Assembly (NCBI GenBank): GCA_017941635.1
Contig: JAGAVZ010000253.1
Location: 1 to 64,000 of the forward strand
Length of the DNA stretch: 64,000 bases
From: Cellulosilyticum sp.
GTDB taxonomy: Bacteria; Bacillota; Clostridia; Lachnospirales; Cellulosilyticaceae
Direction: 5' to 3'
In this document: piece after piece, positions 1 to 64,000 of the stretch
Position numbering within the stretch: the stretch's first letter is position 1
How the letters are laid out: every line of letters starts with the position of its first letter
Position numbers and translations under genes: made by a program
The notes under the pieces: model-generated
The model's database searches: none
What the model saw: the letters and a program-made list of their open reading frames with translations, nothing else
What the model was told of the DNA's origin: nothing

Positions 1-1
1 A

Positions 2-253
<252 letters not shown>

Positions 254-293
254 CTTGCAAGTTAGAGCTGTTATATAAATTAAATAAACAGAG

Positions 294-336
294 AAAACTC
301 TATAGATTAGTCAAATGGCTAACTATAGAGTTTTTT
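294..336 (+). terminator. Intrinsic terminator after murA
   Basis: A 10-bp stem (AACTCTATAG at 296-305 with CTATAGAGTT at 323-332) is followed by a T run. A diverged version of the same stem follows the second murA fragment at 2383-2428. Confidence 0.85.
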
Positions 337-412
337 CTTGTTTTAGCTAAAATATTTAGCTAAAAATACAGTTAATTTTTTCTGGAGTGAATATAAAGAA
401 ATACGCATAAAA

Positions 413-419
413 TGTCGAA
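413..419 (+). promoter_or_regulatory. Candidate Spo0A box upstream of the chemotaxis receptor
   Basis: TGTCGAA is a perfect match to the 0A-box core. It lies 39 bp upstream of the receptor start. A single 7-bp match can arise by chance, so this is weak evidence. Confidence 0.3.
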
Positions 420-458
420 AATTTAAAAAAGGTTTAGAATTATGGAAGGAGTAGAAAG

Positions 459-1949
459 ATGAATACAGAAAAAATTATTCAAAATAGTAGAAATGAATCG
501 AATCAGTTGGTTTTAAAGCTTTTTAAGATGGTTCCTATTTTTACAGTGGCGGACCTTATTTTAATTATGATGATTAAAAGGACATTAACGATTAATGAGC
601 TACCTATTGCATCAGCAATGCTTATTTCGTTAATACCTATTTTATACTATAAGTATTCAAAAGAACGAAAGTACTTTTTTATCATTAGTATTGCATGTAT
701 TGAGCTTATGTCACTTGTCATATTTATTAGTTCGTGGTTCTATGCAAGTTTACTTTTAGTAATATCACTATTATTTTGTACATTGTATTTGGATGCAAAG
801 ATTATTAAGTGTCTATTAGTTATAAAGTTACCACTTCTTATTTTGGGGACTTATTTTGCACATAAGATGAATTCAACTTACGCTTTTACAGCAAATCAAA
901 AAACCTTTATTTCAACTTGTGTATATTATATGTTGCAATTTGTTATTGTTGGCTATATTTGTAGTTACTTATCAAAGAAAACAACAAGCGTATTTGATAC
1001 ATTTATTAATCAGAATGCTAATTTAAATACATTACTGAGTAAAAATCAAGAAAGTACAGAAAGAATTAATGATACGATTAATAATCTTTCGAGTAATATT
1101 AATAAGAATTCGATGGGGATTGAGGCTATTGCTAAATCCAGTACAAATATTTCAGCAAAAGCTCAGAATATGTCTAGCAAAGCTTTCGAGAGTAAAGTAG
1201 CATTTGAAAGTATCAGTGGTGAGATTCAAGGCACTTCAAAGAAATCTGATGAAATTTTTGATTTGACTTGCCAAATGAGCGAACTTACGATTAAAAATAA
1301 AGAAAATATGCAAAATCTAACAAATCAGATGAATGAGCTTAAGGTGGAAAACCAAAAATCTAAAGAACAGTTTAGTGAATTAAAAGCGAGTACATCAGAG
1401 ATTAGTAATGCACTAAAAATCATTAATGAAGTATCAGAAGAAACTAATTTGATTTCTTTAAATGCATCTATTGAAGCAGCCAGAGCAGGAGAATCTGGTA
1501 AAAGCTTTGCTGTAGTAGCATCAGAAATTAAAAAACTAGCAACTCAAACAGCAGACTCAGTGCAATATATCGAAGAGGTTGTTAGAAAAGTAGAAACAAG
1601 TATGGAGTCTTCGGTAGAGGCTGTTAATCATACAGAGGAAATGATTGACCATAATGTAGAAAAATTATTAGTTGCACTACAAGACTTTGATCAAATGGTG
1701 AAATTCCAGAAGAAAGTAAGTGATAAAATTTCAGAATCTCAAAATCTGATTCAAGGATTGAGAAGACATGTAAAAGAAGTAGCTGAAAGTATTGATGGAA
1801 CGATGAAAGATAGTAAAGAAACATCAGATAGTATTATGGAAATCTCAAAAGTATTAGAAGAGATGAGTCTTGCACTTAATGAAATTAATCATGATGCAAA
1901 GGAGGTACAACAATACTCAAACGAACTTGTAACGATACAACTAACTTAG
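459..1949 (+). CDS. Methyl-accepting chemotaxis protein with multi-pass membrane domain
   Basis: 496-residue chemoreceptor. Residues about 20-185 hold roughly six hydrophobic helices with short loops and no sizeable extracellular sensor domain, so the input is probably sensed within or near the membrane. The rest is a long cytoplasmic coiled coil with the conserved signalling tip around residues 321-362 ([16 protein letters not shown], then [12 protein letters not shown]), the part that contacts CheA and CheW in this family. The ribosome site GGAAGGAG precedes the ATG. No che genes are nearby, so it is an orphan receptor. It sits exactly between the murA 3' end and a degenerate duplicate of it, suggesting it came in with, or was trapped by, that duplication. 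A possible Spo0A box lies just upstream. Confidence 0.9.
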
Positions 1950-1965
1950 AGATTGTTTAAAATGT

Positions 1966-2343
1966 GCTAATGTAAAAACATTACCGCATCCAGGATTCCC
2001 AACAGATCTTCAGCCACAAATGGCTACTCTTCTCAGTATTGCAGAAGGGACAAGTACAATGATTGAGGGCGTATGGGATAATCGTTTCCAATACGTAGAT
2101 GAACTCAAGAAAACAGGTGCAAAAATTCAAGTAGAAGGTCGTACAGCAACGATTGAAGGTGTAGACAAACTAACAGGTGCACATGTAAGTGCCACAGACC
2201 TTAGAGCAGGTGCAGCTCTTGTACTTGCTGCATTAAGAGCAGAGGGTGAAACTGCTATTTCTAATGTAAAATACATTGATAGAGGCTATGAAGCCATCGA
2301 AGAAAAATTAACAGCACTCGGCGCAGATATCGAGAGAAGATAA
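1966..2343 (+). pseudogene. murA 3'-end duplicate (degenerate fragment)
   Basis: The open frame resembles MurA only from about 1966, with [18 protein letters not shown], and continues to the normal MurA C-terminus (about 126 residues of roughly 420). The N-terminal two-thirds, including the catalytic cysteine, is absent, and no ribosome site precedes the fragment. Internal ATG codons such as 2020 lack one too. The overlap with the window's first copy is nearly identical except around the segment matching [10 protein letters not shown]. It begins 16 bp after the receptor stop codon. It is best read as a remnant left by a partial duplication, unlikely to make a functional enzyme. Confidence 0.85.
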
Positions 2344-2382
2344 TGCTCGAGCGATAAGCGGAGTGTAAATTGAATCAATAAA

Positions 2383-2428
2383 AAGGCTCTATAGACAGGA
2401 GGAAGACAACTGGCTATGGAGCTTTTTT
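2383..2428 (+). terminator. Terminator after the murA fragment
   Basis: The stem AAGGCTCTATAG (one bulged base) pairs with CTATGGAGCTT and is followed by TTTTTT. It resembles the terminator at 294-336, showing that the duplication included the terminator. Confidence 0.8.
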
Positions 2429-2604
2429 GTGTAAAAAAGGAGTAAAATGGGGTTCTTACAAGCAACAGTAGAATTTGCTTTAGAGAGAGAAGAGTGTTGT
2501 TGATGGCAATAGCCTCTTTTAAGTTTTATAGGTATACATTAAGTTAAAATAAGAGTATGATAGTCTTAAAACACATAAAATGAACGGATAAATAAAAAAT
2601 TATG

Positions 2605-2636
2605 AATGTAATTACAAAAAGGAGTGTGATTACATT
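2605..2636. repeat. Inverted repeat upstream of the nuclease-helicase
   Basis: AATGTAATTAC and GTGATTACATT form an 11-bp inverted repeat with one mismatch and a 10-nt spacer, 42 bp before the gene start. It could be an operator or an RNA hairpin. There is no T tract. Confidence 0.4.
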
Positions 2637-2678
2637 TCTTGATATTTAAGATGAGATTAAAAGAAAGGACACTAAATC

Positions 2679-5156
2679 ATGCGAATCACAGAAGGACTGG
2701 TTAAAATTTCGGTAAGAGAGCTCGTGGAGTTTGTATTAAGGCAGGGTAGTATTAAAACAAGTGTGGCGAGTAACAATCGTGCAGTGATTGGGACGCTGGC
2801 GCACAAGAAAATCCAGGAGAGCATGGGGGCTAACTATGAGGCAGAAGTACGCATGGTTTATGAGCGTAGGATTGAGGATATTACTTTTGTCATAGAGGGA
2901 AGAGCGGATGGTGTGATTAGAGATTTGGTTTCTGTGACCATTGATGAGATTAAGACGACGACTACACCTTTAGAGGCGATTGATGAAAACTTTAATCCTC
3001 TTCACTGGGCGCAGGCGAAGTGCTATGCATATTTTTATGCTAAGGATAAAAATTTGCATGAGATGCAGGTGAGACTTACTTATTACAATATAGAAACGAA
3101 AGAAATTAAACATTTGCAAAAGGCCTTTCCTTATGGGGAGTTACAAGAATTCTTTGAGGATGTGATGCGCAGATATTATAAATGGATTCGCTTTTATATG
3201 GACTGGTGTAAAAAGAGGGACGGTTCTCTACTGGAGCTTACTTTTCCTTTTCCAAGTTATCGCAAGGGGCAGAGACAAGTTGCTGTGAGTGTCTACAAAA
3301 CCATTAGAGAAGGGCAGAAGTTGTTTATTAATGCGCCAACGGGGATTGGTAAGACCATATCGACTTTGTTTCCGTCGCTGAAGGCTATGGGTGAAGGTAG
3401 AGGGAGTAAAATATTTTATTTAACAGCCAAAACCATTACAAGGATGGTGGCAGAGGAAGGTGTTATTAAGCTGCAAAAGCAAGGTGCAGAGCTGAAATCG
3501 ATTACGCTCACTGCCAAGGATAAGATTTGTTTCTGTGATAAAAGGCAGTGTCATCCTGACTTTTGTCAGTGGGCAAATGGGCATTATGATAGGGTGGATG
3601 AGGCAGTTTATGAAATCATTACAAAGGAAAACTTGCTAACGAGGGAGCTGATTGAAAAGTATGCAAGACGCTATCAGGTGTGTCCTTTTGAATTGGCATT
3701 AGATTTATCGGTATGGGCGGATGTGGTGATTTGTGATTATAATTACATCTTTGACCCAAATGTTGGGCTTAAGCGTTTTGTGGATCATAATGATTTTATT
3801 TTATTGGTGGATGAGGCGCATAACTTGGTGGATAGGGCGAGGGAGATGTATTCAGCAGGTATTTCTAAGAAACAAGTGCTGGCAGTGAAGAAATTGCTAG
3901 GAAGAGAGCATTCTGCTATTACGAAGGAGCTTACTAAAATCAATGAATATCTACTGGATATAAGGCGAACTTATATTGAGGATTTAGGCGTGTATATTAG
4001 CAAAGAGGCACCGAAGAATCTCTATACTTTGCTTAGAAGATTTTTAGGTGCTTGTGATAAAAAGTTGGTTCAAAAAGGAAGCGAGCTTCCTAATGAACTG
4101 CTGGATTTATATTTTGAAGCGTATAATTTTAATCGTTGCTATGAACTTTTTGACGAACATTATATTTGTTATGCCGAGCACAATGGTAGTGAGGTTTATA
4201 TGAAACAGTTTTGTATGGATCCTTCTCTGGCTATTAGTGAGGTAACTAAGAATTGCAAGAGTACCATATTCTTTTCAGCAACTTTATTACCGATTGATTA
4301 TTTTAAGGATATGTTAGGCGGAAAAGATGAGATTGCCTATAATTTTGAATCACCATTTGAGGAGCGTCATGCACTTAGAATGATAGCCGCAGATGTTTCG
4401 ACACGCTACAAGGATAGAGAGAGTAGCTTAGATAAGATTTGCGATTATATTGAAGAGATGATGAAAAGTAAGAAGGGGCATTATATGGTGTTTTTCCCTT
4501 CGTATAAATATATGACGGACACTTATGAGCATTTTTTACAGAGATATGGTATAGGGAGAAATCAGAGTGATTATACATTAAGTGAGGTAAAATCATTAGA
4601 AGAGCAAGCACTTTCGAATAGAGAAAAAGAAATAAACAAAACAATTGAATACGATGTAAAAGATATGATGGACTATCCTTTCACTCTATATAAACAAGGC
4701 ACTACTATGTCTGAAGAAGAGCGTGAGGATTTCTTAAGTCACTTTGAAGATACAACCAAAGCAACCCTTAACTTCTGCGTGCTAGGTGGGATTTTCTCTG
4801 AAGGAATTGATTTAACAGAGGATAAGCTTATTGGTGTAGCTGTTGTGGGTGTTGGTATTCCGCAGATTGGTTTGGAGAGAGATCTGATTAAAGGTTATTT
4901 TGATGAGGTAAACAAAGATGGATATCATTATGCCTATACTTACCCAGGAATGAATAAAGTTTTACAAGCAGTAGGTAGACTGATTCGAACAGAAGAAGAT
5001 AAGGGGATTATTTTACTAATTGATGACCGATATAGAAACTCACTGTATCAAAGCATGTTGCCACACTACTATGAGATGGTTTATCAGCCTGAAGCTGTAT
5101 CAAGAAGAGGTGAATCCTTTTGGAAAGGAAGAAATAGAATAGAAAGCCACCAGTAA
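2679..5156 (+). CDS. PD-(D/E)XK nuclease fused to XPD/DinG-family Fe-S helicase
   Basis: 825 residues with two modules. Residues about 1-175 look like a RecB/Cas4-type nuclease: a histidine in TLAHKKIQ, Asp in EGRADGV, Glu-x-Lys in IDEIKTT and Gln in QAKCYAYFY. From about residue 200 comes a superfamily-2 helicase: Walker A APTGIGKT near 219-226, a cysteine cluster (KICFCDKRQCHPDFC and a later VCPFEL) expected to hold a 4Fe-4S cluster, the DEAH box near 377, and motif VI QAVGRLIRT near the C-terminus. The pairing predicts an ATP-driven 5'-3' helicase that also cuts DNA, probably for repair. Substrate and partners cannot be read from the sequence. It stands alone, with a terminator overlapping its stop. 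Confidence 0.88.
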   Translation: MRITEGLVKISVRELVEFVLRQGSIKTSVASNNRAVIGTLAHKKIQESMGANYEAEVRMVYERRIEDITFVIEGRADGVIRDLVSVTIDEIKTTTTPLEAIDENFNPLHWAQAKCYAYFYAKDKNLHEMQVRLTYYNIETKEIKHLQKAFPYGELQEFFEDVMRRYYKWIRFYMDWCKKRDGSLLELTFPFPSYRKGQRQVAVSVYKTIREGQKLFINAPTGIGKTISTLFPSLKAMGEGRGSKIFYLTAKTITRMVAEEGVIKLQKQGAELKSITLTAKDKICFCDKRQCHPDFCQWANGHYDRVDEAVYEIITKENLLTRELIEKYARRYQVCPFELALDLSVWADVVICDYNYIFDPNVGLKRFVDHNDFILLVDEAHNLVDRAREMYSAGISKKQVLAVKKLLGREHSAITKELTKINEYLLDIRRTYIEDLGVYISKEAPKNLYTLLRRFLGACDKKLVQKGSELPNELLDLYFEAYNFNRCYELFDEHYICYAEHNGSEVYMKQFCMDPSLAISEVTKNCKSTIFFSATLLPIDYFKDMLGGKDEIAYNFESPFEERHALRMIAADVSTRYKDRESSLDKICDYIEEMMKSKKGHYMVFFPSYKYMTDTYEHFLQRYGIGRNQSDYTLSEVKSLEEQALSNREKEINKTIEYDVKDMMDYPFTLYKQGTTMSEEEREDFLSHFEDTTKATLNFCVLGGIFSEGIDLTEDKLIGVAVVGVGIPQIGLERDLIKGYFDEVNKDGYHYAYTYPGMNKVLQAVGRLIRTEEDKGIILLIDDRYRNSLYQSMLPHYYEMVYQPEAVSRRGESFWKGRNRIESHQ

Positions 5157-5193
5157 ACAAGATATTCGTAGAAGTTTACTGGTGGCTTATTTT
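5144..5193. terminator. Bidirectional terminator between convergent genes
   Basis: A perfect 15-bp stem (5144-5158 with 5174-5188) overlaps the stop of the nuclease-helicase gene and can serve both it and the convergent gene at 5209-5652. Confidence 0.85.
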
Positions 5194-5208
5194 GAGATAT
5201 TGTTAGAG

Positions 5209-5652
5209 TTATTTAGTAGTGGAATTCGAGATGAATTCTACTATTTTTTTTTCAGGAAAAGAGGCTTTGTCTGCATCACCATAAGTTAAGGAAATACAGT
5301 CAGTAAATGAAGTAGGTAGCGATTTACTACTATATTTATATTCAAAAAAAGCGGATTCATCAGGACCTAAGTTACCAAGTTCCAAACAACTTGTGGTAGG
5401 CTCAAAGGAAAGGCTGCCACGTTCTCGAGTTACTTGCTGTTCTAATAGAGCATGTTCTTGGTCAGAAATGATCAGCTTAAGATTATTGATATAATCGGAA
5501 GAGATATTAGTGATTTTCAGCCGTTCATGAATAAGACCAGTAGTAGCATCATAAGTTTTGCTAAAAACTTCAATTACCTCTAAAGGATTATTTACTGTAG
5601 CTTTTAATGAATCTTCTAATGGGTTTGTAGATGAATTTTTGGATGTATTCAT
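5209..5652 (-). CDS. DUF11-like (conserved repeat) domain protein
   Basis: 147 residues without signal peptide or membrane segment. The middle resembles a single Ig-like DUF11/conserved-repeat domain: LKITNISSDYINNLKL and later LGNLGPDESAFFEYKY match the usual pattern of that fold, in which such segments follow one another. The ribosome site AGGAGG is 8 bp from the ATG. It lies on the same strand just downstream of the Cys-rich coat-like gene, with a terminator between them. Similar single-domain proteins occur in spore or surface layers, so a sporulation role is an inference from the neighbour only. Confidence 0.5.
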   Translation of the reverse strand: MNTSKNSSTNPLEDSLKATVNNPLEVIEVFSKTYDATTGLIHERLKITNISSDYINNLKLIISDQEHALLEQQVTRERGSLSFEPTTSCLELGNLGPDESAFFEYKYSSKSLPTSFTDCISLTYGDADKASFPEKKIVEFISNSTTK

Positions 5653-5774
5653 AAGAATCGCCTCCTATGATTAAAAATATGTAATGAGAAGGAGAAGATA
5701 GCTATCATCAAGAATATATCATAAGGAATCAAAGCTAGTTATAAACATTATATGCAGTAAGGAGGATAAAATAG

Positions 5775-5802
5775 CTAAAAAAGAGCAGGATGAACCCTGC
5801 TC
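5775..5802 (-). terminator. Terminator of the Cys-rich protein gene
   Basis: Read on the minus strand, GAGCAGG, a 6-nt loop and CCTGCTC are followed by six T. Confidence 0.85.
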
Positions 5803-5821
5803 AAGGCTTATTAACTGTAAA

Positions 5822-6355
5822 CTATCTGCCCCAGTAATTGTTGCTGCATCCGCAACCACAGTTGTTGTTAGATGTTGTTGTAGTAGCTTGAGCACAACCA
5901 CAGTTATTGTTAGATGTTGTTGTAGTAGCTTGAGCACAACCACAGTTGTTGTTAGATGTTGTTGTAGCAGCTTGAGCACAACCACAAGAGTTGTTTCTGT
6001 TAGAGTTGCGACCACAAAAATCCCAATCAATTTCATGATGAAGATAGCGATCTGCTAAAGTATCGATAGCTTCGATAACGTTAATAGCTTTGCGAAGTTC
6101 ATGGCTACAATTTCTAAGTTGGCGTTCGCAATTGCAAGCATAGTTGTTACCAGAAGCATTATTTGTGCAGCCACAAGAGTTACAACTACAAGAGTTACAT
6201 CCACAAGAGTTACATCCATAAGAATTAGAGTTAGCAGAAGCATTATTTGTGCAGCCACAAGAGTTACAACCACAAGAGTTACATCCATAAGAATTAGAGT
6301 TAGCAGAAGCATTATTTGCACAACCACAAGAACAATTTTGATTACAACAAGCCAT
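5822..6355 (-). CDS. Cys/Asn/Gly-rich repetitive protein, probable spore-coat type
   Basis: 177 residues from the ATG at 6355, chosen because GAGGGGGA lies 9 bp upstream; the frame opens 6 codons earlier. Two low-complexity arms flank an ordinary helical core. The N-terminal arm repeats NNASANSNSYGCNSCGCNSC-type units, and the C-terminal arm has three near-identical 14-residue units (CGCAQATTTTSNNN). The core, about residues 75-115 (ERQLRNCSHELRKAINVIEAIDTL and onward), looks alpha-helical. The CGC motifs suggest disulfide or metal cross-linking. Cys-rich repetitive proteins of this kind occur in spore coats and exosporia, but I recognise no named family. Confidence 0.6.
   Translation of the reverse strand: MACCNQNCSCGCANNASANSNSYGCNSCGCNSCGCTNNASANSNSYGCNSCGCNSCSCNSCGCTNNASGNNYACNCERQLRNCSHELRKAINVIEAIDTLADRYLHHEIDWDFCGRNSNRNNSCGCAQAATTTSNNNCGCAQATTTTSNNNCGCAQATTTTSNNNCGCGCSNNYWGR
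5857..5982 (-). repeat. Three tandem 42-bp repeats inside the Cys-rich gene
   Basis: Units begin at 5857, 5899 and 5941 and differ by only a few bases. They encode three CGCAQATTTTSNNN-like peptides (the N-terminal-most reads CGCAQAATTTSNNN). The near identity implies recent expansion or homogenisation. Confidence 0.9.
6151..6330 (-). repeat. Second minisatellite in the Cys-rich gene
   Basis: A unit beginning CAGAAGCATTATTTG on the plus strand recurs at about 6151, 6235 and 6305, with unequal lengths of 84 and 69 bp caused by extra 15-bp GCNSC-coding subunits. Confidence 0.85.
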
Positions 6356-6413
6356 AATAAGAATCCCCCTCATATTTATTATTGTTTATTTTGAAGTACG
6401 CGTCCCTCACTCA

Positions 6414-6441
6414 TATAATATGTACCTCGACAAAAAATGAC
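6414..6441 (-). promoter_or_regulatory. Candidate sporulation-sigma promoter for the Cys-rich gene
   Basis: On the minus strand, CATATTATA (6422-6414) fits the sigma-K -10 pattern CATAnnnTA and loosely the sigma-E -10. GTCATTTTT (6441-6433) resembles a sigma-E -35. I see no perfect -35 for either factor. Confidence 0.3.
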
Positions 6442-6597
6442 ATTACTTTTTATAATTTTAATAGGGGGATGTTTATATGGGATAAAGAACTATGAGAAGT
6501 TTATAGATGTAATGATTTTATCAAAGCTTATAAACATAATTGAGGGGGCTTTGAATATATATATAGAAGTAGGATAAGCCCGTGGAGGGGGGAGGAT

Positions 6598-7773
6598 ATG
6601 AAAAATATAAAGTTAAGTATTCAAATTGCAATGATTTTTATTGGAAGTATTGTAGGTGCAGGTGTTTGCTCTGGAAGAGAGCTTAATCAATTCTTTGCTA
6701 CCTATGGAAGTGTTGGTTTTATAGGACTGATATTATGTGGGATTTTATATGTTGTTTTTAGCAGACTGATTATAAATATTACCGCAAAGTATAATGTATC
6801 ATCATATGATGAGTTTGTTGATTTAGTTTGTCCTAAATGGGTGGCTAAGTTTACAAATTTGGTGCTGACATTATTTTTGTTTAGCAGTACATCAATTATT
6901 CTGGCAGGAAGTGGCTCTATCTTATATCAATACTTTGGCATACCAAGATGGATTGGTGTCATCATTATGTTCCTCATCAGTAGTTTCTTTTTGATGCGTA
7001 ATACAGAAGGTTTATTTGAAGTAAATAGTTTTGTGGTACCCACATTAGTTGTAGTGCTATCTGCCATTTTTATATTTTATATCAGACAAAATCCACATGC
7101 ATTTACCCTTGAATACATAAGGATTATTCCAAGGCAAAAGACAAATCTAGTGACATCCACACTGGTTTATGTAAGCTTTAATATTTTAACTATTATTGGG
7201 GTCATTGTACCACTAACAAATAGTATTAAAAAGCCTAAACAAATTATAAGAGGGGTTATACTAGGGAGCATTGTATTAACTTTATTGGGAAGTTATATTA
7301 TGTTTTTGATGCTTGTTAATCCATTTCATCCAACAATGTATGAGATTCCGCTTTTGGCAATTGCGATGGAACTTAGCCCGATTTTGCAGATAGGAATGTT
7401 GGCAATCATGTGGCTAGAGATGTTCTCCTCTCAGGTTTCAAATGTGTACAGCCTATCTTACTATCTTAAAAATCGATTTAATATAGCCTATAACAAAGGA
7501 ATTTTCTTAGTTGTATTACTCGCTGCACCTTTCTCAATGGTAGGATTTGCTAAGTTAGTAGAGGTTTTATATCCTATGTATGGTGTACTTAGTCTTGTAT
7601 TTTTGGCATATTGCGTTAGTTTTATGATTAAATCTAATAAAGAAGATTATACGAAAACGAAACTAAGTCAAGATGGGATAAGCCAGACGATTGATAAAAA
7701 TAAACTAGAGATAAACACAAACAAAAACAGTAAAAATAAAATAGGAAAATATTTAAAAGCTCGTAATGGATGA
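6598..7773 (+). CDS. YkvI-family membrane transporter
   Basis: 391 residues with about ten hydrophobic helices, similar in design to the YkvI family of the APC/LeuT-like superfamily. The first helix carries the unwound, glycine-rich signature GSIVGAGVCSGRELNQFF typical of substrate- or ion-binding helix 1 in that fold. The C-terminal 45 residues are polar, Lys/Asn-rich and cytoplasmic. A GGAGGGGGGAGG-type ribosome site lies directly before the ATG. The substrate is unknown for the family. The gene is monocistronic and ends in a terminator shared with the convergent MORN gene. Confidence 0.75.
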   Translation: MKNIKLSIQIAMIFIGSIVGAGVCSGRELNQFFATYGSVGFIGLILCGILYVVFSRLIINITAKYNVSSYDEFVDLVCPKWVAKFTNLVLTLFLFSSTSIILAGSGSILYQYFGIPRWIGVIIMFLISSFFLMRNTEGLFEVNSFVVPTLVVVLSAIFIFYIRQNPHAFTLEYIRIIPRQKTNLVTSTLVYVSFNILTIIGVIVPLTNSIKKPKQIIRGVILGSIVLTLLGSYIMFLMLVNPFHPTMYEIPLLAIAMELSPILQIGMLAIMWLEMFSSQVSNVYSLSYYLKNRFNIAYNKGIFLVVLLAAPFSMVGFAKLVEVLYPMYGVLSLVFLAYCVSFMIKSNKEDYTKTKLSQDGISQTIDKNKLEINTNKNSKNKIGKYLKARNG

Positions 7774-7797
7774 AGTTCATCTATTACGAGCTTTTTC
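7755..7797. terminator. Bidirectional terminator
   Basis: A 19-bp stem with one G-U pair (7755-7773 with 7777-7795) has A and T runs on its two sides and sits between convergent genes. Confidence 0.88.
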
Positions 7798-7806
7798 TAT
7801 TTACGA

Positions 7807-8580
7807 TTAATGCTTGGCTGAAACAAGTTGATCATCTGCAAATTCACAATCAAATTGATTACCACTTACTTCTTGGTACACACCATTACCATGTTTGTAG
7901 CCATTTTTAAATTCACCAATATATTTTTCGCCATTTTCATAGGTAATCGTCCCTTTACCAGTCATCTGACCTTCTACAAAGTCACCATAGTAAGAGGAAC
8001 CATTATTCCAAATAAAATGACCCTTGCCATTAGGAAGCCCATTAACCACTTGGCCTTCATAAGTTCCTGAAGCAATCATGAGTTTTCCTTGTCCATTTTC
8101 TACAGTGTCTGTAAATTCACCTATGTAAACATCACCATTTGGATAAGTTACGCGGTTTGGAGAAGTAGGAGAGCCTTGGCCTTGGAGATGATTTTTGATG
8201 AAGTTACCTTCATAAATAGTTCCATCAGCTTTGGTAAGCTTGCCTTTGCCTTCCATATTGCCATTCATAAAGCGACCTTCATAAACATCACCATTAGGGA
8301 AATGCTTAATTCCCACTCCTGTACGCTCACCTTTGTGTAAATCACCTTCATAAGTACTGCCATCTTCTAAAAAGCATTTTCCTTTACCATCAGGTAATCC
8401 GTTTACAAAATTACCCTCATAGCGCAGTTCGCCTGTTTCGGCATAGTACTTACCAAGTCCGTGGAAGTTTGCGCCTTTCACAGTACCTTCATACATAACT
8501 TTACCATTTTTATGATACATAATTTCATTTTCATAGACATCTGAAGAACTTGAAAAGAGAGATTTAATTTTTCCAAACAT
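7807..8580 (-). CDS. MORN-repeat protein
   Basis: 257 residues from the ATG at 8580 (AAGGAG 8 bp upstream); the ATG 2 codons earlier sits too close to that site. Nearly the whole protein is MORN repeats of about 23 residues with the pattern YxGxFxNGxxxGKGxxxxxxG, about nine in all (for example DVYEGRFMNGNMEGKGKL). No catalytic domain or membrane segment is attached. Bacterial MORN proteins are often peripheral scaffold or membrane-associated proteins. The function here is not predictable. Confidence 0.85.
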   Translation of the reverse strand: MFGKIKSLFSSSSDVYENEIMYHKNGKVMYEGTVKGANFHGLGKYYAETGELRYEGNFVNGLPDGKGKCFLEDGSTYEGDLHKGERTGVGIKHFPNGDVYEGRFMNGNMEGKGKLTKADGTIYEGNFIKNHLQGQGSPTSPNRVTYPNGDVYIGEFTDTVENGQGKLMIASGTYEGQVVNGLPNGKGHFIWNNGSSYYGDFVEGQMTGKGTITYENGEKYIGEFKNGYKHGNGVYQEVSGNQFDCEFADDQLVSAKH

Positions 8581-8723
8581 ATGCATTTCTCCTTAAAATC
8601 TCATTTATAAAACAAACTCTATGTATTCTAGACCTATTATAACATTTATAGCAAAAAAAACATATCATCAAATAAAAATTATAGTCTAAAAATTTGGTAG
8701 AAAAGTATGTTGGAAAATCAAAA

Positions 8724-9257
8724 CTACAGTCCAAAAAATTTAATAGTAAGTAAGTAAGCGGCAATAATGCCAGTTAGCGTAGCGATGAGTGAGCCAGCAA
8801 GGATATAACGGCTGTTCTTAATTTTGACGGTCATCAAGTATACGGACATAGTATAGAAAATGGTTTCGGTACAACCAGACATAATAGAGGCAAGGCGTCC
8901 AATAAAAGAGTCTGGACCATAGGTTTTAAAAATATCAATCATAAGGCCTGTAGAAGCTGAAGAAGAAAATGAATGTAGTATAGCAGTTGGAATCAATGGA
9001 CTAGGGAAATGAGAAAAACTAAGAAGCGGTGCAATCATATTGGAAAGTGCGTCAAGAGCGCCAGAAACTCTTAACATACCAACGCCTACAAGCAGACCGA
9101 TAAGTGTGGGCATAAGGTCTACCACTACTTTAAGCCCATCTTGAGCACCTTCTGTGAAAGCTTCAAAGACATTAACACCCTTTAACATCCCATAAACAAT
9201 AATGCCAACCATAATGATTGGTATAATCCAGTCAGAAGCTTGAACTAAAATAGTCAT
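8724..9257 (-). CDS. spmB: Spore maturation protein B
   Basis: 177-residue polytopic protein of the nucleoside-recognition (Gate) family. It matches SpmB in length and in the segments LMPTLIGLLVGVGMLRVSGALD and SFSSSASTGLMIDIFKTYGPDS, followed by SGCTETIFYTMSVY. In Bacillus SpmA and SpmB are needed for core dehydration and heat resistance of spores. The ATG directly abuts the spmA stop and its ribosome site (AAGGGGGA) lies inside the spmA 3' end, so the two are translationally linked. Confidence 0.93.
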   Translation of the reverse strand: MTILVQASDWIIPIIMVGIIVYGMLKGVNVFEAFTEGAQDGLKVVVDLMPTLIGLLVGVGMLRVSGALDALSNMIAPLLSFSHFPSPLIPTAILHSFSSSASTGLMIDIFKTYGPDSFIGRLASIMSGCTETIFYTMSVYLMTVKIKNSRYILAGSLIATLTGIIAAYLLTIKFFGL

Positions 9258-9839
9258 TTAGCGTTCCCCCTTTTTGTACATCAGTTTTGCAAAAATTACA
9301 GGAACTAAGGTGGAAATGATGGTTGCAATGATAGTTGGAAGAATAATTTCTGTTGGATTTGAGGAACCATAAATCGTCCGGTATGAGATGGTGTTAATTG
9401 GAATAAGTTGAATGGACGAAATATTAATTATAAGGAACATACACATAGCATGAGTAGCACATTCATTGCTTTGGTTTAGTTTCTGTAATTCAACCATCGC
9501 TTTTAGTCCTGGAGGGGTTGCAGCCCAACCTAGACCGAGGAAATTAGCGATGAAGTTTGTAGCAATATATTTACGAGCGGGATGATTGCGAGGTACAGAA
9601 GGGAATAGAAAATCTAGGATAGGGGCCATTTTAATCGCTAGAATATCAATCAGCTGGGCCTTCTCTGCAATACGCATAATACCCATCCACATTGCTACAA
9701 CACCGCACATTTTAATACATAACGTTACTGCTTCCTCAGCACCAGTAAGGGCAGAGGTTGTAACGACACCCATGCCACCTCTAAAGCCAGAAAATAAAAC
9801 CGCAAAGATAATCATAAAGCTCCAGATATAATTAAGCAT
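9258..9839 (-). CDS. spmA: Spore maturation protein A
   Basis: 193 residues from the ATG at 9839. An in-frame GTG nine bases earlier lies within the ribosome site AAAGGTGG and is therefore not the start. The Gate-domain segments FSGFRGGMGVVTTSALTGAEEA and NFLGLGWAATPPGLKAM identify SpmA. The protein has about five membrane helices. It pairs with SpmB downstream; the two are expressed in the forespore or mother cell in relatives. Its presence shows that the organism is, or recently was, an endospore former. Confidence 0.93.
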   Translation of the reverse strand: MLNYIWSFMIIFAVLFSGFRGGMGVVTTSALTGAEEAVTLCIKMCGVVAMWMGIMRIAEKAQLIDILAIKMAPILDFLFPSVPRNHPARKYIATNFIANFLGLGWAATPPGLKAMVELQKLNQSNECATHAMCMFLIINISSIQLIPINTISYRTIYGSSNPTEIILPTIIATIISTLVPVIFAKLMYKKGER

Positions 9840-10041
9840 ATATACCACCTTTCAGAAAACAACTTGTCTTAATAAATATATGCAAAGAGTAAGGGAAAAT
9901 GATAGAAATTCGAACAAGCTAATTTCCAATTGAGGTTGGTGACAATAATCTAGTAGAAACGACATTTAAAAATAAAGCGAGTAAATGGAGTTAGTATACA
10001 AAAATACATCAAAATACAGAAAAAATGGAACAATAACAAGT

Positions 10042-10048
10042 TTCGACA
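10042..10048 (-). promoter_or_regulatory. Spo0A box upstream of abrB
   Basis: TTCGACA is the reverse complement of the 0A-box core TGTCGAA, and its flanks give ATTTGTCGAAA, an extended match. Spo0A represses abrB in Bacillus, and a matching site here makes biological sense. It lies 163 bp before the abrB start. Confidence 0.5.
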
Positions 10049-10156
10049 AATATTATGGATTAGGGTGTTTACTTTTTATTTAAAAAAGTCTAAAAAAATA
10101 CGAAAATTAATTGACTTTAATGGTTAATTATGGTACTTTAATGGTAGGGTATGGAA

Positions 10157-10186
10157 AATTATGAGAAATTATGAGAAATTATGAGA
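10157..10186 (+). repeat. Three phased 10-bp repeats before abrB
   Basis: The unit AAATTATGAG occurs three times without gaps just upstream of the abrB ribosome site. The 10-bp period puts each short A tract on the same helical face, as in intrinsically bent DNA. Confidence 0.8.
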
Positions 10187-10210
10187 ACTTGTTTAAGGGA
10201 GAGGATAATA

Positions 10211-10474
10211 GTGAAATCAACAGGTGTAGTTAGAAAAGTAGACGAATTAGGAAGAGTAGTATTACCTATCGAATTAAGAAGAAACTTCGACATCAATGAG
10301 AAAGATGCATTAGAAATTTTTGTCGACGATAATACAATTATCTTAAAAAAATACGAACCAGCTGATATCTTTAATGGTAGTATGGATGATTTAATCGACT
10401 ATAGAGGCAAAAAAGTATCAAAAAACACTATTATTGAACTTGCAAAAATTGCAGGATTAAAAATAACAGAATAG
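10211..10474 (+). CDS. abrB: AbrB-family transition-state regulator
   Basis: 87 residues from GTG at 10211, where GGGAGAGG lies 7 bp upstream and the protein then begins MKSTGVVRKVDELGRVVLPIELRR, as AbrB and SpoVT do; an ATG 10 codons earlier falls within the phased repeats and has no ribosome site. The N-terminal swapped-hairpin DNA-binding domain covers residues 1-50; the C-terminal half is short and diverged from Bacillus AbrB. Such proteins bind A+T-rich promoters and hold back stationary-phase and sporulation genes. The Spo0A box upstream fits that circuit. I cannot say whether it is the AbrB orthologue or a paralogue. Confidence 0.88.
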   Translation: MKSTGVVRKVDELGRVVLPIELRRNFDINEKDALEIFVDDNTIILKKYEPADIFNGSMDDLIDYRGKKVSKNTIIELAKIAGLKITE

Positions 10475-10499
10475 TTTGTGAGTAGAAATTTATATAGAG

Positions 10500-10531
10500 A
10501 TGGCTAGGGATATGGGACCCTAGCCATTTTT
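10500..10531 (+). terminator. Terminator after abrB
   Basis: Perfect 10-bp stem ATGGCTAGGG / CCCTAGCCAT with an 8-nt loop, followed by TTTT. Confidence 0.88.
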
Positions 10532-10766
10532 ATATGCTTGGCTACTTAATTTATAAAGTAATATAATTTTTAAATTGTATTTAGGAATATTATGAGTATT
10601 ACTTAGGAATATTGTAGAATAAATTTTGGAAGAATGTTAAAGGTTGCTAATGATATAGTGGTTGGTTTTGAGATAGGATAGAGCATATTTTATAATATCT
10701 TAATCTAATAAGAGTATAGTAAGGCGAAAAAGGTCATAATTAGAGATAAGAGGGTGAATACAGTAC

Positions 10767-12254
10767 ATGGAATTAAAACTATTTGGCTTTATAGATGAAG
10801 TATTACAAGAACTAGATGATAGACGATTAAGCTTAGTTCAGATTGCAGAAGAGATAGAATTTTTCTTTGAAGAGCTCTTAATGAGTGCAGAGAAGGGATT
10901 TTTAAATATAAATTCACGGGTAAAATCTTCCAAGAGTTTAAAAGAGAAGATTATACGTAATCAATATTATCAAAAATACAATACTAAGGAGATGCTTTTT
11001 AAACATTTACCAGATGTTATAGGAGTTCGTATTGAGTGTAGATTTATTCAGGATGAAACAGATCTTTATAAATTTATCAAAAGAACCTTTAATGAAAGAA
11101 GTGAGCAACATAGTGATTTTTATCGTAGCAGCCAAAATCAGAATATCTTTTTAAACTTGGGTATGAAACAACCTCAAGAACAAAAGAATGGCATGAAGAT
11201 TTTCCGTATTGATGGCAAATATGTAGATGGTAATGAGCAGGTTAATTTTGAACTTCAGATTAAATCTCTTGTCAATGTGTTCTGGGGTGAGATTGAACAT
11301 AAGGTTATTTATAAGAACTTTAATTATGTGATTGCAGACCAATTTTACAAGGATATTATGAAGTCTATCAAGACAAGTTTATCAACAATTGACCAACAGT
11401 TATTATTAATCTCCAACCAGTTTGAACAGGTGGAGGACAATAGCTTTGTTTCTCAAGAAAAGCAAATGGAAAAGATGCTTGCCAAGGTTGTCTATGATAT
11501 TTTTGCAAAGCGTATGAAGGATAGTATTGGCGTTTTAGTAGACTTTAAAAAGTCTTGTGAAGCGATTGTGCGTTATGTCTTTAGAGATGCTTTAAACAAA
11601 GGCAATGCAACTTTAGATGAAAGCTTTTTATGTGGTTTTGAAAAAGTACGTTGTATTGATGAGGATATGATTGATTTTACACAAAAACTAGAGTTTGAAG
11701 AAGAACCGCAGTATGAAAATAACTATATAAGAACATTAGGCAAGCATATTGAAGCAAGAATGAATGAGGAATTCCAATGGAATTTATTTTTCCGTATTCT
11801 GTTTGCTATTGAACCAGAAAATAACTGTGGCGATTTTGAAAACTTTTTAACTTACTATATGAATAAACTTTACTTTAAAATAAATCGTTCTAAGCTAAAT
11901 AGTAATTTTACAAATGATGAAACAAAAGAGATTTTAGAAGAAATCCTACAAAAATATGCAGAGTGTTTTGTCTCTATTAATACAGTAGAGCTACTTTATG
12001 ATAATATGGTAGACCAAGTCGTTAAGCATATTAATAGTATAGTGGAATCAATTTATAAAAATGTTTTAACTTATGAAGAATGGGAGAATGAAAAGCAAAT
12101 CTATCTAAGCTTATTAGAGGTTAGACTTTATATGATGTTCAATTTAGATATAGAATCTGATAAAGTATTGTCCATTTTAGATGGAATTAGAGCAACTAAG
12201 TCTAATGTTGAGGTACCAAAGGGTATGATAAAATATATCTATAAGTTAGGATAG
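10767..12254 (+). CDS. RelA/SpoT-domain (p)ppGpp synthetase-like protein
   Basis: 495 residues. Residues about 45-200 form a RelA/SpoT nucleotidyltransferase domain: RVKSSKSLKEKI near 51-62, LPDVIGVRIECRF near 81-93, and FELQIKSLVNVFWGEIEHKVIYKN, the family's E-x-Q and H..YK elements. There is no HD hydrolase, TGS or ACT domain. The remaining 290 residues are helical, acidic and unfamiliar, so this is neither the long Rel enzyme nor a minimal small alarmone synthetase. Similar long single-domain proteins occur in clostridia. A role in making (p)ppGpp or a related alarmone is inferred. It may be transcribed with the response regulator 20 bp downstream. Confidence 0.78.
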   Translation: MELKLFGFIDEVLQELDDRRLSLVQIAEEIEFFFEELLMSAEKGFLNINSRVKSSKSLKEKIIRNQYYQKYNTKEMLFKHLPDVIGVRIECRFIQDETDLYKFIKRTFNERSEQHSDFYRSSQNQNIFLNLGMKQPQEQKNGMKIFRIDGKYVDGNEQVNFELQIKSLVNVFWGEIEHKVIYKNFNYVIADQFYKDIMKSIKTSLSTIDQQLLLISNQFEQVEDNSFVSQEKQMEKMLAKVVYDIFAKRMKDSIGVLVDFKKSCEAIVRYVFRDALNKGNATLDESFLCGFEKVRCIDEDMIDFTQKLEFEEEPQYENNYIRTLGKHIEARMNEEFQWNLFFRILFAIEPENNCGDFENFLTYYMNKLYFKINRSKLNSNFTNDETKEILEEILQKYAECFVSINTVELLYDNMVDQVVKHINSIVESIYKNVLTYEEWENEKQIYLSLLEVRLYMMFNLDIESDKVLSILDGIRATKSNVEVPKGMIKYIYKLG

Positions 12255-12274
12255 AAAGGAGCTGGGGAAAATAG

Positions 12275-12673
12275 ATGTATTATGTGCAATTAGTGGATGA
12301 TGAACCGATTATTCGCAATGGACTTAGTAAAATGATAGATTGGGAATCGTTAGGTTTTGAGATAGCTTGTCTTGCTCAAAATGGCAAGCAAGCATTAGAG
12401 CAGCTGGAAATAGAAAAGGTAGATTTAATTATAACAGATATTGAAATGCCTGTTATGGATGGACTCACTTTCATTTCTGAGGTGAGAGAGATGGAGAATA
12501 GTTTAGAACCTAAGGAAATTATTGTAATAACAGCTTATGATGATTTTGAGTATGCAAAAACAGCTATTAGATATGGCGTTGCAGGATATATGTTAAAGCC
12601 AGTTGATAGTGATGAGTTGGCTAAAGTAATACTTCAAGTTAAAGCAAATCTTGACCAAAAAAGAGGTCTTTAG
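12275..12673 (+). CDS. Response-regulator receiver domain (YesN-type, output domain missing)
   Basis: 132 residues: a complete receiver with the acidic pair VDDEP, the phospho-accepting Asp in IITDIEMPVMDGL (near residue 54), and Lys in MLKPVDSDEL. The sequence is that of the YesN/AraC-type regulators of carbohydrate two-component systems, which normally continue for several hundred residues to an AraC helix-turn-helix. Here the frame stops just after the domain, 13 bp before the kinase start. As the next two genes are also damaged, loss of the output half by deletion is more likely than a natural stand-alone receiver. Confidence 0.8.
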   Translation: MYYVQLVDDEPIIRNGLSKMIDWESLGFEIACLAQNGKQALEQLEIEKVDLIITDIEMPVMDGLTFISEVREMENSLEPKEIIVITAYDDFEYAKTAIRYGVAGYMLKPVDSDELAKVILQVKANLDQKRGL

Positions 12674-12686
12674 TGAGGGGAAGAAA

Positions 12687-14323
12687 TTGCGTAAAATAAG
12701 TCTTCGGGGAATTCTTATATATATTTATCTACTTACTATGATTATTTCTATAGTATTGGGACTAAAAATTTATCAGGAGATGACAAACAAAGAACGCTCA
12801 GTTCAACTATATCTTAAAGAATTAGAAATTACACACACGTGTGAAGATTTTTTGGAATTGATTATAGAGAATATAGATCAGCATTCAGCAGAAATTACAT
12901 TAAATAGTCATGTCATAGACCTTTTGAAGAAAGAGACACTTGAACAAAATGGGATGGTAATGGATATCCTAAATGATTGGATGATAAAAAATACAGGGGT
13001 AAAATCGATTCATATATTGAATTTAAAAGGAGAGAGTGTTTCAGCATCTGAAATTACCTTTAATAGCATGAAGAAGAAAAACTGCTCTAATCAATTTTCT
13101 TTACATATTTTCGAAAATCTTAATGATAAGGCGGGAGAAAGCTATATAGGTATTGCTAATGACTATGTAGGAAGTGAGTATGCAAGAACACTTTATATGG
13201 CAAAGCGAATTAATGATAAAACGCATTTAGAAGCATTGGGCTATATATTTTACCTTTTAGATATGGATTTCGTTCAGGAGAAGTTAGACGAATATCTTGA
13301 AAGAAATAATTTTGAAGTAGTATTGATAGATAAAGAAGGAAATGCCTTTAACTTTGGAGCGTCTAGAGCTTTATATGAAACGTATACTAAGTACATGAAT
13401 AGGCAACTTACAGGAAGAGAAAAGAAAAATTGGGAAAAAGAATATAGCTATGCAGAAGTAAAGAATAATGAGTTAGATATTCGTTTTATAGGACGTTATA
13501 TTGAAAGACCTAAGAATAATAACCTCATTAATGTTATGCTTGCATTTTGTATTATTAATTTGATTTTTTTGACCATCATAACAGTTTGTATAAGACGTGT
13601 AGTTCTTACACCATTAGAACAAATTAGTAATGTGGCAAACCGTATTTCAGAAGAAGGGACACTATCTACAAGATTTGAGATATCTAGTAAATATAGAGAA
13701 GGATACATTATAGCAGGCGCTTTAAATAAGATGTTAGACCACATTTTTTATTTAACACTCTAAATAGTGTGAGCTTTTTAATCTCAGTTGAGGATAAAAA
13801 TACAGCATTAAAGCTTGTAAAAGGTTTGGCTAAATATTATAGAGCCTGTTTGACACAAGAGAATACTATGAATACGGTAGAACAGGAACTTGCCATTATG
13901 TGGGAGTATGTACATATTACTGAGTTAAAAAATCCAGATTTAATAGATTTATCTGTAGAAGTGGATACAGATACCCACAATAAAAAAATGCCGCGTATGA
14001 TTATGCAGACTTTAGTTGAAAACAGCATTAAGTATGGTATTAAAACGATGGATGAACCTTTGGAAATTAAAATGCACGTAGAAGCTGACTATGAAAATAA
14101 TCGAACCATCTTAACTATTAGAGATAATGGAAAAGGGATGGAAGATGAGATTAAACAAAATATTATGCAAGGCATTAGATTGGAGAATAAGTCAGGATTT
14201 GGTTTAAAATCTACGATTCAAAGGATTAGTTTACTATATCAAATCCAAAATATAAATGAAATTATTGAGATTGATTCTAAAATAAATGAATATACAATTA
14301 TTAAATTTTTTATCCCTTGGTAA
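12687..14323 (+). pseudogene. YesM-type sensor histidine kinase, internal deletion and frameshift
   Basis: The first frame (TTG at 12687, GAGGGG site just upstream) gives a membrane helix, an extracellular sensor, a second helix and a HAMP domain ending in LNKMLD, then stops at 13761-13763. The second frame gives PHFLFNTLNS (phospho-accepting His codon at 13742-13744) and continues through the ATPase domain with ENSIKYGI, DNGKGM and GFGLKS to 14323. In intact relatives about 25 residues of linker stand between HAMP and the His box. Here the two frames join near 13738 without it. Deletion plus frameshift should abolish the kinase. This is seen directly in the sequence unless it is an assembly error. 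Confidence 0.85.
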
Positions 14324-14450
14324 AGGAATGCAAAAAAGTACAACAATGCAAGCTATTCTAAGAAAATTGTAACAATGCTATAATCCTACTAATAAAATAA
14401 CTGTTTGAACTCAAAAAAATTTTAAGGTCTGAAGATATAGAGGGATGAAC

Positions 14451-15346
14451 GTGAAAAAACTAAATTGGGCAGATAGAATCTTACTAGTAGTGTTCATTAG
14501 CATTTTTTTATTATTAGTAGTACTTATAAATATTACTAATAATAGGATAGAGAAAAAGCTTGAGGAAGCTATAGTTCAGTCACAGGAACAAGAAGAAATC
14601 TTTGAAATATGGACAATTGAAGGGAGCTTGGCAGATGTTATAGGAGAAGTAATACTTCTTTATAAACAGATGTATCCAGATGTTACATTTAAGTTTAAGG
14701 TATTTAATAGGGATATTTATAATGATATGGTATTCAAGGCGAGTAGAACTAATAGTTTGCCAGATATGTTTTTTTCATGGGGTGATAGACCCTTAGAAGA
14801 GCTAGTAGAATTAGGTGTTATAGCAGATATTACGAAGCCAGTAATAGAGGAATTAAGCAATCAACTTTATGAAGATACATTAGATAAATATACTTTTGAA
14901 GATAAGATTTATGGCTTGCCTGTTTTTGGATGGAATAATGTGCTGTATTGTAATATGGAATTATTTGATTTCCAAGAAACCATATAGAGCAGTCTGGTAT
15001 TGGAGGTTATGCCGATGGATTTGTACTTAATAAACAAACAACCATTGAAAATGTGGACGTACAGAAGTTGTTTGTGGATATGGTAAAAGAAATTTCTGAC
15101 CGTTGTGTAGAAAATTGTAAAGTAGGGCTTCCTGCTTATAAGGATCAAATTTTAAAAGATACAAAGCATGAGCTTTTAGAACAATGCCAAAAAGTATTTG
15201 TAGCCAATGAGTATCATACAGCATATGACCCAATATTAGATTCAAGTTTGGTGGAGAAATATAATTATGAATTAGGTAGGTTCATAAAGGGACATGTATC
15301 AGTAGAAGGCTTTATACAGCAAGTTGTGGCTGAGAAAAAAAAGTAA
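14451..15346 (+). pseudogene. Extracellular solute-binding protein, internally deleted
   Basis: The N-terminal part (start probably GTG 14451, with AGAGGG 6 bp upstream, or the ATG at 14445) has a membrane anchor followed by the first lobe of a sugar-type ABC binding protein: EIWTIEGSLADVI, SLPDMFFSWGDRPLEEL, IYGLPVFGWNNVLYCN. It stops at 14987. In another frame, from about 14984, EQSGIGGYADGFVLNKQTT and the C-terminal helices follow to 15346. Together about 300 residues remain of the usual 420 or so, so the middle is lost and the frame shifted. The helix anchor instead of a lipobox is typical of binding proteins tied to YesM/YesN systems in clostridia. A terminator closes the module. Confidence 0.8.
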
Positions 15347-15365
15347 GAGAATAGAAAAATGTAGG

Positions 15366-15427
15366 ATACTCCTCTTATGATATAGAGTTAAAATAATAAA
15401 ACGATATATCATAGAGGAGTATTTTTA
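15366..15427 (+). terminator. Terminator after the binding-protein pseudogene
   Basis: A 17-bp stem with one bulged base (15366-15383 with 15406-15422) is followed by TTTTT. Confidence 0.87.
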
Positions 15428-15528
15428 GTATATGTTTTTACTTTGATATTTTAATCTAGCTAGTTAGTGTGATATAATTTAGAATAAACAATAAAATTTT
15501 ACAATATTTTGGCATTGGAGGAAGCAAA

Positions 15529-17823
15529 GTGATTAAATTATATGAAGGCGGAGCTTACTTAGTAAATGGCACAACTTTAGTAAGTGATCATGAGAATGTA
15601 GCAGAAGAATTAAAACAAAAATACGGTGTACAAACAGCAGATAAAGCAGTACTTGCTCAAAATACAATAGCTTATGGTATTTTAAAAGCACACAACACAT
15701 CTGATAATATGGATAAACTTAAAATCAAATTTGATGCCATGGCATCTCACGATATTACATATGTTGGAATTATCCAAACAGCAAGAGCAAGTGGACTTGA
15801 AGCATTCCCGCTTCCTTATGTTCTTACAAACTGCCACAACAGTCTTTGTGCAGTAGGTGGAACAATCAATGAAGATGACCATATGTTTGGTCTTTCAGCA
15901 GCTAAAAAATATGGCGGTATTTATGTACCAGCTCACCAAGCAGTTATTCACCAATATATGCGTGAAATGATGAGTGGTTGTGGAAAAATGATCTTAGGTT
16001 CAGATAGCCATACAAGATACGGTGCCCTTGGTACAATGGCAATTGGTGAAGGCGGCGGTGAGCTTGCTAAACAACTTTTAAAGAAAACATATGATATCAA
16101 TAGACCAGGTGTTGTAGCTGTTTATTTAACAGGTAAACCACAAATCGGTGTAGGACCACAAGATGTTGCACTTACAATCATTGGTGAAGTATTCAAAAAT
16201 GGTTATGTAAAAAATAAAGTAATGGAATTCGTTGGAGATGGTATCGCTAACCTTAATGTAGAATATCGTAATGGTATTGACGTTATGACTACAGAAACAA
16301 CCTGTCTATCATCTATCTGGACAACAGATGAACAAGTAGAAGAATACTTCGAAATGCATGGTAGAAAAGAAGCATACAAAAAACTCGTTCCAGGTGAAGT
16401 GGCTTACTATGATGGTGCAATCGTAGTAGATTTATCAAAAGTTAAACCTACAATCGCATTACCATTCCACCCAAGCAATACATACACAATTGAAGAATTA
16501 AATGCTAACCTTGATGATATCTTAGCTAAAGTAGAAGCTGAAGCAGCGGCTAAATTTAACAATGGTAAAGTGAAATTCACATTAAGAGATAAAATCAAAG
16601 ATGGTAGCTTAATGGTGCAACAAGGTGTCATCGCTGGTTGTGCTGGTGGTACATATGACAATATCTGTGATGCAGCAGATATCCTCAGAGGAAGCACAAT
16701 TGGTGCAGATGAATTTGCCCTTAGCGTTTATCCATCAAGTCAACCAACATTCATGGAACTTGTTAAAAATGGAGCGATTGCAGACCTTATGTCAGCAGGT
16801 GCAACAATTCGTACAGCATTCTGTGGACCATGCTTTGGTGCTGGAGATGTACCTCCAAACAACGGCCTTAGCATTCGTCACTCTACACGTAACTTCCCTA
16901 ATCGTGAAGGTTCTAAACCAGGTGAAGGACAATTATCAGGTGTAGCATTAATGGATGCTCGTAGTATCGCTGCAACAGCATTAAATGGTGGTAAATTAAC
17001 AGCAGCTACAGATATCGATGCAAACTTCACAAAACCAAAATACTTCTTCGATAAAGCAATCTATGACAAACGTTGCTACTTTGGAGCAGGTAAACCAGAC
17101 GCACAGGCAGAACTTAAATTTGGTCCAAACATCACAGACTGGCCAGAAATGTCTAATCTTACAGATGACTTATTATTAAAAGTGGTAGCAGAAATTCATG
17201 ATGATGTTACAACAACTGATGAACTTATTCCATCAGGAGAAACATCAAGCTTCCGTTCAAACCCACTTCGTCTTGCAGAATTTACACTTTCAAGACGTGT
17301 ACCAGAATACGTAGGCCTTGCAAAAGAACTTCAACAAGCAGAAAAAGCAAGACTTGCTGGTGGTAACCCAGCAGATGCATTAGCAGAAGTAAAAGCTGCA
17401 TTTGATAAAGTAAAACAAATCCCAGGATTTGAAAACATTAACGAAAAAGCAACAGGCGTAGGAAGTACAATTTACGCAAATAAACCAGGGGACGGTTCTG
17501 CTCGTGAGCAAGCTGCATCATGCCAAAAAGTGCTTGGTGGCTGGGCAAACATTGCAAGAGAATACGCAACTAAGAGATACCGCTCAAACCTTATTAACTG
17601 GGGTATGGTACCATTCACATTAGAAGAAGAATTAAACTTCACAAATGGAGATTATATCTTTGTACCAGGTATCAGAGACGCCGTTAAAAACAAAGTAAGT
17701 GAAATCAAAGCCTATGTATTAGGAGATACAATCAAAGAATTTAATCTTACATTAAAAGATTTAACAGATGATGAAAGAGATATCATCTTAGCTGGATGCT
17801 TAATCAACTATTATAGAGATTAA
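15529..17823 (+). CDS. Aconitase-family hydratase (YbhJ-like)
   Basis: 764 residues, GTG start with GGAGG 7 bp upstream. Aconitase-fold elements are clear: [21 protein letters not shown] near the N-terminus, candidate cluster cysteines in [10 protein letters not shown] and [10 protein letters not shown], and a C-terminal swivel domain with [11 protein letters not shown]. The length and order of domains resemble the E. coli YbhJ group and clostridial proteins annotated simply as hydratase, not AcnA or AcnB. The expected reaction is dehydration-hydration of a tri- or dicarboxylate on a 4Fe-4S cluster; the substrate is unknown. Codon use looks that of a well-expressed gene. It is monocistronic. 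Confidence 0.82.
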
Positions 17824-18190
17824 TAAAGAAAAGTACACACCTTATAATTTTTCATGACCCAACTAATAAGGCCGTAATAATTAATTTAAAATAATAAGAA
17901 AAACTGCTTACAGGAGATGGATGAATATGCTCCATGTAAGCAGTTTTTTTGGTTTAAATGAATAGGGTTCATAAGCAGAAAAATTGATATATGCTTTAGA
18001 CAAGATATTATATGGAATAGTTATAAGGGTATGGTATAATATTAGTCATATTAATGTTTGAAAATTATATATTTTACAGTAAAAGGGGAATGATATTAGA
18101 TACTTTAACTAATCAGCAGACTTCAAGTATTTCTTTAATGAAGATTTCATAAATCAGAAGAGAAAGAGATGTGTATAGGAGGGGTTTAGG
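17824..18190 (+). other. Intergenic region between hydratase and PilZ genes
   Basis: Apart from the hydratase terminator at 17899-17950 I see only a TATAAT at 18035-18040, without a convincing -35, and an AGGAGGGG ribosome site for the PilZ gene. Confidence 0.6.
17899..17950 (+). terminator. Terminator after the hydratase gene
   Basis: AAAACTGCTTACA pairs with TGTAAGCAGTTTT, followed by further T. Confidence 0.88.
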
Positions 18191-18829
18191 ATGGAAGAGA
18201 TAGTACCAGATCATTTAATAGGTCAGATATTTAAGCTTAACTTAAACATGCAACTAATCACTCGTAAAAAGGTTGCATTACCAATCATTATAAAAAGTAA
18301 ATATGGAACGGATAGTTATAAAGTTTTACTTGATATGGGGAGAAAAAATAATGTACTAACTTATGAAAAAATGTTTCTTGAGTTAAAAGGTAAAGTGGAT
18401 ATTGAGTACCTAAAATATGGTGGAGACGTAATAATGAGTCCAATTTCAGGTGAACCAGGCTATTATAAAATGCAAATTCTATCATTTTATAAATTAAATC
18501 AGAGAGATTATAAGAGGGTACCGTATAGGAGAAGTATAAAGATTGTTGAGCCTGTAGAATGTGATGCAACACTTATCAATATCTCAGGTTCAGGTGCGAT
18601 GATACAAACTAAAGAAGAAATTGATAGTAATAGATTAACCATGGTATTTACATTATTAAAAAAAGAAATGGTGTTAAGGGCAGATATTATAGAACAAAAA
18701 TATGTAGAAAAAGTAGAGGGATACTATATTAGATGTAAATTTAATCCTGTGAATAGTTTAAATCAAAAAATTATTGTACAAGCGGTAAGAGAAATTACAT
18801 TGAAAGCCAAAAGGCGTTTAAATAAGTAA
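18191..18829 (+). CDS. PilZ-domain protein (candidate c-di-GMP receptor)
   Basis: 212 residues. The C-terminal half is a PilZ domain with both ligand motifs: RxxxR in QRDYKRVPYRR near residue 110-120, and (D/N)xSxxG in NISGSGAMI near 135-143. The N-terminal 100 residues fit the YcgR-type N-domain that in relatives contacts flagellar or other effectors. There is no membrane segment. It stands alone with an AGGAGGGG ribosome site and its own terminator. Motility or surface behaviour is likely but nothing nearby specifies the target. Confidence 0.82.
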   Translation: MEEIVPDHLIGQIFKLNLNMQLITRKKVALPIIIKSKYGTDSYKVLLDMGRKNNVLTYEKMFLELKGKVDIEYLKYGGDVIMSPISGEPGYYKMQILSFYKLNQRDYKRVPYRRSIKIVEPVECDATLINISGSGAMIQTKEEIDSNRLTMVFTLLKKEMVLRADIIEQKYVEKVEGYYIRCKFNPVNSLNQKIIVQAVREITLKAKRRLNK

Positions 18830-18844
18830 AGATATATACTACAA

Positions 18845-18893
18845 AAAGAGGTTATATAAGCAAGCAGAAACTTGCATAAATAACCTCTTTCTG
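18845..18893 (+). terminator. Terminator after the PilZ gene
   Basis: AAAGAGGTTAT pairs with ATAACCTCTTT, with an internal minor stem (GCAAG/CTTGC). It lies just before the convergent phospholipase stop. Confidence 0.8.
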
Positions 18894-18897
18894 TATG

Positions 18898-19893
18898 TTA
18901 TAAAGATGTATAGTTACTACTAATGTACTTCATAGGACGTGTATCATCCGTTGATAATCCTGTTAAGTAAGAAATATTTGGGAGCATCGTTCTAAAGTCT
19001 TCAGCAGATATTTGTGATGATGCAAAATCATAAGCTGATTGAAGAAGAGAAGTGCTCTTTTTATTCGCATTTCTAAGAATATCATAGAAACTAAATGTAT
19101 AAATATTACCTGTTACAGGATGTAGCCATACGCGCTTATTTCGATTCATATAATCAAAATCTTCATTAAGACAATTGTAGTAAGAAAAAGTACTAACAAA
19201 AGGCGCAGTAGACTTTGGTAGAATAGGTGTTATAAGTGAAGCTACAGCTTTCTTTGCACCAAAGCGGTCATAGGTCATCTTATAATAAGTGCGAATATCA
19301 TCATAGGCATCTTTAAAGATTGCACCACCACCATTAATACCATAATTAAGGAAAAGCGTTTCATCAAACATAGAAAGAATACATTTTGGAATCTCAATAT
19401 TCTTTAGGATGGTTTTATGAATTTTAAAATCTGAGCTTTTCATAGAGAAACGTTCTTCGCATAAAATTGTATCAATAGCCAATTCAACTTTCTTGTGGAG
19501 TCCAATATATTTACGAGTTTCAGGAACATCTTCTTGATATCTTCCACCTAGATGGAAGATATATGGATGAGCCATTGAATCTAGAATATAATGACAGATA
19601 AAACCACTTAGATAACTTAATCCTTGGCAAAACTCTAATGAATCAATATCATATTTTTTGATTTGGCATAAAGCAGAGACTAGAAAATCACCTGTTTTCT
19701 CATTATGCATTTTTGAAGCAATATAAGCTTTATGATTCTTTTTTCTAAGATCATGGTAATAGATTGGGTCTGGACCTTGCAGGCCAATTAAAAATAAGTC
19801 ACGATGTTCCTTGATGATAGGATAAAGTGGCGTATTTTTAATATTCTGGGCAGTATCTAGACCAAAAATATAGTGGGTAATGATATCTGGCAT
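18898..19893 (-). CDS. Zinc-dependent phospholipase C family protein
   Basis: 331 residues from the ATG at 19893 (AAGGAG 9 bp upstream, giving MPDIITHYIFG); the frame stays open 37 codons further but without a start site. Candidate zinc ligands are His in ITHYIFG, in GPDPIYYHD, in KMHNEKTG and in FICHYILDSMAHPYIFH, the pattern of the clostridial zinc-dependent PLC family. There is no signal peptide, unlike secreted alpha-toxin-type enzymes, so it probably acts inside the cell. Related intracellular proteins are common in clostridia with unknown substrates. No toxin role should be assumed. Confidence 0.75.
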   Translation of the reverse strand: MPDIITHYIFGLDTAQNIKNTPLYPIIKEHRDLFLIGLQGPDPIYYHDLRKKNHKAYIASKMHNEKTGDFLVSALCQIKKYDIDSLEFCQGLSYLSGFICHYILDSMAHPYIFHLGGRYQEDVPETRKYIGLHKKVELAIDTILCEERFSMKSSDFKIHKTILKNIEIPKCILSMFDETLFLNYGINGGGAIFKDAYDDIRTYYKMTYDRFGAKKAVASLITPILPKSTAPFVSTFSYYNCLNEDFDYMNRNKRVWLHPVTGNIYTFSFYDILRNANKKSTSLLQSAYDFASSQISAEDFRTMLPNISYLTGLSTDDTRPMKYISSNYTSL

Positions 19894-19971
19894 TATAAAG
19901 AACTCCTTTTTTATTTCATATAAATTAAGTATAGCATCTTCTATTTTTATTAGAAAGAGTGAGATTTCAAT

Positions 19972-20000
19972 AAAAAAACTCCTTCTGAAAGGAGTTTTTT
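19972..20000 (-). terminator. Terminator of the tagO/wecA transcription unit
   Basis: The stem AAAAAACTCCTT / AAGGAGTTTTTT with a 4-nt loop has T runs in both directions. It lies downstream of the transferase gene on the minus strand. Confidence 0.85.
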
Positions 20001-20064
20001 GCATGGTTTTAGTTTATAAGATGTATATTACAAAAACTTTTATAGTACAAGCATTAGTAAGTAT

Positions 20065-21267
20065 CTATAAGTCTTGGTTAGCATCTGTAGTATTTACCTG
20101 AGATTGCTCTTGATTAGCATCTGTAGCATTTGCTTGAGATTGCTCTTGATTAGCATCTGTAGTACTTGCTTGAGCCTGCTCGGTAGTAGTTTCTTCAGTA
20201 TGATCTGGAACATGTTCTTGCTCTTTTTCATGAGCAGACATTGTTTTTACTGTTACATAGAATAGAATGCCCATCATAGCGAAAACAATAAGTACAAACT
20301 TAAGATTTCTGTTGAAGAAAGCAATAGCAGATAAGCCTAGGACTCCGCTAATACCGTATAAAGTAACAACAGCTTGTTTTTGTGAATAGCCATGGTCTAC
20401 AAGACGATGGTGTAAATGCCCACGGTCAGGAGACATAATAGGTCTACCAGCTAAAAATCTACGAATAATAGCAAAACTTGTATCGAAGATTGGAAGACCA
20501 AGTACTAATACAGCAATGAAGATTGTTGTAACAGTATAACCTTTTAAAAGTCCCATAACAGAAGTAATACCTAAAGTAGAACCAAGGAAGGTAGAACCTG
20601 TATCTCCCATAAAGATAGAAGCAGGGTTAAAGTTATATGGTAAGAATCCCATGCATGCTCCAGCAAGTGTTGCAGTAAGTAATGCACCTTGTGGATAGCC
20701 TACATAAATAGATAAAATCATTAGACAGAGTGATGCAATAGAAGACACTCCAGCAGCTAATCCATCTAAACCATCAATAAGGTTAACAGCATTTGTGATT
20801 GCTACAATCCAAATAACTGTTGCAGGTATTGATAGGAAAGACATAGCTTGTTCTGCATTTCCGAAGAAAGGGATCGTAATAAAGTCAATACGAACACCAA
20901 ATAGAGCCACGATAGTAGCTGCTAAAATTTGAATGAGGAATTTTGGCTTAGCAGGAAGCTCATAAATATCATCAAAAAATCCTAAAAGGAAAATAGTTGT
21001 ACAACCTAAGAAAATCCCAATAACTTGTTTAAGATTTACAATAGGTAGATACCAAATAACCGATAAAAAGGTAATCATAAATCCAGCAAAAATAGCAATA
21101 CCGCCCATTCGAGGGATTGGTTTGCTGTGCATATCACGTTTTCTTGGTTTTGCAATTGCCCCAACTTTAAAAGCAATTTTTTTGGCTAATGGTGTCATGA
21201 AAAATGCAATTAAAAATGCTAAGACAAAGGCGATAGCATATAAAATAGCGTAATCTAAATTGCCCAC
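20065..21267 (-). CDS. Undecaprenyl-phosphate GlcNAc-1-phosphate transferase (WecA/TagO type)
   Basis: About 400 residues with ten or more membrane helices. Family motifs in order: SKPIPRMGGIAIF, the DD pair in FFDDIYELPAK, NAVNLIDGLDGLAAG, GDTGSTFLG and the HIS motif HLHHRL. It starts lipid-linked glycan synthesis (teichoic acid or other wall polymers) by loading GlcNAc-1-P onto undecaprenyl phosphate. The start is uncertain: GTG 21267 fits an AAGGAGATGA site best, ATG 21279 abuts it, and ATG 21300 has none. The last 60 residues are a hydrophilic Gln/Thr/Asp tail with three tandem repeats, which the family lacks. wecB, usually next door in clostridia, lies 33 kb away. Confidence 0.9.
   Translation of the reverse strand: MGNLDYAILYAIAFVLAFLIAFFMTPLAKKIAFKVGAIAKPRKRDMHSKPIPRMGGIAIFAGFMITFLSVIWYLPIVNLKQVIGIFLGCTTIFLLGFFDDIYELPAKPKFLIQILAATIVALFGVRIDFITIPFFGNAEQAMSFLSIPATVIWIVAITNAVNLIDGLDGLAAGVSSIASLCLMILSIYVGYPQGALLTATLAGACMGFLPYNFNPASIFMGDTGSTFLGSTLGITSVMGLLKGYTVTTIFIAVLVLGLPIFDTSFAIIRRFLAGRPIMSPDRGHLHHRLVDHGYSQKQAVVTLYGISGVLGLSAIAFFNRNLKFVLIVFAMMGILFYVTVKTMSAHEKEQEHVPDHTEETTTEQAQASTTDANQEQSQANATDANQEQSQVNTTDANQDL
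20068..20175 (-). repeat. Three tandem 36-bp repeats in the transferase tail
   Basis: The repeats encode 12-residue units of the form TTDANQEQSQAN, the last one truncated. They end the protein, so a change in copy number would alter only the tail. Confidence 0.85.
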
Positions 21268-21433
21268 TATAGTTTTCATCTCCTTAAATATGTAAAACAT
21301 ATATGAGTAGTATTAGTGTATACTCATTTATCACAATGTATTCACAATTGATTAAAGTAGTATGTACAAATTGCTTAAATTAAAGCTTTAATACTAGTTA
21401 AAGTGGCTACATACTCTTCTATTGTTTTATAAC

Positions 21434-21475
21434 AAATGCACCGAATTGTCAACTATGACAACCGGTGCATTGTAA
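21434..21475 (-). terminator. Terminator-like hairpin after upp
   Basis: On the minus strand AATGCACCG and CGGTGCATT form a 9-bp stem with a weak inner stem; the T tract is interrupted (TTGTTATAAAA). Confidence 0.6.
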
Positions 21476-21483
21476 GAGTTTGA

Positions 21484-22113
21484 TTATTTGGTTCCAAATA
21501 ATCTATCACCAGCATCACCAAGACCTGGTGTGATGTATGCGTGTTCGTTTAATTTTTCATCAAGAGCTGCAGCATAAATTGTTACATCTGGATGAGCTTC
21601 TTGAAGTGCTTTGATTCCTTCTGGAGCTGCTAATAAGCAAAGGAAGTTAATGTTTTTTGCTCCTCTGTCTTTGATGAACTGGATAGCTGCAACAGCAGAA
21701 CCACCAGTAGCAAGCATTGGATCAAGTACGAAGAAATCTCTTTCTGCTACATCTTTAGGAAGTTTGCAGTAGTATTCTACTGGCTTGAGTGTTTCAGGAT
21801 CTCTATAAAGACCGATGTGACCTACTTTAGCTGTAGGAATTAAATCTAACATACCATCAACCATACCAAGACCAGCACGTAAGATAGGAACGATGCTTAA
21901 GTTTTTACCAGCAATACGTTTGCAAGTAGCAGTTGTAATTGGTGTTTCTACGGTGTAATCTTCTAAAGGTAAGTTACGAGTAGCTTCATAACACATAAGT
22001 TGAGCAATTTCACGAACTAATTCGCGGAATTCTTTAGAACCTGTATCTTTGCTTCTTAAGCGTCCTACTTTATGTTGAATAAGTGGGTGATCCATAATAA
22101 ATACGTTTTCCAT
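21484..22113 (-). CDS. upp: Uracil phosphoribosyltransferase
   Basis: 209 residues, the normal length of Upp, which makes UMP from uracil and PRPP in pyrimidine salvage. The PRPP loop reads [10 protein letters not shown] near residues 128-137, and the uracil-binding C-terminus reads [17 protein letters not shown]. The family segment [15 protein letters not shown] is intact. It lies 21 bp downstream of rpiB on the same strand, probably in one transcript. Confidence 0.96.
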
Positions 22114-22134
22114 GTCAATGCCTCCTAAAAATAA

Positions 22135-22566
22135 TTATCTGTTTTCAATTTTTTCGATGCGTCTAATATGTCTCTCATCATTAGAGAATGGAGTTGATAA
22201 CCATGTATCAACAACCTTTATAGCGTGAGAAGGACCAATAATACGGCCTCCTAAAGCAATAACATTTGTGTCATTGTGTTCGCGAGTTGCCTCTGCTGAA
22301 AATACATCGTGACAAAGTGCACAACGAATTCCAGGCATTTTGTTTGCTGCGATAGAGATACCAATACCTGTACCACAAATAAGGACGCCTTTCTCACATT
22401 CGCCATTAAGTACTGACTCACAAACTACCTTAGCATAATCAGGGTAGTCCACAGAATCTGTGCTATAGCATCCAAAATCTTTAAATTCAATGTTGTTTGC
22501 TTTAAAGTGTTCAATAATTTCTTGCTTTAATGCAAAACCACCATGGTCACATCCAATTGCTATCAT
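22135..22566 (-). CDS. rpiB: Ribose-5-phosphate isomerase B
   Basis: 143 residues of the RpiB/LacAB family. Motifs: IGCDHGGFALKQEI at the N-terminus and the CGTGIGISIAANK loop carrying the catalytic cysteine near residue 66. It interconverts ribose-5-P and ribulose-5-P. Together with upp it supplies PRPP and nucleotides. The rpiB-upp pair is a common clostridial arrangement. Confidence 0.95.
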   Translation of the reverse strand: MIAIGCDHGGFALKQEIIEHFKANNIEFKDFGCYSTDSVDYPDYAKVVCESVLNGECEKGVLICGTGIGISIAANKMPGIRCALCHDVFSAEATREHNDTNVIALGGRIIGPSHAIKVVDTWLSTPFSNDERHIRRIEKIENR

Positions 22567-22759
22567 ATCAATCCTCCGAAAAATTTATTATCTATTAAAC
22601 TAACACATTCCTTTATACTATAATACATTTTTTACATTTATTAAACAGAAATCTGTCGATAAAAGTATTATAGTAGCGAATAGTCTTTGGTAATTTGAGT
22701 AATAAATTAGGCTATTGGCTATTAATAGTCTGAAATATCTTCATTAACATTCAATTATG

Positions 22760-23797
22760 CTAGTAAGCTTCGATAAAGTGATAACCAGCCGATTTTTCTA
22801 AACGGTTCATAATTGCGCCACCAATACCTGTTGTTTGGAACGCAAGAGTATAGACGATATCGACCTTTTCATCATCATACTTTCTTAAAACTTCAAATAG
22901 GTTAGCGGCAATGGTTGTAGGATTTTTTTCTGTTCCTACACTAAAAATGGTGTCTGCATTAAATAAAGATAGTGTCTCATCTGTAGCCATGACACCAATT
23001 TTTTTGCCTAAATTTTGACCTTCACGAACAAGTTCATTGATTTTGGCAATGACTTTATCTTTTTCACCTTTAACAATAATTACTTCAGCATTTGGTGCAT
23101 AGTGCGTATATTTCATACCAGGTGCTTTAGGCACCTCACCTTCTTTTAATTTGTGACCAAGTGCAGGGTCTATCATAACGTTACCGAGAACCTCTTCAAG
23201 CATTTCAAAAGTCACACCACCTGGACGTAAAATTGTAGCAATTTCACTCGTTGTATCAATAACAGTAGATTCTACTCCAAATGCAGAATTACCGCCTTGG
23301 ATGATACAATCGATTTTTCCGTTTAAATCTTCATATACACGTGTAAAATTAGTAGGGCTAGGTTTACCAGATGTATTGGCACTAGGCGCTGCTAGTGGAA
23401 GTTTTGACGTTTTAATCAGATTTTGAATCGTAGGGTCTGAAGGAAAACGTACTGCCACAGTATCTAGACCACCTGTTACTACTTTAGGAACAATTTTGCT
23501 AGCCTTAAAAACTAGAGTCATAGGACCTGGCCAAAAGTGATCCATTAAAGTTTTGGCAATAGGGGAAATCTCAGTAACAAGGGGTTGTAACATGCTTAAA
23601 TCAGCAATATGTACAATAAGAGGATTGTCACTAGGTCTACCTTTTGCTTTATAAATATTTTTTACGGCTTCTTCATTTAATGCATTGGCACAAAGACCAT
23701 ATACTGTTTCTGTTGGAGAAGCAACGAGTCCGCCTTCTTGTAAAATGTCGGCTGCTTGTTGTAAGTCGTTTGTATTTGAGATAATGATTGTTTCCAT
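22760..23797 (-). CDS. L-threonylcarbamoyladenylate synthase (Sua5/YwlC type)
   Basis: 345 residues. The N-terminal YrdC domain has SPTETVYGLCANA, KAKGRPSDNPLIVH and APSANTSGKPSPTN, the features that bind ATP, bicarbonate and threonine. The C-terminal Sua5 extension follows a PGMKYTHYAPNAEV linker. It makes threonylcarbamoyl-AMP for the t6A37 modification of ANN-decoding tRNAs, with TsaB/D/E encoded elsewhere. It is the first gene of the minus-strand tsaC-rpiB-upp-tagO block, though a 193-bp gap separates it from rpiB. Confidence 0.93.
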   Translation of the reverse strand: METIIISNTNDLQQAADILQEGGLVASPTETVYGLCANALNEEAVKNIYKAKGRPSDNPLIVHIADLSMLQPLVTEISPIAKTLMDHFWPGPMTLVFKASKIVPKVVTGGLDTVAVRFPSDPTIQNLIKTSKLPLAAPSANTSGKPSPTNFTRVYEDLNGKIDCIIQGGNSAFGVESTVIDTTSEIATILRPGGVTFEMLEEVLGNVMIDPALGHKLKEGEVPKAPGMKYTHYAPNAEVIIVKGEKDKVIAKINELVREGQNLGKKIGVMATDETLSLFNADTIFSVGTEKNPTTIAANLFEVLRKYDDEKVDIVYTLAFQTTGIGGAIMNRLEKSAGYHFIEAY

Positions 23798-24161
23798 TAT
23801 TAAACTCCCATCATTATAGCAACATATTTAATCTATTTTGTAGTATACCACAAATGCCCATTTTAGATAACAAAAAGGCTAAATTTTTACTAAGGATTAT
23901 GTGGATGTTAAATAAGAAGTAAGCAAAGAATGTGGATATTAAATAGAAGATAAATGATAGAATGCAAAGATATTATGCACAGGGGAGAAGAGCATTGAAA
24001 TAGGATTAAAAATAGCAAATACAAAAAGGAGAGTTTAGATGCAAGCGTTAGCATTTAAAACTCTCCTTAAGATGATGTTGAAGTATTTTGGATAGAGTGT
24101 TTCACTCAAGAGCGTTGACTCCAATCACGTTAAAAGCTTAGTTGTAAAGCTTTTAACGTGA
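23798..24161. other. Intergenic region with two hairpins
   Basis: It holds the universal-stress gene's minus-strand terminator (24023-24068) and most of a perfect 17-bp inverted repeat (24123-24163). The remainder is featureless A+T-rich sequence with the upstream region of the tsaC-type gene. Confidence 0.6.
24023..24068 (-). terminator. Terminator downstream of the universal-stress gene
   Basis: On the minus strand AAGGAGAGTTT pairs with AAACTCTCCTT and is followed by TTT. Confidence 0.75.
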
Positions 24162-24163
24162 TT
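24123..24163. repeat. Perfect 17-bp inverted repeat at the universal-stress stop codon
   Basis: AATCACGTTAAAAGCTT (24123-24139) and its exact complement (24147-24163) are separated by 7 nt. There is no T tract on either strand. It overlaps the gene's stop codon. Confidence 0.85.
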
Positions 24164-24557
24164 AAATAGCCTCGCTGGTTCTTTGTAATACTACAATTTC
24201 AATATCGCTTAATGTATGTGTTAACCTATCATGAACTGAAGGTTTAGCGGTTTGAAGCGTAGCAGATGTCTCACCAATTACAAGATGTGTAATATGGTTA
24301 TCCTTTATAAAAGTACGGAAGGTATCAAAAACATGATCCCCACATACAAAGTGCACTTCGCCACCTAATTCACCACCATAAGTGAATAGTTCGTCTAATA
24401 GCTTACTACTATCAGGATGATCAAAAATCGTTTCACCTTTTCTAATATGTAGTATATGAAGTGGTGCATTAAGCTCCTTGGAAAGTCTATGGCCTTCGTC
24501 AATTAAGCGACGGCTATTTTCTTGAATAGTGATACCAACTAGAATTTTTGGATTCAT
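24162..24557 (-). CDS. Universal stress protein-like (KdpD USP-type) domain protein
   Basis: 131 residues from the ATG at 24557, with AAAGGGGTG 6 bp upstream; an earlier in-frame opening is not preceded by a ribosome site. The fold is that of a UspA/HUP domain, opening with ILVGITIQENSRRLIDEG and the helix HRLSKELNAPLHILHI, and ending with THLVIGETSATLQ and IEIVVLQRT. The ATP-binding G-x2-G-x9-G signature is not evident, so it may be of the non-ATP-binding kind. It is monocistronic, followed by two hairpins. Confidence 0.68.
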   Translation of the reverse strand: MNPKILVGITIQENSRRLIDEGHRLSKELNAPLHILHIRKGETIFDHPDSSKLLDELFTYGGELGGEVHFVCGDHVFDTFRTFIKDNHITHLVIGETSATLQTAKPSVHDRLTHTLSDIEIVVLQRTSEAI

Positions 24558-24644
24558 GTAATACACCCCTTTACTTTTTACGAATGAGATAGCTCTATTA
24601 TACCATATAGGTGAGGAGAGATTATAGAGAAAATGTGAATATAG

Positions 24645-24690
24645 AAAAGGCATACCCTTACACAATAATGTTTAAGGTATGCCTTTTATT
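24645..24690. terminator. Terminator of glgP (bidirectional)
   Basis: AAAAGGCATACC and GGTATGCCTTTT form a 12-bp stem with runs of A and T on either side. Confidence 0.85.
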
Positions 24691-24710
24691 ATATCAAAAT
24701 GATATCCGAT

Positions 24711-27170
24711 TTATTTTTGAGAATAAAGTGGAGTGAGTCCCCAAATTTCTTCAGCATATTGTTTGATTGTTCTATCTGAACTAAATTTACCTGAGCAAGC
24801 TGTATTGATAATTGCTTTTTGATTCCAGGTTGTTTGATCGAGATATGCTTTTTCCACTTCTTTTTGGATATTGTAGTAGCTGCGTAGGTCCTTAAGAATG
24901 AAGTATTGGTCTGCATGGTTGCCTGCGCGGTTAAGAAGTGATTCATAAATCTCTGTAAACATATTTTGGTTGTTTGGACAGAGACGACCATTAATTAAAT
25001 CTTTAAGGACTGTGCGAATTGCTTCATCATGGTTGTAGATATCCCATGGATTGTATTGTCCTGAAGCATAAAGTGAAAGGACTTCTTCGCAAGTTAAACC
25101 AAAGATAAAGATATTATCTTCGCCAACTTCTTCAAAGATTTCAATGTTTGCACCATCTAGTGTACCTACTGTAAGAGCACCATTTAACATAAACTTCATG
25201 TTACTTGTTCCAGATGCTTCTTTACTAGCAGTAGAAATTTGTTCACTAACGTTGGCTGCTGGAATAATGATTTCAGCATTAGATACGCAGTAGTTTTCAA
25301 TAAAGACTACAGTTAATAAATCTTTAGTAGCAGGATCATTATTTACAAGGTCTGCTACAGAGTTGATAAGTTTAATAATGAGTTTTGCTCTTGTGTAACC
25401 AGGAGCAGCTTTCGCGCCAAAGATAAAGGTACGTGGTACATAATTACCGTTTGGATTTGCTTTGATTTCATTATAAAGCATCATAATGTGAAGGACATTC
25501 ATTAATTGGCGTTTATATTCATGTAAACGTTTAACTTGAACATCAAAGATAGAGTCTGTGTTCAAGATGATACCATTATGTTCTTTAACATACTGTGCAA
25601 GTCTTTCTTTATTATGTTGTTTGATATCGCTGTACTTTTGGATAAATGCTGCATCTTTACTATATGGCATTAATTTCTTAAGCTCAGAAAGGTCTGTGTA
25701 CCAACCTTCACCGATTGTTTCACTAACAAGGTTTGCAAGGCCTCTATTGGCATGACCTAACCAACGTCTTTGTGTAATACCATTTGTTTTATTATTGAAT
25801 TTATGAGGATAAACTTGATAGAAGTTTTTTAGGACATTAGTCTTTAAGATTTCTGTATGGATAGCAGCAACACCATTAACAGAAAAGCTACCTACGATTG
25901 CAAGGTAAGCCATTTTGATTTGACCTTCACTGATGATGCTCATATTGTGAATGATGTTTTCTGGCATATGATGTGTTTCTCTAAGTTCAATACAGAAACG
26001 TCTATTGATTTCTTCAATGATTTGATAAATACGTGGAAGTAATCTTTGGAATAAATCAATTGGCCAAGTTTCAAGTGCTTCAATCATAATCGTATGATTG
26101 GTGTAAGCGCATGTGCGGCATGTAATATCAAAAGCATCTTCCCAAGTTAAGCCTTCCTCATCAAGTAAGATACGCATAAGTTCTGCAACAGCAATAGATG
26201 GGTGTGTATCATTCATTTGGAATACAACTTTATCTGGAAGTGCATAAATGCTGTTATTTGTCTTTTTGAATTTAGCTACAGCTTGTTGAACAGTAGCAGA
26301 TACAAAGAAGTATTGTTGTTTTAAACGAAGTTCTTTACCTTTGTAGTGATTATCATTTGGATAAAGGACTTCAACTAAAGTTTTGGCTAAAGTTTGTTGT
26401 TCAACAGCTTTTTCATAAGCACCTTGATCAAAGAATTGAAGGACAAACTTTTGTGGTGCTTCTGCATCCCATAATCTAAGGCCGTTGATGTAAGCATTTT
26501 TGTAACCTACGATAGGCATATCATAAGGGATTGCAAGAACTGAGTCATAGTCTTTTTGAATAAAACGAAGACGACCTGTGTCATCCATGTAAGTTTCTAC
26601 ACGACCACCAAACTTAACTTCTTGGGCGTTGTCATTACGTTTAACTTCCCAAGGGTTACCGTTAGCAAGCCAGTCATCTGGATATTCTACTTGGTGACCA
26701 TCTTCAATTTTTTGTTTAAAGATACCATAGTTATAGCGGATACCACAGCCATATGCAGGATAAGAAAGAGTAGAAAGAGAGTCTAAGAAACATGCTGCAA
26801 GTCTACCAAGACCACCATTACCAAGACCAGCATCTGGTTCTTGATCTTCAATGACATCCAAATCAATTTCAAGATTGAGTTCTTTTAATGCTTCTTCTAC
26901 ATCTTCTAGAATACCCATGTTTACAAGGTTGTTACCAAGGGCACGACCTACTAAAAATTCCATTGAGAGGTAGTAGAGAATCTTAGGTGAATTATTGGTG
27001 TAAGCTCTTTGAGTTTCAATCCAGTCATCTGTGATGACGTCACGCACAGCAAATGCAACTGCTTGATAAATTTCTTGTGGAGACGCATCTTCTAATGTTT
27101 TTCTTGAGAAGTTTCTAATATGGTCTACAATCTCGCTTTTGAACTTTTCTTTATTGAAACCATATGGCAT
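24711..27170 (-). CDS. glgP: Glycogen/starch phosphorylase
   Basis: 819 residues, normal for family-35 glycosyltransferases. It releases glucose-1-P from alpha-1,4-glucans with pyridoxal phosphate. Landmarks: YLSMEFLVGRALGNNL, GLGNGGLGRLAACFLDS, and the PLP site KEASGTSNMKFMLNGALTVG with the Schiff-base lysine near residue 658. There is no obvious N-terminal regulatory extension. Other glycogen genes are not in the window. Clostridia use the enzyme for storage polysaccharide during sporulation and for maltodextrins. Confidence 0.96.
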   Translation of the reverse strand: MPYGFNKEKFKSEIVDHIRNFSRKTLEDASPQEIYQAVAFAVRDVITDDWIETQRAYTNNSPKILYYLSMEFLVGRALGNNLVNMGILEDVEEALKELNLEIDLDVIEDQEPDAGLGNGGLGRLAACFLDSLSTLSYPAYGCGIRYNYGIFKQKIEDGHQVEYPDDWLANGNPWEVKRNDNAQEVKFGGRVETYMDDTGRLRFIQKDYDSVLAIPYDMPIVGYKNAYINGLRLWDAEAPQKFVLQFFDQGAYEKAVEQQTLAKTLVEVLYPNDNHYKGKELRLKQQYFFVSATVQQAVAKFKKTNNSIYALPDKVVFQMNDTHPSIAVAELMRILLDEEGLTWEDAFDITCRTCAYTNHTIMIEALETWPIDLFQRLLPRIYQIIEEINRRFCIELRETHHMPENIIHNMSIISEGQIKMAYLAIVGSFSVNGVAAIHTEILKTNVLKNFYQVYPHKFNNKTNGITQRRWLGHANRGLANLVSETIGEGWYTDLSELKKLMPYSKDAAFIQKYSDIKQHNKERLAQYVKEHNGIILNTDSIFDVQVKRLHEYKRQLMNVLHIMMLYNEIKANPNGNYVPRTFIFGAKAAPGYTRAKLIIKLINSVADLVNNDPATKDLLTVVFIENYCVSNAEIIIPAANVSEQISTASKEASGTSNMKFMLNGALTVGTLDGANIEIFEEVGEDNIFIFGLTCEEVLSLYASGQYNPWDIYNHDEAIRTVLKDLINGRLCPNNQNMFTEIYESLLNRAGNHADQYFILKDLRSYYNIQKEVEKAYLDQTTWNQKAIINTACSGKFSSDRTIKQYAEEIWGLTPLYSQK

Positions 27171-27532
27171 AGTTATACCTCCTTAAGTAATGATAGTTTA
27201 GATAATAGTTATCCTATTAAAAAATAGAAATATTTAAAATGTATGAATAGTCACTATATTATTATATAATAAAAAGTAAAATTAAATACAAGCAAAGAGA
27301 TAAATTTTTTCCTTCTTTTACATTCCAAATTTATTCAAACTAGCCAAAAGTTTGTGAAAAAGGGCAAATTATAGGAAAGCATTAGGGGATAAACTAAAGT
27401 AATTTGGTCATCATAAAAAAGATATTTAGCGTTTTTAGTGAGAATTTAAAAATAATAAGAAAAGACGCTATCGTATTAATTGAGTTTAAATCAGTTAATA
27501 CAAGAGCGTCTTGTGAGTTTATATAAAGTGAT
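27171..27532 (-). other. Intergenic region upstream of glgP
   Basis: The part nearest glgP holds AAGGAGG 8 bp from its start. The far part holds the terminator of the M18 peptidase gene (27456-27513). Between them is A+T-rich sequence with nothing recognisable. Confidence 0.6.
27456..27513 (-). terminator. Terminator of the M18 aminopeptidase gene
   Basis: AAGACGCT and AGCGTCTT enclose a second arm pair (GTATTAATTGA / TCAGTTAATAC), giving a stem of about 20 bp. T-rich sequence follows on the minus strand. Confidence 0.83.
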
Positions 27533-28822
27533 TTAAATACTGAAGAAAGCTTTCATCGCCTCAGTTGTATAAATAAAATCGTCAGCAGCCATTAATTCTC
27601 TAGCAGAGTGCATTGAAAGCATAGGTGTTCCAATGTCTACAGAACGGATACCTAAGTGACTTGCTGCAACTGGTCCGATTGTTGACCCACCACGTTCATC
27701 TGAGCGGTTAACAAATACTTGGAATGGAATATTATTTGCCTTACAAATACCAGCAAATACAGCATAAGAATCGCTATCTGTTGTATAGCTAAAGTTTGCA
27801 TTTACTTTAATAGCAGGACCTTTGCCTGGAAGTACTGGATTTGTAGGGTCGCTTTTTTCCATATAGTTTGGATGAGAAAGGTGAGCCACATCTCCTGAAA
27901 GCATAAATGAATTTTCAAGAGCCATAAATAAAGCTTCACGAGATTTACCCATTGCAAGTAAGATACGTTCGATTGTACGAATTAAGTAAGGAGAATCAGC
28001 ACCTTGTTTTGTATGGCTACCAATTTCTTCGTTATCGTAGCAAACGAACATAGAAATTCCTTTTTTAGAAGTGTTGTTAAGAATGGCTTCAAGTCCAGCA
28101 TAAGTCATAGAAAGGTCGTCTAATCTAGGTGCAGAGATAAACTCTTCCTTTAACCCTACTAACATGCTTTTTTCATATGGGTAAAGATAAAGATCAGCAT
28201 CTAGAATATCTTCAACTGAAACTTTAAGTGTATCAGCAAGTAGTTCAAGAATAAGGTTTTCCTTAACGGGTTCGTTTGTATAAGTTAACACTGGTAATGT
28301 GTCTTTTTGTTTATTCATTTTAACACCATTATTCACTTCACGGTTCATATGAATCGCTAAGCTAGGAATAATCAGAATAGGTTTATTCACATCAACTAGT
28401 TCTGTGCGTGGGCGTAATAAGTTATCTGATTTAAGTGCTACACGACCAGCGATAGAAAGTGGTCTGTCAAACCAAGTACTAAGAATTGCACCGCCATAAC
28501 CTTCAGTATTTAATTTGATATAGTTTTCTGTTTGCATTTGCGCATTAGGTTTGATTCTAAAGCCAGGAACATCATCATGTGTTCCAATGATTTTGAACCC
28601 TTCTTGTTCCACATCATCAGCATTAATACAAAAAGCAATAATAGCAGAATCGTTGATTGTTGTATAATATTTTCCTCCAACTTGTAACTCCCAAGCAGCA
28701 GAAGGATTTAAAAAGCTAAATGAAGCAGATTCTAAACGCTTGATGCAAGCAGTTGTTGCGTGAAACATTGTTGGACTTTCATCAATGAAGTCTAAAAGCT
28801 TATGCGTTAATTCAGTGTTCAT
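27533..28822 (-). CDS. M18-family metallo-aminopeptidase
   Basis: 429 residues of the M18 (aspartyl aminopeptidase) family, a cytosolic di-zinc exopeptidase. Metal-binding motifs: H-x-D in GTHDDVPGFRIKP (His82, Asp84), Glu pair in CYDNEEIGSHTKQGADSP, and the C-terminal His in GTPMLSMHSARELMA. Also DVAHLSHPNYMEKSDPTNP. The middle dimerisation domain is present. It removes N-terminal residues, probably acidic ones, from peptides. Monocistronic; the start follows an AGGGAGG-type site. Confidence 0.93.
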   Translation of the reverse strand: MNTELTHKLLDFIDESPTMFHATTACIKRLESASFSFLNPSAAWELQVGGKYYTTINDSAIIAFCINADDVEQEGFKIIGTHDDVPGFRIKPNAQMQTENYIKLNTEGYGGAILSTWFDRPLSIAGRVALKSDNLLRPRTELVDVNKPILIIPSLAIHMNREVNNGVKMNKQKDTLPVLTYTNEPVKENLILELLADTLKVSVEDILDADLYLYPYEKSMLVGLKEEFISAPRLDDLSMTYAGLEAILNNTSKKGISMFVCYDNEEIGSHTKQGADSPYLIRTIERILLAMGKSREALFMALENSFMLSGDVAHLSHPNYMEKSDPTNPVLPGKGPAIKVNANFSYTTDSDSYAVFAGICKANNIPFQVFVNRSDERGGSTIGPVAASHLGIRSVDIGTPMLSMHSARELMAADDFIYTTEAMKAFFSI

Positions 28823-28990
28823 AATAGGCCTCCCTTAAATGTTGATTAAAATTCTATCCCAAATTATACAGTAATTTAATGGGATTGGAAAGGCGAGGGA
28901 GAATGAGTATAAAACAGATGGAAATGAAAACATAAACTATGTGGACAAGGCCACCTGTTTTTATTATTTAAGGAAATATTCAAATTTGAG

Positions 28991-29019
28991 TTGACAAATC
29001 TTTTGAACGGTCATATCAT
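28991..29019 (+). promoter_or_regulatory. Sigma-A promoter of the metal ATPase gene
   Basis: TTGACA at 28991-28996, a 17-bp spacer and TATCAT at 29014-29019. It is 78 bp from the start codon. Confidence 0.72.
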
Positions 29020-29031
29020 GATATTAACAAA

Positions 29032-29055
29032 ACATATGAACAATCATTCATATAT
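29032..29055 (+). promoter_or_regulatory. SmtB/ArsR-type (CadC/CzrA-like) operator
   Basis: The inverted repeat ATATGAACAATCATTCATAT matches the well-known 12-2-12 operator of metal-sensing ArsR/SmtB repressors. Placed just after the predicted transcription start, it should block RNA polymerase until zinc or cadmium rises. No repressor gene of this type is next to it. Confidence 0.8.
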
Positions 29056-29097
29056 AAAGTGGTTTATATAAATAAATTATAAAAAGAGGTGAGGGGA

Positions 29098-31341
29098 ATG
29101 AAGTATACATTTCAGATTAGAGATTTAGACTGTGCCAACTGTGCGAATAAGATTGAAGTTGCACTTAATAAGCAGGATTATATTGAGGAAGCAAAGCTTA
29201 ACTTTATGCTAAGAAGATTAAATATCAGCAGCCATGAAGAGGATATTGAAGCTTTAAGAACTAAAATTGAAAAGTTAGCTGATAGCATTGAAAAAGGCGT
29301 TAAAGTTTTAATTGAACAAGATGAAGAAGAATATAAACCTCTCGGATATGATAAGGAATATGGATGTTGTGGAGTAAAACATCATCATGAACATAGGCAC
29401 AATGACTGTTTTGGAGCAACCACAGCAAATGAGATGAAATGCTGTAATGGAACACATAAGCACAATCATGATCATAACCATGATCATAACCATGAGGGAA
29501 AGATGCAGGATAAAGAAAAATGGTTACTCATAGGTGGCATTCTTTTAGCAGGTGTAGGAATCATTACGGATATAAATCTTTTCTTTATCATCGCCTATAT
29601 TTGTGTAGGTTATGATATCGTATGGCAAGCGGCTAAGAATCTTTTAAAAGGTAGAATGTTGGATGAGAACTTTCTTATGACACTTGCAACAGTAGCAGCA
29701 TTTATCATAGGAGAATATCCAGAAGCTGTTGCTGTTATGATTTTCTATAAAATTGGGGAATACATGCAAGGGAAAGCTGTTGGTTATTCTAGAAAAGAAA
29801 TTGCCAAAGCAATGGATATCAGACCAGACTTTGCAAGAGTGATTAGAGAAGGGAAAGAGCAAGTGGTTAACCCACAGGCAGTTAAAGTAGGCGATATTTT
29901 AGAAGTAAGAGTAGGAGAAAAACTACCTTTAGATGGTGTGATTATTGAAGGAACAAGTTTATTAGATACATCAATGTTAACAGGAGAGGCAGTACCAACA
30001 CCTGTTACTGTTGGTAGTGAGGTATTAAGTGGTTCGATTAATAAAGAAGGTGTCCTTAAAGTTAAGGTGACAACAAGCTTTAAAAATAGTACAGTTTCAA
30101 AAATCTTAGAACTCATTGAAAATGCAACAAGTAAAAAATCTAAATCAGAGAACTTTATTACAAAGTTTGCAAGATGGTATACACCAATTGTAGTAGGTTT
30201 AGCAGTTTTCACAGCTATTGTACCATCTATTATTACAGGCAATTGGGAGCAGTGGATTTACTCAAGTATTATCTTCCTCGTTATTTCTTGTCCATGTGCA
30301 GTAGTGGTTTCTGTACCACTTGGTTTCTTTGCAGGGCTTGGGGCATCAGCACATAAAGGCGTTCTGATTAAAGGAAGTAACTATTTAGAAGAGCTTAATG
30401 GAATTGATACAATTGTATTAGACAAAACAGGAACAATTACTAAAGGGAAATTTGGAATTACCCATATTGTAGAAATGAACGAAACAAAAGAAAATATTTT
30501 ACACTATGCGGCAAGCCTAGAGCAAAGCTCAAATCACCCAATTGCACGATCTATTGTAGAAGCTTATAACAGTAAAGTTTATCTTGAAGTTTCTGATTTA
30601 AAAGAAATTAGTGGAGAAGGAATTATTGCAACAGTTCAAGGCGAGCAAATTTTGGCAGGAAATGAAAAATTAATGGCAAGATACAATATCCAATTACCAA
30701 AGGTAGATTATCTTGGTTCTTATGTTTATGTAGCAAAGAATCAAACTGCACTTGGTTGTATTGTGGTAGCAGATCAAATTAAAGAAGATAGTCAATCAGC
30801 GATTAGTAAATTAAAAGCACGTGGCATCAAAACGGTAGTCATGCTTACAGGGGATAAAAAGGAAATTGCAAATGAGGTTGGAAAAGAAGTTGGCGTAGAC
30901 CAAGTTTATGCAGAACTTTTACCACAGGATAAAGTTGAAAAGTTAGAATCTATCCTTGAAGAAGGCAAAGTAGCATTCGTAGGAGATGGCATCAACGATG
31001 CGCCAGTTTTAGCCAGAGCAGATATCGGAATTGCTATGGGCGGTGTAGGTAGTGATGCAGCTATTGAAGCAGCAGATGTGGTACTGATGACAGATGAACT
31101 TTCATCAATAGCGGATGTATTAGAAGTTGCCAAACGTACAAGACAAATAGTTACTCAAAACATTGTTTTTGCATTAGGGGTTAAATTTATTGTTATGGCA
31201 TTAAGCTTATTTGGCATTGCAAATATGTGGTTAGCAATTTTTGCGGATGTTGGGGTGTCACTAATTGCCGTTATGAATTCAATTAGAGTATTAGGTGGTA
31301 ACTTAGGTTATATCAAAGAAATGCTCCAAAGTAAAAATTAA
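29098..31341 (+). CDS. cadA: Zn2+/Cd2+/Pb2+-exporting P1B-type ATPase
   Basis: 747 residues from ATG 29098 (the GTG nine bases earlier lies inside the ribosome site). Domains: an N-terminal HMA domain with DCANCANK; a His-rich loop with many HNHDHNHDHN units near residues 95-140; TM helices; the CPC motif at residues 398-400 followed by AVVVSVPLG, the P1B-2 pattern; the phosphorylation motif DKTGT with Asp442; the HP motif SSNHPIARS; and GDGINDAPVLARADIGIAMG. The CPC context and His-rich loop point to zinc or cadmium export, not copper. The operator just upstream is the right kind for this substrate. Confidence 0.92.
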   Translation: MKYTFQIRDLDCANCANKIEVALNKQDYIEEAKLNFMLRRLNISSHEEDIEALRTKIEKLADSIEKGVKVLIEQDEEEYKPLGYDKEYGCCGVKHHHEHRHNDCFGATTANEMKCCNGTHKHNHDHNHDHNHEGKMQDKEKWLLIGGILLAGVGIITDINLFFIIAYICVGYDIVWQAAKNLLKGRMLDENFLMTLATVAAFIIGEYPEAVAVMIFYKIGEYMQGKAVGYSRKEIAKAMDIRPDFARVIREGKEQVVNPQAVKVGDILEVRVGEKLPLDGVIIEGTSLLDTSMLTGEAVPTPVTVGSEVLSGSINKEGVLKVKVTTSFKNSTVSKILELIENATSKKSKSENFITKFARWYTPIVVGLAVFTAIVPSIITGNWEQWIYSSIIFLVISCPCAVVVSVPLGFFAGLGASAHKGVLIKGSNYLEELNGIDTIVLDKTGTITKGKFGITHIVEMNETKENILHYAASLEQSSNHPIARSIVEAYNSKVYLEVSDLKEISGEGIIATVQGEQILAGNEKLMARYNIQLPKVDYLGSYVYVAKNQTALGCIVVADQIKEDSQSAISKLKARGIKTVVMLTGDKKEIANEVGKEVGVDQVYAELLPQDKVEKLESILEEGKVAFVGDGINDAPVLARADIGIAMGGVGSDAAIEAADVVLMTDELSSIADVLEVAKRTRQIVTQNIVFALGVKFIVMALSLFGIANMWLAIFADVGVSLIAVMNSIRVLGGNLGYIKEMLQSKN

Positions 31342-31673
31342 CAAGTTCACTACAAAAAAGATGATATCAATAAGAGAAATAGAGAAAAATAGAAGAAATC
31401 ATAAGTAAACAAAGGAAATAGCAAAATAGGAACGAAGAAGACCAAACAATCAGTCTTAATCGTTCCTATTTTTTATTGCTACAAAGCTGAATTAATTGCG
31501 TCATTATTTATACCAAGCATCTTTTTTATCATCGAAAATAATAATGTATGAATATAAGTTTTAAGGTGCTATTACATAGATATATCGTTTTGAATAAAGT
31601 ACGTATGTTTCAAGAAAAAATCTATCATAAAGTTCTGCTTTTCACATAAAACTAGAAGGTTGATAGACAGAAG
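31342..31673. other. Intergenic region after the metal ATPase gene
   Basis: It contains the ATPase terminator (31424-31475). The last 200 bp have no gene or recognisable signal. Confidence 0.6.
31424..31475 (+). terminator. Terminator after the metal ATPase gene
   Basis: AAATAGGAACGA and TCGTTCCTATTT pair around a second short stem (AAGAC/GTCTT), with TTTTTT following. Confidence 0.85.
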
Positions 31674-32402
31674 TTACTGGTCATCAGAGTGGAGAACAGA
31701 ACGATAATAGTCTTTGAGATGAATGGCAATATTGAGTTTATCAGGTGGAATAGGCACAGTTAAAGTAAAAGATGAAGAATCGTCTAAGTCACCAAAACCA
31801 TATTCAAAAATGAGTAGATTTTCTTTACCAATATAAATATTAATGTCTTCTAAAAGATGAAAAGAACGAGTCAGTTGAGTGAGTTCGTCAATGAAATAAA
31901 TACAATCTTCACCGAAAATAACGGTGTTTTCAGTTTTTGCAAGCGCAGCATAATAGGCATTAATAAATCTCAGAGCAATAATAAAAATAAGAAGGCAAAG
32001 AACAGCGAAGATGTAGCCGAGATATAGAACATAGGTGCCACCACTATAGGCAAATATGAGAGAAAAGATAAGAGAGAGGATAAGAATTAATGTAGCTGTA
32101 GCGATAGAATAGTGCTTTTCTTCTTTCATAAAGCGATTCACAGTTTCGGAGCTATTAATAGGATAAGTCCAACGTGCAATAACTGGAGTGTTGCCAGAAA
32201 GTAGATTTTTGATGGCGATATATTTTTTATGATGAACAGCAAAAAGTACAATACCTACAAAAATGCAGGCAAAGGAACAGATTGAAAGTGCACTTTTGCT
32301 GGAAAGTGGAAGTGTTTCCAGGACAAAGCCTGAGATAGAAAAGATGATGCCTAATAATAGGACAAGTATCGAAAAAACGCAACAAGTGTATTCTTTTTTC
32401 AT
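31674..32402 (-). CDS. Hypothetical four-helix membrane protein
   Basis: 242 residues, family not recognised. Two hydrophobic hairpins (about residues 8-56 and 100-150) flank a short cytoplasmic loop, followed by a roughly 90-residue soluble C-terminal domain with beta-rich pattern (VIFGEDCIYFIDELTQL, LLIFEYGFGDLDDSSSFTLTVPIP). The layout resembles many small clostridial membrane proteins in which a PH-like domain follows the helices, but I cannot confirm that. The ribosome site GGGAGGG precedes the ATG. No partner gene is adjacent. Confidence 0.7.
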   Translation of the reverse strand: MKKEYTCCVFSILVLLLGIIFSISGFVLETLPLSSKSALSICSFACIFVGIVLFAVHHKKYIAIKNLLSGNTPVIARWTYPINSSETVNRFMKEEKHYSIATATLILILSLIFSLIFAYSGGTYVLYLGYIFAVLCLLIFIIALRFINAYYAALAKTENTVIFGEDCIYFIDELTQLTRSFHLLEDINIYIGKENLLIFEYGFGDLDDSSSFTLTVPIPPDKLNIAIHLKDYYRSVLHSDDQ

Positions 32403-32581
32403 AAGCAGCCCTCCCGTTGCAATAAAAAGTGTGTCTATTCTTATTATATGAAGGATAAGTATTTAGGGTTACAGAATATGGAAAAAATGAAAGAATTAAG
32501 AGTAGCTTTCATCAGAGTAACTAGCAGGTTGTAGTTGAAAGATTTAAATAGCTTAAAGAGTAGAAAATAGGAATTATAAGA

Positions 32582-32610
32582 TTTACAAAAAATGCCTCTC
32601 TTGATATAAT
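32582..32610 (+). promoter_or_regulatory. Sigma-A promoter of the polymerase operon
   Basis: TTTACA at 32582-32587, a 17-bp spacer and a perfect TATAAT at 32605-32610. The LexA-like box starts 6 bp downstream. Confidence 0.78.
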
Positions 32611-32616
32611 AAAAAT

Positions 32617-32630
32617 CGAACATATATTCG
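32617..32630 (+). promoter_or_regulatory. LexA (SOS) box candidate
   Basis: CGAACATATATTCG matches the Gram-positive SOS box CGAACRNRYGTTYC at 12 of 14 positions and is nearly palindromic. It lies over the expected transcription start of the DNA-polymerase Y operon, the place a repressor would need. Confidence 0.65.
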
Positions 32631-32726
32631 GTGCGCGTGGGTATAATTTAAGTATCATCATTTATTTATTTTGCCCAAGATGTAACCACTTTGGTTGTTA
32701 GTTTATATTTACAAGGAGAGATAGAG

Positions 32727-32999
32727 ATGGGGAATATCAATAAACCAATAGAAATGATTTCTTGTTGTAATACATTAGGGGAGATTGTTCCGATTAAGTT
32801 TAGAATAGAAGGGGAAGGGCATGAGATGCTTGTAGCCTCTATTAAAGAATTACTTTACAAAAGTGAAAGTCATAAAGCAGGTATTCAGACTTTTGAATAC
32901 GGATGTAAAATTAAAATCGAAGATAGAGAGCAGTTAGTAGAAGTGAGCTATCAGGTTCAAAGTCATAGATGGATTATGAAGAAGATTATTTATGGATAG
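32727..32999 (+). CDS. Small protein upstream of DNA polymerase Y
   Basis: 90 residues from ATG 32727 (AAGGAG 8 bp upstream); a longer opening 12 codons earlier lacks a ribosome site. It has no signal peptide or membrane segment. Its beta-rich pattern, PIEMISCCNTLGEIVPIKFRIEG through VSYQVQSHRWIMKKI, is like small proteins that precede Y-family polymerase genes in clostridia, comparable in position to YolD-type proteins, though that family link is inferred. It is the first gene of the predicted SOS operon, so a damage-response function is probable. Confidence 0.7.
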   Translation: MGNINKPIEMISCCNTLGEIVPIKFRIEGEGHEMLVASIKELLYKSESHKAGIQTFEYGCKIKIEDREQLVEVSYQVQSHRWIMKKIIYG

Positions 33000-33129
33000 T
33001 AGGGAAACAAAAGAAATAAAGAATATAGACATAAAGCAATAGTGAGCATGTAAATAAAAAGTGTAACACATAGATAAGGGATATATCACATAGGTAAAAG
33101 AGTAATAAAAAATAAGAAAGGTAGTAGAA

Positions 33130-34560
33130 GTGGCAGAAACAATTATATTTCATGTGGATGTAAACTCAGCTTTTTTAAGCTGGGAGGCAAGTTATCGAAA
33201 GGATATATTAGGAGAAGAGGTTGATTTAAGAGAGATTGCTTCAGCTATTGGTGGGGATAGAGAAAAAAGAAAAGGTATTATCTTAGCCAAATCAACACCA
33301 GCCAAGGCTTATCAGATTCAAACAGGTGAGCCTATTGTTGCTGCGCTCAAAAAGTGTCCAGAGCTTATGATTGTCAAACCAAACTTCGAGCTTTATGTGA
33401 AGTGCTCTAGAGCTTTTATGAAAATTTTAAGGGAATATACCCCTATAGTAGAGCAATACTCTATTGATGAAGCGTTTATGGATATGACGGGAACACAAGG
33501 GTTATATGGTGACCCTATTCAAGTGGCTCATTTAATTAAGGATAGAATTTATAATGAGCTTGGATTTACAGTCAATATTGGGATATCCAACAATAAGTTA
33601 CTGGCAAAAATGGCAGGAGATTTTGAAAAGCCTAACAAGGTACATACATTATTTCCTCATGAAATTGAAAAGAAAATGTGGCCACTACCTGTAAGAGAAC
33701 TGTTTTTCGTGGGAAGAAGTGCAGAGAAAACACTAAAATTATTAGGAATCAAAACAATTGGTGATTTGGCAAGAGCAGACGTTAAGCTACTCAAAATGCA
33801 TCTCAAAAAGCAAGGAGAGACTATCTACCGTTATGCTCATGGTATCGATGAAACGCCTGTAGAACAAGTAGCTGCACCCAATAAAGGCTATGGCAATTCT
33901 ATGACCATTCCTTATGATGTAGACACCATAGAAGGGGCAAAGCGAGTCCTACTCTCATTAAGTGAAACAGTAGCAAGCCGCCTTAGGGCAGACCATATGG
34001 AAGCAAGTTGTATTTCAGTAGGTTTAGTAGACCATGACTTTGTACATTTTTCAAAACAGATGACGCTTAAGACTAACACATGCCATACACAAGAGATTTA
34101 TGAATGTGCCTGTGAAATATTCGAAAAGTTATGGGATGGCCGTACACCTATTAGACAGCTAGGTGTACACACAACGAAGCTAACAGATGCCAATATCCAT
34201 CAAATAACCTTATTTGAGCAGGAGAGTTTATATAGTCCATCAAAAAATAATCAATTATCAAGACCTAATACCAAACATGAAGAGTCACAAAATAGCCAGT
34301 CATTGAGGAATGATACTAATACTAAAAGTAATCAATTTCAGATGAAACAAATAAGCTCATCTTGCAAAAAGCAGCAAGATACTTATTTAAAATATGAAAA
34401 GAACAGGAAACTTGCTAAGCTAGATACAGCTATAGATGCTATTCGCAGTAAATTTGGGGATGACTCTATCAAACGTGCTACTTTTTTAGAAGGAAAGATA
34501 GACCATATGGCAGGTGGACTTTCAAAAGAAAAAAAGAACGGCATTACAAAGGAAGTATAA
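33130..34560 (+). CDS. dinB: Y-family DNA polymerase (DinB/UmuC type)
   Basis: 476 residues, GTG start with AAAGG 8 bp upstream. The catalytic palm has DVNSAFLSWEA (first metal Asp near residue 9), the active-site motif YSIDEAFMDMTG near 111-121, and the helix-hairpin-helix region LLGIKTIGDLARA. The little-finger domain follows, then a polar Ser/Gln/Asn linker (about 370-420) and a C-terminal helix LDTAIDAIRSKFGDD. The wording DVNSAFLSWEA separates this group from short DinB. It performs low-fidelity translesion synthesis. The LexA-like box upstream implies SOS induction. I cannot identify a sliding-clamp peptide with certainty. Confidence 0.9.
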   Translation: MAETIIFHVDVNSAFLSWEASYRKDILGEEVDLREIASAIGGDREKRKGIILAKSTPAKAYQIQTGEPIVAALKKCPELMIVKPNFELYVKCSRAFMKILREYTPIVEQYSIDEAFMDMTGTQGLYGDPIQVAHLIKDRIYNELGFTVNIGISNNKLLAKMAGDFEKPNKVHTLFPHEIEKKMWPLPVRELFFVGRSAEKTLKLLGIKTIGDLARADVKLLKMHLKKQGETIYRYAHGIDETPVEQVAAPNKGYGNSMTIPYDVDTIEGAKRVLLSLSETVASRLRADHMEASCISVGLVDHDFVHFSKQMTLKTNTCHTQEIYECACEIFEKLWDGRTPIRQLGVHTTKLTDANIHQITLFEQESLYSPSKNNQLSRPNTKHEESQNSQSLRNDTNTKSNQFQMKQISSSCKKQQDTYLKYEKNRKLAKLDTAIDAIRSKFGDDSIKRATFLEGKIDHMAGGLSKEKKNGITKEV

Positions 34561-34689
34561 AATCAATTATTCTACCTTATACTATGAGAAGAGTGACAAC
34601 AAAAGCTTTCCTTATCATCGCTTTAGTAATAAGAAAGATGGCTAGGAAGGTTTTGATAGAGTCACATCTTATACAAGGAGGAGAAGCTA

Positions 34690-34845
34690 ATGGCAAAGGC
34701 AGGAATGAGACGTCCAGATCCAAGTGAGCCTCATGGCACAGAGAGTAATCATAAAACCCACTATTCAAAAAATGAGGTAGAGCCAGTACCAGAAATCCAA
34801 GGCAAAGCCAAAACAGGTAATAAAAAAGCTGGGAAAATTTATTAA
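34690..34845 (+). CDS. 51-residue basic protein downstream of dinB
   Basis: ATG 34690 with an AAGGAGGAG ribosome site 8 bp upstream encodes MAKAGMRRPDPSEPHGTESN and continues to a Lys-rich C-terminus (EIQGKAKTGNKKAGKIY). It was found by reading the sequence; its spacing, strong site and own terminator argue that it is real. It is basic, probably unstructured, and of unknown function. As the third gene of the operon it may act with the polymerase. Confidence 0.7.
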   Translation: MAKAGMRRPDPSEPHGTESNHKTHYSKNEVEPVPEIQGKAKTGNKKAGKIY

Positions 34846-34855
34846 TATAAAAATT

Positions 34856-34888
34856 AAGGAAGACTATGTATAATTTAGTCTTCCTTTT
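34856..34888 (+). terminator. Terminator of the polymerase operon
   Basis: A perfect 11-bp stem AAGGAAGACTA / TAGTCTTCCTT with a 9-nt loop is followed by TT. Confidence 0.85.
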
Positions 34889-34967
34889 AATATATAAAAA
34901 ATTGGGTGTTCTTTTTACATAAGGCTTGATAGAAAAGGGGTAGGAGGAAATTGACAAAGGAAATTTC

Positions 34968-34996
34968 TTGACACTACCTATATTATAAAATACTAT
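34968..34996 (+). promoter_or_regulatory. Promoter of corA
   Basis: TTGACA at 34968-34973, 17-bp spacer, TACTAT at 34991-34996 (4 of 6). It implies a 5' leader of about 240 nt. Confidence 0.6.
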
Positions 34997-35021
34997 TATA
35001 AAGGGTTAGTATGAAAACCTA

Positions 35022-35163
35022 AAATTTGACAGATAATAACAAAGGAGAGTGAGTATACAGTGGACGTCGGACCGAGTTGTAGGCGTTATAAGTTTCAATT
35101 GAATAAAAAGAATACTCACTTTGATTTAATGCAAAGGTAAGTTTTTTGTGCTGTCAAAAATTT
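35022..35163 (+). ncRNA. Structured corA leader, candidate riboswitch of unknown class
   Basis: Nested inverted repeats: outer arms AAATTTGACAG (35022-35032) with CTGTCAAAAATTT (35151-35163, two extra A); inner P1-like stem AGTGAGTAT (35048-35056) with ATACTCACT (35112-35120), enclosing 55 nt. The 3' arm of P1 overlaps the 5' arm of a terminator-like hairpin (35114-35142, one mismatch and one bulge) ending in TTTTTT. The two folds exclude one another, the layout of a transcriptional riboswitch. I compared from memory with M-box, NiCo, Mn2+ and fluoride types and saw no match. No fold energy was computed. Confidence 0.5.
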
Positions 35164-35244
35164 GAGCATAGTATGATACAAGTTTTGATTCACATCAAGA
35201 TACACTTGCCTTAAATGAGGGTGAGGGGTGGAGGATGTGAAGAC

Positions 35245-36180
35245 ATGAAACAAATTTTTAAAACATTTGATACAGGTTTTGAAAAAATAGACACATTTGA
35301 GGATGGTGCATGGATTAACTTAATTAATCCAACTCCACAAGAGATTAGTGAGATTTCGGCTCAGTTTGATATTGAGACAAATCATATCTTATCCGCACTG
35401 GATGAAGAAGAACGTGCACGTATTGAAGTGGATGATAACTGTACAGTTATTATCGTGGACGTTCCAATCAAAGAGGCAGATGAAGGTATCGGTGAATATG
35501 TTACAATTCCAATGACGATTATCCTTGGAGATAAGTTCATTATCACAACATGCCTTAAAAACATTAAGCTCCTCGAAGATTTCTCTTCTGGAAAAGTGAA
35601 GGGATTCTTTACCTATAAGAAAACAAGATTTATTTTACAATTACTATATAAAAATGCTTCTTACTATCTTCAATACTTAAGACAGATTGACCGCTTAAGT
35701 CACAAGAATGAGCAAGAACTTCAAAAGTCTCTTAAAAATAAAGAGCTTATTGAGCTTCTGGACTTAGAGAAGAGTTTGGTTTACTTTACAACTTCTCTTC
35801 GTGCCAATGAAATCGTTCTTGAGAAGATGATGAGAATGGAAACAATCAAACAGTATCCTGAAGATCAAGATTTACTTGAGGATGTTATCATTGAAAATAA
35901 ACAGGCCATCGAGATGGCGAATATATATAGCAATATCTTAAGTGGAACAAGAGATGCTTTTGCTTCGGTTATTTCCAACAACTTAAATATTGTGATGAAG
36001 ACATTAACATCAATTACAATCGTAATGTCTATTCCAACAATGATTGCGAGTTTCTTTGGAATGAATGTAAATGGTATTCCTTTCGGAAACATGCCACATG
36101 CTTTTATGTTTATTGTGATTTTATCATTCATCTTATCAGCAGTATTAGCAATCTTTATGATTAAGAAAAAATTGTTTTAA
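35245..36180 (+). CDS. corA: CorA-family divalent metal transporter
   Basis: 311 residues from ATG 35245, reached from a GGTGGAGG site; the ATG 10 codons earlier has no upstream site. The long N-terminal cytoplasmic funnel is followed by two C-terminal helices, the first ending in the selectivity motif GMN (FFGMNVNGIPFG, about residues 269-280), then a short charged tail (MIKKKLF). It forms a pentameric channel for Mg2+, and in some branches Co2+, Ni2+ or Zn2+. The upstream leader suggests control by an RNA signal, possibly the metal itself. Monocistronic. Confidence 0.92.
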   Translation: MKQIFKTFDTGFEKIDTFEDGAWINLINPTPQEISEISAQFDIETNHILSALDEEERARIEVDDNCTVIIVDVPIKEADEGIGEYVTIPMTIILGDKFIITTCLKNIKLLEDFSSGKVKGFFTYKKTRFILQLLYKNASYYLQYLRQIDRLSHKNEQELQKSLKNKELIELLDLEKSLVYFTTSLRANEIVLEKMMRMETIKQYPEDQDLLEDVIIENKQAIEMANIYSNILSGTRDAFASVISNNLNIVMKTLTSITIVMSIPTMIASFFGMNVNGIPFGNMPHAFMFIVILSFILSAVLAIFMIKKKLF

Positions 36181-36353
36181 TCCACAAATTTATTCACAAG
36201 TTAGGAAAAATGTGGATAATTTAAAATTAGAATGATATCAAAGTGGATAAATAAAGAGAGGGAAATGAGTGTAAACTATTTCCTTTTCTTTTTATGGAAA
36301 AATATCTAATGTAAAAGGTTTAGTAAAGGGTATTAGGGAATAGGGGAAATAAG

Positions 36354-37660
36354 ATGACAAATAATAAGAATAAATTAGCGTATAAAGGCTACCTGAAGAC
36401 TCTAGTCCTTAATATGTTAGGGGAATCAACAACTCCTTTAATAAAAATACTACAGTTAGCATTATTGGGAAGGTATACCACAGTATTTTCTATGATTGCA
36501 CTGGGGCTTGCATTTACTTTATTTAATACAATGGATTGGATTTTGGGTATTTTAAAAGTTAGTGTTACAGAAGAAAGTATAAAAGCCAGTAGACAAAATA
36601 ATGAGAAGGCACAATCTACAGTGTTATTGCAACACATATTACTAGTTTGGATTGTAGGGATATTTTTAATATTGTTCAAAGAGCAGATTTGGCAGAGCAT
36701 TGAATGGATTTATAGAGTGGAAACACCTATTATGAGACAAACTAAACTTTTCTATGATTATACAATTTGGGGTGTTTTTATGTACTTAACCAACAATATG
36801 ATTATAGGTTGGTTATCTGGGGTAGGAGATATAAAATATGCAACCTTATTAGAGGCAGGTAGGAATGGTACTACAATTATTGTGTCTGCTATATTAGTAG
36901 TACGTGGACAAGGAATAGCTGGGATTGCAAATGCTTTTATATATGGACAAATTGTTTGCTTAATAGCAGGTGTTGGTATTCTATTAATTAAAAAAAGATT
37001 TATATTTAAATATATTACTAAGCAATCAACATGGGATTTAAAAAGAATAGCTTTGGACATTTATAAAAAGATGGATAATATTTATAATGCTATTTTTGTA
37101 GTGCTTGTTATGAATATCTTTATGAGCATAAGTTGTCAGTTTGGAAATATCATTTTGGCAGCCAATCTTATTTTGATGCAAGTAAAAGATATTATGGGCC
37201 ATCTTTTTGAGGCTATATTTAAGACAGTCAGAAGTTATAAGTTTCAGGCAAGAAGACAAGGGGATACAGAGAATTATATAGGTTAACATTAATTAATGTA
37301 ATGTATGTTACTATAGGCAGTGTGATGTTTTATAGCTTGGCGCGATATTATGTTGCGGATTGGATTATTCCTTTTGACTTAGTTAAAGATGCTTTTCTTA
37401 GATATGATGGTTGGCTTTTAATTTATCCTATTTTAGGTGGATGGGGATTAAGTGCCTATGGTTTATATGCTGATTCTGTAAAAAAGAAAATTGCAATATG
37501 GACCTGCAGTATAGGATTAGTAGTATTTGGGGTTATGTATTTGATATGTGTACCAATATTAGGTAATCATGGGATGTGGCTATCTTATATATTGTTTTAT
37601 TTTGTGCACAGTGTTGGATTATTAGTATATGAAGGATTTTTATATAATCAGGAAAATTAG
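36354..37660 (+). pseudogene. MATE-family efflux transporter, frameshifted
   Basis: Two frames together encode a MATE (multidrug/Na+ or H+ antiporter) protein similar along its length to the intact paralogue at 37950-39251. The first frame stops at 37284-37286 after QARRQGDTENYIG. Reading the next frame just before that gives YRLTLINVMYVTIGSVMFYSLA, which lines up with the intact copy's HKMTLQTVMYLSIGLVIFYAMA. A single one- or two-base indel near 37275 explains it. The C-terminal frame's apparent start (37301) has no ribosome site. It is either a fresh pseudogene or a sequencing error. Confidence 0.82.
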
Positions 37661-37679
37661 TAAAACTAGAAGGAAAATA

Positions 37680-37729
37680 ATACCTTGGAGGTGAGGCAGA
37701 TGGCATCAAGTATCCAAGGTATATTTTTA
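37680..37729 (+). terminator. Terminator after the first MATE gene
   Basis: ATACCTTGGA pairs with TCCAAGGTAT and TTTTT follows. Confidence 0.83.
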
Positions 37730-37949
37730 TAGAAGATAGTTATAGAATAAGATTAAGAGGTTGTCATGGAGAGATAAAAAGTGGTAAAATATGAAAATTG
37801 GAGTCCTAATATACATTACAATAGATGTGTAAGTGAATGCCTAAATGAAGATATCTATAGGTTGATAGAAGTATATAGATGTAAACTATAACTAATATAG
37901 ATATAAAGTATAGAAAGATTTCAGAAGTAAGTAGAGGGTAGACTATAGA

Positions 37950-39251
37950 ATGAATACAAGCGAGCGTTTAACTTATAAGAAATATTTAGCACAAGTATGG
38001 CCCAATATGTTAGCTCATTTAGCAACTCCTTTATTAAAGGTGATTGAGATTGCAGTTATAGGAAGATTTTTAAATCCTATTTATATGGCAAGTTTAGGAA
38101 TTTCTATTACAGTGCTTACAACAATAGATTGGCTAATAAGTTTTTTTAGAGCAGGGGTTATTGCAGAGAGTGGTAGTGCTTATCAAAAAGAAAATAAAAA
38201 GTTGCAAGCAAGTGTACTAGCAGAGTATATTGCAATTGTTGTGATGTTCATGGGCATATTAATTCTTACAAAAGAATTTTTATGGGATTTAATAATGCTG
38301 ATATATAGACCTGATGTAGAGGTAGGAATTAAAGCAAAGCAATTTTGGGATATAGCAATTTGGGGATTACCAATTAGCTTAATTAACTATATGATTATGG
38401 GATGGTTTTTTGGACGGGATAAGGCAAAAAATGCTGTCTTCTTAGAGCTTGGAACAACCATAATCAATATCCTATTGTGTTTATTATTTATAAATCGGAT
38501 TGTATTCACTGATATTGCAGTGATTTATGTTATAACACAAATCATAATTTTAGTTATAGGAATAGGTTTACTTTTTAAAGAAGATAGAGAAATTCTTGGT
38601 TATATGAAAGATTTATCACTATGGGTGCCTAGAAATATACCAGAAAGAATCAAAAGTCAAATAGGTGTTATTCAAAGAGCGACGTGTAGCGTTATCGTAA
38701 ACAATATAGTGATTATAACAGGAAGCTATATGGGCACCAAAGTATTAGCTGCTAACTTTATTATCATGCAATTAAAGGACTTAATAGCCTATCTATTTGA
38801 GGGCATTAGTACAACCATTAGAGGGATGGTTGCAAGCGGCAAGTTTAATGAAGATAAATCAAACTTAAAAGAAGTTCACAAAATGACATTACAGACAGTT
38901 ATGTATCTAAGTATAGGTCTTGTTATTTTTTATGCAATGGCACGTAGAGGGATCATAAACCACTTAATCAACATAGAGGAAATTCAAAAGACATTAATAA
39001 GCTTTGATGGATGGTTGGTACTGTATCCAATTATTGCTGGATGGGGATTGAGTGCATATGGTTTATATGTTGGACTAACACAGGAGAAATTCATTGCAAA
39101 TAGTACAGTTATAGGATTTATAGTATTTCTAATTACTTATATCATTGCCGTGCGAGGACTAGGCAATCATGGTGTATGGTTCGCATTTGTAATGTTTTAT
39201 TTGGTACGTAGTATCATGCTATTAGGATATGAAGGCTATTTATACGAGTAA
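37950..39251 (+). CDS. MATE-family efflux transporter
   Basis: 433 residues, twelve membrane helices, intact. It is a polyspecific-type MATE protein, with the N-terminal LATPLLKVIEIAVIGRFLNP (the family's first-helix pattern) and a repeat at the middle of the protein. It shares extensive sequence with the frameshifted copy just upstream, for example FDGWLVLYPIIAGWGLSAYGLY, so the two arose by tandem duplication. The substrate is unknown; sodium- or proton-driven export of organic cations is usual. It may compensate for the broken copy. A terminator follows. Confidence 0.85.
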   Translation: MNTSERLTYKKYLAQVWPNMLAHLATPLLKVIEIAVIGRFLNPIYMASLGISITVLTTIDWLISFFRAGVIAESGSAYQKENKKLQASVLAEYIAIVVMFMGILILTKEFLWDLIMLIYRPDVEVGIKAKQFWDIAIWGLPISLINYMIMGWFFGRDKAKNAVFLELGTTIINILLCLLFINRIVFTDIAVIYVITQIIILVIGIGLLFKEDREILGYMKDLSLWVPRNIPERIKSQIGVIQRATCSVIVNNIVIITGSYMGTKVLAANFIIMQLKDLIAYLFEGISTTIRGMVASGKFNEDKSNLKEVHKMTLQTVMYLSIGLVIFYAMARRGIINHLINIEEIQKTLISFDGWLVLYPIIAGWGLSAYGLYVGLTQEKFIANSTVIGFIVFLITYIIAVRGLGNHGVWFAFVMFYLVRSIMLLGYEGYLYE

Positions 39252-39311
39252 GAGAACAAAATGAATGTATAAACCAAAGTTCAAGCGAACCAGTTCATAT
39301 AATAATTTTTG

Positions 39312-39360
39312 GAGAGGTAATACAGTAAAAATATAATACTGCAGTGGCCTCTCTTTTTTT
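39312..39360 (+). terminator. Terminator after the second MATE gene
   Basis: GAGAGG / CCTCTC outer arms with inner CAGTA / TACTG, followed by a run of seven T. Confidence 0.8.
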
Positions 39361-39529
39361 GTGCAAAATGGAAGGTAATATATAGTTTTGAATAGGTGAA
39401 TTTGACAAATTTATATATATAGATTAGAATTATTGTAATAAGTTGTAATAAAGTCTTAATAAATATAGAAGTACAACTAGAAATAATAATATACATATAC
39501 GAGAGAAAAAGACAATGCAGGGGGACAGC

Positions 39530-40360
39530 ATGCTAAATAGCAGAAAGATAAAAGCACTTATAGGACTAGGCGTTATACTAGTACCAAGTATGATATTTGC
39601 AGAAACGTCATTAGAAACATCAGTTGAAGGGATAGAGAAAGCAGCATTATCTAGTCAGGTGGATGAAATTGTTTTAGGAGAAGTAAATATAGATGGATTG
39701 AATGTAAGAAGTTATCCAGATACAGAAGACTCAACGATTATCAAGACGTTGCCATTAGGACAACAAGTAAGGGTAATTTATAAGACAAACAATTTCTATA
39801 AGGTATATATAAATGGTGAAGCAGGATTTATTTATAGTGAGTATATTACTATTCCTGAAGAGATAGAGATACAAGAAAATACACTTGTAGGTGTAAGGGA
39901 CTTGGCTACAGGAGAGTGTAAAGTAAAAGTTCAAGAAAGTGAAACTCAGGAGAAGGTAGCAGAGGAAACGAAAGAAACTGTGGCATCTTCAAAAGGTGAT
40001 ACAATCATTTCAACTGCTATGCAATATTTAGGAACACCGTATGTATATGGAGGTTCAAGCTTAACAAAAGGAACAGATTGTTCTGGCTTTACACAAGGTG
40101 TTATGAAACTAAATGGTATTACAATTCCGAGAACATCAAAACAACAAAGTCAAACAGGGAAACTGGTATCTAAAAACGATATGAAGCCAGGTGACTTATT
40201 ATTCTTCGGTTCTAGTAAATCTTCTATTTTCCATACAGGAATCTATATTGGGAATGGACAAATGATTCATGCAAGTACAGCTAAATCAGGTGGTGTCATC
40301 ATAGCAAATGCTTTTACTGGTGGTGGCGCACCATTACAGGTGATTAGAAGAGTACATTAA
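39530..40360 (+). CDS. Secreted SH3b - NlpC/P60 cell-wall endopeptidase
   Basis: 276 residues from ATG 39530, chosen because AGGGGGA lies 5 bp upstream; the ATG 5 codons earlier has no good site. Order: signal peptide (AGLGVILVPSMIFA-type, cleavage after FA), an SH3b domain with GLNVRSYPDTEDSTII, a polar linker, and an NlpC/P60 domain with the catalytic Cys in GTDCSGFT and His in FHTGIYIGNGQMIHAS. Such enzymes cut D-Glu-Dap-type peptide bonds in peptidoglycan during growth or sporulation. It stands alone, followed by a strong terminator. Confidence 0.9.
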   Translation: MLNSRKIKALIGLGVILVPSMIFAETSLETSVEGIEKAALSSQVDEIVLGEVNIDGLNVRSYPDTEDSTIIKTLPLGQQVRVIYKTNNFYKVYINGEAGFIYSEYITIPEEIEIQENTLVGVRDLATGECKVKVQESETQEKVAEETKETVASSKGDTIISTAMQYLGTPYVYGGSSLTKGTDCSGFTQGVMKLNGITIPRTSKQQSQTGKLVSKNDMKPGDLLFFGSSKSSIFHTGIYIGNGQMIHASTAKSGGVIIANAFTGGGAPLQVIRRVH

Positions 40361-40411
40361 TAAAATAAATGAGCTAAAGTATTACATATAATTTATAAAT
40401 TGAACTAAAGC

Positions 40412-40450
40412 AAAAGGCTATGAATCTAGAAATAGATTCATAGCCTTTTT
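40412..40450. terminator. Strong bidirectional terminator
   Basis: A perfect 17-bp stem capped by GAAA lies between the convergent NlpC/P60 and ileS genes, with T runs in both directions. Confidence 0.92.
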
Positions 40451-40468
40451 AGGATGACTTAATATAAA

Positions 40469-43400
40469 TTAAGCTTTTTTAACACTAAGTGTTAAATCTT
40501 CACCATTGATTTTCCATTCTTTAGTGAAGCCACCTTCTAAAGTACCTTCAGTAGCAGAGTTTCCAAGTACTTCAGATGCAATGTGATCTGCATTTTTGCT
40601 CATGATAGCTGTTGCTTTTTCACTACCTGCAAATCCGATTACAATGTGGTCTTGAACTTCGAAGTCAGCTTCTTTTCTCATTGTTTGGATTTTAGAGATG
40701 ATTTCACGTACGAAACCTTCTTCAAGAAGTTCTTCTGTAAGGTTTGTATCGATTGCAACTGTGTAACCTTTATCTGTTGCAGCAGCGTAACCTTCTTTTT
40801 GAGCTGTGCTGATTAATAAATCTTCTTTTGTAAGTTCAATGTCTTGACCTTCAATAGAAAGTTTAAGCACGCCGTTTTCGTTAAGCTCTGCCATAGCAGC
40901 GCTTCCATCAAGTTCAGCAAGAGCTGTTCTGATTGCATTTAACATTTTACCGTATTTTGGCCCTAATGTACGCATTTGTGGTTTAAATGTGTAAGAAATG
41001 AAGTCAGCAGCTTCTGTTGTGAATTCTACGTTTTTAACGTTTAATTCTTCAGCTACGATTTCGATGAATTCTTGTGGAAGAACTTCTGTAGCACCTACAT
41101 AAAGGTTACCAATTGGTTGACGATTTTTGATGTTGCTTTCGTTACGGCAGCTACGTCCAAGAACTACGATATCAAGAACTTCGCCCATGTGTTTTTCAAG
41201 CTCTGCGTTAATCATTGATTCATCGCAAACTGGGAAGTCACATAAGTGAACGCTTGTTGGAGCGTCAGCGTCAACAGATTTAACAAGGTTTTGGTAAACT
41301 TGTTCTGCCATAAATGGAATGAATGGAGCAGAAAGCTCTGCAAGTGTTACAAGCACTGTGTGAAGTGTTTTGTAAGCATTGATTTTGTCTTGTGGCATAT
41401 CGCTTTGCCAGAATCTCTCACGGCTACGACGTACATACCAGTTAGATAAATCATCTACGAAGTCTTGCATATCACGAGATGCTTCGAAGATTCTGTAGTT
41501 TTCAAGATGTTCATCCACACCTTTGATAAGTGTGTGAAGTCTTGAAAGAATCCATTTATCCATCATGTTTAATGTATCGTATTTAAGTTCATGTTTTGTT
41601 GGATCGAAGTTATCGATGTTTGCATAAAGTACATAGAATGCGTAAGTATTCCAGAATGTACCCATGAATTTACGTTGTGATTCACTTACGTTTTCAGCAG
41701 CAAATCGGCTTGGTAACCATGGAGCTGAAGCAGAATAGAAGTACCAACGAACAGCGTCTGCACCTTGTACATCAAGTACTGACCAAGGGTCAACTACGTT
41801 ACCTTTGTGTTTACTCATTTTAACACCATCTTTGTCACCAACGTGTCCAAGAACGATTACGTTTTTGTATGGCGCTTTATCAAAGATTAATGTTGAGATG
41901 GCCATAAGTGTGTAGAACCATCCACGTGTTTGGTCAACCGCTTCTGAGATAAAGTCAGCTGGGAAGTTTTCTTCGAATACTTCTTTGTTTTCAAATGGAT
42001 AGTGAAGTTGAGCAAATGGCATTGATCCACTATCGTACCAGCAGTCGATAACGTCAGATACACGTTTCATTTGTCCGTTACATTCTGGACAGTTAAGGTG
42101 TACGTTATCAATGTATGGTTTGTGAAGCTCAATGTTTTCTGGACAATCAGAGCTCATTGATTTAAGTTCTTCAATGCTTCCGATTAAGTGTTTGTGTCCA
42201 CATTTACATTCCCAAATTGGAAGTGGTGTTCCCCAGTATCTTGAACGAGAAAGACCCCAGTCAATTACACCTTCAAGGAAGTTACCGAAACGACCTTCAC
42301 CAATTGATTCAGGCATCCAGTTAACTGTTTTGTTGTTAGCTACTAAGCGGTCACGAACTTTTGTCATTTCGATGAACCATGTGTCACGTGCATAGTAAAG
42401 AAGTGGTGTATCACATCTCCAGCAGTGTGGGTAGCTGTGTGTATGAGGAATTGCTTTAAATAATGTACCTTGTTCTTTAAGGTATTTAAGGATTGCTTTA
42501 TCTGCATCTTTTACGAATACATCTTTAAGCTCTGGGAATACTTCTGTAAATTCTTCTGTGAAGTAACCTTGTTCGTTAACTAGTTGAACGAATGGAAGGT
42601 TGTTTGTTCTACCAACTCTAGCATCATCTTCACCGAATGCTGGAGCGATGTGTACGATACCTGTACCATCTGTTAATGTTACGTAGTCATCAGCAACTAC
42701 GAAGAAACCTTTTCTATCTACTTTTGCACATGTGAAGAGTGGTTCGTATTCTGTTCCACATAATTCTTTACCAGCAAATTTAGAAACGATTTCTACACCT
42801 TCTGTTCCAAGAACAGATTCAACTAAAGCTTCAGCTAAGATATAAGTGCTGCCTTCAAGTGTAGCTTTAACATATGTGTGTTCTGGGTTCACACAAAGAC
42901 CAACGTTTGATGGAAGTGTCCATGGTGTTGTTGTCCAAGCTAAAAGGTAAGTATTTTCTTCGCCTTTAACTTTGAATTTACATGTAGCTGTTTGGTCTTT
43001 AATATCTTTATAACCTTGAGCAACCTCGTGTGAAGAAAGAGATGTTCCACAACGTGGGCAGTAAGGTACGATTTTGTGTCCTTTATAGATAAGGTCTTTA
43101 TCCCAAATTTGACGAAGAGACCACCATACTGATTCGATGTAGTTGTTATCGTAAGTTACATATGGGTTTTCCATATCTACCCAGTAACCCACGCGGTCAG
43201 ACATTTTTTCCCACTCGCTTTGGTATTTCCAAACGCTCTCTTTACATTTTTCAATGAATGGTTCAATACCGTATTCTTCAATTTGTGGTTTACCACTGAT
43301 TCCAAGAAGTTTTTCAACTTCAAGTTCTACTGGAAGACCGTGTGTATCCCAACCAGCTTTACGAAGTACTTTGTAACCTTTCATAGTTTTGTAACGTGGC

Positions 43401-43603
43401 ATAATATCTTTCATTGTACGTGTTAAGATATGACCAATGTGTGGTTTACCATTTGCAGTTGGAGGACCATCATAGAATGTGAATACTGGACCTCCTTCTC
43501 TAGATTTGATTGATTCTTCAAAGACATTGTTGTCTTTCCAAAACTTAAGGACTTCAAGTTCTCTGTCCACAAAGTTAAGGGCGGTATCTACTTTTTTGTA
43601 CAT
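40469..43603 (-). CDS. ileS: Isoleucyl-tRNA synthetase, eukaryote-like (type 2) form
   Basis: 1044 residues, class I synthetase that charges tRNA-Ile. HIGH is at residues 55-58 (GKPHIGHIL), the KMSKS-type motif reads VKMSKHKGN near 594, and the editing domain CP1 lies between. Cysteine pairs such as CPRCGTSL and CPECNGQM fit the zinc-binding segments. Length and the N-terminal pattern (FWKDNNVFEESI and DGPPTANGKPHIGH) point to the long, eukaryote-like group (IleS2), usual in clostridia and often less sensitive to mupirocin; that last point is family knowledge. It is under a T-box leader and is transcribed alone. Confidence 0.96.
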   Translation of the reverse strand: MYKKVDTALNFVDRELEVLKFWKDNNVFEESIKSREGGPVFTFYDGPPTANGKPHIGHILTRTMKDIMPRYKTMKGYKVLRKAGWDTHGLPVELEVEKLLGISGKPQIEEYGIEPFIEKCKESVWKYQSEWEKMSDRVGYWVDMENPYVTYDNNYIESVWWSLRQIWDKDLIYKGHKIVPYCPRCGTSLSSHEVAQGYKDIKDQTATCKFKVKGEENTYLLAWTTTPWTLPSNVGLCVNPEHTYVKATLEGSTYILAEALVESVLGTEGVEIVSKFAGKELCGTEYEPLFTCAKVDRKGFFVVADDYVTLTDGTGIVHIAPAFGEDDARVGRTNNLPFVQLVNEQGYFTEEFTEVFPELKDVFVKDADKAILKYLKEQGTLFKAIPHTHSYPHCWRCDTPLLYYARDTWFIEMTKVRDRLVANNKTVNWMPESIGEGRFGNFLEGVIDWGLSRSRYWGTPLPIWECKCGHKHLIGSIEELKSMSSDCPENIELHKPYIDNVHLNCPECNGQMKRVSDVIDCWYDSGSMPFAQLHYPFENKEVFEENFPADFISEAVDQTRGWFYTLMAISTLIFDKAPYKNVIVLGHVGDKDGVKMSKHKGNVVDPWSVLDVQGADAVRWYFYSASAPWLPSRFAAENVSESQRKFMGTFWNTYAFYVLYANIDNFDPTKHELKYDTLNMMDKWILSRLHTLIKGVDEHLENYRIFEASRDMQDFVDDLSNWYVRRSRERFWQSDMPQDKINAYKTLHTVLVTLAELSAPFIPFMAEQVYQNLVKSVDADAPTSVHLCDFPVCDESMINAELEKHMGEVLDIVVLGRSCRNESNIKNRQPIGNLYVGATEVLPQEFIEIVAEELNVKNVEFTTEAADFISYTFKPQMRTLGPKYGKMLNAIRTALAELDGSAAMAELNENGVLKLSIEGQDIELTKEDLLISTAQKEGYAAATDKGYTVAIDTNLTEELLEEGFVREIISKIQTMRKEADFEVQDHIVIGFAGSEKATAIMSKNADHIASEVLGNSATEGTLEGGFTKEWKINGEDLTLSVKKA

Positions 43604-44022
43604 ACTTTTGGCCTCCTAAAATTAATCTTAAGTATAAAATTTATATAAATCTAAAAGGTATATCAATAAACGGGCTTAGAAACTTATGTGTAAAAGCTTA
43701 TATATACAAGCTTCTATATAAACTGTTCTATTATAAACGATATCCAGATTTTAATAAGATTAAACATGAGTTGTTTAATCTTTGTATAATGTTTGATTTG
43801 AGGGTAATTGGATTAAAATCGTTCATCATTTAATAAAGAAAAGATTCTAAGCTGTTTATTAAATGATAGCTTAATAAGCTATGGCTAACAAATTAAGACT
43901 ATATCATTTGGAACTATAAAAATATAATTACTGCTGAAAAATAGTCATGAGTTGATGTGCCAAAACTAAATAAGTAGTAGATTTACTCTACGCCTCATTA
44001 GCAAATTATGGATTAAGGCAAA
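43604..44022 (-). other. Long untranslated stretch between T-box and ileS
   Basis: After the T-box terminator there are about 420 nt before the ATG. The region is A+T-rich, with no ORF of note; near the start codon only the AGGAGG ribosome site is clear. T-box leaders usually lie much closer to their genes. Confidence 0.7.
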
Positions 44023-44345
44023 TAAAAAAACTCCTTCATCCATCAACAGGACGAAAGAGCGTTATATTGCAATCTTCCGCGGTACCACCTGACTTGCCTA
44101 AAATAAGGCCACTCGTTATACCTTTCCTTGCGGTAACGGTAGGAAACCGTCAGAGCCTACATTATATGTGGTGCATGCTATACTTGTGCAAGCCATTCAT
44201 ACAAAAGTAATAGTAAGCCTTTCACAAGATTGATAAAAGCATGATGCATATAAATTCAGTCTGCCACTCCAAGGGGATATTTCCTAATTTCTATCATATG
44301 GGCTCTCACCAACCCCACTCGCTTAAATGAATCAAAAGAAGTACT
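44023..44345 (-). promoter_or_regulatory. T-box leader of ileS
   Basis: On the minus strand the hallmark T-box AGGTGGTACCGCGG lies at 44091-44078, inside AGGTGGTACCGCGGAAGATT. It is followed by the antiterminator/terminator region (CTCTTTCGTCC then GGATGAAGGAG and a T run) at about 44063-44028. The 5' stem I begins near 44340; the loop reads AAATATCCCC, so the specifier is probably ATC (isoleucine, plus-strand 44276-44278). Uncharged tRNA-Ile should stabilise the antiterminator and allow ileS expression. The assignment is strong and matches the gene. Confidence 0.93.
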
Positions 44346-44973
44346 TTTCCTTTTCATTGTGTTTAGTAACATATAAAAATTAATAGTAATATTATAAATT
44401 TAAAAATTGGGATTGTAAAGGTAAAACAACAAATTCAAATGACTATTTATTGTAAATTTCATAAAATGTTATCTTTTTTGATTCCTGCCAAAGAAATAAC
44501 AGTAATAATGGCCCTATATGCAACTCTTCGCGCAATCAATCTTAATACAATTATATAAATCAAAGTAATGAATCATAATATATCTGTTTAAATTAAGAGA
44601 TAAATGGACATAAAAGAGTAGGTTGAAAATTTTGCTGACTTACTCTTTTTTTGTGATTTTTAGTGAAACAAGTGACGAATTATATTTAAACAAATGTTAT
44701 AAAAGGAGGGTATAGATAAAATAATTTATGAAATAAAAGAAATTTATAAATAAATTATTGGATAATTTTGGTTAACTATAAATGAAGAATGCTATTTGGG
44801 CATATACTGTATTAAGAAAATGAAGACTGTATTAGCTAAATTTAAAAATTTATTGAAAAAGTGTGTAAAAAAAATCAATAAAAATAAACAAAATTGTAAC
44901 CTTATGATGTATACTAAAGTTAAGAATTATAGTACAAACCCTATAGTAAAGTCGAAGATAGGAGATTGGGACA
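44346..44973. other. Gene-poor divergent region before pncB
   Basis: A hairpin with a T run at 44613-44652 lies in the middle with no gene reading into it. I see no RNA gene or convincing ORF; a 70-codon frame at 44796-45008 overlaps pncB and has no ribosome site. AAGATAGGAG precedes the pncB start. Confidence 0.6.
44613..44652 (+). terminator. Orphan terminator-like hairpin
   Basis: AAAGAGTAGGT and ACTTACTCTTT pair with one G-U and are followed by TTTT. No gene on the plus strand ends nearby, so it may terminate an unseen small RNA or be a remnant. Confidence 0.5.
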
Positions 44974-46431
44974 ATGAATACGCAAAGAAATTTAACATTA
45001 TTGACTGATTTATATCAGTTAACTATGATGCAAGGCTACTATAATAACGATACAAATAATCATGAAGTAGTATTTGACTTGTTTTATAGGAATAATCCAT
45101 CAAAAAACGGATATGCAATTTGTGCAGGATTAGCACAAACAATTGAGTATATCCAAAATTTAGCTTTTACAGAGGCAGATATTGCTTATCTAGATAGTTT
45201 AAATTTATTCCAGAAAGATTTTTTAGAGTATCTAAGAAACTTTAAGTTTACTGGAGATATTTATGCTATTCCAGAAGGAACTGTAGTCTTTCCAATGGAA
45301 CCATTAATGAGAGTCAAGGCACCTATTTTTGAAGCTCAATTTGTAGAAACAGCACTTTTAAATATGATTAATCACCAAAGCTTAATTGCAACAAAGGCAG
45401 CAAGAGTAGTAAGAGCGGCAGAAGGTGATCCAGTACTTGAATTTGGACTTCGTCGTGCACAAGGGCCAGATGCAGGAATCTACGGTGCAAGAGCAGCCAT
45501 GATTGGTGGATGCGCAGGAACATCTAACGTACTTACAGGTCAAATGTTTAATGTGCCAGTTTCAGGGACACATGCACATAGCTGGGTAATGAGTTTTGAT
45601 GAAGAGATTGAAGCATTTAGAGCTTATGCAAAACTCTTCCCAAATAAATGTATTTTATTAGTAGATACTTATGACACGTTAGAATCAGGTGTGCCAAATG
45701 CGATTAAAGTATTTAATGAGATGAAAGCATCTGGTGTAGAGATGAGTTCATATGGTATTCGCCTAGATAGTGGAGACCTTGCATATCTTTCAAAAAAAGC
45801 AAGACAAATGTTAGATGAAGCAGGACATACAGATGCCATTATTAGTGCATCATGTGACTTAGATGAAATGCTGATTGCAGACTTAAAACGTCAAGGCGCT
45901 AAAATTACTTTATGGGGTGTAGGAACAAACCTAATTACATCATCTGACTGCCCAGCATTTGGTGGTATTTATAAACTAGCAACTGAAATCGATAAAGCTG
46001 GCAATGAAATCCCAAAAATTAAAATTTCTGATAATCCTGAAAAAGTAACCAATCCAGGAACTAAGAAGGTTGTTCGTGTATACGACAAAAAAACAGGAAA
46101 AATTGTTGCTGATATTATCGCATTAGATAACGAAGAATTTGATGAAAGTAAATCACTTGTTCTTTATGAAACCAATGCAAGATGGAAGAAAATCAAGCTT
46201 AAAGCTAATACTTACACACTGAGAGACTTACTTGTACCAGTATTTAAAGAAGGTAAGCTTGTATACGATGTACCACAAACAATGGATGTTAGAGCCTATT
46301 CTAAAGAAGAACTTGGCACATTATGGGATGAATACAAACGACTTGTAAACCCACAAATTATGCAAGTAGTTCTGTCTGATGGATTATATGAGCTCAAAGC
46401 AAAAATGCTAGAAAATTATAAGAAAGATTAA
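44974..46431 (+). CDS. pncB: Nicotinate phosphoribosyltransferase
   Basis: 485 residues, type of the clostridial and Bacillus PncB. It salvages nicotinate with PRPP and ATP to nicotinate mononucleotide for NAD. Landmarks: LLTDLYQLTMMQGYY, EFGLRRAQGPDAGIYGARAA, GTHAHSWVMSF with the regulatory His, and SYGIRLDSGDLAYLSKKARQ. The start ATG is well placed after AGATAGGAG. plsC follows by 20 bp and may be co-transcribed. Confidence 0.95.
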   Translation: MNTQRNLTLLTDLYQLTMMQGYYNNDTNNHEVVFDLFYRNNPSKNGYAICAGLAQTIEYIQNLAFTEADIAYLDSLNLFQKDFLEYLRNFKFTGDIYAIPEGTVVFPMEPLMRVKAPIFEAQFVETALLNMINHQSLIATKAARVVRAAEGDPVLEFGLRRAQGPDAGIYGARAAMIGGCAGTSNVLTGQMFNVPVSGTHAHSWVMSFDEEIEAFRAYAKLFPNKCILLVDTYDTLESGVPNAIKVFNEMKASGVEMSSYGIRLDSGDLAYLSKKARQMLDEAGHTDAIISASCDLDEMLIADLKRQGAKITLWGVGTNLITSSDCPAFGGIYKLATEIDKAGNEIPKIKISDNPEKVTNPGTKKVVRVYDKKTGKIVADIIALDNEEFDESKSLVLYETNARWKKIKLKANTYTLRDLLVPVFKEGKLVYDVPQTMDVRAYSKEELGTLWDEYKRLVNPQIMQVVLSDGLYELKAKMLENYKKD

Positions 46432-46451
46432 GTAGTAGCAGGAGGTAATCT

Positions 46452-47174
46452 ATGTTTGAAAATACCAAAGTTATTAGGGACTTTATATTAGCAGATGTAA
46501 AATACAAAAAAATGAGAGAAGAATATGGCTTTGGAAATGAAAAGCATGGGAAAAGAGAAAGTAGAGAAGAAGTAAGTAAACATTTACAAACTTTTGCTAG
46601 ACAATTAGTCAAATCTACAGGAATGGAATTGGAGATTAGAGGAGAAGAAAATCTCCCAACAGAAGGTCCAGTACTATATGTGGCAACACATAAAAGTGTA
46701 TTTGACATTGTAATTATCCATTCTATCATAAAGGAACCAGTTATTTATATTGGCAAGAAAGAAGTACAAGAGATGCCATTTGTAAACAAATGGTTCAATG
46801 CACTAGGCTGTATCTATATCGATAGAGAAGATATGAGGGAAGCATTAAAAAGCATTTTAGAAGGCATTAAAGAACTCAAAGAAGGGCAGTCTATTGTCTT
46901 ATTTCCAGAAGGCACAAGAAGTATGACAAATGATCTTAAGCCATTTAAAGAAGGGGGCTTTAAGCTGGCAACGAAAACAAAGGTACCAGTAGTACCGATT
47001 GCATTAAGCAATACACATAAGGTATTTGAAGAGAAAAAACGTATCCAAAAGACAAAAGTAGTTGTTAATATTGGAGAACCTATAAAAACAGATGAACTTT
47101 CCAAAGAGGAGTTAGCCATTTTACCCAAAATAGTAGAAGAGAAGGTTGGGGAACTCATGGAAGAAATTTTATAA
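46452..47174 (+). CDS. plsC: 1-acyl-sn-glycerol-3-phosphate acyltransferase
   Basis: 240 residues of the PlsC/LPLAT family. The catalytic H-x4-D is THKSVFD (His80, Asp85), and the glycerol-phosphate-binding motif FPEGTRSM is near residue 153. An N-terminal charged extension precedes it instead of a clear transmembrane helix, as in other clostridial versions. It acylates lysophosphatidate to phosphatidate at the membrane face. AGGAGG lies 6 bp from the ATG. Confidence 0.9.
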   Translation: MFENTKVIRDFILADVKYKKMREEYGFGNEKHGKRESREEVSKHLQTFARQLVKSTGMELEIRGEENLPTEGPVLYVATHKSVFDIVIIHSIIKEPVIYIGKKEVQEMPFVNKWFNALGCIYIDREDMREALKSILEGIKELKEGQSIVLFPEGTRSMTNDLKPFKEGGFKLATKTKVPVVPIALSNTHKVFEEKKRIQKTKVVVNIGEPIKTDELSKEELAILPKIVEEKVGELMEEIL

Positions 47175-47199
47175 CGTTTATATATAGGGAGGAAATTTT

Positions 47200-48594
47200 A
47201 TGTCTGCTGATAATGAACAAATCAAAGAGAGCGTATGTATAGAATTAACTAAGGATAAAATGATGGGGGTTATTTCATTTATTCCACCACAAAATGGTGG
47301 TGCCAAAATAACCTTAGAAGAAGTTAAGACAGCAATAAAAGATAAGGGCATTATTCAGGGGGTAAAAGACGATGACGTCATAGAACTATGTGGGGAGCAT
47401 AAATACAATCACAAATACATCATTGCACAAGGAAAACCACCAGTAGAGGGAAAGGATGGTTCTATTGAATTTGCCTTTGATGTAAAAGCACTAAAAGAGT
47501 TTAAACCTAAAGAAAATGATGATGGAACAGTAGATTTAAAGGACTTAAGTGTTGTTAAGAATGTAAGAAAAGGTGAAATACTTGCACGTAAAATTCCAGC
47601 TGTACAAGGACAATCTGGTTACAATGTATTAGGTCAAGAATTAAGACCTAGAAAAGTAAAAGAAGCCAGAATTCCAAAGGGAAGAAATACAGCTATTTTA
47701 CCAGATAATATAACATTAGTAGCAGATATTGATGGTAAATTAGAATATGATGACCATAATATTTATGTGAATTCTGTATATACCGTTATGGGGGATGTAG
47801 ATGGTAGTATAGGAAATATCGATTTTGTGGGAAGTGTCGTAGTACATGGAAGTGTACATAGCGGTTTTACCATAAAAGCAGGTGGTTCTGTAGAAGTAAA
47901 AGGCCCTGTAGAAGATGCAATTATTATAGCAGGAGAAGATATTTTCTTAGCTTATGGGATTCAAGGAACAGAAAAAAGTAAACTCGTTGCAAAAGGCAAT
48001 ATTATTACTAAGTTTATTCAAAATGCCAATGTAGAAGCAGATGGAAATATTATTACAGAAGCTATTCTTCATTCAACCGTTACAGCAGGGGATAGTATTA
48101 GAGCAGAAATAGGTAAAGGGACTATTGTTGGAGGTAGTGTAGCGGCTACTAATCTAATATTAGCAAGAAGTATTGGTTCAATCATGGGGACATCAACAGT
48201 AGTTCAAATAGGTGTACCACCAAATCTCTTTAGTGAATACAAACAACTTCTGGTAGAAGTAAAAGAGAAAAGAGAAGAGATTGCAAAAATAGATAAGAGT
48301 ATAACCTTTTTAATAGCTAAAAGTCAAAATGGTCAGCTCAATCCACAAAAACGTGCAATGTTACAACAACTCAATAATACAAGAATGCCAGTTGTTGAAG
48401 AATATGGTACGCTCAAAGCGAGATGTGATAAATTAGGAGAAATCTTAAATGAGGCTAAAGAGGGTATTATTCAAGCACAAAGAGTGTATCCAGGAGTTAA
48501 AGTAGTATTTGGAAATCTTGTAAAGTATGTTGATGATACACGTACAAATGTAACCATCAAAAAACAAGATGGAGAGATTTATATAGGGATGTAA
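47200..48594 (+). CDS. DUF342 (FapA-type) polymer-forming protein
   Basis: 464 residues. The large central part is the beta-helical DUF342/FapA domain: repeated short strands such as GSVVVHGSVHSGFTIKAGGSVEVKGPVEDAIIIAGEDIFL, with LARKIPAVQGQSGYNVLGQEL upstream. A coiled coil (about 350-430) and a KKQDGEIYIGM tail follow. No enzyme motif is evident; homologues are widespread in clostridia and flagellated bacteria with little-known scaffold-like roles. AGGGAGGAAA lies 6 bp from the ATG and 25 bp after plsC. Confidence 0.83.
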   Translation: MSADNEQIKESVCIELTKDKMMGVISFIPPQNGGAKITLEEVKTAIKDKGIIQGVKDDDVIELCGEHKYNHKYIIAQGKPPVEGKDGSIEFAFDVKALKEFKPKENDDGTVDLKDLSVVKNVRKGEILARKIPAVQGQSGYNVLGQELRPRKVKEARIPKGRNTAILPDNITLVADIDGKLEYDDHNIYVNSVYTVMGDVDGSIGNIDFVGSVVVHGSVHSGFTIKAGGSVEVKGPVEDAIIIAGEDIFLAYGIQGTEKSKLVAKGNIITKFIQNANVEADGNIITEAILHSTVTAGDSIRAEIGKGTIVGGSVAATNLILARSIGSIMGTSTVVQIGVPPNLFSEYKQLLVEVKEKREEIAKIDKSITFLIAKSQNGQLNPQKRAMLQQLNNTRMPVVEEYGTLKARCDKLGEILNEAKEGIIQAQRVYPGVKVVFGNLVKYVDDTRTNVTIKKQDGEIYIGM

Positions 48595-49026
48595 CTGACT
48601 GTATAAAGATTAATTGAATCAATCACTTTTTAGATTATGAAAAAGAGTAATAAAATGAGTGAGATTTCTCGTTTTATTACTCTTTTATTTATGTGAGACT
48701 AAGCATTCTTAATGACGAAAAACTCATCTATTTAATTTGTATAGATAGAGACAAGCTAGTTTGAATGTTAATTTATATAGGTCTCTATTTATAGTGTTTA
48801 TCAGAAATATTAAAAAGAATAAATAAAACCTGATTAATTTAAAATGTAAAGATTCAATAGAAATCTAAAGTAACACTTAATTGATAAAAATTATGGGAAA
48901 TTTAGGGTGAATTTTGAAAAGATGTCCTGTTAAAAATAGTTAACAACATTGTTTTATAATTTATCCTATGATATACTTAAGCAAGCTTGACTTTAAATAA
49001 AAGTCTCATACGAGGAGGTACAAAAG
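48595..49026 (+). other. Intergenic region
   Basis: It holds the DUF342 terminator, a TATAAT at 48955-48960 without a clear -35, and the AGGAGG ribosome site at 49013-49018 of the next gene. Confidence 0.6.
48640..48688 (+). terminator. Terminator after the DUF342 gene
   Basis: AAAAGAGTAATAAAA pairs with TTTTATTACTCTTTT with an inner GAG/CTC, then ATTT. Confidence 0.85.
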
Positions 49027-49479
49027 ATGAGTTTCTGGACAGTATTCTGGATTATCATTGCAGTAGTAATAGTAGCATTAGTAGGCCTATATTTTTGGGG
49101 TAAAAAATTACAAGGCAGATATGATGAACAACAACAATTAATTTCGAACAATAAACAAGCCGTAACATTATTTATTATTGATAAGAAAAAAGATAATTTA
49201 ACAAACCTTAAATTACCTAAACAAATGAAAGATGAATTACCATGGATGTACAAAAAACGTAAAATGCCAGTGGTTATTGCGAAGATTGGTCCTCAAATTC
49301 AAACATTATTATGTGATCAAAAGATTTATGATAGTCTTCCAACTAAAAAACAAGTTAAAGTTGAACTTGCAGGTATTTTAATTGTAAATGTACTTTCAGG
49401 TAAATTACCAGAAACTAAGAAAAAAGGCTTTATGGCTAAAATGGCAGATAAAGCACAACAAGGACCTAAGAAAAAATAG
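49027..49479 (+). CDS. Membrane-anchored protein of unknown function
   Basis: 150 residues: one N-terminal helix (FWTVFWIIIAVVIVALVGLYFW), a cytoplasmic middle domain with KLPKQMKDELPWMYKKRKMPVVIAKIGPQIQTLLC, and a lysine-rich tail ending KKK. It looks like a type-II-oriented or inside-facing anchor protein conserved in Lachnospiraceae-type genomes; I recognise no named family. AGGAGG lies 8 bp from the ATG. It is alone, with a strong terminator behind it. Confidence 0.72.
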   Translation: MSFWTVFWIIIAVVIVALVGLYFWGKKLQGRYDEQQQLISNNKQAVTLFIIDKKKDNLTNLKLPKQMKDELPWMYKKRKMPVVIAKIGPQIQTLLCDQKIYDSLPTKKQVKVELAGILIVNVLSGKLPETKKKGFMAKMADKAQQGPKKK

Positions 49480-49535
49480 TTAAGTAATGCATCTTAAATT
49501 ATTTTTCTTAGTAAGGATAAAATATGAATTGGAAG

Positions 49536-49599
49536 AGGATAATCTATTATAGAGATGGTCTACCTTAAAGAGGCTTTCTATAATAGGTTATCCTTTTTT
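49536..49599 (+). terminator. Terminator after the anchored protein
   Basis: An 18-bp stem (AGGATAATCTATTATAGA with a G-U wobble to its partner) with an inner arm and a run of six T. Confidence 0.9.
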
Positions 49600-49694
49600 A
49601 TATGTAGAGAAAATAAAACGATGACATGATTAGATGATATGATTAAAAAAGCTTTAGCATATACTAGAAAGAATAATAGGAGTAATGGAGGTTT

Positions 49695-50555
49695 ATGATG
49701 ACGTTTTATGAACAAATAAAATGGCTTATTATAAAATTAATTAAACGATATAAAAGCCATAGTTTATCTACAACAAGTGCGTATATGGCATATTATTGGG
49801 TATTGGCATTTTTTCCTTTTATTATTTTTGTAATTAGTCTTTTGACGTATACAAATTTGCCTACAGGAATTTTTATGGAATACGTAGAGGAAGCGATTCC
49901 AAAGACATTGGTACCAGTGGTAGAAAACACAATCAGTCAATTCATTATGTATAGAAGTACAACATTAGTTTCAGTTGGAGGATTAATTACACTTTGGTCA
50001 GCTGGAACAGCAGTTAATGCGCTCATAAAAGGGATACATATTGCTTATGGTTCTAACTATGTAAGACCATTCATCATGTCAAGATTAGTTGCCATTGCAT
50101 ACACTATTTTATTAGCAGTTGTACTTATATTGATGATGGTAGGGCTGGTGTTTGGAAATCGATTAGGAGATTATGTTTTCTCAATGCTACATCTAAGTAG
50201 AGGGGTTTTCTTACCAATATGGAATCTTGTAAGACTTGTTATGCCATTTATTGCGCTAGTGATGGTCATGTATTTATTATATAGAATTATCCCAAGAAAG
50301 CATTTAAAAGATACTAATGTATGGCCTGGTGTTATTTTTACATCGGTAAGTTGGTATGCATTTTCTTTAGTATTCTCTATTTACGTAGATAATTATAGTA
50401 AATATAATCAACTTTATGGTAGTATAGGAAGTGTATTCGTATTATTAATTTGGCTATATGGTAGTTGTACTTTATTACTGATTGGAGCAGAGATTAATGC
50501 CATTTTACAAGATACAAGAACGGAAAAGATTGCTAGAAGACTTAGTGGTAACTAA
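49695..50555 (+). CDS. YihY/BrkB (UPF0761) family membrane protein
   Basis: 286 residues with six membrane helices. Family motifs: SAYMAYYWVLAFFPFIIFVISLL, VSVGGLITLWSAGTAVNALI, and the C-terminal GSIGSVFVLLIWLYGSCTLLLIGAEINA. Once called RNase BN, these proteins are now thought to be transport-type or envelope proteins, so the RNase name should be avoided. GGAGG lies 3 bp from ATG 49695 and 6 bp from the next ATG, so the start may be 49698. Confidence 0.9.
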   Translation: MMTFYEQIKWLIIKLIKRYKSHSLSTTSAYMAYYWVLAFFPFIIFVISLLTYTNLPTGIFMEYVEEAIPKTLVPVVENTISQFIMYRSTTLVSVGGLITLWSAGTAVNALIKGIHIAYGSNYVRPFIMSRLVAIAYTILLAVVLILMMVGLVFGNRLGDYVFSMLHLSRGVFLPIWNLVRLVMPFIALVMVMYLLYRIIPRKHLKDTNVWPGVIFTSVSWYAFSLVFSIYVDNYSKYNQLYGSIGSVFVLLIWLYGSCTLLLIGAEINAILQDTRTEKIARRLSGN

Positions 50556-50606
50556 GAATCATACACTATACAAATCAATTTTTAGTATAAAAAAGGAGCA
50601 ATAAAT

Positions 50607-51296
50607 ATGAAGGCGTTAGAACAGTCATTCTATTTACAAGATGGAATCAGTGTAGCAAGAAATCTACTTGGCAAGATAATGATAAGAGTAGATGAGGGCA
50701 AAGCTTACTGCTTTAAAATTGTAGAAACTGAAGCCTATATGGGGATAGAAGATAAAGGGGCTCATGTGTTTGGGGATAAAAAAACTGAGCGAACAGCGCC
50801 TTTGTATGAAATAGGTGGAACGACCTACATTTATCTGATTTATGGGATGTATCATTGCTTAAATATAGCTGCTAATCAAGTAGGCGTTCCACATTGTGTA
50901 CTCATTCGAGCAGTAGAACCTTTAGATGAAAAGGCTATGACGTATGCAAAGTCTAATAGGCCTATTAAATCCAAAAAGATTCAGGATTTAACCAACGGTC
51001 CAGGTAAGCTTTGCAAAGCATTAAAAATAGATAAAAGTTTAAATGCCAAATCTGTTATTCCTCCAAGTGGAAATCGAGAGTTACTTGATGATGGGTTATG
51101 GATAGTTGAAGAGACAGTTGAAGGAGTAGTTGAAGGCATAGTTAAAGAAAGGGTTAAAGATACACTTAAAGAAAAAGTTCAGGAAGAGTTTGAGATTGTA
51201 GCTGCTAAACGCATTAATATTCCTTATGCAGAGGAGTATCAAGATAAATTATGGCGTTTTTATATTAAGAATAACGCATTTGTCTCTGTAAGATAA
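50607..51296 (+). CDS. 3-methyladenine DNA glycosylase (AAG/Mpg family)
   Basis: 229 residues of the alkyladenine glycosylase family. It excises alkylated bases for base-excision repair. Landmarks: ARNLLGKIMIRV, the catalytic Glu in IVETEAYMGIEDKGAHVFG, YIYLIYGMYHCLNIAA and LTNGPGKLCKALKI. Between the conserved IVEE and RINIPYAEEY near residues 168-200 there is a charged, internally repetitive insertion of about 25 residues (VEGVVEGIVKERVKDTLKEK) that most members lack. AAGGAG lies 10 bp from the ATG. Confidence 0.92.
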   Translation: MKALEQSFYLQDGISVARNLLGKIMIRVDEGKAYCFKIVETEAYMGIEDKGAHVFGDKKTERTAPLYEIGGTTYIYLIYGMYHCLNIAANQVGVPHCVLIRAVEPLDEKAMTYAKSNRPIKSKKIQDLTNGPGKLCKALKIDKSLNAKSVIPPSGNRELLDDGLWIVEETVEGVVEGIVKERVKDTLKEKVQEEFEIVAAKRINIPYAEEYQDKLWRFYIKNNAFVSVR

Positions 51297-51462
51297 TGGT
51301 TAAGAATGATTCGTTAGGATGCTTGTTTCAGTAAAATCATTGAGTAGAAATTAAAAAATACATGGATAACCTTGAATTGTTGTTATATAGTCATAATAAG
51401 GATAGAAAGAACAATGATGGGCTATTAAGGGAAAGCAGAGTTTGAGGAGATTATAGATATAG

Positions 51463-52131
51463 ATGATAACACAGAATATGATGGATGATGCACTAAGGTA
51501 TATAGGTATACCTAAAGGAAAAGCAGATGAACAGATAGTAGATAAGATAAAGCTGGGGTTTGAGACATTACAAAAATATATTATGCCCAAAATCGCTTAT
51601 CAAAGGGTTAAAGTAAAACTTGAAGGTGATACAGTAAGCCTATGTGGTACAAGCTGTGAGGTTTCAAGTAAAAGTTTAGGTCAGCTATTTTGTCATAGTA
51701 AGGAATGTGTTCTAATGGCAGCGACGTTGGGACTGGAAGTGGACCGTCAAATTAGTCGTTATCAGAAACGAGATATGTTAGATGCTATGATTTTAGATTC
51801 ATGTGCATCTGTGTTAATCGATAAACTATGTGATGATGCCGAACAGGAAATTATCCAAACACTCAAGGAGAATGAATATCTCACCATGCGATTTAGTCCA
51901 GGTTATGGTGATGTACCACTAGAACTTTCAGGTGAGATTTTGGATATATTATTAGCGCAAAGGCGTATAGGGCTTACTTTAACCAAAACGCATATGCTTT
52001 TGCCAACGAAATCCATAACAGCCCTTATTGGTATTTCAAATCAAAAGGAAAATAGACAGAAATCATGTGGCCATTGTAATTTAGTAAAGCATTGCAATTA
52101 CAGAAGAAGAGGTGAAAGATGTGGTTTGTAA
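51463..52131 (+). CDS. Methionine synthase activation-domain protein (separate subunit)
   Basis: 222 residues matching the C-terminal reactivation domain of cobalamin-dependent MetH, encoded as its own gene. The AdoMet-binding segment RFSPGYGDVPLELSGEI and the family segment MLLPTKSITALIGI are present, with a C-terminal cysteine cluster (CGHCNLVKHCNYRR) often found in the stand-alone form. It would re-methylate cob(II)alamin with AdoMet after oxidative inactivation. The neighbouring metH lacks this domain and its start overlaps this gene, so the two form one enzyme. AGGAG lies near the ATG. Confidence 0.88.
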   Translation: MITQNMMDDALRYIGIPKGKADEQIVDKIKLGFETLQKYIMPKIAYQRVKVKLEGDTVSLCGTSCEVSSKSLGQLFCHSKECVLMAATLGLEVDRQISRYQKRDMLDAMILDSCASVLIDKLCDDAEQEIIQTLKENEYLTMRFSPGYGDVPLELSGEILDILLAQRRIGLTLTKTHMLLPTKSITALIGISNQKENRQKSCGHCNLVKHCNYRRRGERCGL

Positions 52132-54523
52132 TAAAATAGGAAAAGAACGTCTATACTTTGATGGAGCAATGGGGACGATGCTCCAAAATAGAGGACTTAA
52201 ATTAGGGGAGATACCAGAGCTTTATAATATGACACACCCAGAGATTATTGAGGAAATTCATAGAGAATATCTTGCAGCTGGAAGTCAGTTTATTACTACC
52301 AATACATTTGGGGCAAATCGTTATAAAATCAACAAAACAGATTATACTGTAGAGGAAATCATTGCTAAGGCCATTGAAATTGCCAATAAAGCAAGAGCAG
52401 ATTATCCAAATACATATATTGCACTGGATATTGGTTCAAGTGGAAAACTATTAAAACCAATTGGGGATGTAAGCTTTGAAGAGATTTATGATGTTTTCAA
52501 AGAGCAAGTTGTTGCAGGGGAAAAAGCTGGGGCAGAAGTGATTTTGATTGAAACCTTTACAGACTTATATGAGCTCAAAGCAGCTGTATTAGCAGCTAAG
52601 GAAAATACATCATTACCTATCCTGTGTACGATGAGCTTTGAGGAAAATGGACGTACTTTCTTTGGAACAAGTTTAGAGAGTATGGTGCTTATGCTAGAAG
52701 GTTTAGGGGTGGATGCACTAGGGATTAACTGTTCATTAGGGCCAAAACAACTTATGCCAATTGTAAAACAGCTTACACAAATGGTGCATATTCCGATGAT
52801 GATTCAACCGAATGCAGGTCTTCCGATTATGGAGGGGGAACGTGTTTACTATGATATTACACCAGAAGAGTTTGCAGAGATTATGGTAGAGTTCGCAGAG
52901 ATGGGTGTGAGTATTTTAGGTGGATGTTGTGGAACAAATCCAGAATTTATTAAGCAAACTGTGGAAAAAACTAAGTCAGTTCCATATAAACAGCCTAATA
53001 ATCCTAAGAGAGCAGGAATTTGTAGTGCATCAAAGGCAGTATACTTTGATGATGTGAGAGTCATAGGAGAACGACTCAATCCAACAGGTAAAAAAGCACT
53101 TCAAGCAGCACTTAAAGTAGAGGATATGGATTTTGTTGTACGTGAAGCTTTAAACCAAGTAGATCAAGGGGCTCATATTTTGGATGTAAATATGGGAATG
53201 CCAGATATGGATGAAGTAGAACTATTGAAGAAAGCCATTATGGAGGTTCAAGCAGCAGTTAATCTTCCACTTCAAATTGATTCCTCTAATGTAGCAGCCT
53301 TGGAACAAGGTGTGCGTATTTATAATGGAAAACCACTGATTAACTCAGTAAATGGTAAGAAGGAAAGCTTAGAACAAATTTTACCGATTGCAAAAAAATA
53401 TGGTGCCGCTATATTAGGACTTACCTTAGATGAAAAAGGAATTCCAGAAACAGCTGAAGAAAGATTAGAAATCGCAAGATATATTGTGGAAAAGGCAATG
53501 GAACTGGGTATACCTAAAGAAGATATCTTTATTGACTGCTTAGTAGTAACAGCATCCGCGCAGCAAATGTTAGTAAAGGAAACTTTAAAAGCTGTTCGAT
53601 TAGTAAAAGAAGAACTTGGAGTACACACTGTACTTGGGGTAAGTAATGTATCCTTTGGTTTACCACAAAGACCAATTATCAATCGTAATATGCTTGCCAT
53701 GGCACTGATGCAAGGGCTAGATGCACCAATTATGAATCCTGGAGATAAAGGAATGATGGAAACTGTTGCATCTTATAGAGTGTTAATGGGGTTAGATATG
53801 GATGCTCAAGATTATATAGAGCAATATGCTAATGTCCCATCTATAAACAACAATCAAGCAAGTCAGAGTTCAATCAATAATACATCTTCTGAAATGGATA
53901 TACAGACTGCTATTATGAAAGGTTTAAAGGATGAAGCCAAGGTAGCAACATCAAAATTATTAGAAACTAGTACACCACTTGATATTATTCAAGAACATAT
54001 TGTTCCAGCATTAAATGAAGTGGGCAAATTATATGAAACACAAACCATTTTCTTACCACAGCTGATTAAATCAGCTGAAGGTGCAAAAGCAGCCTTTGAT
54101 GTTTTAAAAGACCATTTAAAAGACCAAATGACATCTTCGAAAACAGAAGAGCAAACAGATAAAACAAGAGTGATACTAGCTACTGTATTTGGTGACATTC
54201 ATGATATCGGAAAAAATATTGTTAAAGTCATTATGGAAAACTATAATTTTGAAGTCATTGATTTAGGTAAAGATGTACCTAAAGAAACTGTTCTAGAAGC
54301 AGTTCAAAGGTGGCAAGTCAAAATAGTAGGATTAAGTGCTCTGATGACAACAACAGTAGGTAGTATGAAAGAGACTATAGAGCTACTTAGAAAAGAAGCA
54401 CCAGAAGTTAAGGTGATTGTAGGTGGGGCAGTCTTAACCAATGATTTAGCAGAGTTTGTTGGGGCAGATTTTTATGCCAAAGATGCTATGGAGACGGTTA
54501 GAATAGCAAGTGATTTAAAATAG
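52121..54523 (+). CDS. metH: Cobalamin-dependent methionine synthase (three-domain, no activation domain)
   Basis: About 800 residues. A start at GTG 52121 has an AGAGGTG site at good spacing; GTG 52112 is an alternative with poorer spacing. Order: homocysteine-binding barrel with zinc Cys in GINCSLG (near 203) and GGCCGTN (near 268), pterin-binding barrel with IGERLNPTGKKAL, a helical cap and the B12 Rossmann domain with the lower ligand His in DIHDIGKNIV (near 693). An Asn/Ser-rich linker (NNNQASQSSINN) sits before the cap. The activation domain is a separate gene upstream. It moves the methyl of methyl-THF to homocysteine. Confidence 0.95.
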   Translation: MVCNKIGKERLYFDGAMGTMLQNRGLKLGEIPELYNMTHPEIIEEIHREYLAAGSQFITTNTFGANRYKINKTDYTVEEIIAKAIEIANKARADYPNTYIALDIGSSGKLLKPIGDVSFEEIYDVFKEQVVAGEKAGAEVILIETFTDLYELKAAVLAAKENTSLPILCTMSFEENGRTFFGTSLESMVLMLEGLGVDALGINCSLGPKQLMPIVKQLTQMVHIPMMIQPNAGLPIMEGERVYYDITPEEFAEIMVEFAEMGVSILGGCCGTNPEFIKQTVEKTKSVPYKQPNNPKRAGICSASKAVYFDDVRVIGERLNPTGKKALQAALKVEDMDFVVREALNQVDQGAHILDVNMGMPDMDEVELLKKAIMEVQAAVNLPLQIDSSNVAALEQGVRIYNGKPLINSVNGKKESLEQILPIAKKYGAAILGLTLDEKGIPETAEERLEIARYIVEKAMELGIPKEDIFIDCLVVTASAQQMLVKETLKAVRLVKEELGVHTVLGVSNVSFGLPQRPIINRNMLAMALMQGLDAPIMNPGDKGMMETVASYRVLMGLDMDAQDYIEQYANVPSINNNQASQSSINNTSSEMDIQTAIMKGLKDEAKVATSKLLETSTPLDIIQEHIVPALNEVGKLYETQTIFLPQLIKSAEGAKAAFDVLKDHLKDQMTSSKTEEQTDKTRVILATVFGDIHDIGKNIVKVIMENYNFEVIDLGKDVPKETVLEAVQRWQVKIVGLSALMTTTVGSMKETIELLRKEAPEVKVIVGGAVLTNDLAEFVGADFYAKDAMETVRIASDLK

Positions 54524-54646
54524 AATATTTGCTTTTGATAGGGATTTAATGTAAATTGTTATAAGAAAAATTGTATAGTACTTGCATCAGATGAAGATAT
54601 AGACGTAAACTAATAACGTTCTTATAAACTTAGGAGGAAACGTAAA

Positions 54647-55804
54647 ATGAATAAATTACGTGTTATGAGTGTGTTTGGTACAAGACCAGAAGCTGTAAAA
54701 ATGGCACCACTCGTGAAAGAATTAGAAAAAAATGCTGAAATCGAAAGTATTGTTTGTGTTACTGCGCAGCATAGAGAAATGTTAGATCAAGTTCTTGAAT
54801 TATTTGAAATCAAGCCAGACTATGATTTAGATATTATGAAAGACAGACAAACATTAACTGGTATCACAACACGTGTACTTGAAGGTATGGAAAAAGTATT
54901 AGATGAAGCAAAACCAGATATTGTTTTAGTTCATGGTGATACATCAACATCTTTTGTTGCAGCACTTGCAGCATTCTATAAACAAATCAAAGTAGGTCAC
55001 GTAGAAGCAGGACTTAGAACATTCAATAAATACGAACCATTCCCAGAAGAAATGAATCGTAAATTAACAGGTTCACTTGCAGACTTACATTTCTCACCTA
55101 CACCACTTGCAAAAGAGAACCTACTTGCAGAAAGAGTAAGTGAAGAACATATTTATGTAACAGGTAACACAGTAATTGATGCCATCAAACATACAGTTGA
55201 AGACGAATACACATTTACTGTAGAGGAATTAAATAAAATCAATTACTCAGACATGAATGTTATTACAATGACAGCTCATAGAAGAGAAAACTTAGGTGAG
55301 CCACTACACAATATCTGTGAAGCAGTTAAACAATTAGTATTAGAAAATCCTAAAGTAGAAGTTGTTTACGCTGTACACAAAAATCCAGCTGTAAGAGAAG
55401 TTGCCTTTGAAATCTTAGGAGAGTTAGACCGTGTTCACTTAGTGGAGCCACTTGATCTTAAAGATATGCACAATCTTATGAAACGCTCTTACCTTGTTAT
55501 GACAGATTCAGGCGGATTACAAGAAGAAGTACCATCACTTGGCAAACCAGTATTAGTCCTTAGAAATGTGACAGAAAGACCAGAAGGTATTGAAGCAGGT
55601 ACACTTAAACTTGCTGGTATTGAAAAAGAAACAATTTATGGTTTAGCTACAGAGTTACTAAATGATAAAGTACTTTATGAACAAATGGCAGAAGCAAAAA
55701 ATCCATTTGGTGATGGATATGCTTCTGAAAGAATTATTGAAGCATTACTTTATGATTTCAAGCTATCAGATAAAAGACCAGCAGATTATTGCTACAAAGC
55801 ATAA
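54647..55804 (+). CDS. wecB: UDP-N-acetylglucosamine 2-epimerase (non-hydrolysing)
   Basis: 385 residues of WecB/MnaA. Motifs: SVFGTRPEAVKMAPLVKEL at the N-terminus, VHGDTSTSFVAALAAFY, VEAGLRTFNKYEPFPEEMNR and TDSGGLQEEVPSLGKPVLVLR. It interconverts UDP-GlcNAc and UDP-ManNAc for wall teichoic acids or capsular linkage units. TagO-type transferase, its usual neighbour, is on the opposite strand 33 kb away. AGGAGG lies 9 bp from the ATG. A terminator follows. Confidence 0.95.
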   Translation: MNKLRVMSVFGTRPEAVKMAPLVKELEKNAEIESIVCVTAQHREMLDQVLELFEIKPDYDLDIMKDRQTLTGITTRVLEGMEKVLDEAKPDIVLVHGDTSTSFVAALAAFYKQIKVGHVEAGLRTFNKYEPFPEEMNRKLTGSLADLHFSPTPLAKENLLAERVSEEHIYVTGNTVIDAIKHTVEDEYTFTVEELNKINYSDMNVITMTAHRRENLGEPLHNICEAVKQLVLENPKVEVVYAVHKNPAVREVAFEILGELDRVHLVEPLDLKDMHNLMKRSYLVMTDSGGLQEEVPSLGKPVLVLRNVTERPEGIEAGTLKLAGIEKETIYGLATELLNDKVLYEQMAEAKNPFGDGYASERIIEALLYDFKLSDKRPADYCYKA

Positions 55805-55820
55805 AATATAGGTATATCCC

Positions 55821-55863
55821 AAAAGCTATCTATTAGATAAAAAGTCTATAGATAGCTTTTTTT
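55821..55863 (+). terminator. Terminator after wecB
   Basis: AAAAGCTATCTA / TAGATAGCTTTT stem followed by TTT. Confidence 0.88.
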
Positions 55864-56072
55864 ATATGATAAAAACGGAAAAGAGAACAAAGAAAAAGTG
55901 TTAATAATTATTGCGAAGGACATCTATTAGAAAAAAGGTATAAAGATTTTGTTAAGATTTTGAGAATATTATATATTGTTGTAAGTGCTTAAAAAAATAT
56001 ATAATTTTTACATAAGAAAGGAAAAAATCTAAAAAATAACATTATATTCTAAACAAAAGGGTGGGCTTACAT

Positions 56073-57095
56073 ATGAAAATCAAAAAATTATTATTAGGAA
56101 CAATGGCAGTATCAATGGCGTTTGGAGCAGTAGGATGTGGTAGTACATCAACAAGTTCAAATGCTTCAGCTGATTCAAAAGATAAAGGAAAAGTTTATGA
56201 GTTAAAAGTATCTACAACTCAAACAGAAACCTCAATGATCTACCAAGGACTTAAAGCAGCGGCAGATGCAGTTGCTGAAAAGACAGATGGTGGCGTTAAA
56301 ATTTCAATCTATCCATCAGGACAATTAGGAACAGAAGAAGATATGATTGACCAAGCACTTCAAGGGATGGGGATTGCTGTATTAACAGATGCAGGTCGTC
56401 TTTCAAGCTATGTAAATGATATCGGTATCTTCAATATGGCTTACTTTGTAGATAATTATGAAGATGGTTGCAAAGTCATGGAAACAGAAACATTCAAAGG
56501 TTGGGACACAGAACTTGTGGATGCAGGAATCCGTACATTAAGCTATAACTTCTATGATGGTGCACGTTCATTTATGGGGCCAAAAGCATACAATACTCCA
56601 GCAGATTTAAAAGGTGTGGTAGTTCGTACACCAGGGGCTAACCCATATGTTGAATCTATTACGGCACTAGGTGCAACACCATACAACCTTCCATGGTCAG
56701 AAGTATACAATAGTATTCAAACTAAAGCCATTGATGCTTGTGAAGTACAAAACACATCAGCAGTATCAAGTGCAATTTATGAAGTTTGTGACGTTGTAAG
56801 TAAAACAGAGCACATTAACTTATTCAATATGGTAATCTGTGGAGAATCTTGGTTTAAAAAATTACCAACAGAATATCAAGATATTTTAATGGAAGAATTC
56901 TTCACTGCTGGTTATGACAATGCTCAAGAGGTTATTGCAGCTCAAGCAGATTTAGAAGCTACATTAGTAGAAAAAGGTATGGAAATCGTGGATGTTGATT
57001 TAGAGGCTTTCAAAACAGCTGCAGAAGTTGCTTATGAAAAATTAGGTTGGACAGAGCTTCGTGAAAAAGTTTATACAGAAGCAGGTTTAAACTAA
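56073..57095 (+). CDS. dctP: TRAP transporter substrate-binding lipoprotein (DctP type)
   Basis: 340 residues from ATG 56073, with AAGGGTGGG 7 bp upstream; a GTG 4 codons earlier lies within that site. A lipoprotein signal (AFGAVGC, Cys at about residue 22) anchors it outside the membrane. The body is a DctP fold with the family segments YPSGQLGTEEDMIDQALQG and VVVRTPGANPYVESITALG, whose Arg normally binds a carboxylate. The ligand is a small organic acid of unknown identity. It precedes dctQ and dctM, with a hairpin between. Confidence 0.93.
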   Translation: MKIKKLLLGTMAVSMAFGAVGCGSTSTSSNASADSKDKGKVYELKVSTTQTETSMIYQGLKAAADAVAEKTDGGVKISIYPSGQLGTEEDMIDQALQGMGIAVLTDAGRLSSYVNDIGIFNMAYFVDNYEDGCKVMETETFKGWDTELVDAGIRTLSYNFYDGARSFMGPKAYNTPADLKGVVVRTPGANPYVESITALGATPYNLPWSEVYNSIQTKAIDACEVQNTSAVSSAIYEVCDVVSKTEHINLFNMVICGESWFKKLPTEYQDILMEEFFTAGYDNAQEVIAAQADLEATLVEKGMEIVDVDLEAFKTAAEVAYEKLGWTELREKVYTEAGLN

Positions 57096-57123
57096 TTATT
57101 GGAGTGTAGTGTAAGTTTTTTTG

Positions 57124-57168
57124 TGCACTTTAGAAAAGGGTTTTAAAAAGTGGTTTTTCTAAAGTGCA
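57124..57168 (+). other. Hairpin between dctP and dctQ
   Basis: A perfect 14-bp stem (TGCACTTTAGAAAA / TTTTCTAAAGTGCA) lies 29 bp after the dctP stop. No T run follows, so it is probably an RNA-stabilising or partially attenuating element that leaves more dctP than dctQ/dctM mRNA. Confidence 0.7.
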
Positions 57169-57264
57169 TCTCGTTAAATTTTTATAGAAATTATTTAACA
57201 CCAGTATAGAGAATAAGCTTTGTTTCCTTATTGGTTAGTACATAAGGAGTTAGGGGGTTGTTTG

Positions 57265-57750
57265 ATGAAAAAGGCATATGAACAGTTCTGTAAGTTTGAA
57301 GAGCTCATTGCTCTTATCTTACTGTCAGGGATTACAATTTTAGTTTTTGGTTCAGCAATGATGCGTACATTTGGTATGCCATTAAACTGGGCACAAGATG
57401 CAGCATTAGTTGCATTTGCATGGCTTATTTTCTTTGGAAGTGATATTGCTATGCGTGGTGAAGGGCTTATTGGGGTAGATATCTTTGTTAAGAAATTCCC
57501 AGCAACCGTACAAAAAGCTTTAGATGTTATTTTTAAAGTCATTATTATTGCATTCCTCGCTGTACTTGTTATTTATGGCTATCAAATGACTGTATCAGGT
57601 TGGGCACGTGAGATTACAACACTTGGTATTAGTTATGGATTTGTAACAATGGCTGTACCAGTAGGTTCATTCTGTATGATTATCTCTACTTGTATTAATT
57701 TAGTAAATACAATTAAAACACCAGCTGGTGAAAGAGGAGGTAATAGATAA
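57265..57750 (+). CDS. dctQ: TRAP transporter small membrane subunit (DctQ type)
   Basis: 161 residues from ATG 57265, after an AGGGGG site; the frame opens earlier without one. Four hydrophobic helices and the DctQ pattern (LNWAQDAALVAFAWLIFFGSDIAMRGEGLIGVDIFV) are clear. It is the small subunit that docks with the large DctM. Its stop overlaps the dctM ATG by one base, so the pair is translated together. Confidence 0.92.
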   Translation: MKKAYEQFCKFEELIALILLSGITILVFGSAMMRTFGMPLNWAQDAALVAFAWLIFFGSDIAMRGEGLIGVDIFVKKFPATVQKALDVIFKVIIIAFLAVLVIYGYQMTVSGWAREITTLGISYGFVTMAVPVGSFCMIISTCINLVNTIKTPAGERGGNR

Positions 57751-59030
57751 TGTTTGCTACAATTGGTATCTTTTTCGTATTCCTATTATTAGGAATGCCA
57801 GTAGCATTTGCTATTGGGGTTTCAGGGTTTTCTTTCTTTGCAATGAGAGATCTTCCAATGACAATTTTAGTTCAAAAATCAATTTCAACATCACAAGGCT
57901 TCACAATGCTTGCTATTCCATTATTCATCTTAGCAGGTAACTTAATGAATAGCTGTGGTATTACAAAAAGATTAATGAAATTTGCAAATGCTTGTACAGG
58001 TCATATGCACGGAAATATTGGACAAGTATCATGTTTACTTTCTACGCTGATGGGGGGGGTATCAGGTTCAGCGGTAGCCGATGCTTCAATGCAATGTCGT
58101 GTACTTGGGCCAGAAATGAATCGCCTTGGCTATGCTAAAGGTTGGTCAGCAGCTATTAATGGTTTATCAGGACTTGTAGTAGCAACAATCCCACCAAGTA
58201 TGGGTCTTATTATCTACGGTACAGTAGGTGAAGTATCGATTGGTCGTTTATTTATGGCTGGTTGGGTACCAGGTTTCTTAATGTGTTTATTCTTAATGAT
58301 GGCAGTAAACTGGAGCGCTAAAAAATTCGGTTACAAACCAGAATACAAAGAACGAGCACCATTATCTGAAATCTTAAAAACATTATGGTCAAGTATTTGG
58401 GCAATCATGTTCCCAGTATTATTAATTTTATTAATTCGTTTCGGTATTATGAGTCCAACAGAATCAGGAGCATTCGCTTGTGCGTATGCCTTATTTGTAG
58501 GGAGTGTAGTTCATAAAGAACTTAAATGGAAAGATTTATTAGAGACACTTAGAAGTAGTGTAAAAGATATTACAGTTATTACAATTATCTTAGCTTTCTC
58601 AGGTGTATTTGGTTATGGTGTTGTATACGATGATATTACAGTAACAATTGCAAATATGTTAACATCAGTAACAACTAACCCAACACTTTTATTACTTCTT
58701 GTTATTGCATTCCTTTTAGTATGTGGTATGTTCATGGAAACAACAGTTATTGCGTTAATCTTAACACCAATCTTACTACCAGTTATGAGAAGCGTTGGTG
58801 TAGATGAAGTCGTATTCGGTATGATTATGATGACAGCTGTTACATTTGGAGTTATGACACCACCAGTAGGAACAGCGTTATATGCAACCTCTGATATTAT
58901 GGGATGCTCAATAGAAGATACCATGAAATATGGTTGGCCATTCTATTTAGCTATTATTGCGGTTATCGTATTTATGATTTTATTCCCAGATGCGGTATTA
59001 TTCTTACCAAATCTAGTATATGGGGCATAA
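57750..59030 (+). CDS. dctM: TRAP transporter large membrane subunit (DctM type)
   Basis: 426 residues, twelve or so helices, the ion-coupled transport subunit (Na+ or H+ symport). DctM landmarks: the first-helix GMPVAFAIGVSGFSFF, GGVSGSAVADASMQ, and the C-terminal TFGVMTPPVGTALYATSDI. It is intact. A terminator closes the operon 90 bp downstream. Confidence 0.94.
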   Translation: MFATIGIFFVFLLLGMPVAFAIGVSGFSFFAMRDLPMTILVQKSISTSQGFTMLAIPLFILAGNLMNSCGITKRLMKFANACTGHMHGNIGQVSCLLSTLMGGVSGSAVADASMQCRVLGPEMNRLGYAKGWSAAINGLSGLVVATIPPSMGLIIYGTVGEVSIGRLFMAGWVPGFLMCLFLMMAVNWSAKKFGYKPEYKERAPLSEILKTLWSSIWAIMFPVLLILLIRFGIMSPTESGAFACAYALFVGSVVHKELKWKDLLETLRSSVKDITVITIILAFSGVFGYGVVYDDITVTIANMLTSVTTNPTLLLLLVIAFLLVCGMFMETTVIALILTPILLPVMRSVGVDEVVFGMIMMTAVTFGVMTPPVGTALYATSDIMGCSIEDTMKYGWPFYLAIIAVIVFMILFPDAVLFLPNLVYGA

Positions 59031-59501
59031 AAGTATAGTGTAGTATTTATTATAAATAGTTTAAGAAAGTTCATTAATAAGGATTATTGTAGATGGTAAA
59101 AGTTGCGCTAGTATAGAGATAAGGGTGAGACAGTAGAGCTCACCCTTATTTTTAATTATTTCTAGAATGAAATAAAAAGTAACATCTTGTGAGAACTATA
59201 CAAATAAAAATAATAAAAATTAACAACTTTACTCAAAGCTAAGTAATATAATTGGTGAAAAAACCGATAAATAATATGCATACGCTGAATAAAAACTAGC
59301 AATATATGGGTAGTTATACAGTGTTCTAAAACATAATATATGATGTATGGCTAGAAACATAAAGTCTTAGAAGAAATGCGATAAAATAATGATTTGTGGG
59401 CATTTTTAGACAAAGAGAATCGAGTATGGTTTTACTTGATATTTTATACAATATACTATAAAGTATATTATGTAAAAATATGAAAAAAGGAAGGTGTAAT
59501 A
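59031..59501 (+). other. Intergenic region between the TRAP and atp operons
   Basis: It holds the TRAP terminator at 59119-59155, a short ATATACT/AGTATAT palindrome at about 59450-59470 near likely promoter -10 sequences, and an AAGGAAGGTG ribosome site for atpZ. No other gene is seen. Confidence 0.6.
59119..59155 (+). terminator. Terminator after the TRAP operon
   Basis: A perfect 11-bp stem ATAAGGGTGAG / CTCACCCTTAT is followed by TTTTAA. Confidence 0.88.
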
Positions 59502-59738
59502 TTGAAAAAACATACATGGATGAAAGGCTTATCCTTGCTAAGTCAATTAGGTTTTGTAATGATTACACCAATCTTGATATGCACCCTCATAGGTGTATTT
59601 TTAGATGAATTGACCTATAAAGGACCACTATTCACTATTATATTCATCCTATTAGGAACAGGTGGTGCATTTAGAAACATGTTTTATCACACATCTAAGC
59701 AAGCAAAAAAAATTGAGAAAGAGGACAGTGATGAATAA
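59502..59738 (+). CDS. atpZ: AtpZ-like membrane protein of the ATP synthase operon
   Basis: 78 residues, two hydrophobic helices, TTG start with AAGGAAGGTG about 5 bp upstream. It matches the AtpZ/AtpI family by its short length, LLSQLGFVMITPILICTLIGVFLDE and the conserved glycine pair (LLGTGGAFRNM) in the second helix. AtpZ is described as an assembly or Mg2+-related partner of AtpI in F1Fo operons. It overlaps the next gene by 8 bp. Confidence 0.82.
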   Translation: MKKHTWMKGLSLLSQLGFVMITPILICTLIGVFLDELTYKGPLFTIIFILLGTGGAFRNMFYHTSKQAKKIEKEDSDE

Positions 59739-60108
59739 AGATACTAAAAATCTCATGATAGTTTATATGATATTGTTCTCATTAATTATGGAGATAGTTG
59801 GCATACTAGTGATAGATGACAAAATAGGCTATACAGTAGGCCTTTTATTTGGCCTTATTTTCTCTATTCTAAAGCTTATGTTGATGCAAAACTCTATAAA
59901 GAAATCTTTAACCATGCCAGAAGGTAAAGCTCAGAAATATGCCAATGTACAGTATATGATTCGCTACGTGCTAACAGGTATTGTACTTTTAGTAGCGGCA
60001 CTTGAACCAAGCATTAATTTACTCGGCGTATTTTTAGGACTTCTTTCAATGAAGGTAGCAGCTTATATGCAGCTTTTTGTTATCAAAAGAAACGAAAAGA
60101 AAGCATAA
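59731..60108 (+). CDS. atpI: AtpI-like (ATP synthase I) membrane protein
   Basis: 125 residues from ATG 59731, with GAGG about 6 bp upstream inside atpZ. Four helices, matching ATP synthase protein I, which helps assemble the c ring in relatives. Conserved positions include LLFGLIFSILKLMLMQNSIKKSL and LLSMKVAAYMQLFVI. It is between atpZ and atpB. An assembly chaperone is of special interest here because the ring has two kinds of c subunit. Confidence 0.83.
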   Translation: MNKDTKNLMIVYMILFSLIMEIVGILVIDDKIGYTVGLLFGLIFSILKLMLMQNSIKKSLTMPEGKAQKYANVQYMIRYVLTGIVLLVAALEPSINLLGVFLGLLSMKVAAYMQLFVIKRNEKKA

Positions 60109-60189
60109 GCAAGCACATTTAAACTTGGCAATCAGAACAAGTTATTGTTCTTTGCATATATATTTTTAAATGGAAGGAGTGTGAAATAA

Positions 60190-60891
60190 GTGGAACAATC
60201 TCTAGATTTTGGTGCTGGAATGGTAGTCAAACTCTTTGAAATTAATGGGCAACCTATTTACTTAACAGAGACTGTAATCAATACTTGGGTAATTATTGCT
60301 GCTATGGCTCTTATTGCACTTGTTATTCGTTTTACAATGCGTAAATTCAAAGATGTACCAGAAAGTAAATTCCAAACAGCGATTGAGATGGTAGTAGATA
60401 CACTCAACGGTTTCGTAGCAAACACAATGGGTGGGCCAGCAAGAATGAGTTTTGCAGGTTACTTTGGACCATTAATCATTTTCGTTGCTGTATGTAACTT
60501 ATCTGGGTTACTAGGTTTCAGACCACCAACAGCAGATTTCGCAACAACACTTGCATTTGCTCTCATTACATTCTTCATGATTCACGGATATGGTATCAAA
60601 GCAAAAGGTCTTTCATACTTCAAAGGTTTCCTAGAACCAATTCCTTTCTTATTACCAATTAACATTGTAGGTGAACTTGCTACGCCAGTATCACTTAGTT
60701 TCCGTTTATTCGGTAATATTTTAGGTGGAACAATTATTATGGGACTTGTTTATGCTATGTTCCCTAAAATTGTTATTTTCTTAGGTATTCCAGCAGCACT
60801 TCATGTTTACTTTGATGTGTTCGCAGGAGCACTTCAAGCATTCATTTTCGTAATGCTTAGTATGACCTTTGTATCAAATGCCATGGATTAA
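60190..60891 (+). CDS. atpB: ATP synthase subunit a
   Basis: 233 residues, GTG start after GGAAGGAG. Five or six helices, ion channel subunit of Fo. The essential Arg is in SLSFRLFGNILGG at residue 172, and the segment GELATPVSLSFR is normal for the family. PTADFATTLAFALI, the usual first half of the stator interface, is present. It lies 20 bp ahead of the unusual double c gene. Confidence 0.95.
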   Translation: MEQSLDFGAGMVVKLFEINGQPIYLTETVINTWVIIAAMALIALVIRFTMRKFKDVPESKFQTAIEMVVDTLNGFVANTMGGPARMSFAGYFGPLIIFVAVCNLSGLLGFRPPTADFATTLAFALITFFMIHGYGIKAKGLSYFKGFLEPIPFLLPINIVGELATPVSLSFRLFGNILGGTIIMGLVYAMFPKIVIFLGIPAALHVYFDVFAGALQAFIFVMLSMTFVSNAMD

Positions 60892-60905
60892 TAGGAGTGA
60901 GGTGA

Positions 60906-61890
<985 letters not shown>

Positions 61891-61944
61891 GATTTAGCGA
61901 CTAAATAAAGAGTGATATAGACCAGGAAAGGAGGGAGCTTCCCT

Positions 61945-62486
61945 TTGAATACATCATTAATTACAATGCTTTCTGCCGAGTTACCAGGAAGAATTATTGG
62001 ATTCGATGCTCAATTATTATGGGACTTAGGAATGCAGTTATTTAACACATTCTTAATCGTTATCCTTTTATACTACATTCTTCACAAACCTGTTACAGAA
62101 ATGCTTGAAAAGAGAAAACAAGGTATTGCTAAAAACATTGATGATGCAAAAGCTGCTAAAGCTGACGCAATCGAGTTAAAAGCAACTTATGAAGAAAAAA
62201 TTACAAAAATCGATGAGGAAGCATCAGCGATTCTTAAAGAAGCTAGAGCGAAAGCAGTAGCTAGAGAAGAGCAAATCATTGCAGCAGCTAAACAAGAGGC
62301 TGAAGCAATTAAAGCTAAAGCTGAGGCAGATATTCGTCTTGAACAAGAAAAAGTTAAAGATGAAATGAAAACTCAAATGATCGATGTGTCTACACTTATG
62401 GCTAGTAAGTTCGTAGCACTTTCAATCGATGAAGCGAAACAAAACGAAATTATCGATGAAGTTATCAAAGAGATGGGGGATGTACA

Positions 62487-62499
<13 letters not shown>
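61945..62499 (+). CDS. atpF: ATP synthase subunit b
   Basis: 184 residues. TTG 61945 is preceded by AAAGGAGGG about 9 bp upstream; an ATG at 61969 is an alternative start. One membrane helix (FNTFLIVILLYYILHKPV) and a long charged coiled coil (ADAIELKATYEEKITKIDEE and onwards), normal for the peripheral stalk. The end overlaps atpH by 13 bp. Confidence 0.93.

Positions 62500-64000
<1,501 letters not shown>

Follow-up and report, generated by a model that had tools for sequence, protein, structure and literature searches.

Ribosome-based sensing of Mg2+ by leader peptides with an acidic and proline-containing start is known from enteric bacteria, and the M-box (ykoK, RF00380) is a Mg2+ riboswitch controlling Mg2+ transporters. 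The MgtL peptide of E. coli begins MEPDP, and Glu2 and Asp4 of its EPDP stretch destabilize the ribosome (PMC11282234), as do Asp2 and Glu5 in MgtQ (PMC8092293). Upstream of corA in E. coli lies another such peptide, CorL (MDTPSRYWLTILSSRINS, with the TTG start read as M), whose translation responds to Mg2+ and varies inversely with corA expression (PMC11552253). The corA motif in the literature is restricted to Gammaproteobacteria (PMC6429828). In mycobacteria, an M-box is followed by a conserved small uORF2 (Rv1805A) with an invariant proline (PMC12810186). The clostridial corA leader described here carries features of the MgtL/CorL type, namely a Shine–Dalgarno (SD)-preceded short ORF before a Mg2+ transporter gene and an acidic and proline-containing N-terminus.

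This leader (nt. 34960–35245) lies on the forward strand of the 64,000-nt stretch of DNA that was analyzed (the window), as do the other features below unless stated. It is flanked on one side by a DinB-type polymerase gene (Pfam IMS) with a trailing short ORF, and on the other by corA (nt. 35245–36180), encoding a Mg2+/Co2+ transporter (Pfam PF01544, E 1.7e-60). By homology, corA starts at the conserved ATG at nt. 35245, and not at the upstream ATG at nt. 35215; its SD sequence is GGAGG (nt. 35230–35234). Searching 96 related genomes at the DNA level identified the leader in seven genomes beyond the window's own, whose nearest named relatives are Cellulosilyticum, with corA directly downstream in all seven (76–91% protein identity). 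An earlier sequence-only reading of this DNA had placed a TTGACA-17-TACTAT promoter at nt. 34968–34996, ahead of a corA leader, and both are borne out: the seven relatives keep leader and promoter, and both hexamers are retained in 8/8 aligned leaders, the −35 unchanged and the −10 reading TACTAT or TAGTAT.

Within the leader we noted a uORF, MDVGPSCRRYKFQLNKKNTHFDLMQR (nt. 35060–35140), which runs from a GTG start at nt. 35060 to a TAA stop at nt. 35138–35140 and is preceded by the SD sequence AAGGAG (within AAAGGAG; nt. 35042–35047). The homologous uORFs have a purine-rich SD at the matching place, in front of a run, TGGACGTCGGACCGAGTTRTAGGCG, that all eight aligned leaders share; the base before TGG alternates between A and G among these leaders, giving an ATG or a GTG start. 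The uORFs of this family comprise 22–26 codons and start with MDVGPS[YC]R, or with MEAEPSCRW in the case of L008. Owing to small deletions, the family homologues read their C-terminal halves in different frames, so that conservation of the peptide is limited to approximately the first nine residues. In the 64-kb window, a single one of the 414 SD-preceded short ORFs matches M[DE]..?P, the one at corA, and two other matches to the combined SD and uORF pattern in a genome-wide search sit inside longer open frames. The sequence upstream of the second corA of the same genome (L093) lacks such a uORF as judged by eye. On sequence grounds, the uORF at nt. 35060–35140 is probably translated.

A conserved leader peptide upstream of corA in many Clostridia, whose fixed part is residues 1–5 (M-[DE]-x-[GDVS]-P), is well supported by comparison across corA loci. 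In the best 80 corA loci from a prokaryote genome collection (75 bacterial and 5 archaeal), a uORF with this start precedes corA in 42, counting uORFs that are SD-preceded, 8–60 codons long, match M[DE]..?P, and lie within 350 nt of corA. The same count came to 0.59 ± 0.84 (maximum 3) in 100 dinucleotide shuffles, where related leaders are treated as independent, and to one on the antisense strand. About half of the corA loci are without the uORF, and it was found in none of the five Methanosarcinaceae corA loci. In a separate class-wide sample, the uORF was present in 13 of 29 loci, two of which duplicate the first set, leaving 11 of 27 new loci. The proline stands at residue 5 in 47/47 members (the 42, the window, and four family leaders), though the search pattern also permitted residue 4. 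The strict conservation of the first two bases of codons 2 and 5 is not independent evidence, since the set was selected by those residues; the synonymous share of codon differences, also affected to some extent by this selection on residues 2 and 5, was 0.23 in frame versus 0.11 and 0.10 out of frame. The member uORFs encode 11 to 48 a.a. with variable C-terminal sequence, and most of the peptides contain a single acidic residue and a single proline. On the CorA tree, presence of the uORF is clustered, yet ~15 changes are needed, a count that takes in three uORFs where serine replaces the proline. Separately, two loci (L076 and L081) display variant uORFs, MGDGPYSSSLK and MKPGPGMRTNVLLQKII, ~93 and 117 nt before corA, respectively, which keep proline 5 and have no acidic residue 2.

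The uORF is found repeatedly in the company of other Mg2+-related elements. An M-box, likewise an element of Mg2+-transporter control though an RNA aptamer and not a peptide, closely precedes the uORF in twelve related loci (L014, L020, L022, L031, L048, L050, L063, L130, L133, L134, L135, and L153); it is absent from the window's leader by Rfam search. A thirteenth M-box locus, L140, has a near-miss peptide (MECDTGNS), and four further M-box loci are without the uORF (L033, L138, L141, and L143). Acidic and proline-containing uORFs also occur before mgtE, which represents another Mg2+ transporter family, in L102, L104, and L107 among 28 mgtE leaders. This set had been meant as a control; it holds two MDAGP uORFs, both from one genus, and one uORF in the window's family, MDSPKSS with a TTG start, in a locus that has an M-box too.

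Compared with the known systems, the clostridial uORF resembles MgtL of mgtA (E. coli, Salmonella) in being a short uORF before a Mg2+ importer, in its acidic residue 2 and proline 5, and in its competing leader structures, which are predicted in the clostridial case. However, it belongs to another phylum and precedes another transporter family, and its peptide, usually with one acidic residue before one proline, is weaker than EPDP; control is predicted at the corA ribosome binding site (RBS), whereas Rho termination has been shown for MgtL. CorL (ysgD) of E. coli and Salmonella shares the position before corA and an acidic and proline-containing start (MDTPSRY...), but its proline is residue 4 as opposed to residue 5 and its leader architecture is different. 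The mycobacterial uORF2 is also a small proline-bearing uORF behind an M-box; however, its proline is at position 7, the downstream genes are pe20/ppe31, and the peptide is said to be mycobacteria-specific (PMC12810186). The likeness to MgtL and CorL extends over about five residues, and convergence is as likely as common descent.

In the literature searched, which lay mostly outside the subscription journals, we found no earlier report of a clostridial corA leader peptide. We lean slightly towards the wider view that M-[DE]-x-[GDVS]-P marks a widespread leader-peptide family of Clostridia, often behind an M-box, which would have arisen apart from enteric MgtL and CorL and in which the ribosome would serve as Mg2+ sensor for corA (occasionally mgtE). 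If true, a leader with both M-box and uORF would sense Mg2+ two times over, each time in a different way. Were such a mechanism widespread in Clostridia, at another transporter and in tandem with an RNA that senses Mg2+, it would point to early-abort peptides as a general means of gauging Mg2+, and the family offers dozens of natural variants for testing which residues matter.

The corA SD is enclosed by a predicted hairpin (nt. 35187–35241; −20.4 kcal/mol for the stretch at nt. 35187–35247), which is kept with changing sequence across the family; five of the eight members fold better here than all 200 shuffles. The 5′ arm of this hairpin includes a predicted anti-SD arm, ACTTGCCTT (nt. 35204–35212), able to pair with a predicted anti-anti-SD segment, AAGGTAAGT (nt. 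35134–35142), that overlaps the uORF stop codon. In the window, this pairing of AAGGUAAGU with ACUUGCCUU is predicted to comprise nine pairs, one of them G-U. For non-overlapping segments, the duplex of uORF tail and anti-SD arm gave z values of −1.3 to −3.9 across the eight family leaders, with p below 0.025 in five, related leaders again counting as independent. For the other leaders with a uORF, 38% had z < −2 versus 6% of leaders without one, in a comparison between groups with unequal segment lengths. The competition predicted to be conserved in the family is that in which the uORF end and the corA RBS vie for one anti-SD arm.

The predicted openness of the corA SD in the family was 0.51 with a ribosome on the early codons versus 0.26 with one at the stop codon, and higher in 6/8 leaders (p 0.039), a result that hinges on the definition of the SD, given that placing it by pairing to the 16S rRNA anti-SD gave this value while an earlier definition gave p 0.25. 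The effect of ribosome position was absent in the leaders of other clades (p 0.85). The free family RNA is predicted to be mostly closed, and the model set out below consequently requires ribosomes that begin translation and subsequently stall or abort, and not the mere absence of ribosomes. In keeping with this, forcing the window's leader into the ON fold costs 6.5 kcal/mol relative to the minimum of the free RNA (−48.4 vs. −54.9 kcal/mol).

We propose that the uORF may act as a translated leader controlling corA. At low Mg2+, ribosomes would stall or drop off at the acidic and proline-containing start through intrinsic ribosome destabilization, as with MgtL, and the uncovered uORF tail would capture the anti-SD arm, leaving the corA RBS free (ON). 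With enough Mg2+, ribosomes would reach the stop codon and cover the tail, such that the corA RBS would be sequestered (OFF). We assign a probability of roughly two in three to this reading, i.e., leader-peptide control of corA through early-translation Mg2+ sensing and RBS competition. Mg2+ would most likely be sensed through failure of translation at an early stage, where both the sensing of Mg2+ and the direction of the response are drawn from the resemblance to MgtL and CorL and from the company of M-boxes.

Possibly, though with clearly less weight, the same leader peptide and Mg2+ signal act mainly through transcription, by Rho-dependent or intrinsic termination, and not through RBS sequestration; this is a sub-variant of the best explanation and is compatible with the RBS model. 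Rho is encoded in the genome and is used by E. coli corA and mgtA (PMC11552253), and a T-run follows a hairpin in the window, but this intrinsic terminator is weak and not conserved, whereas members across the family retain both the RBS hairpin and its competitor. The hairpin in question (nt. 35114–35147), taken as a terminator in the sequence-only reading, has a fold of only −4.3 kcal/mol, is unlisted by a terminator scan, and is without its T-run in several homologues.

It is unlikely that the leader peptide stalls on a signal other than Mg2+ (e.g., translation stress, an antibiotic, or proline supply) with corA simply as the target. While the leader-peptide evidence fits any translation-coupled input, and a weak stall at the early codons would serve any of these, the association of the uORF is with Mg2+ transporters and with M-boxes in the same leaders, and a single proline codon makes a poor proline sensor.

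The original proposal for this leader, a new metal or metabolite riboswitch in which a P1-closed aptamer competes with a transcription terminator, now appears improbable. Its statement that the leader matches no known riboswitch class stands, as a search of Rfam 15 gave zero leader matches at gathering cut-offs and the best hits of a lax search (E 1.9 and 2.2) were to unrelated families. The arms of P1, AGTGAGTAT (nt. 35048–35056, between the uORF SD and start codon) and ATACTCACT (nt. 35112–35120, inside the uORF), do pair in the predicted fold, and most homologues retain pairing of the inner 8 bp; the 3′ arm, farther down the uORF, is conserved as nucleotides although the frame here shifts between homologues. 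However, covariation of P1 in the family leaders was not above the level of shuffles, and relatives outside the family retain the start of the peptide, not this P1 or terminator. The core is conserved and a metal transporter gene adjoins it, but the G-rich segment claimed as an aptamer core, GGACGTCGGACCGAGTTG, corresponds to codons 1–9 of the short ORF, with start-codon alternation and in-frame synonymous change. An aptamer is therefore not supported, as what was taken for its core encodes the N-terminus of the conserved leader peptide. Taken whole, the 261-nt leader is predicted to be only marginally more stable than its shuffles (z −1.72, with 14/200 shuffles as good), and the claimed on/off competition between P1 and the weak terminator is not conserved. 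What survives of the proposal is the idea of a leader upstream of corA that is regulated and has competing structures, and not that of a ligand-binding aptamer; as a warning, what looks like a conserved 'aptamer core' may be a short ORF in the leader. As a side observation, three Peptococcaceae leaders (L027, L036, and L057) have a long, P1-like stem proximal to the SD (GTGAGTCAG/CTGACTCAC), shortly followed by a T-run in L036 and L057.

Least probable of all is a functional micro-protein, such as a CorA partner, lying in the leader by chance: the ORF is conserved, has a good SD, and adjoins corA, but conservation stops after five to nine residues, the peptides differ in length and C-terminal sequence, and the C-terminal frame shifts even inside the family.

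Elsewhere in the window, the sole Rfam match is a T-box leader (RF00230, 105.6 bits) on the minus strand at nt. 44044–44366. Downstream of corA, inspection of the translations by eye revealed two consecutive ORFs (310 and 119 a.a.; nt. 36354–37660) that jointly resemble an intact 433-a.a. membrane protein at nt. 37950–39251, as if one copy had been broken by a frameshift or an assembly error.
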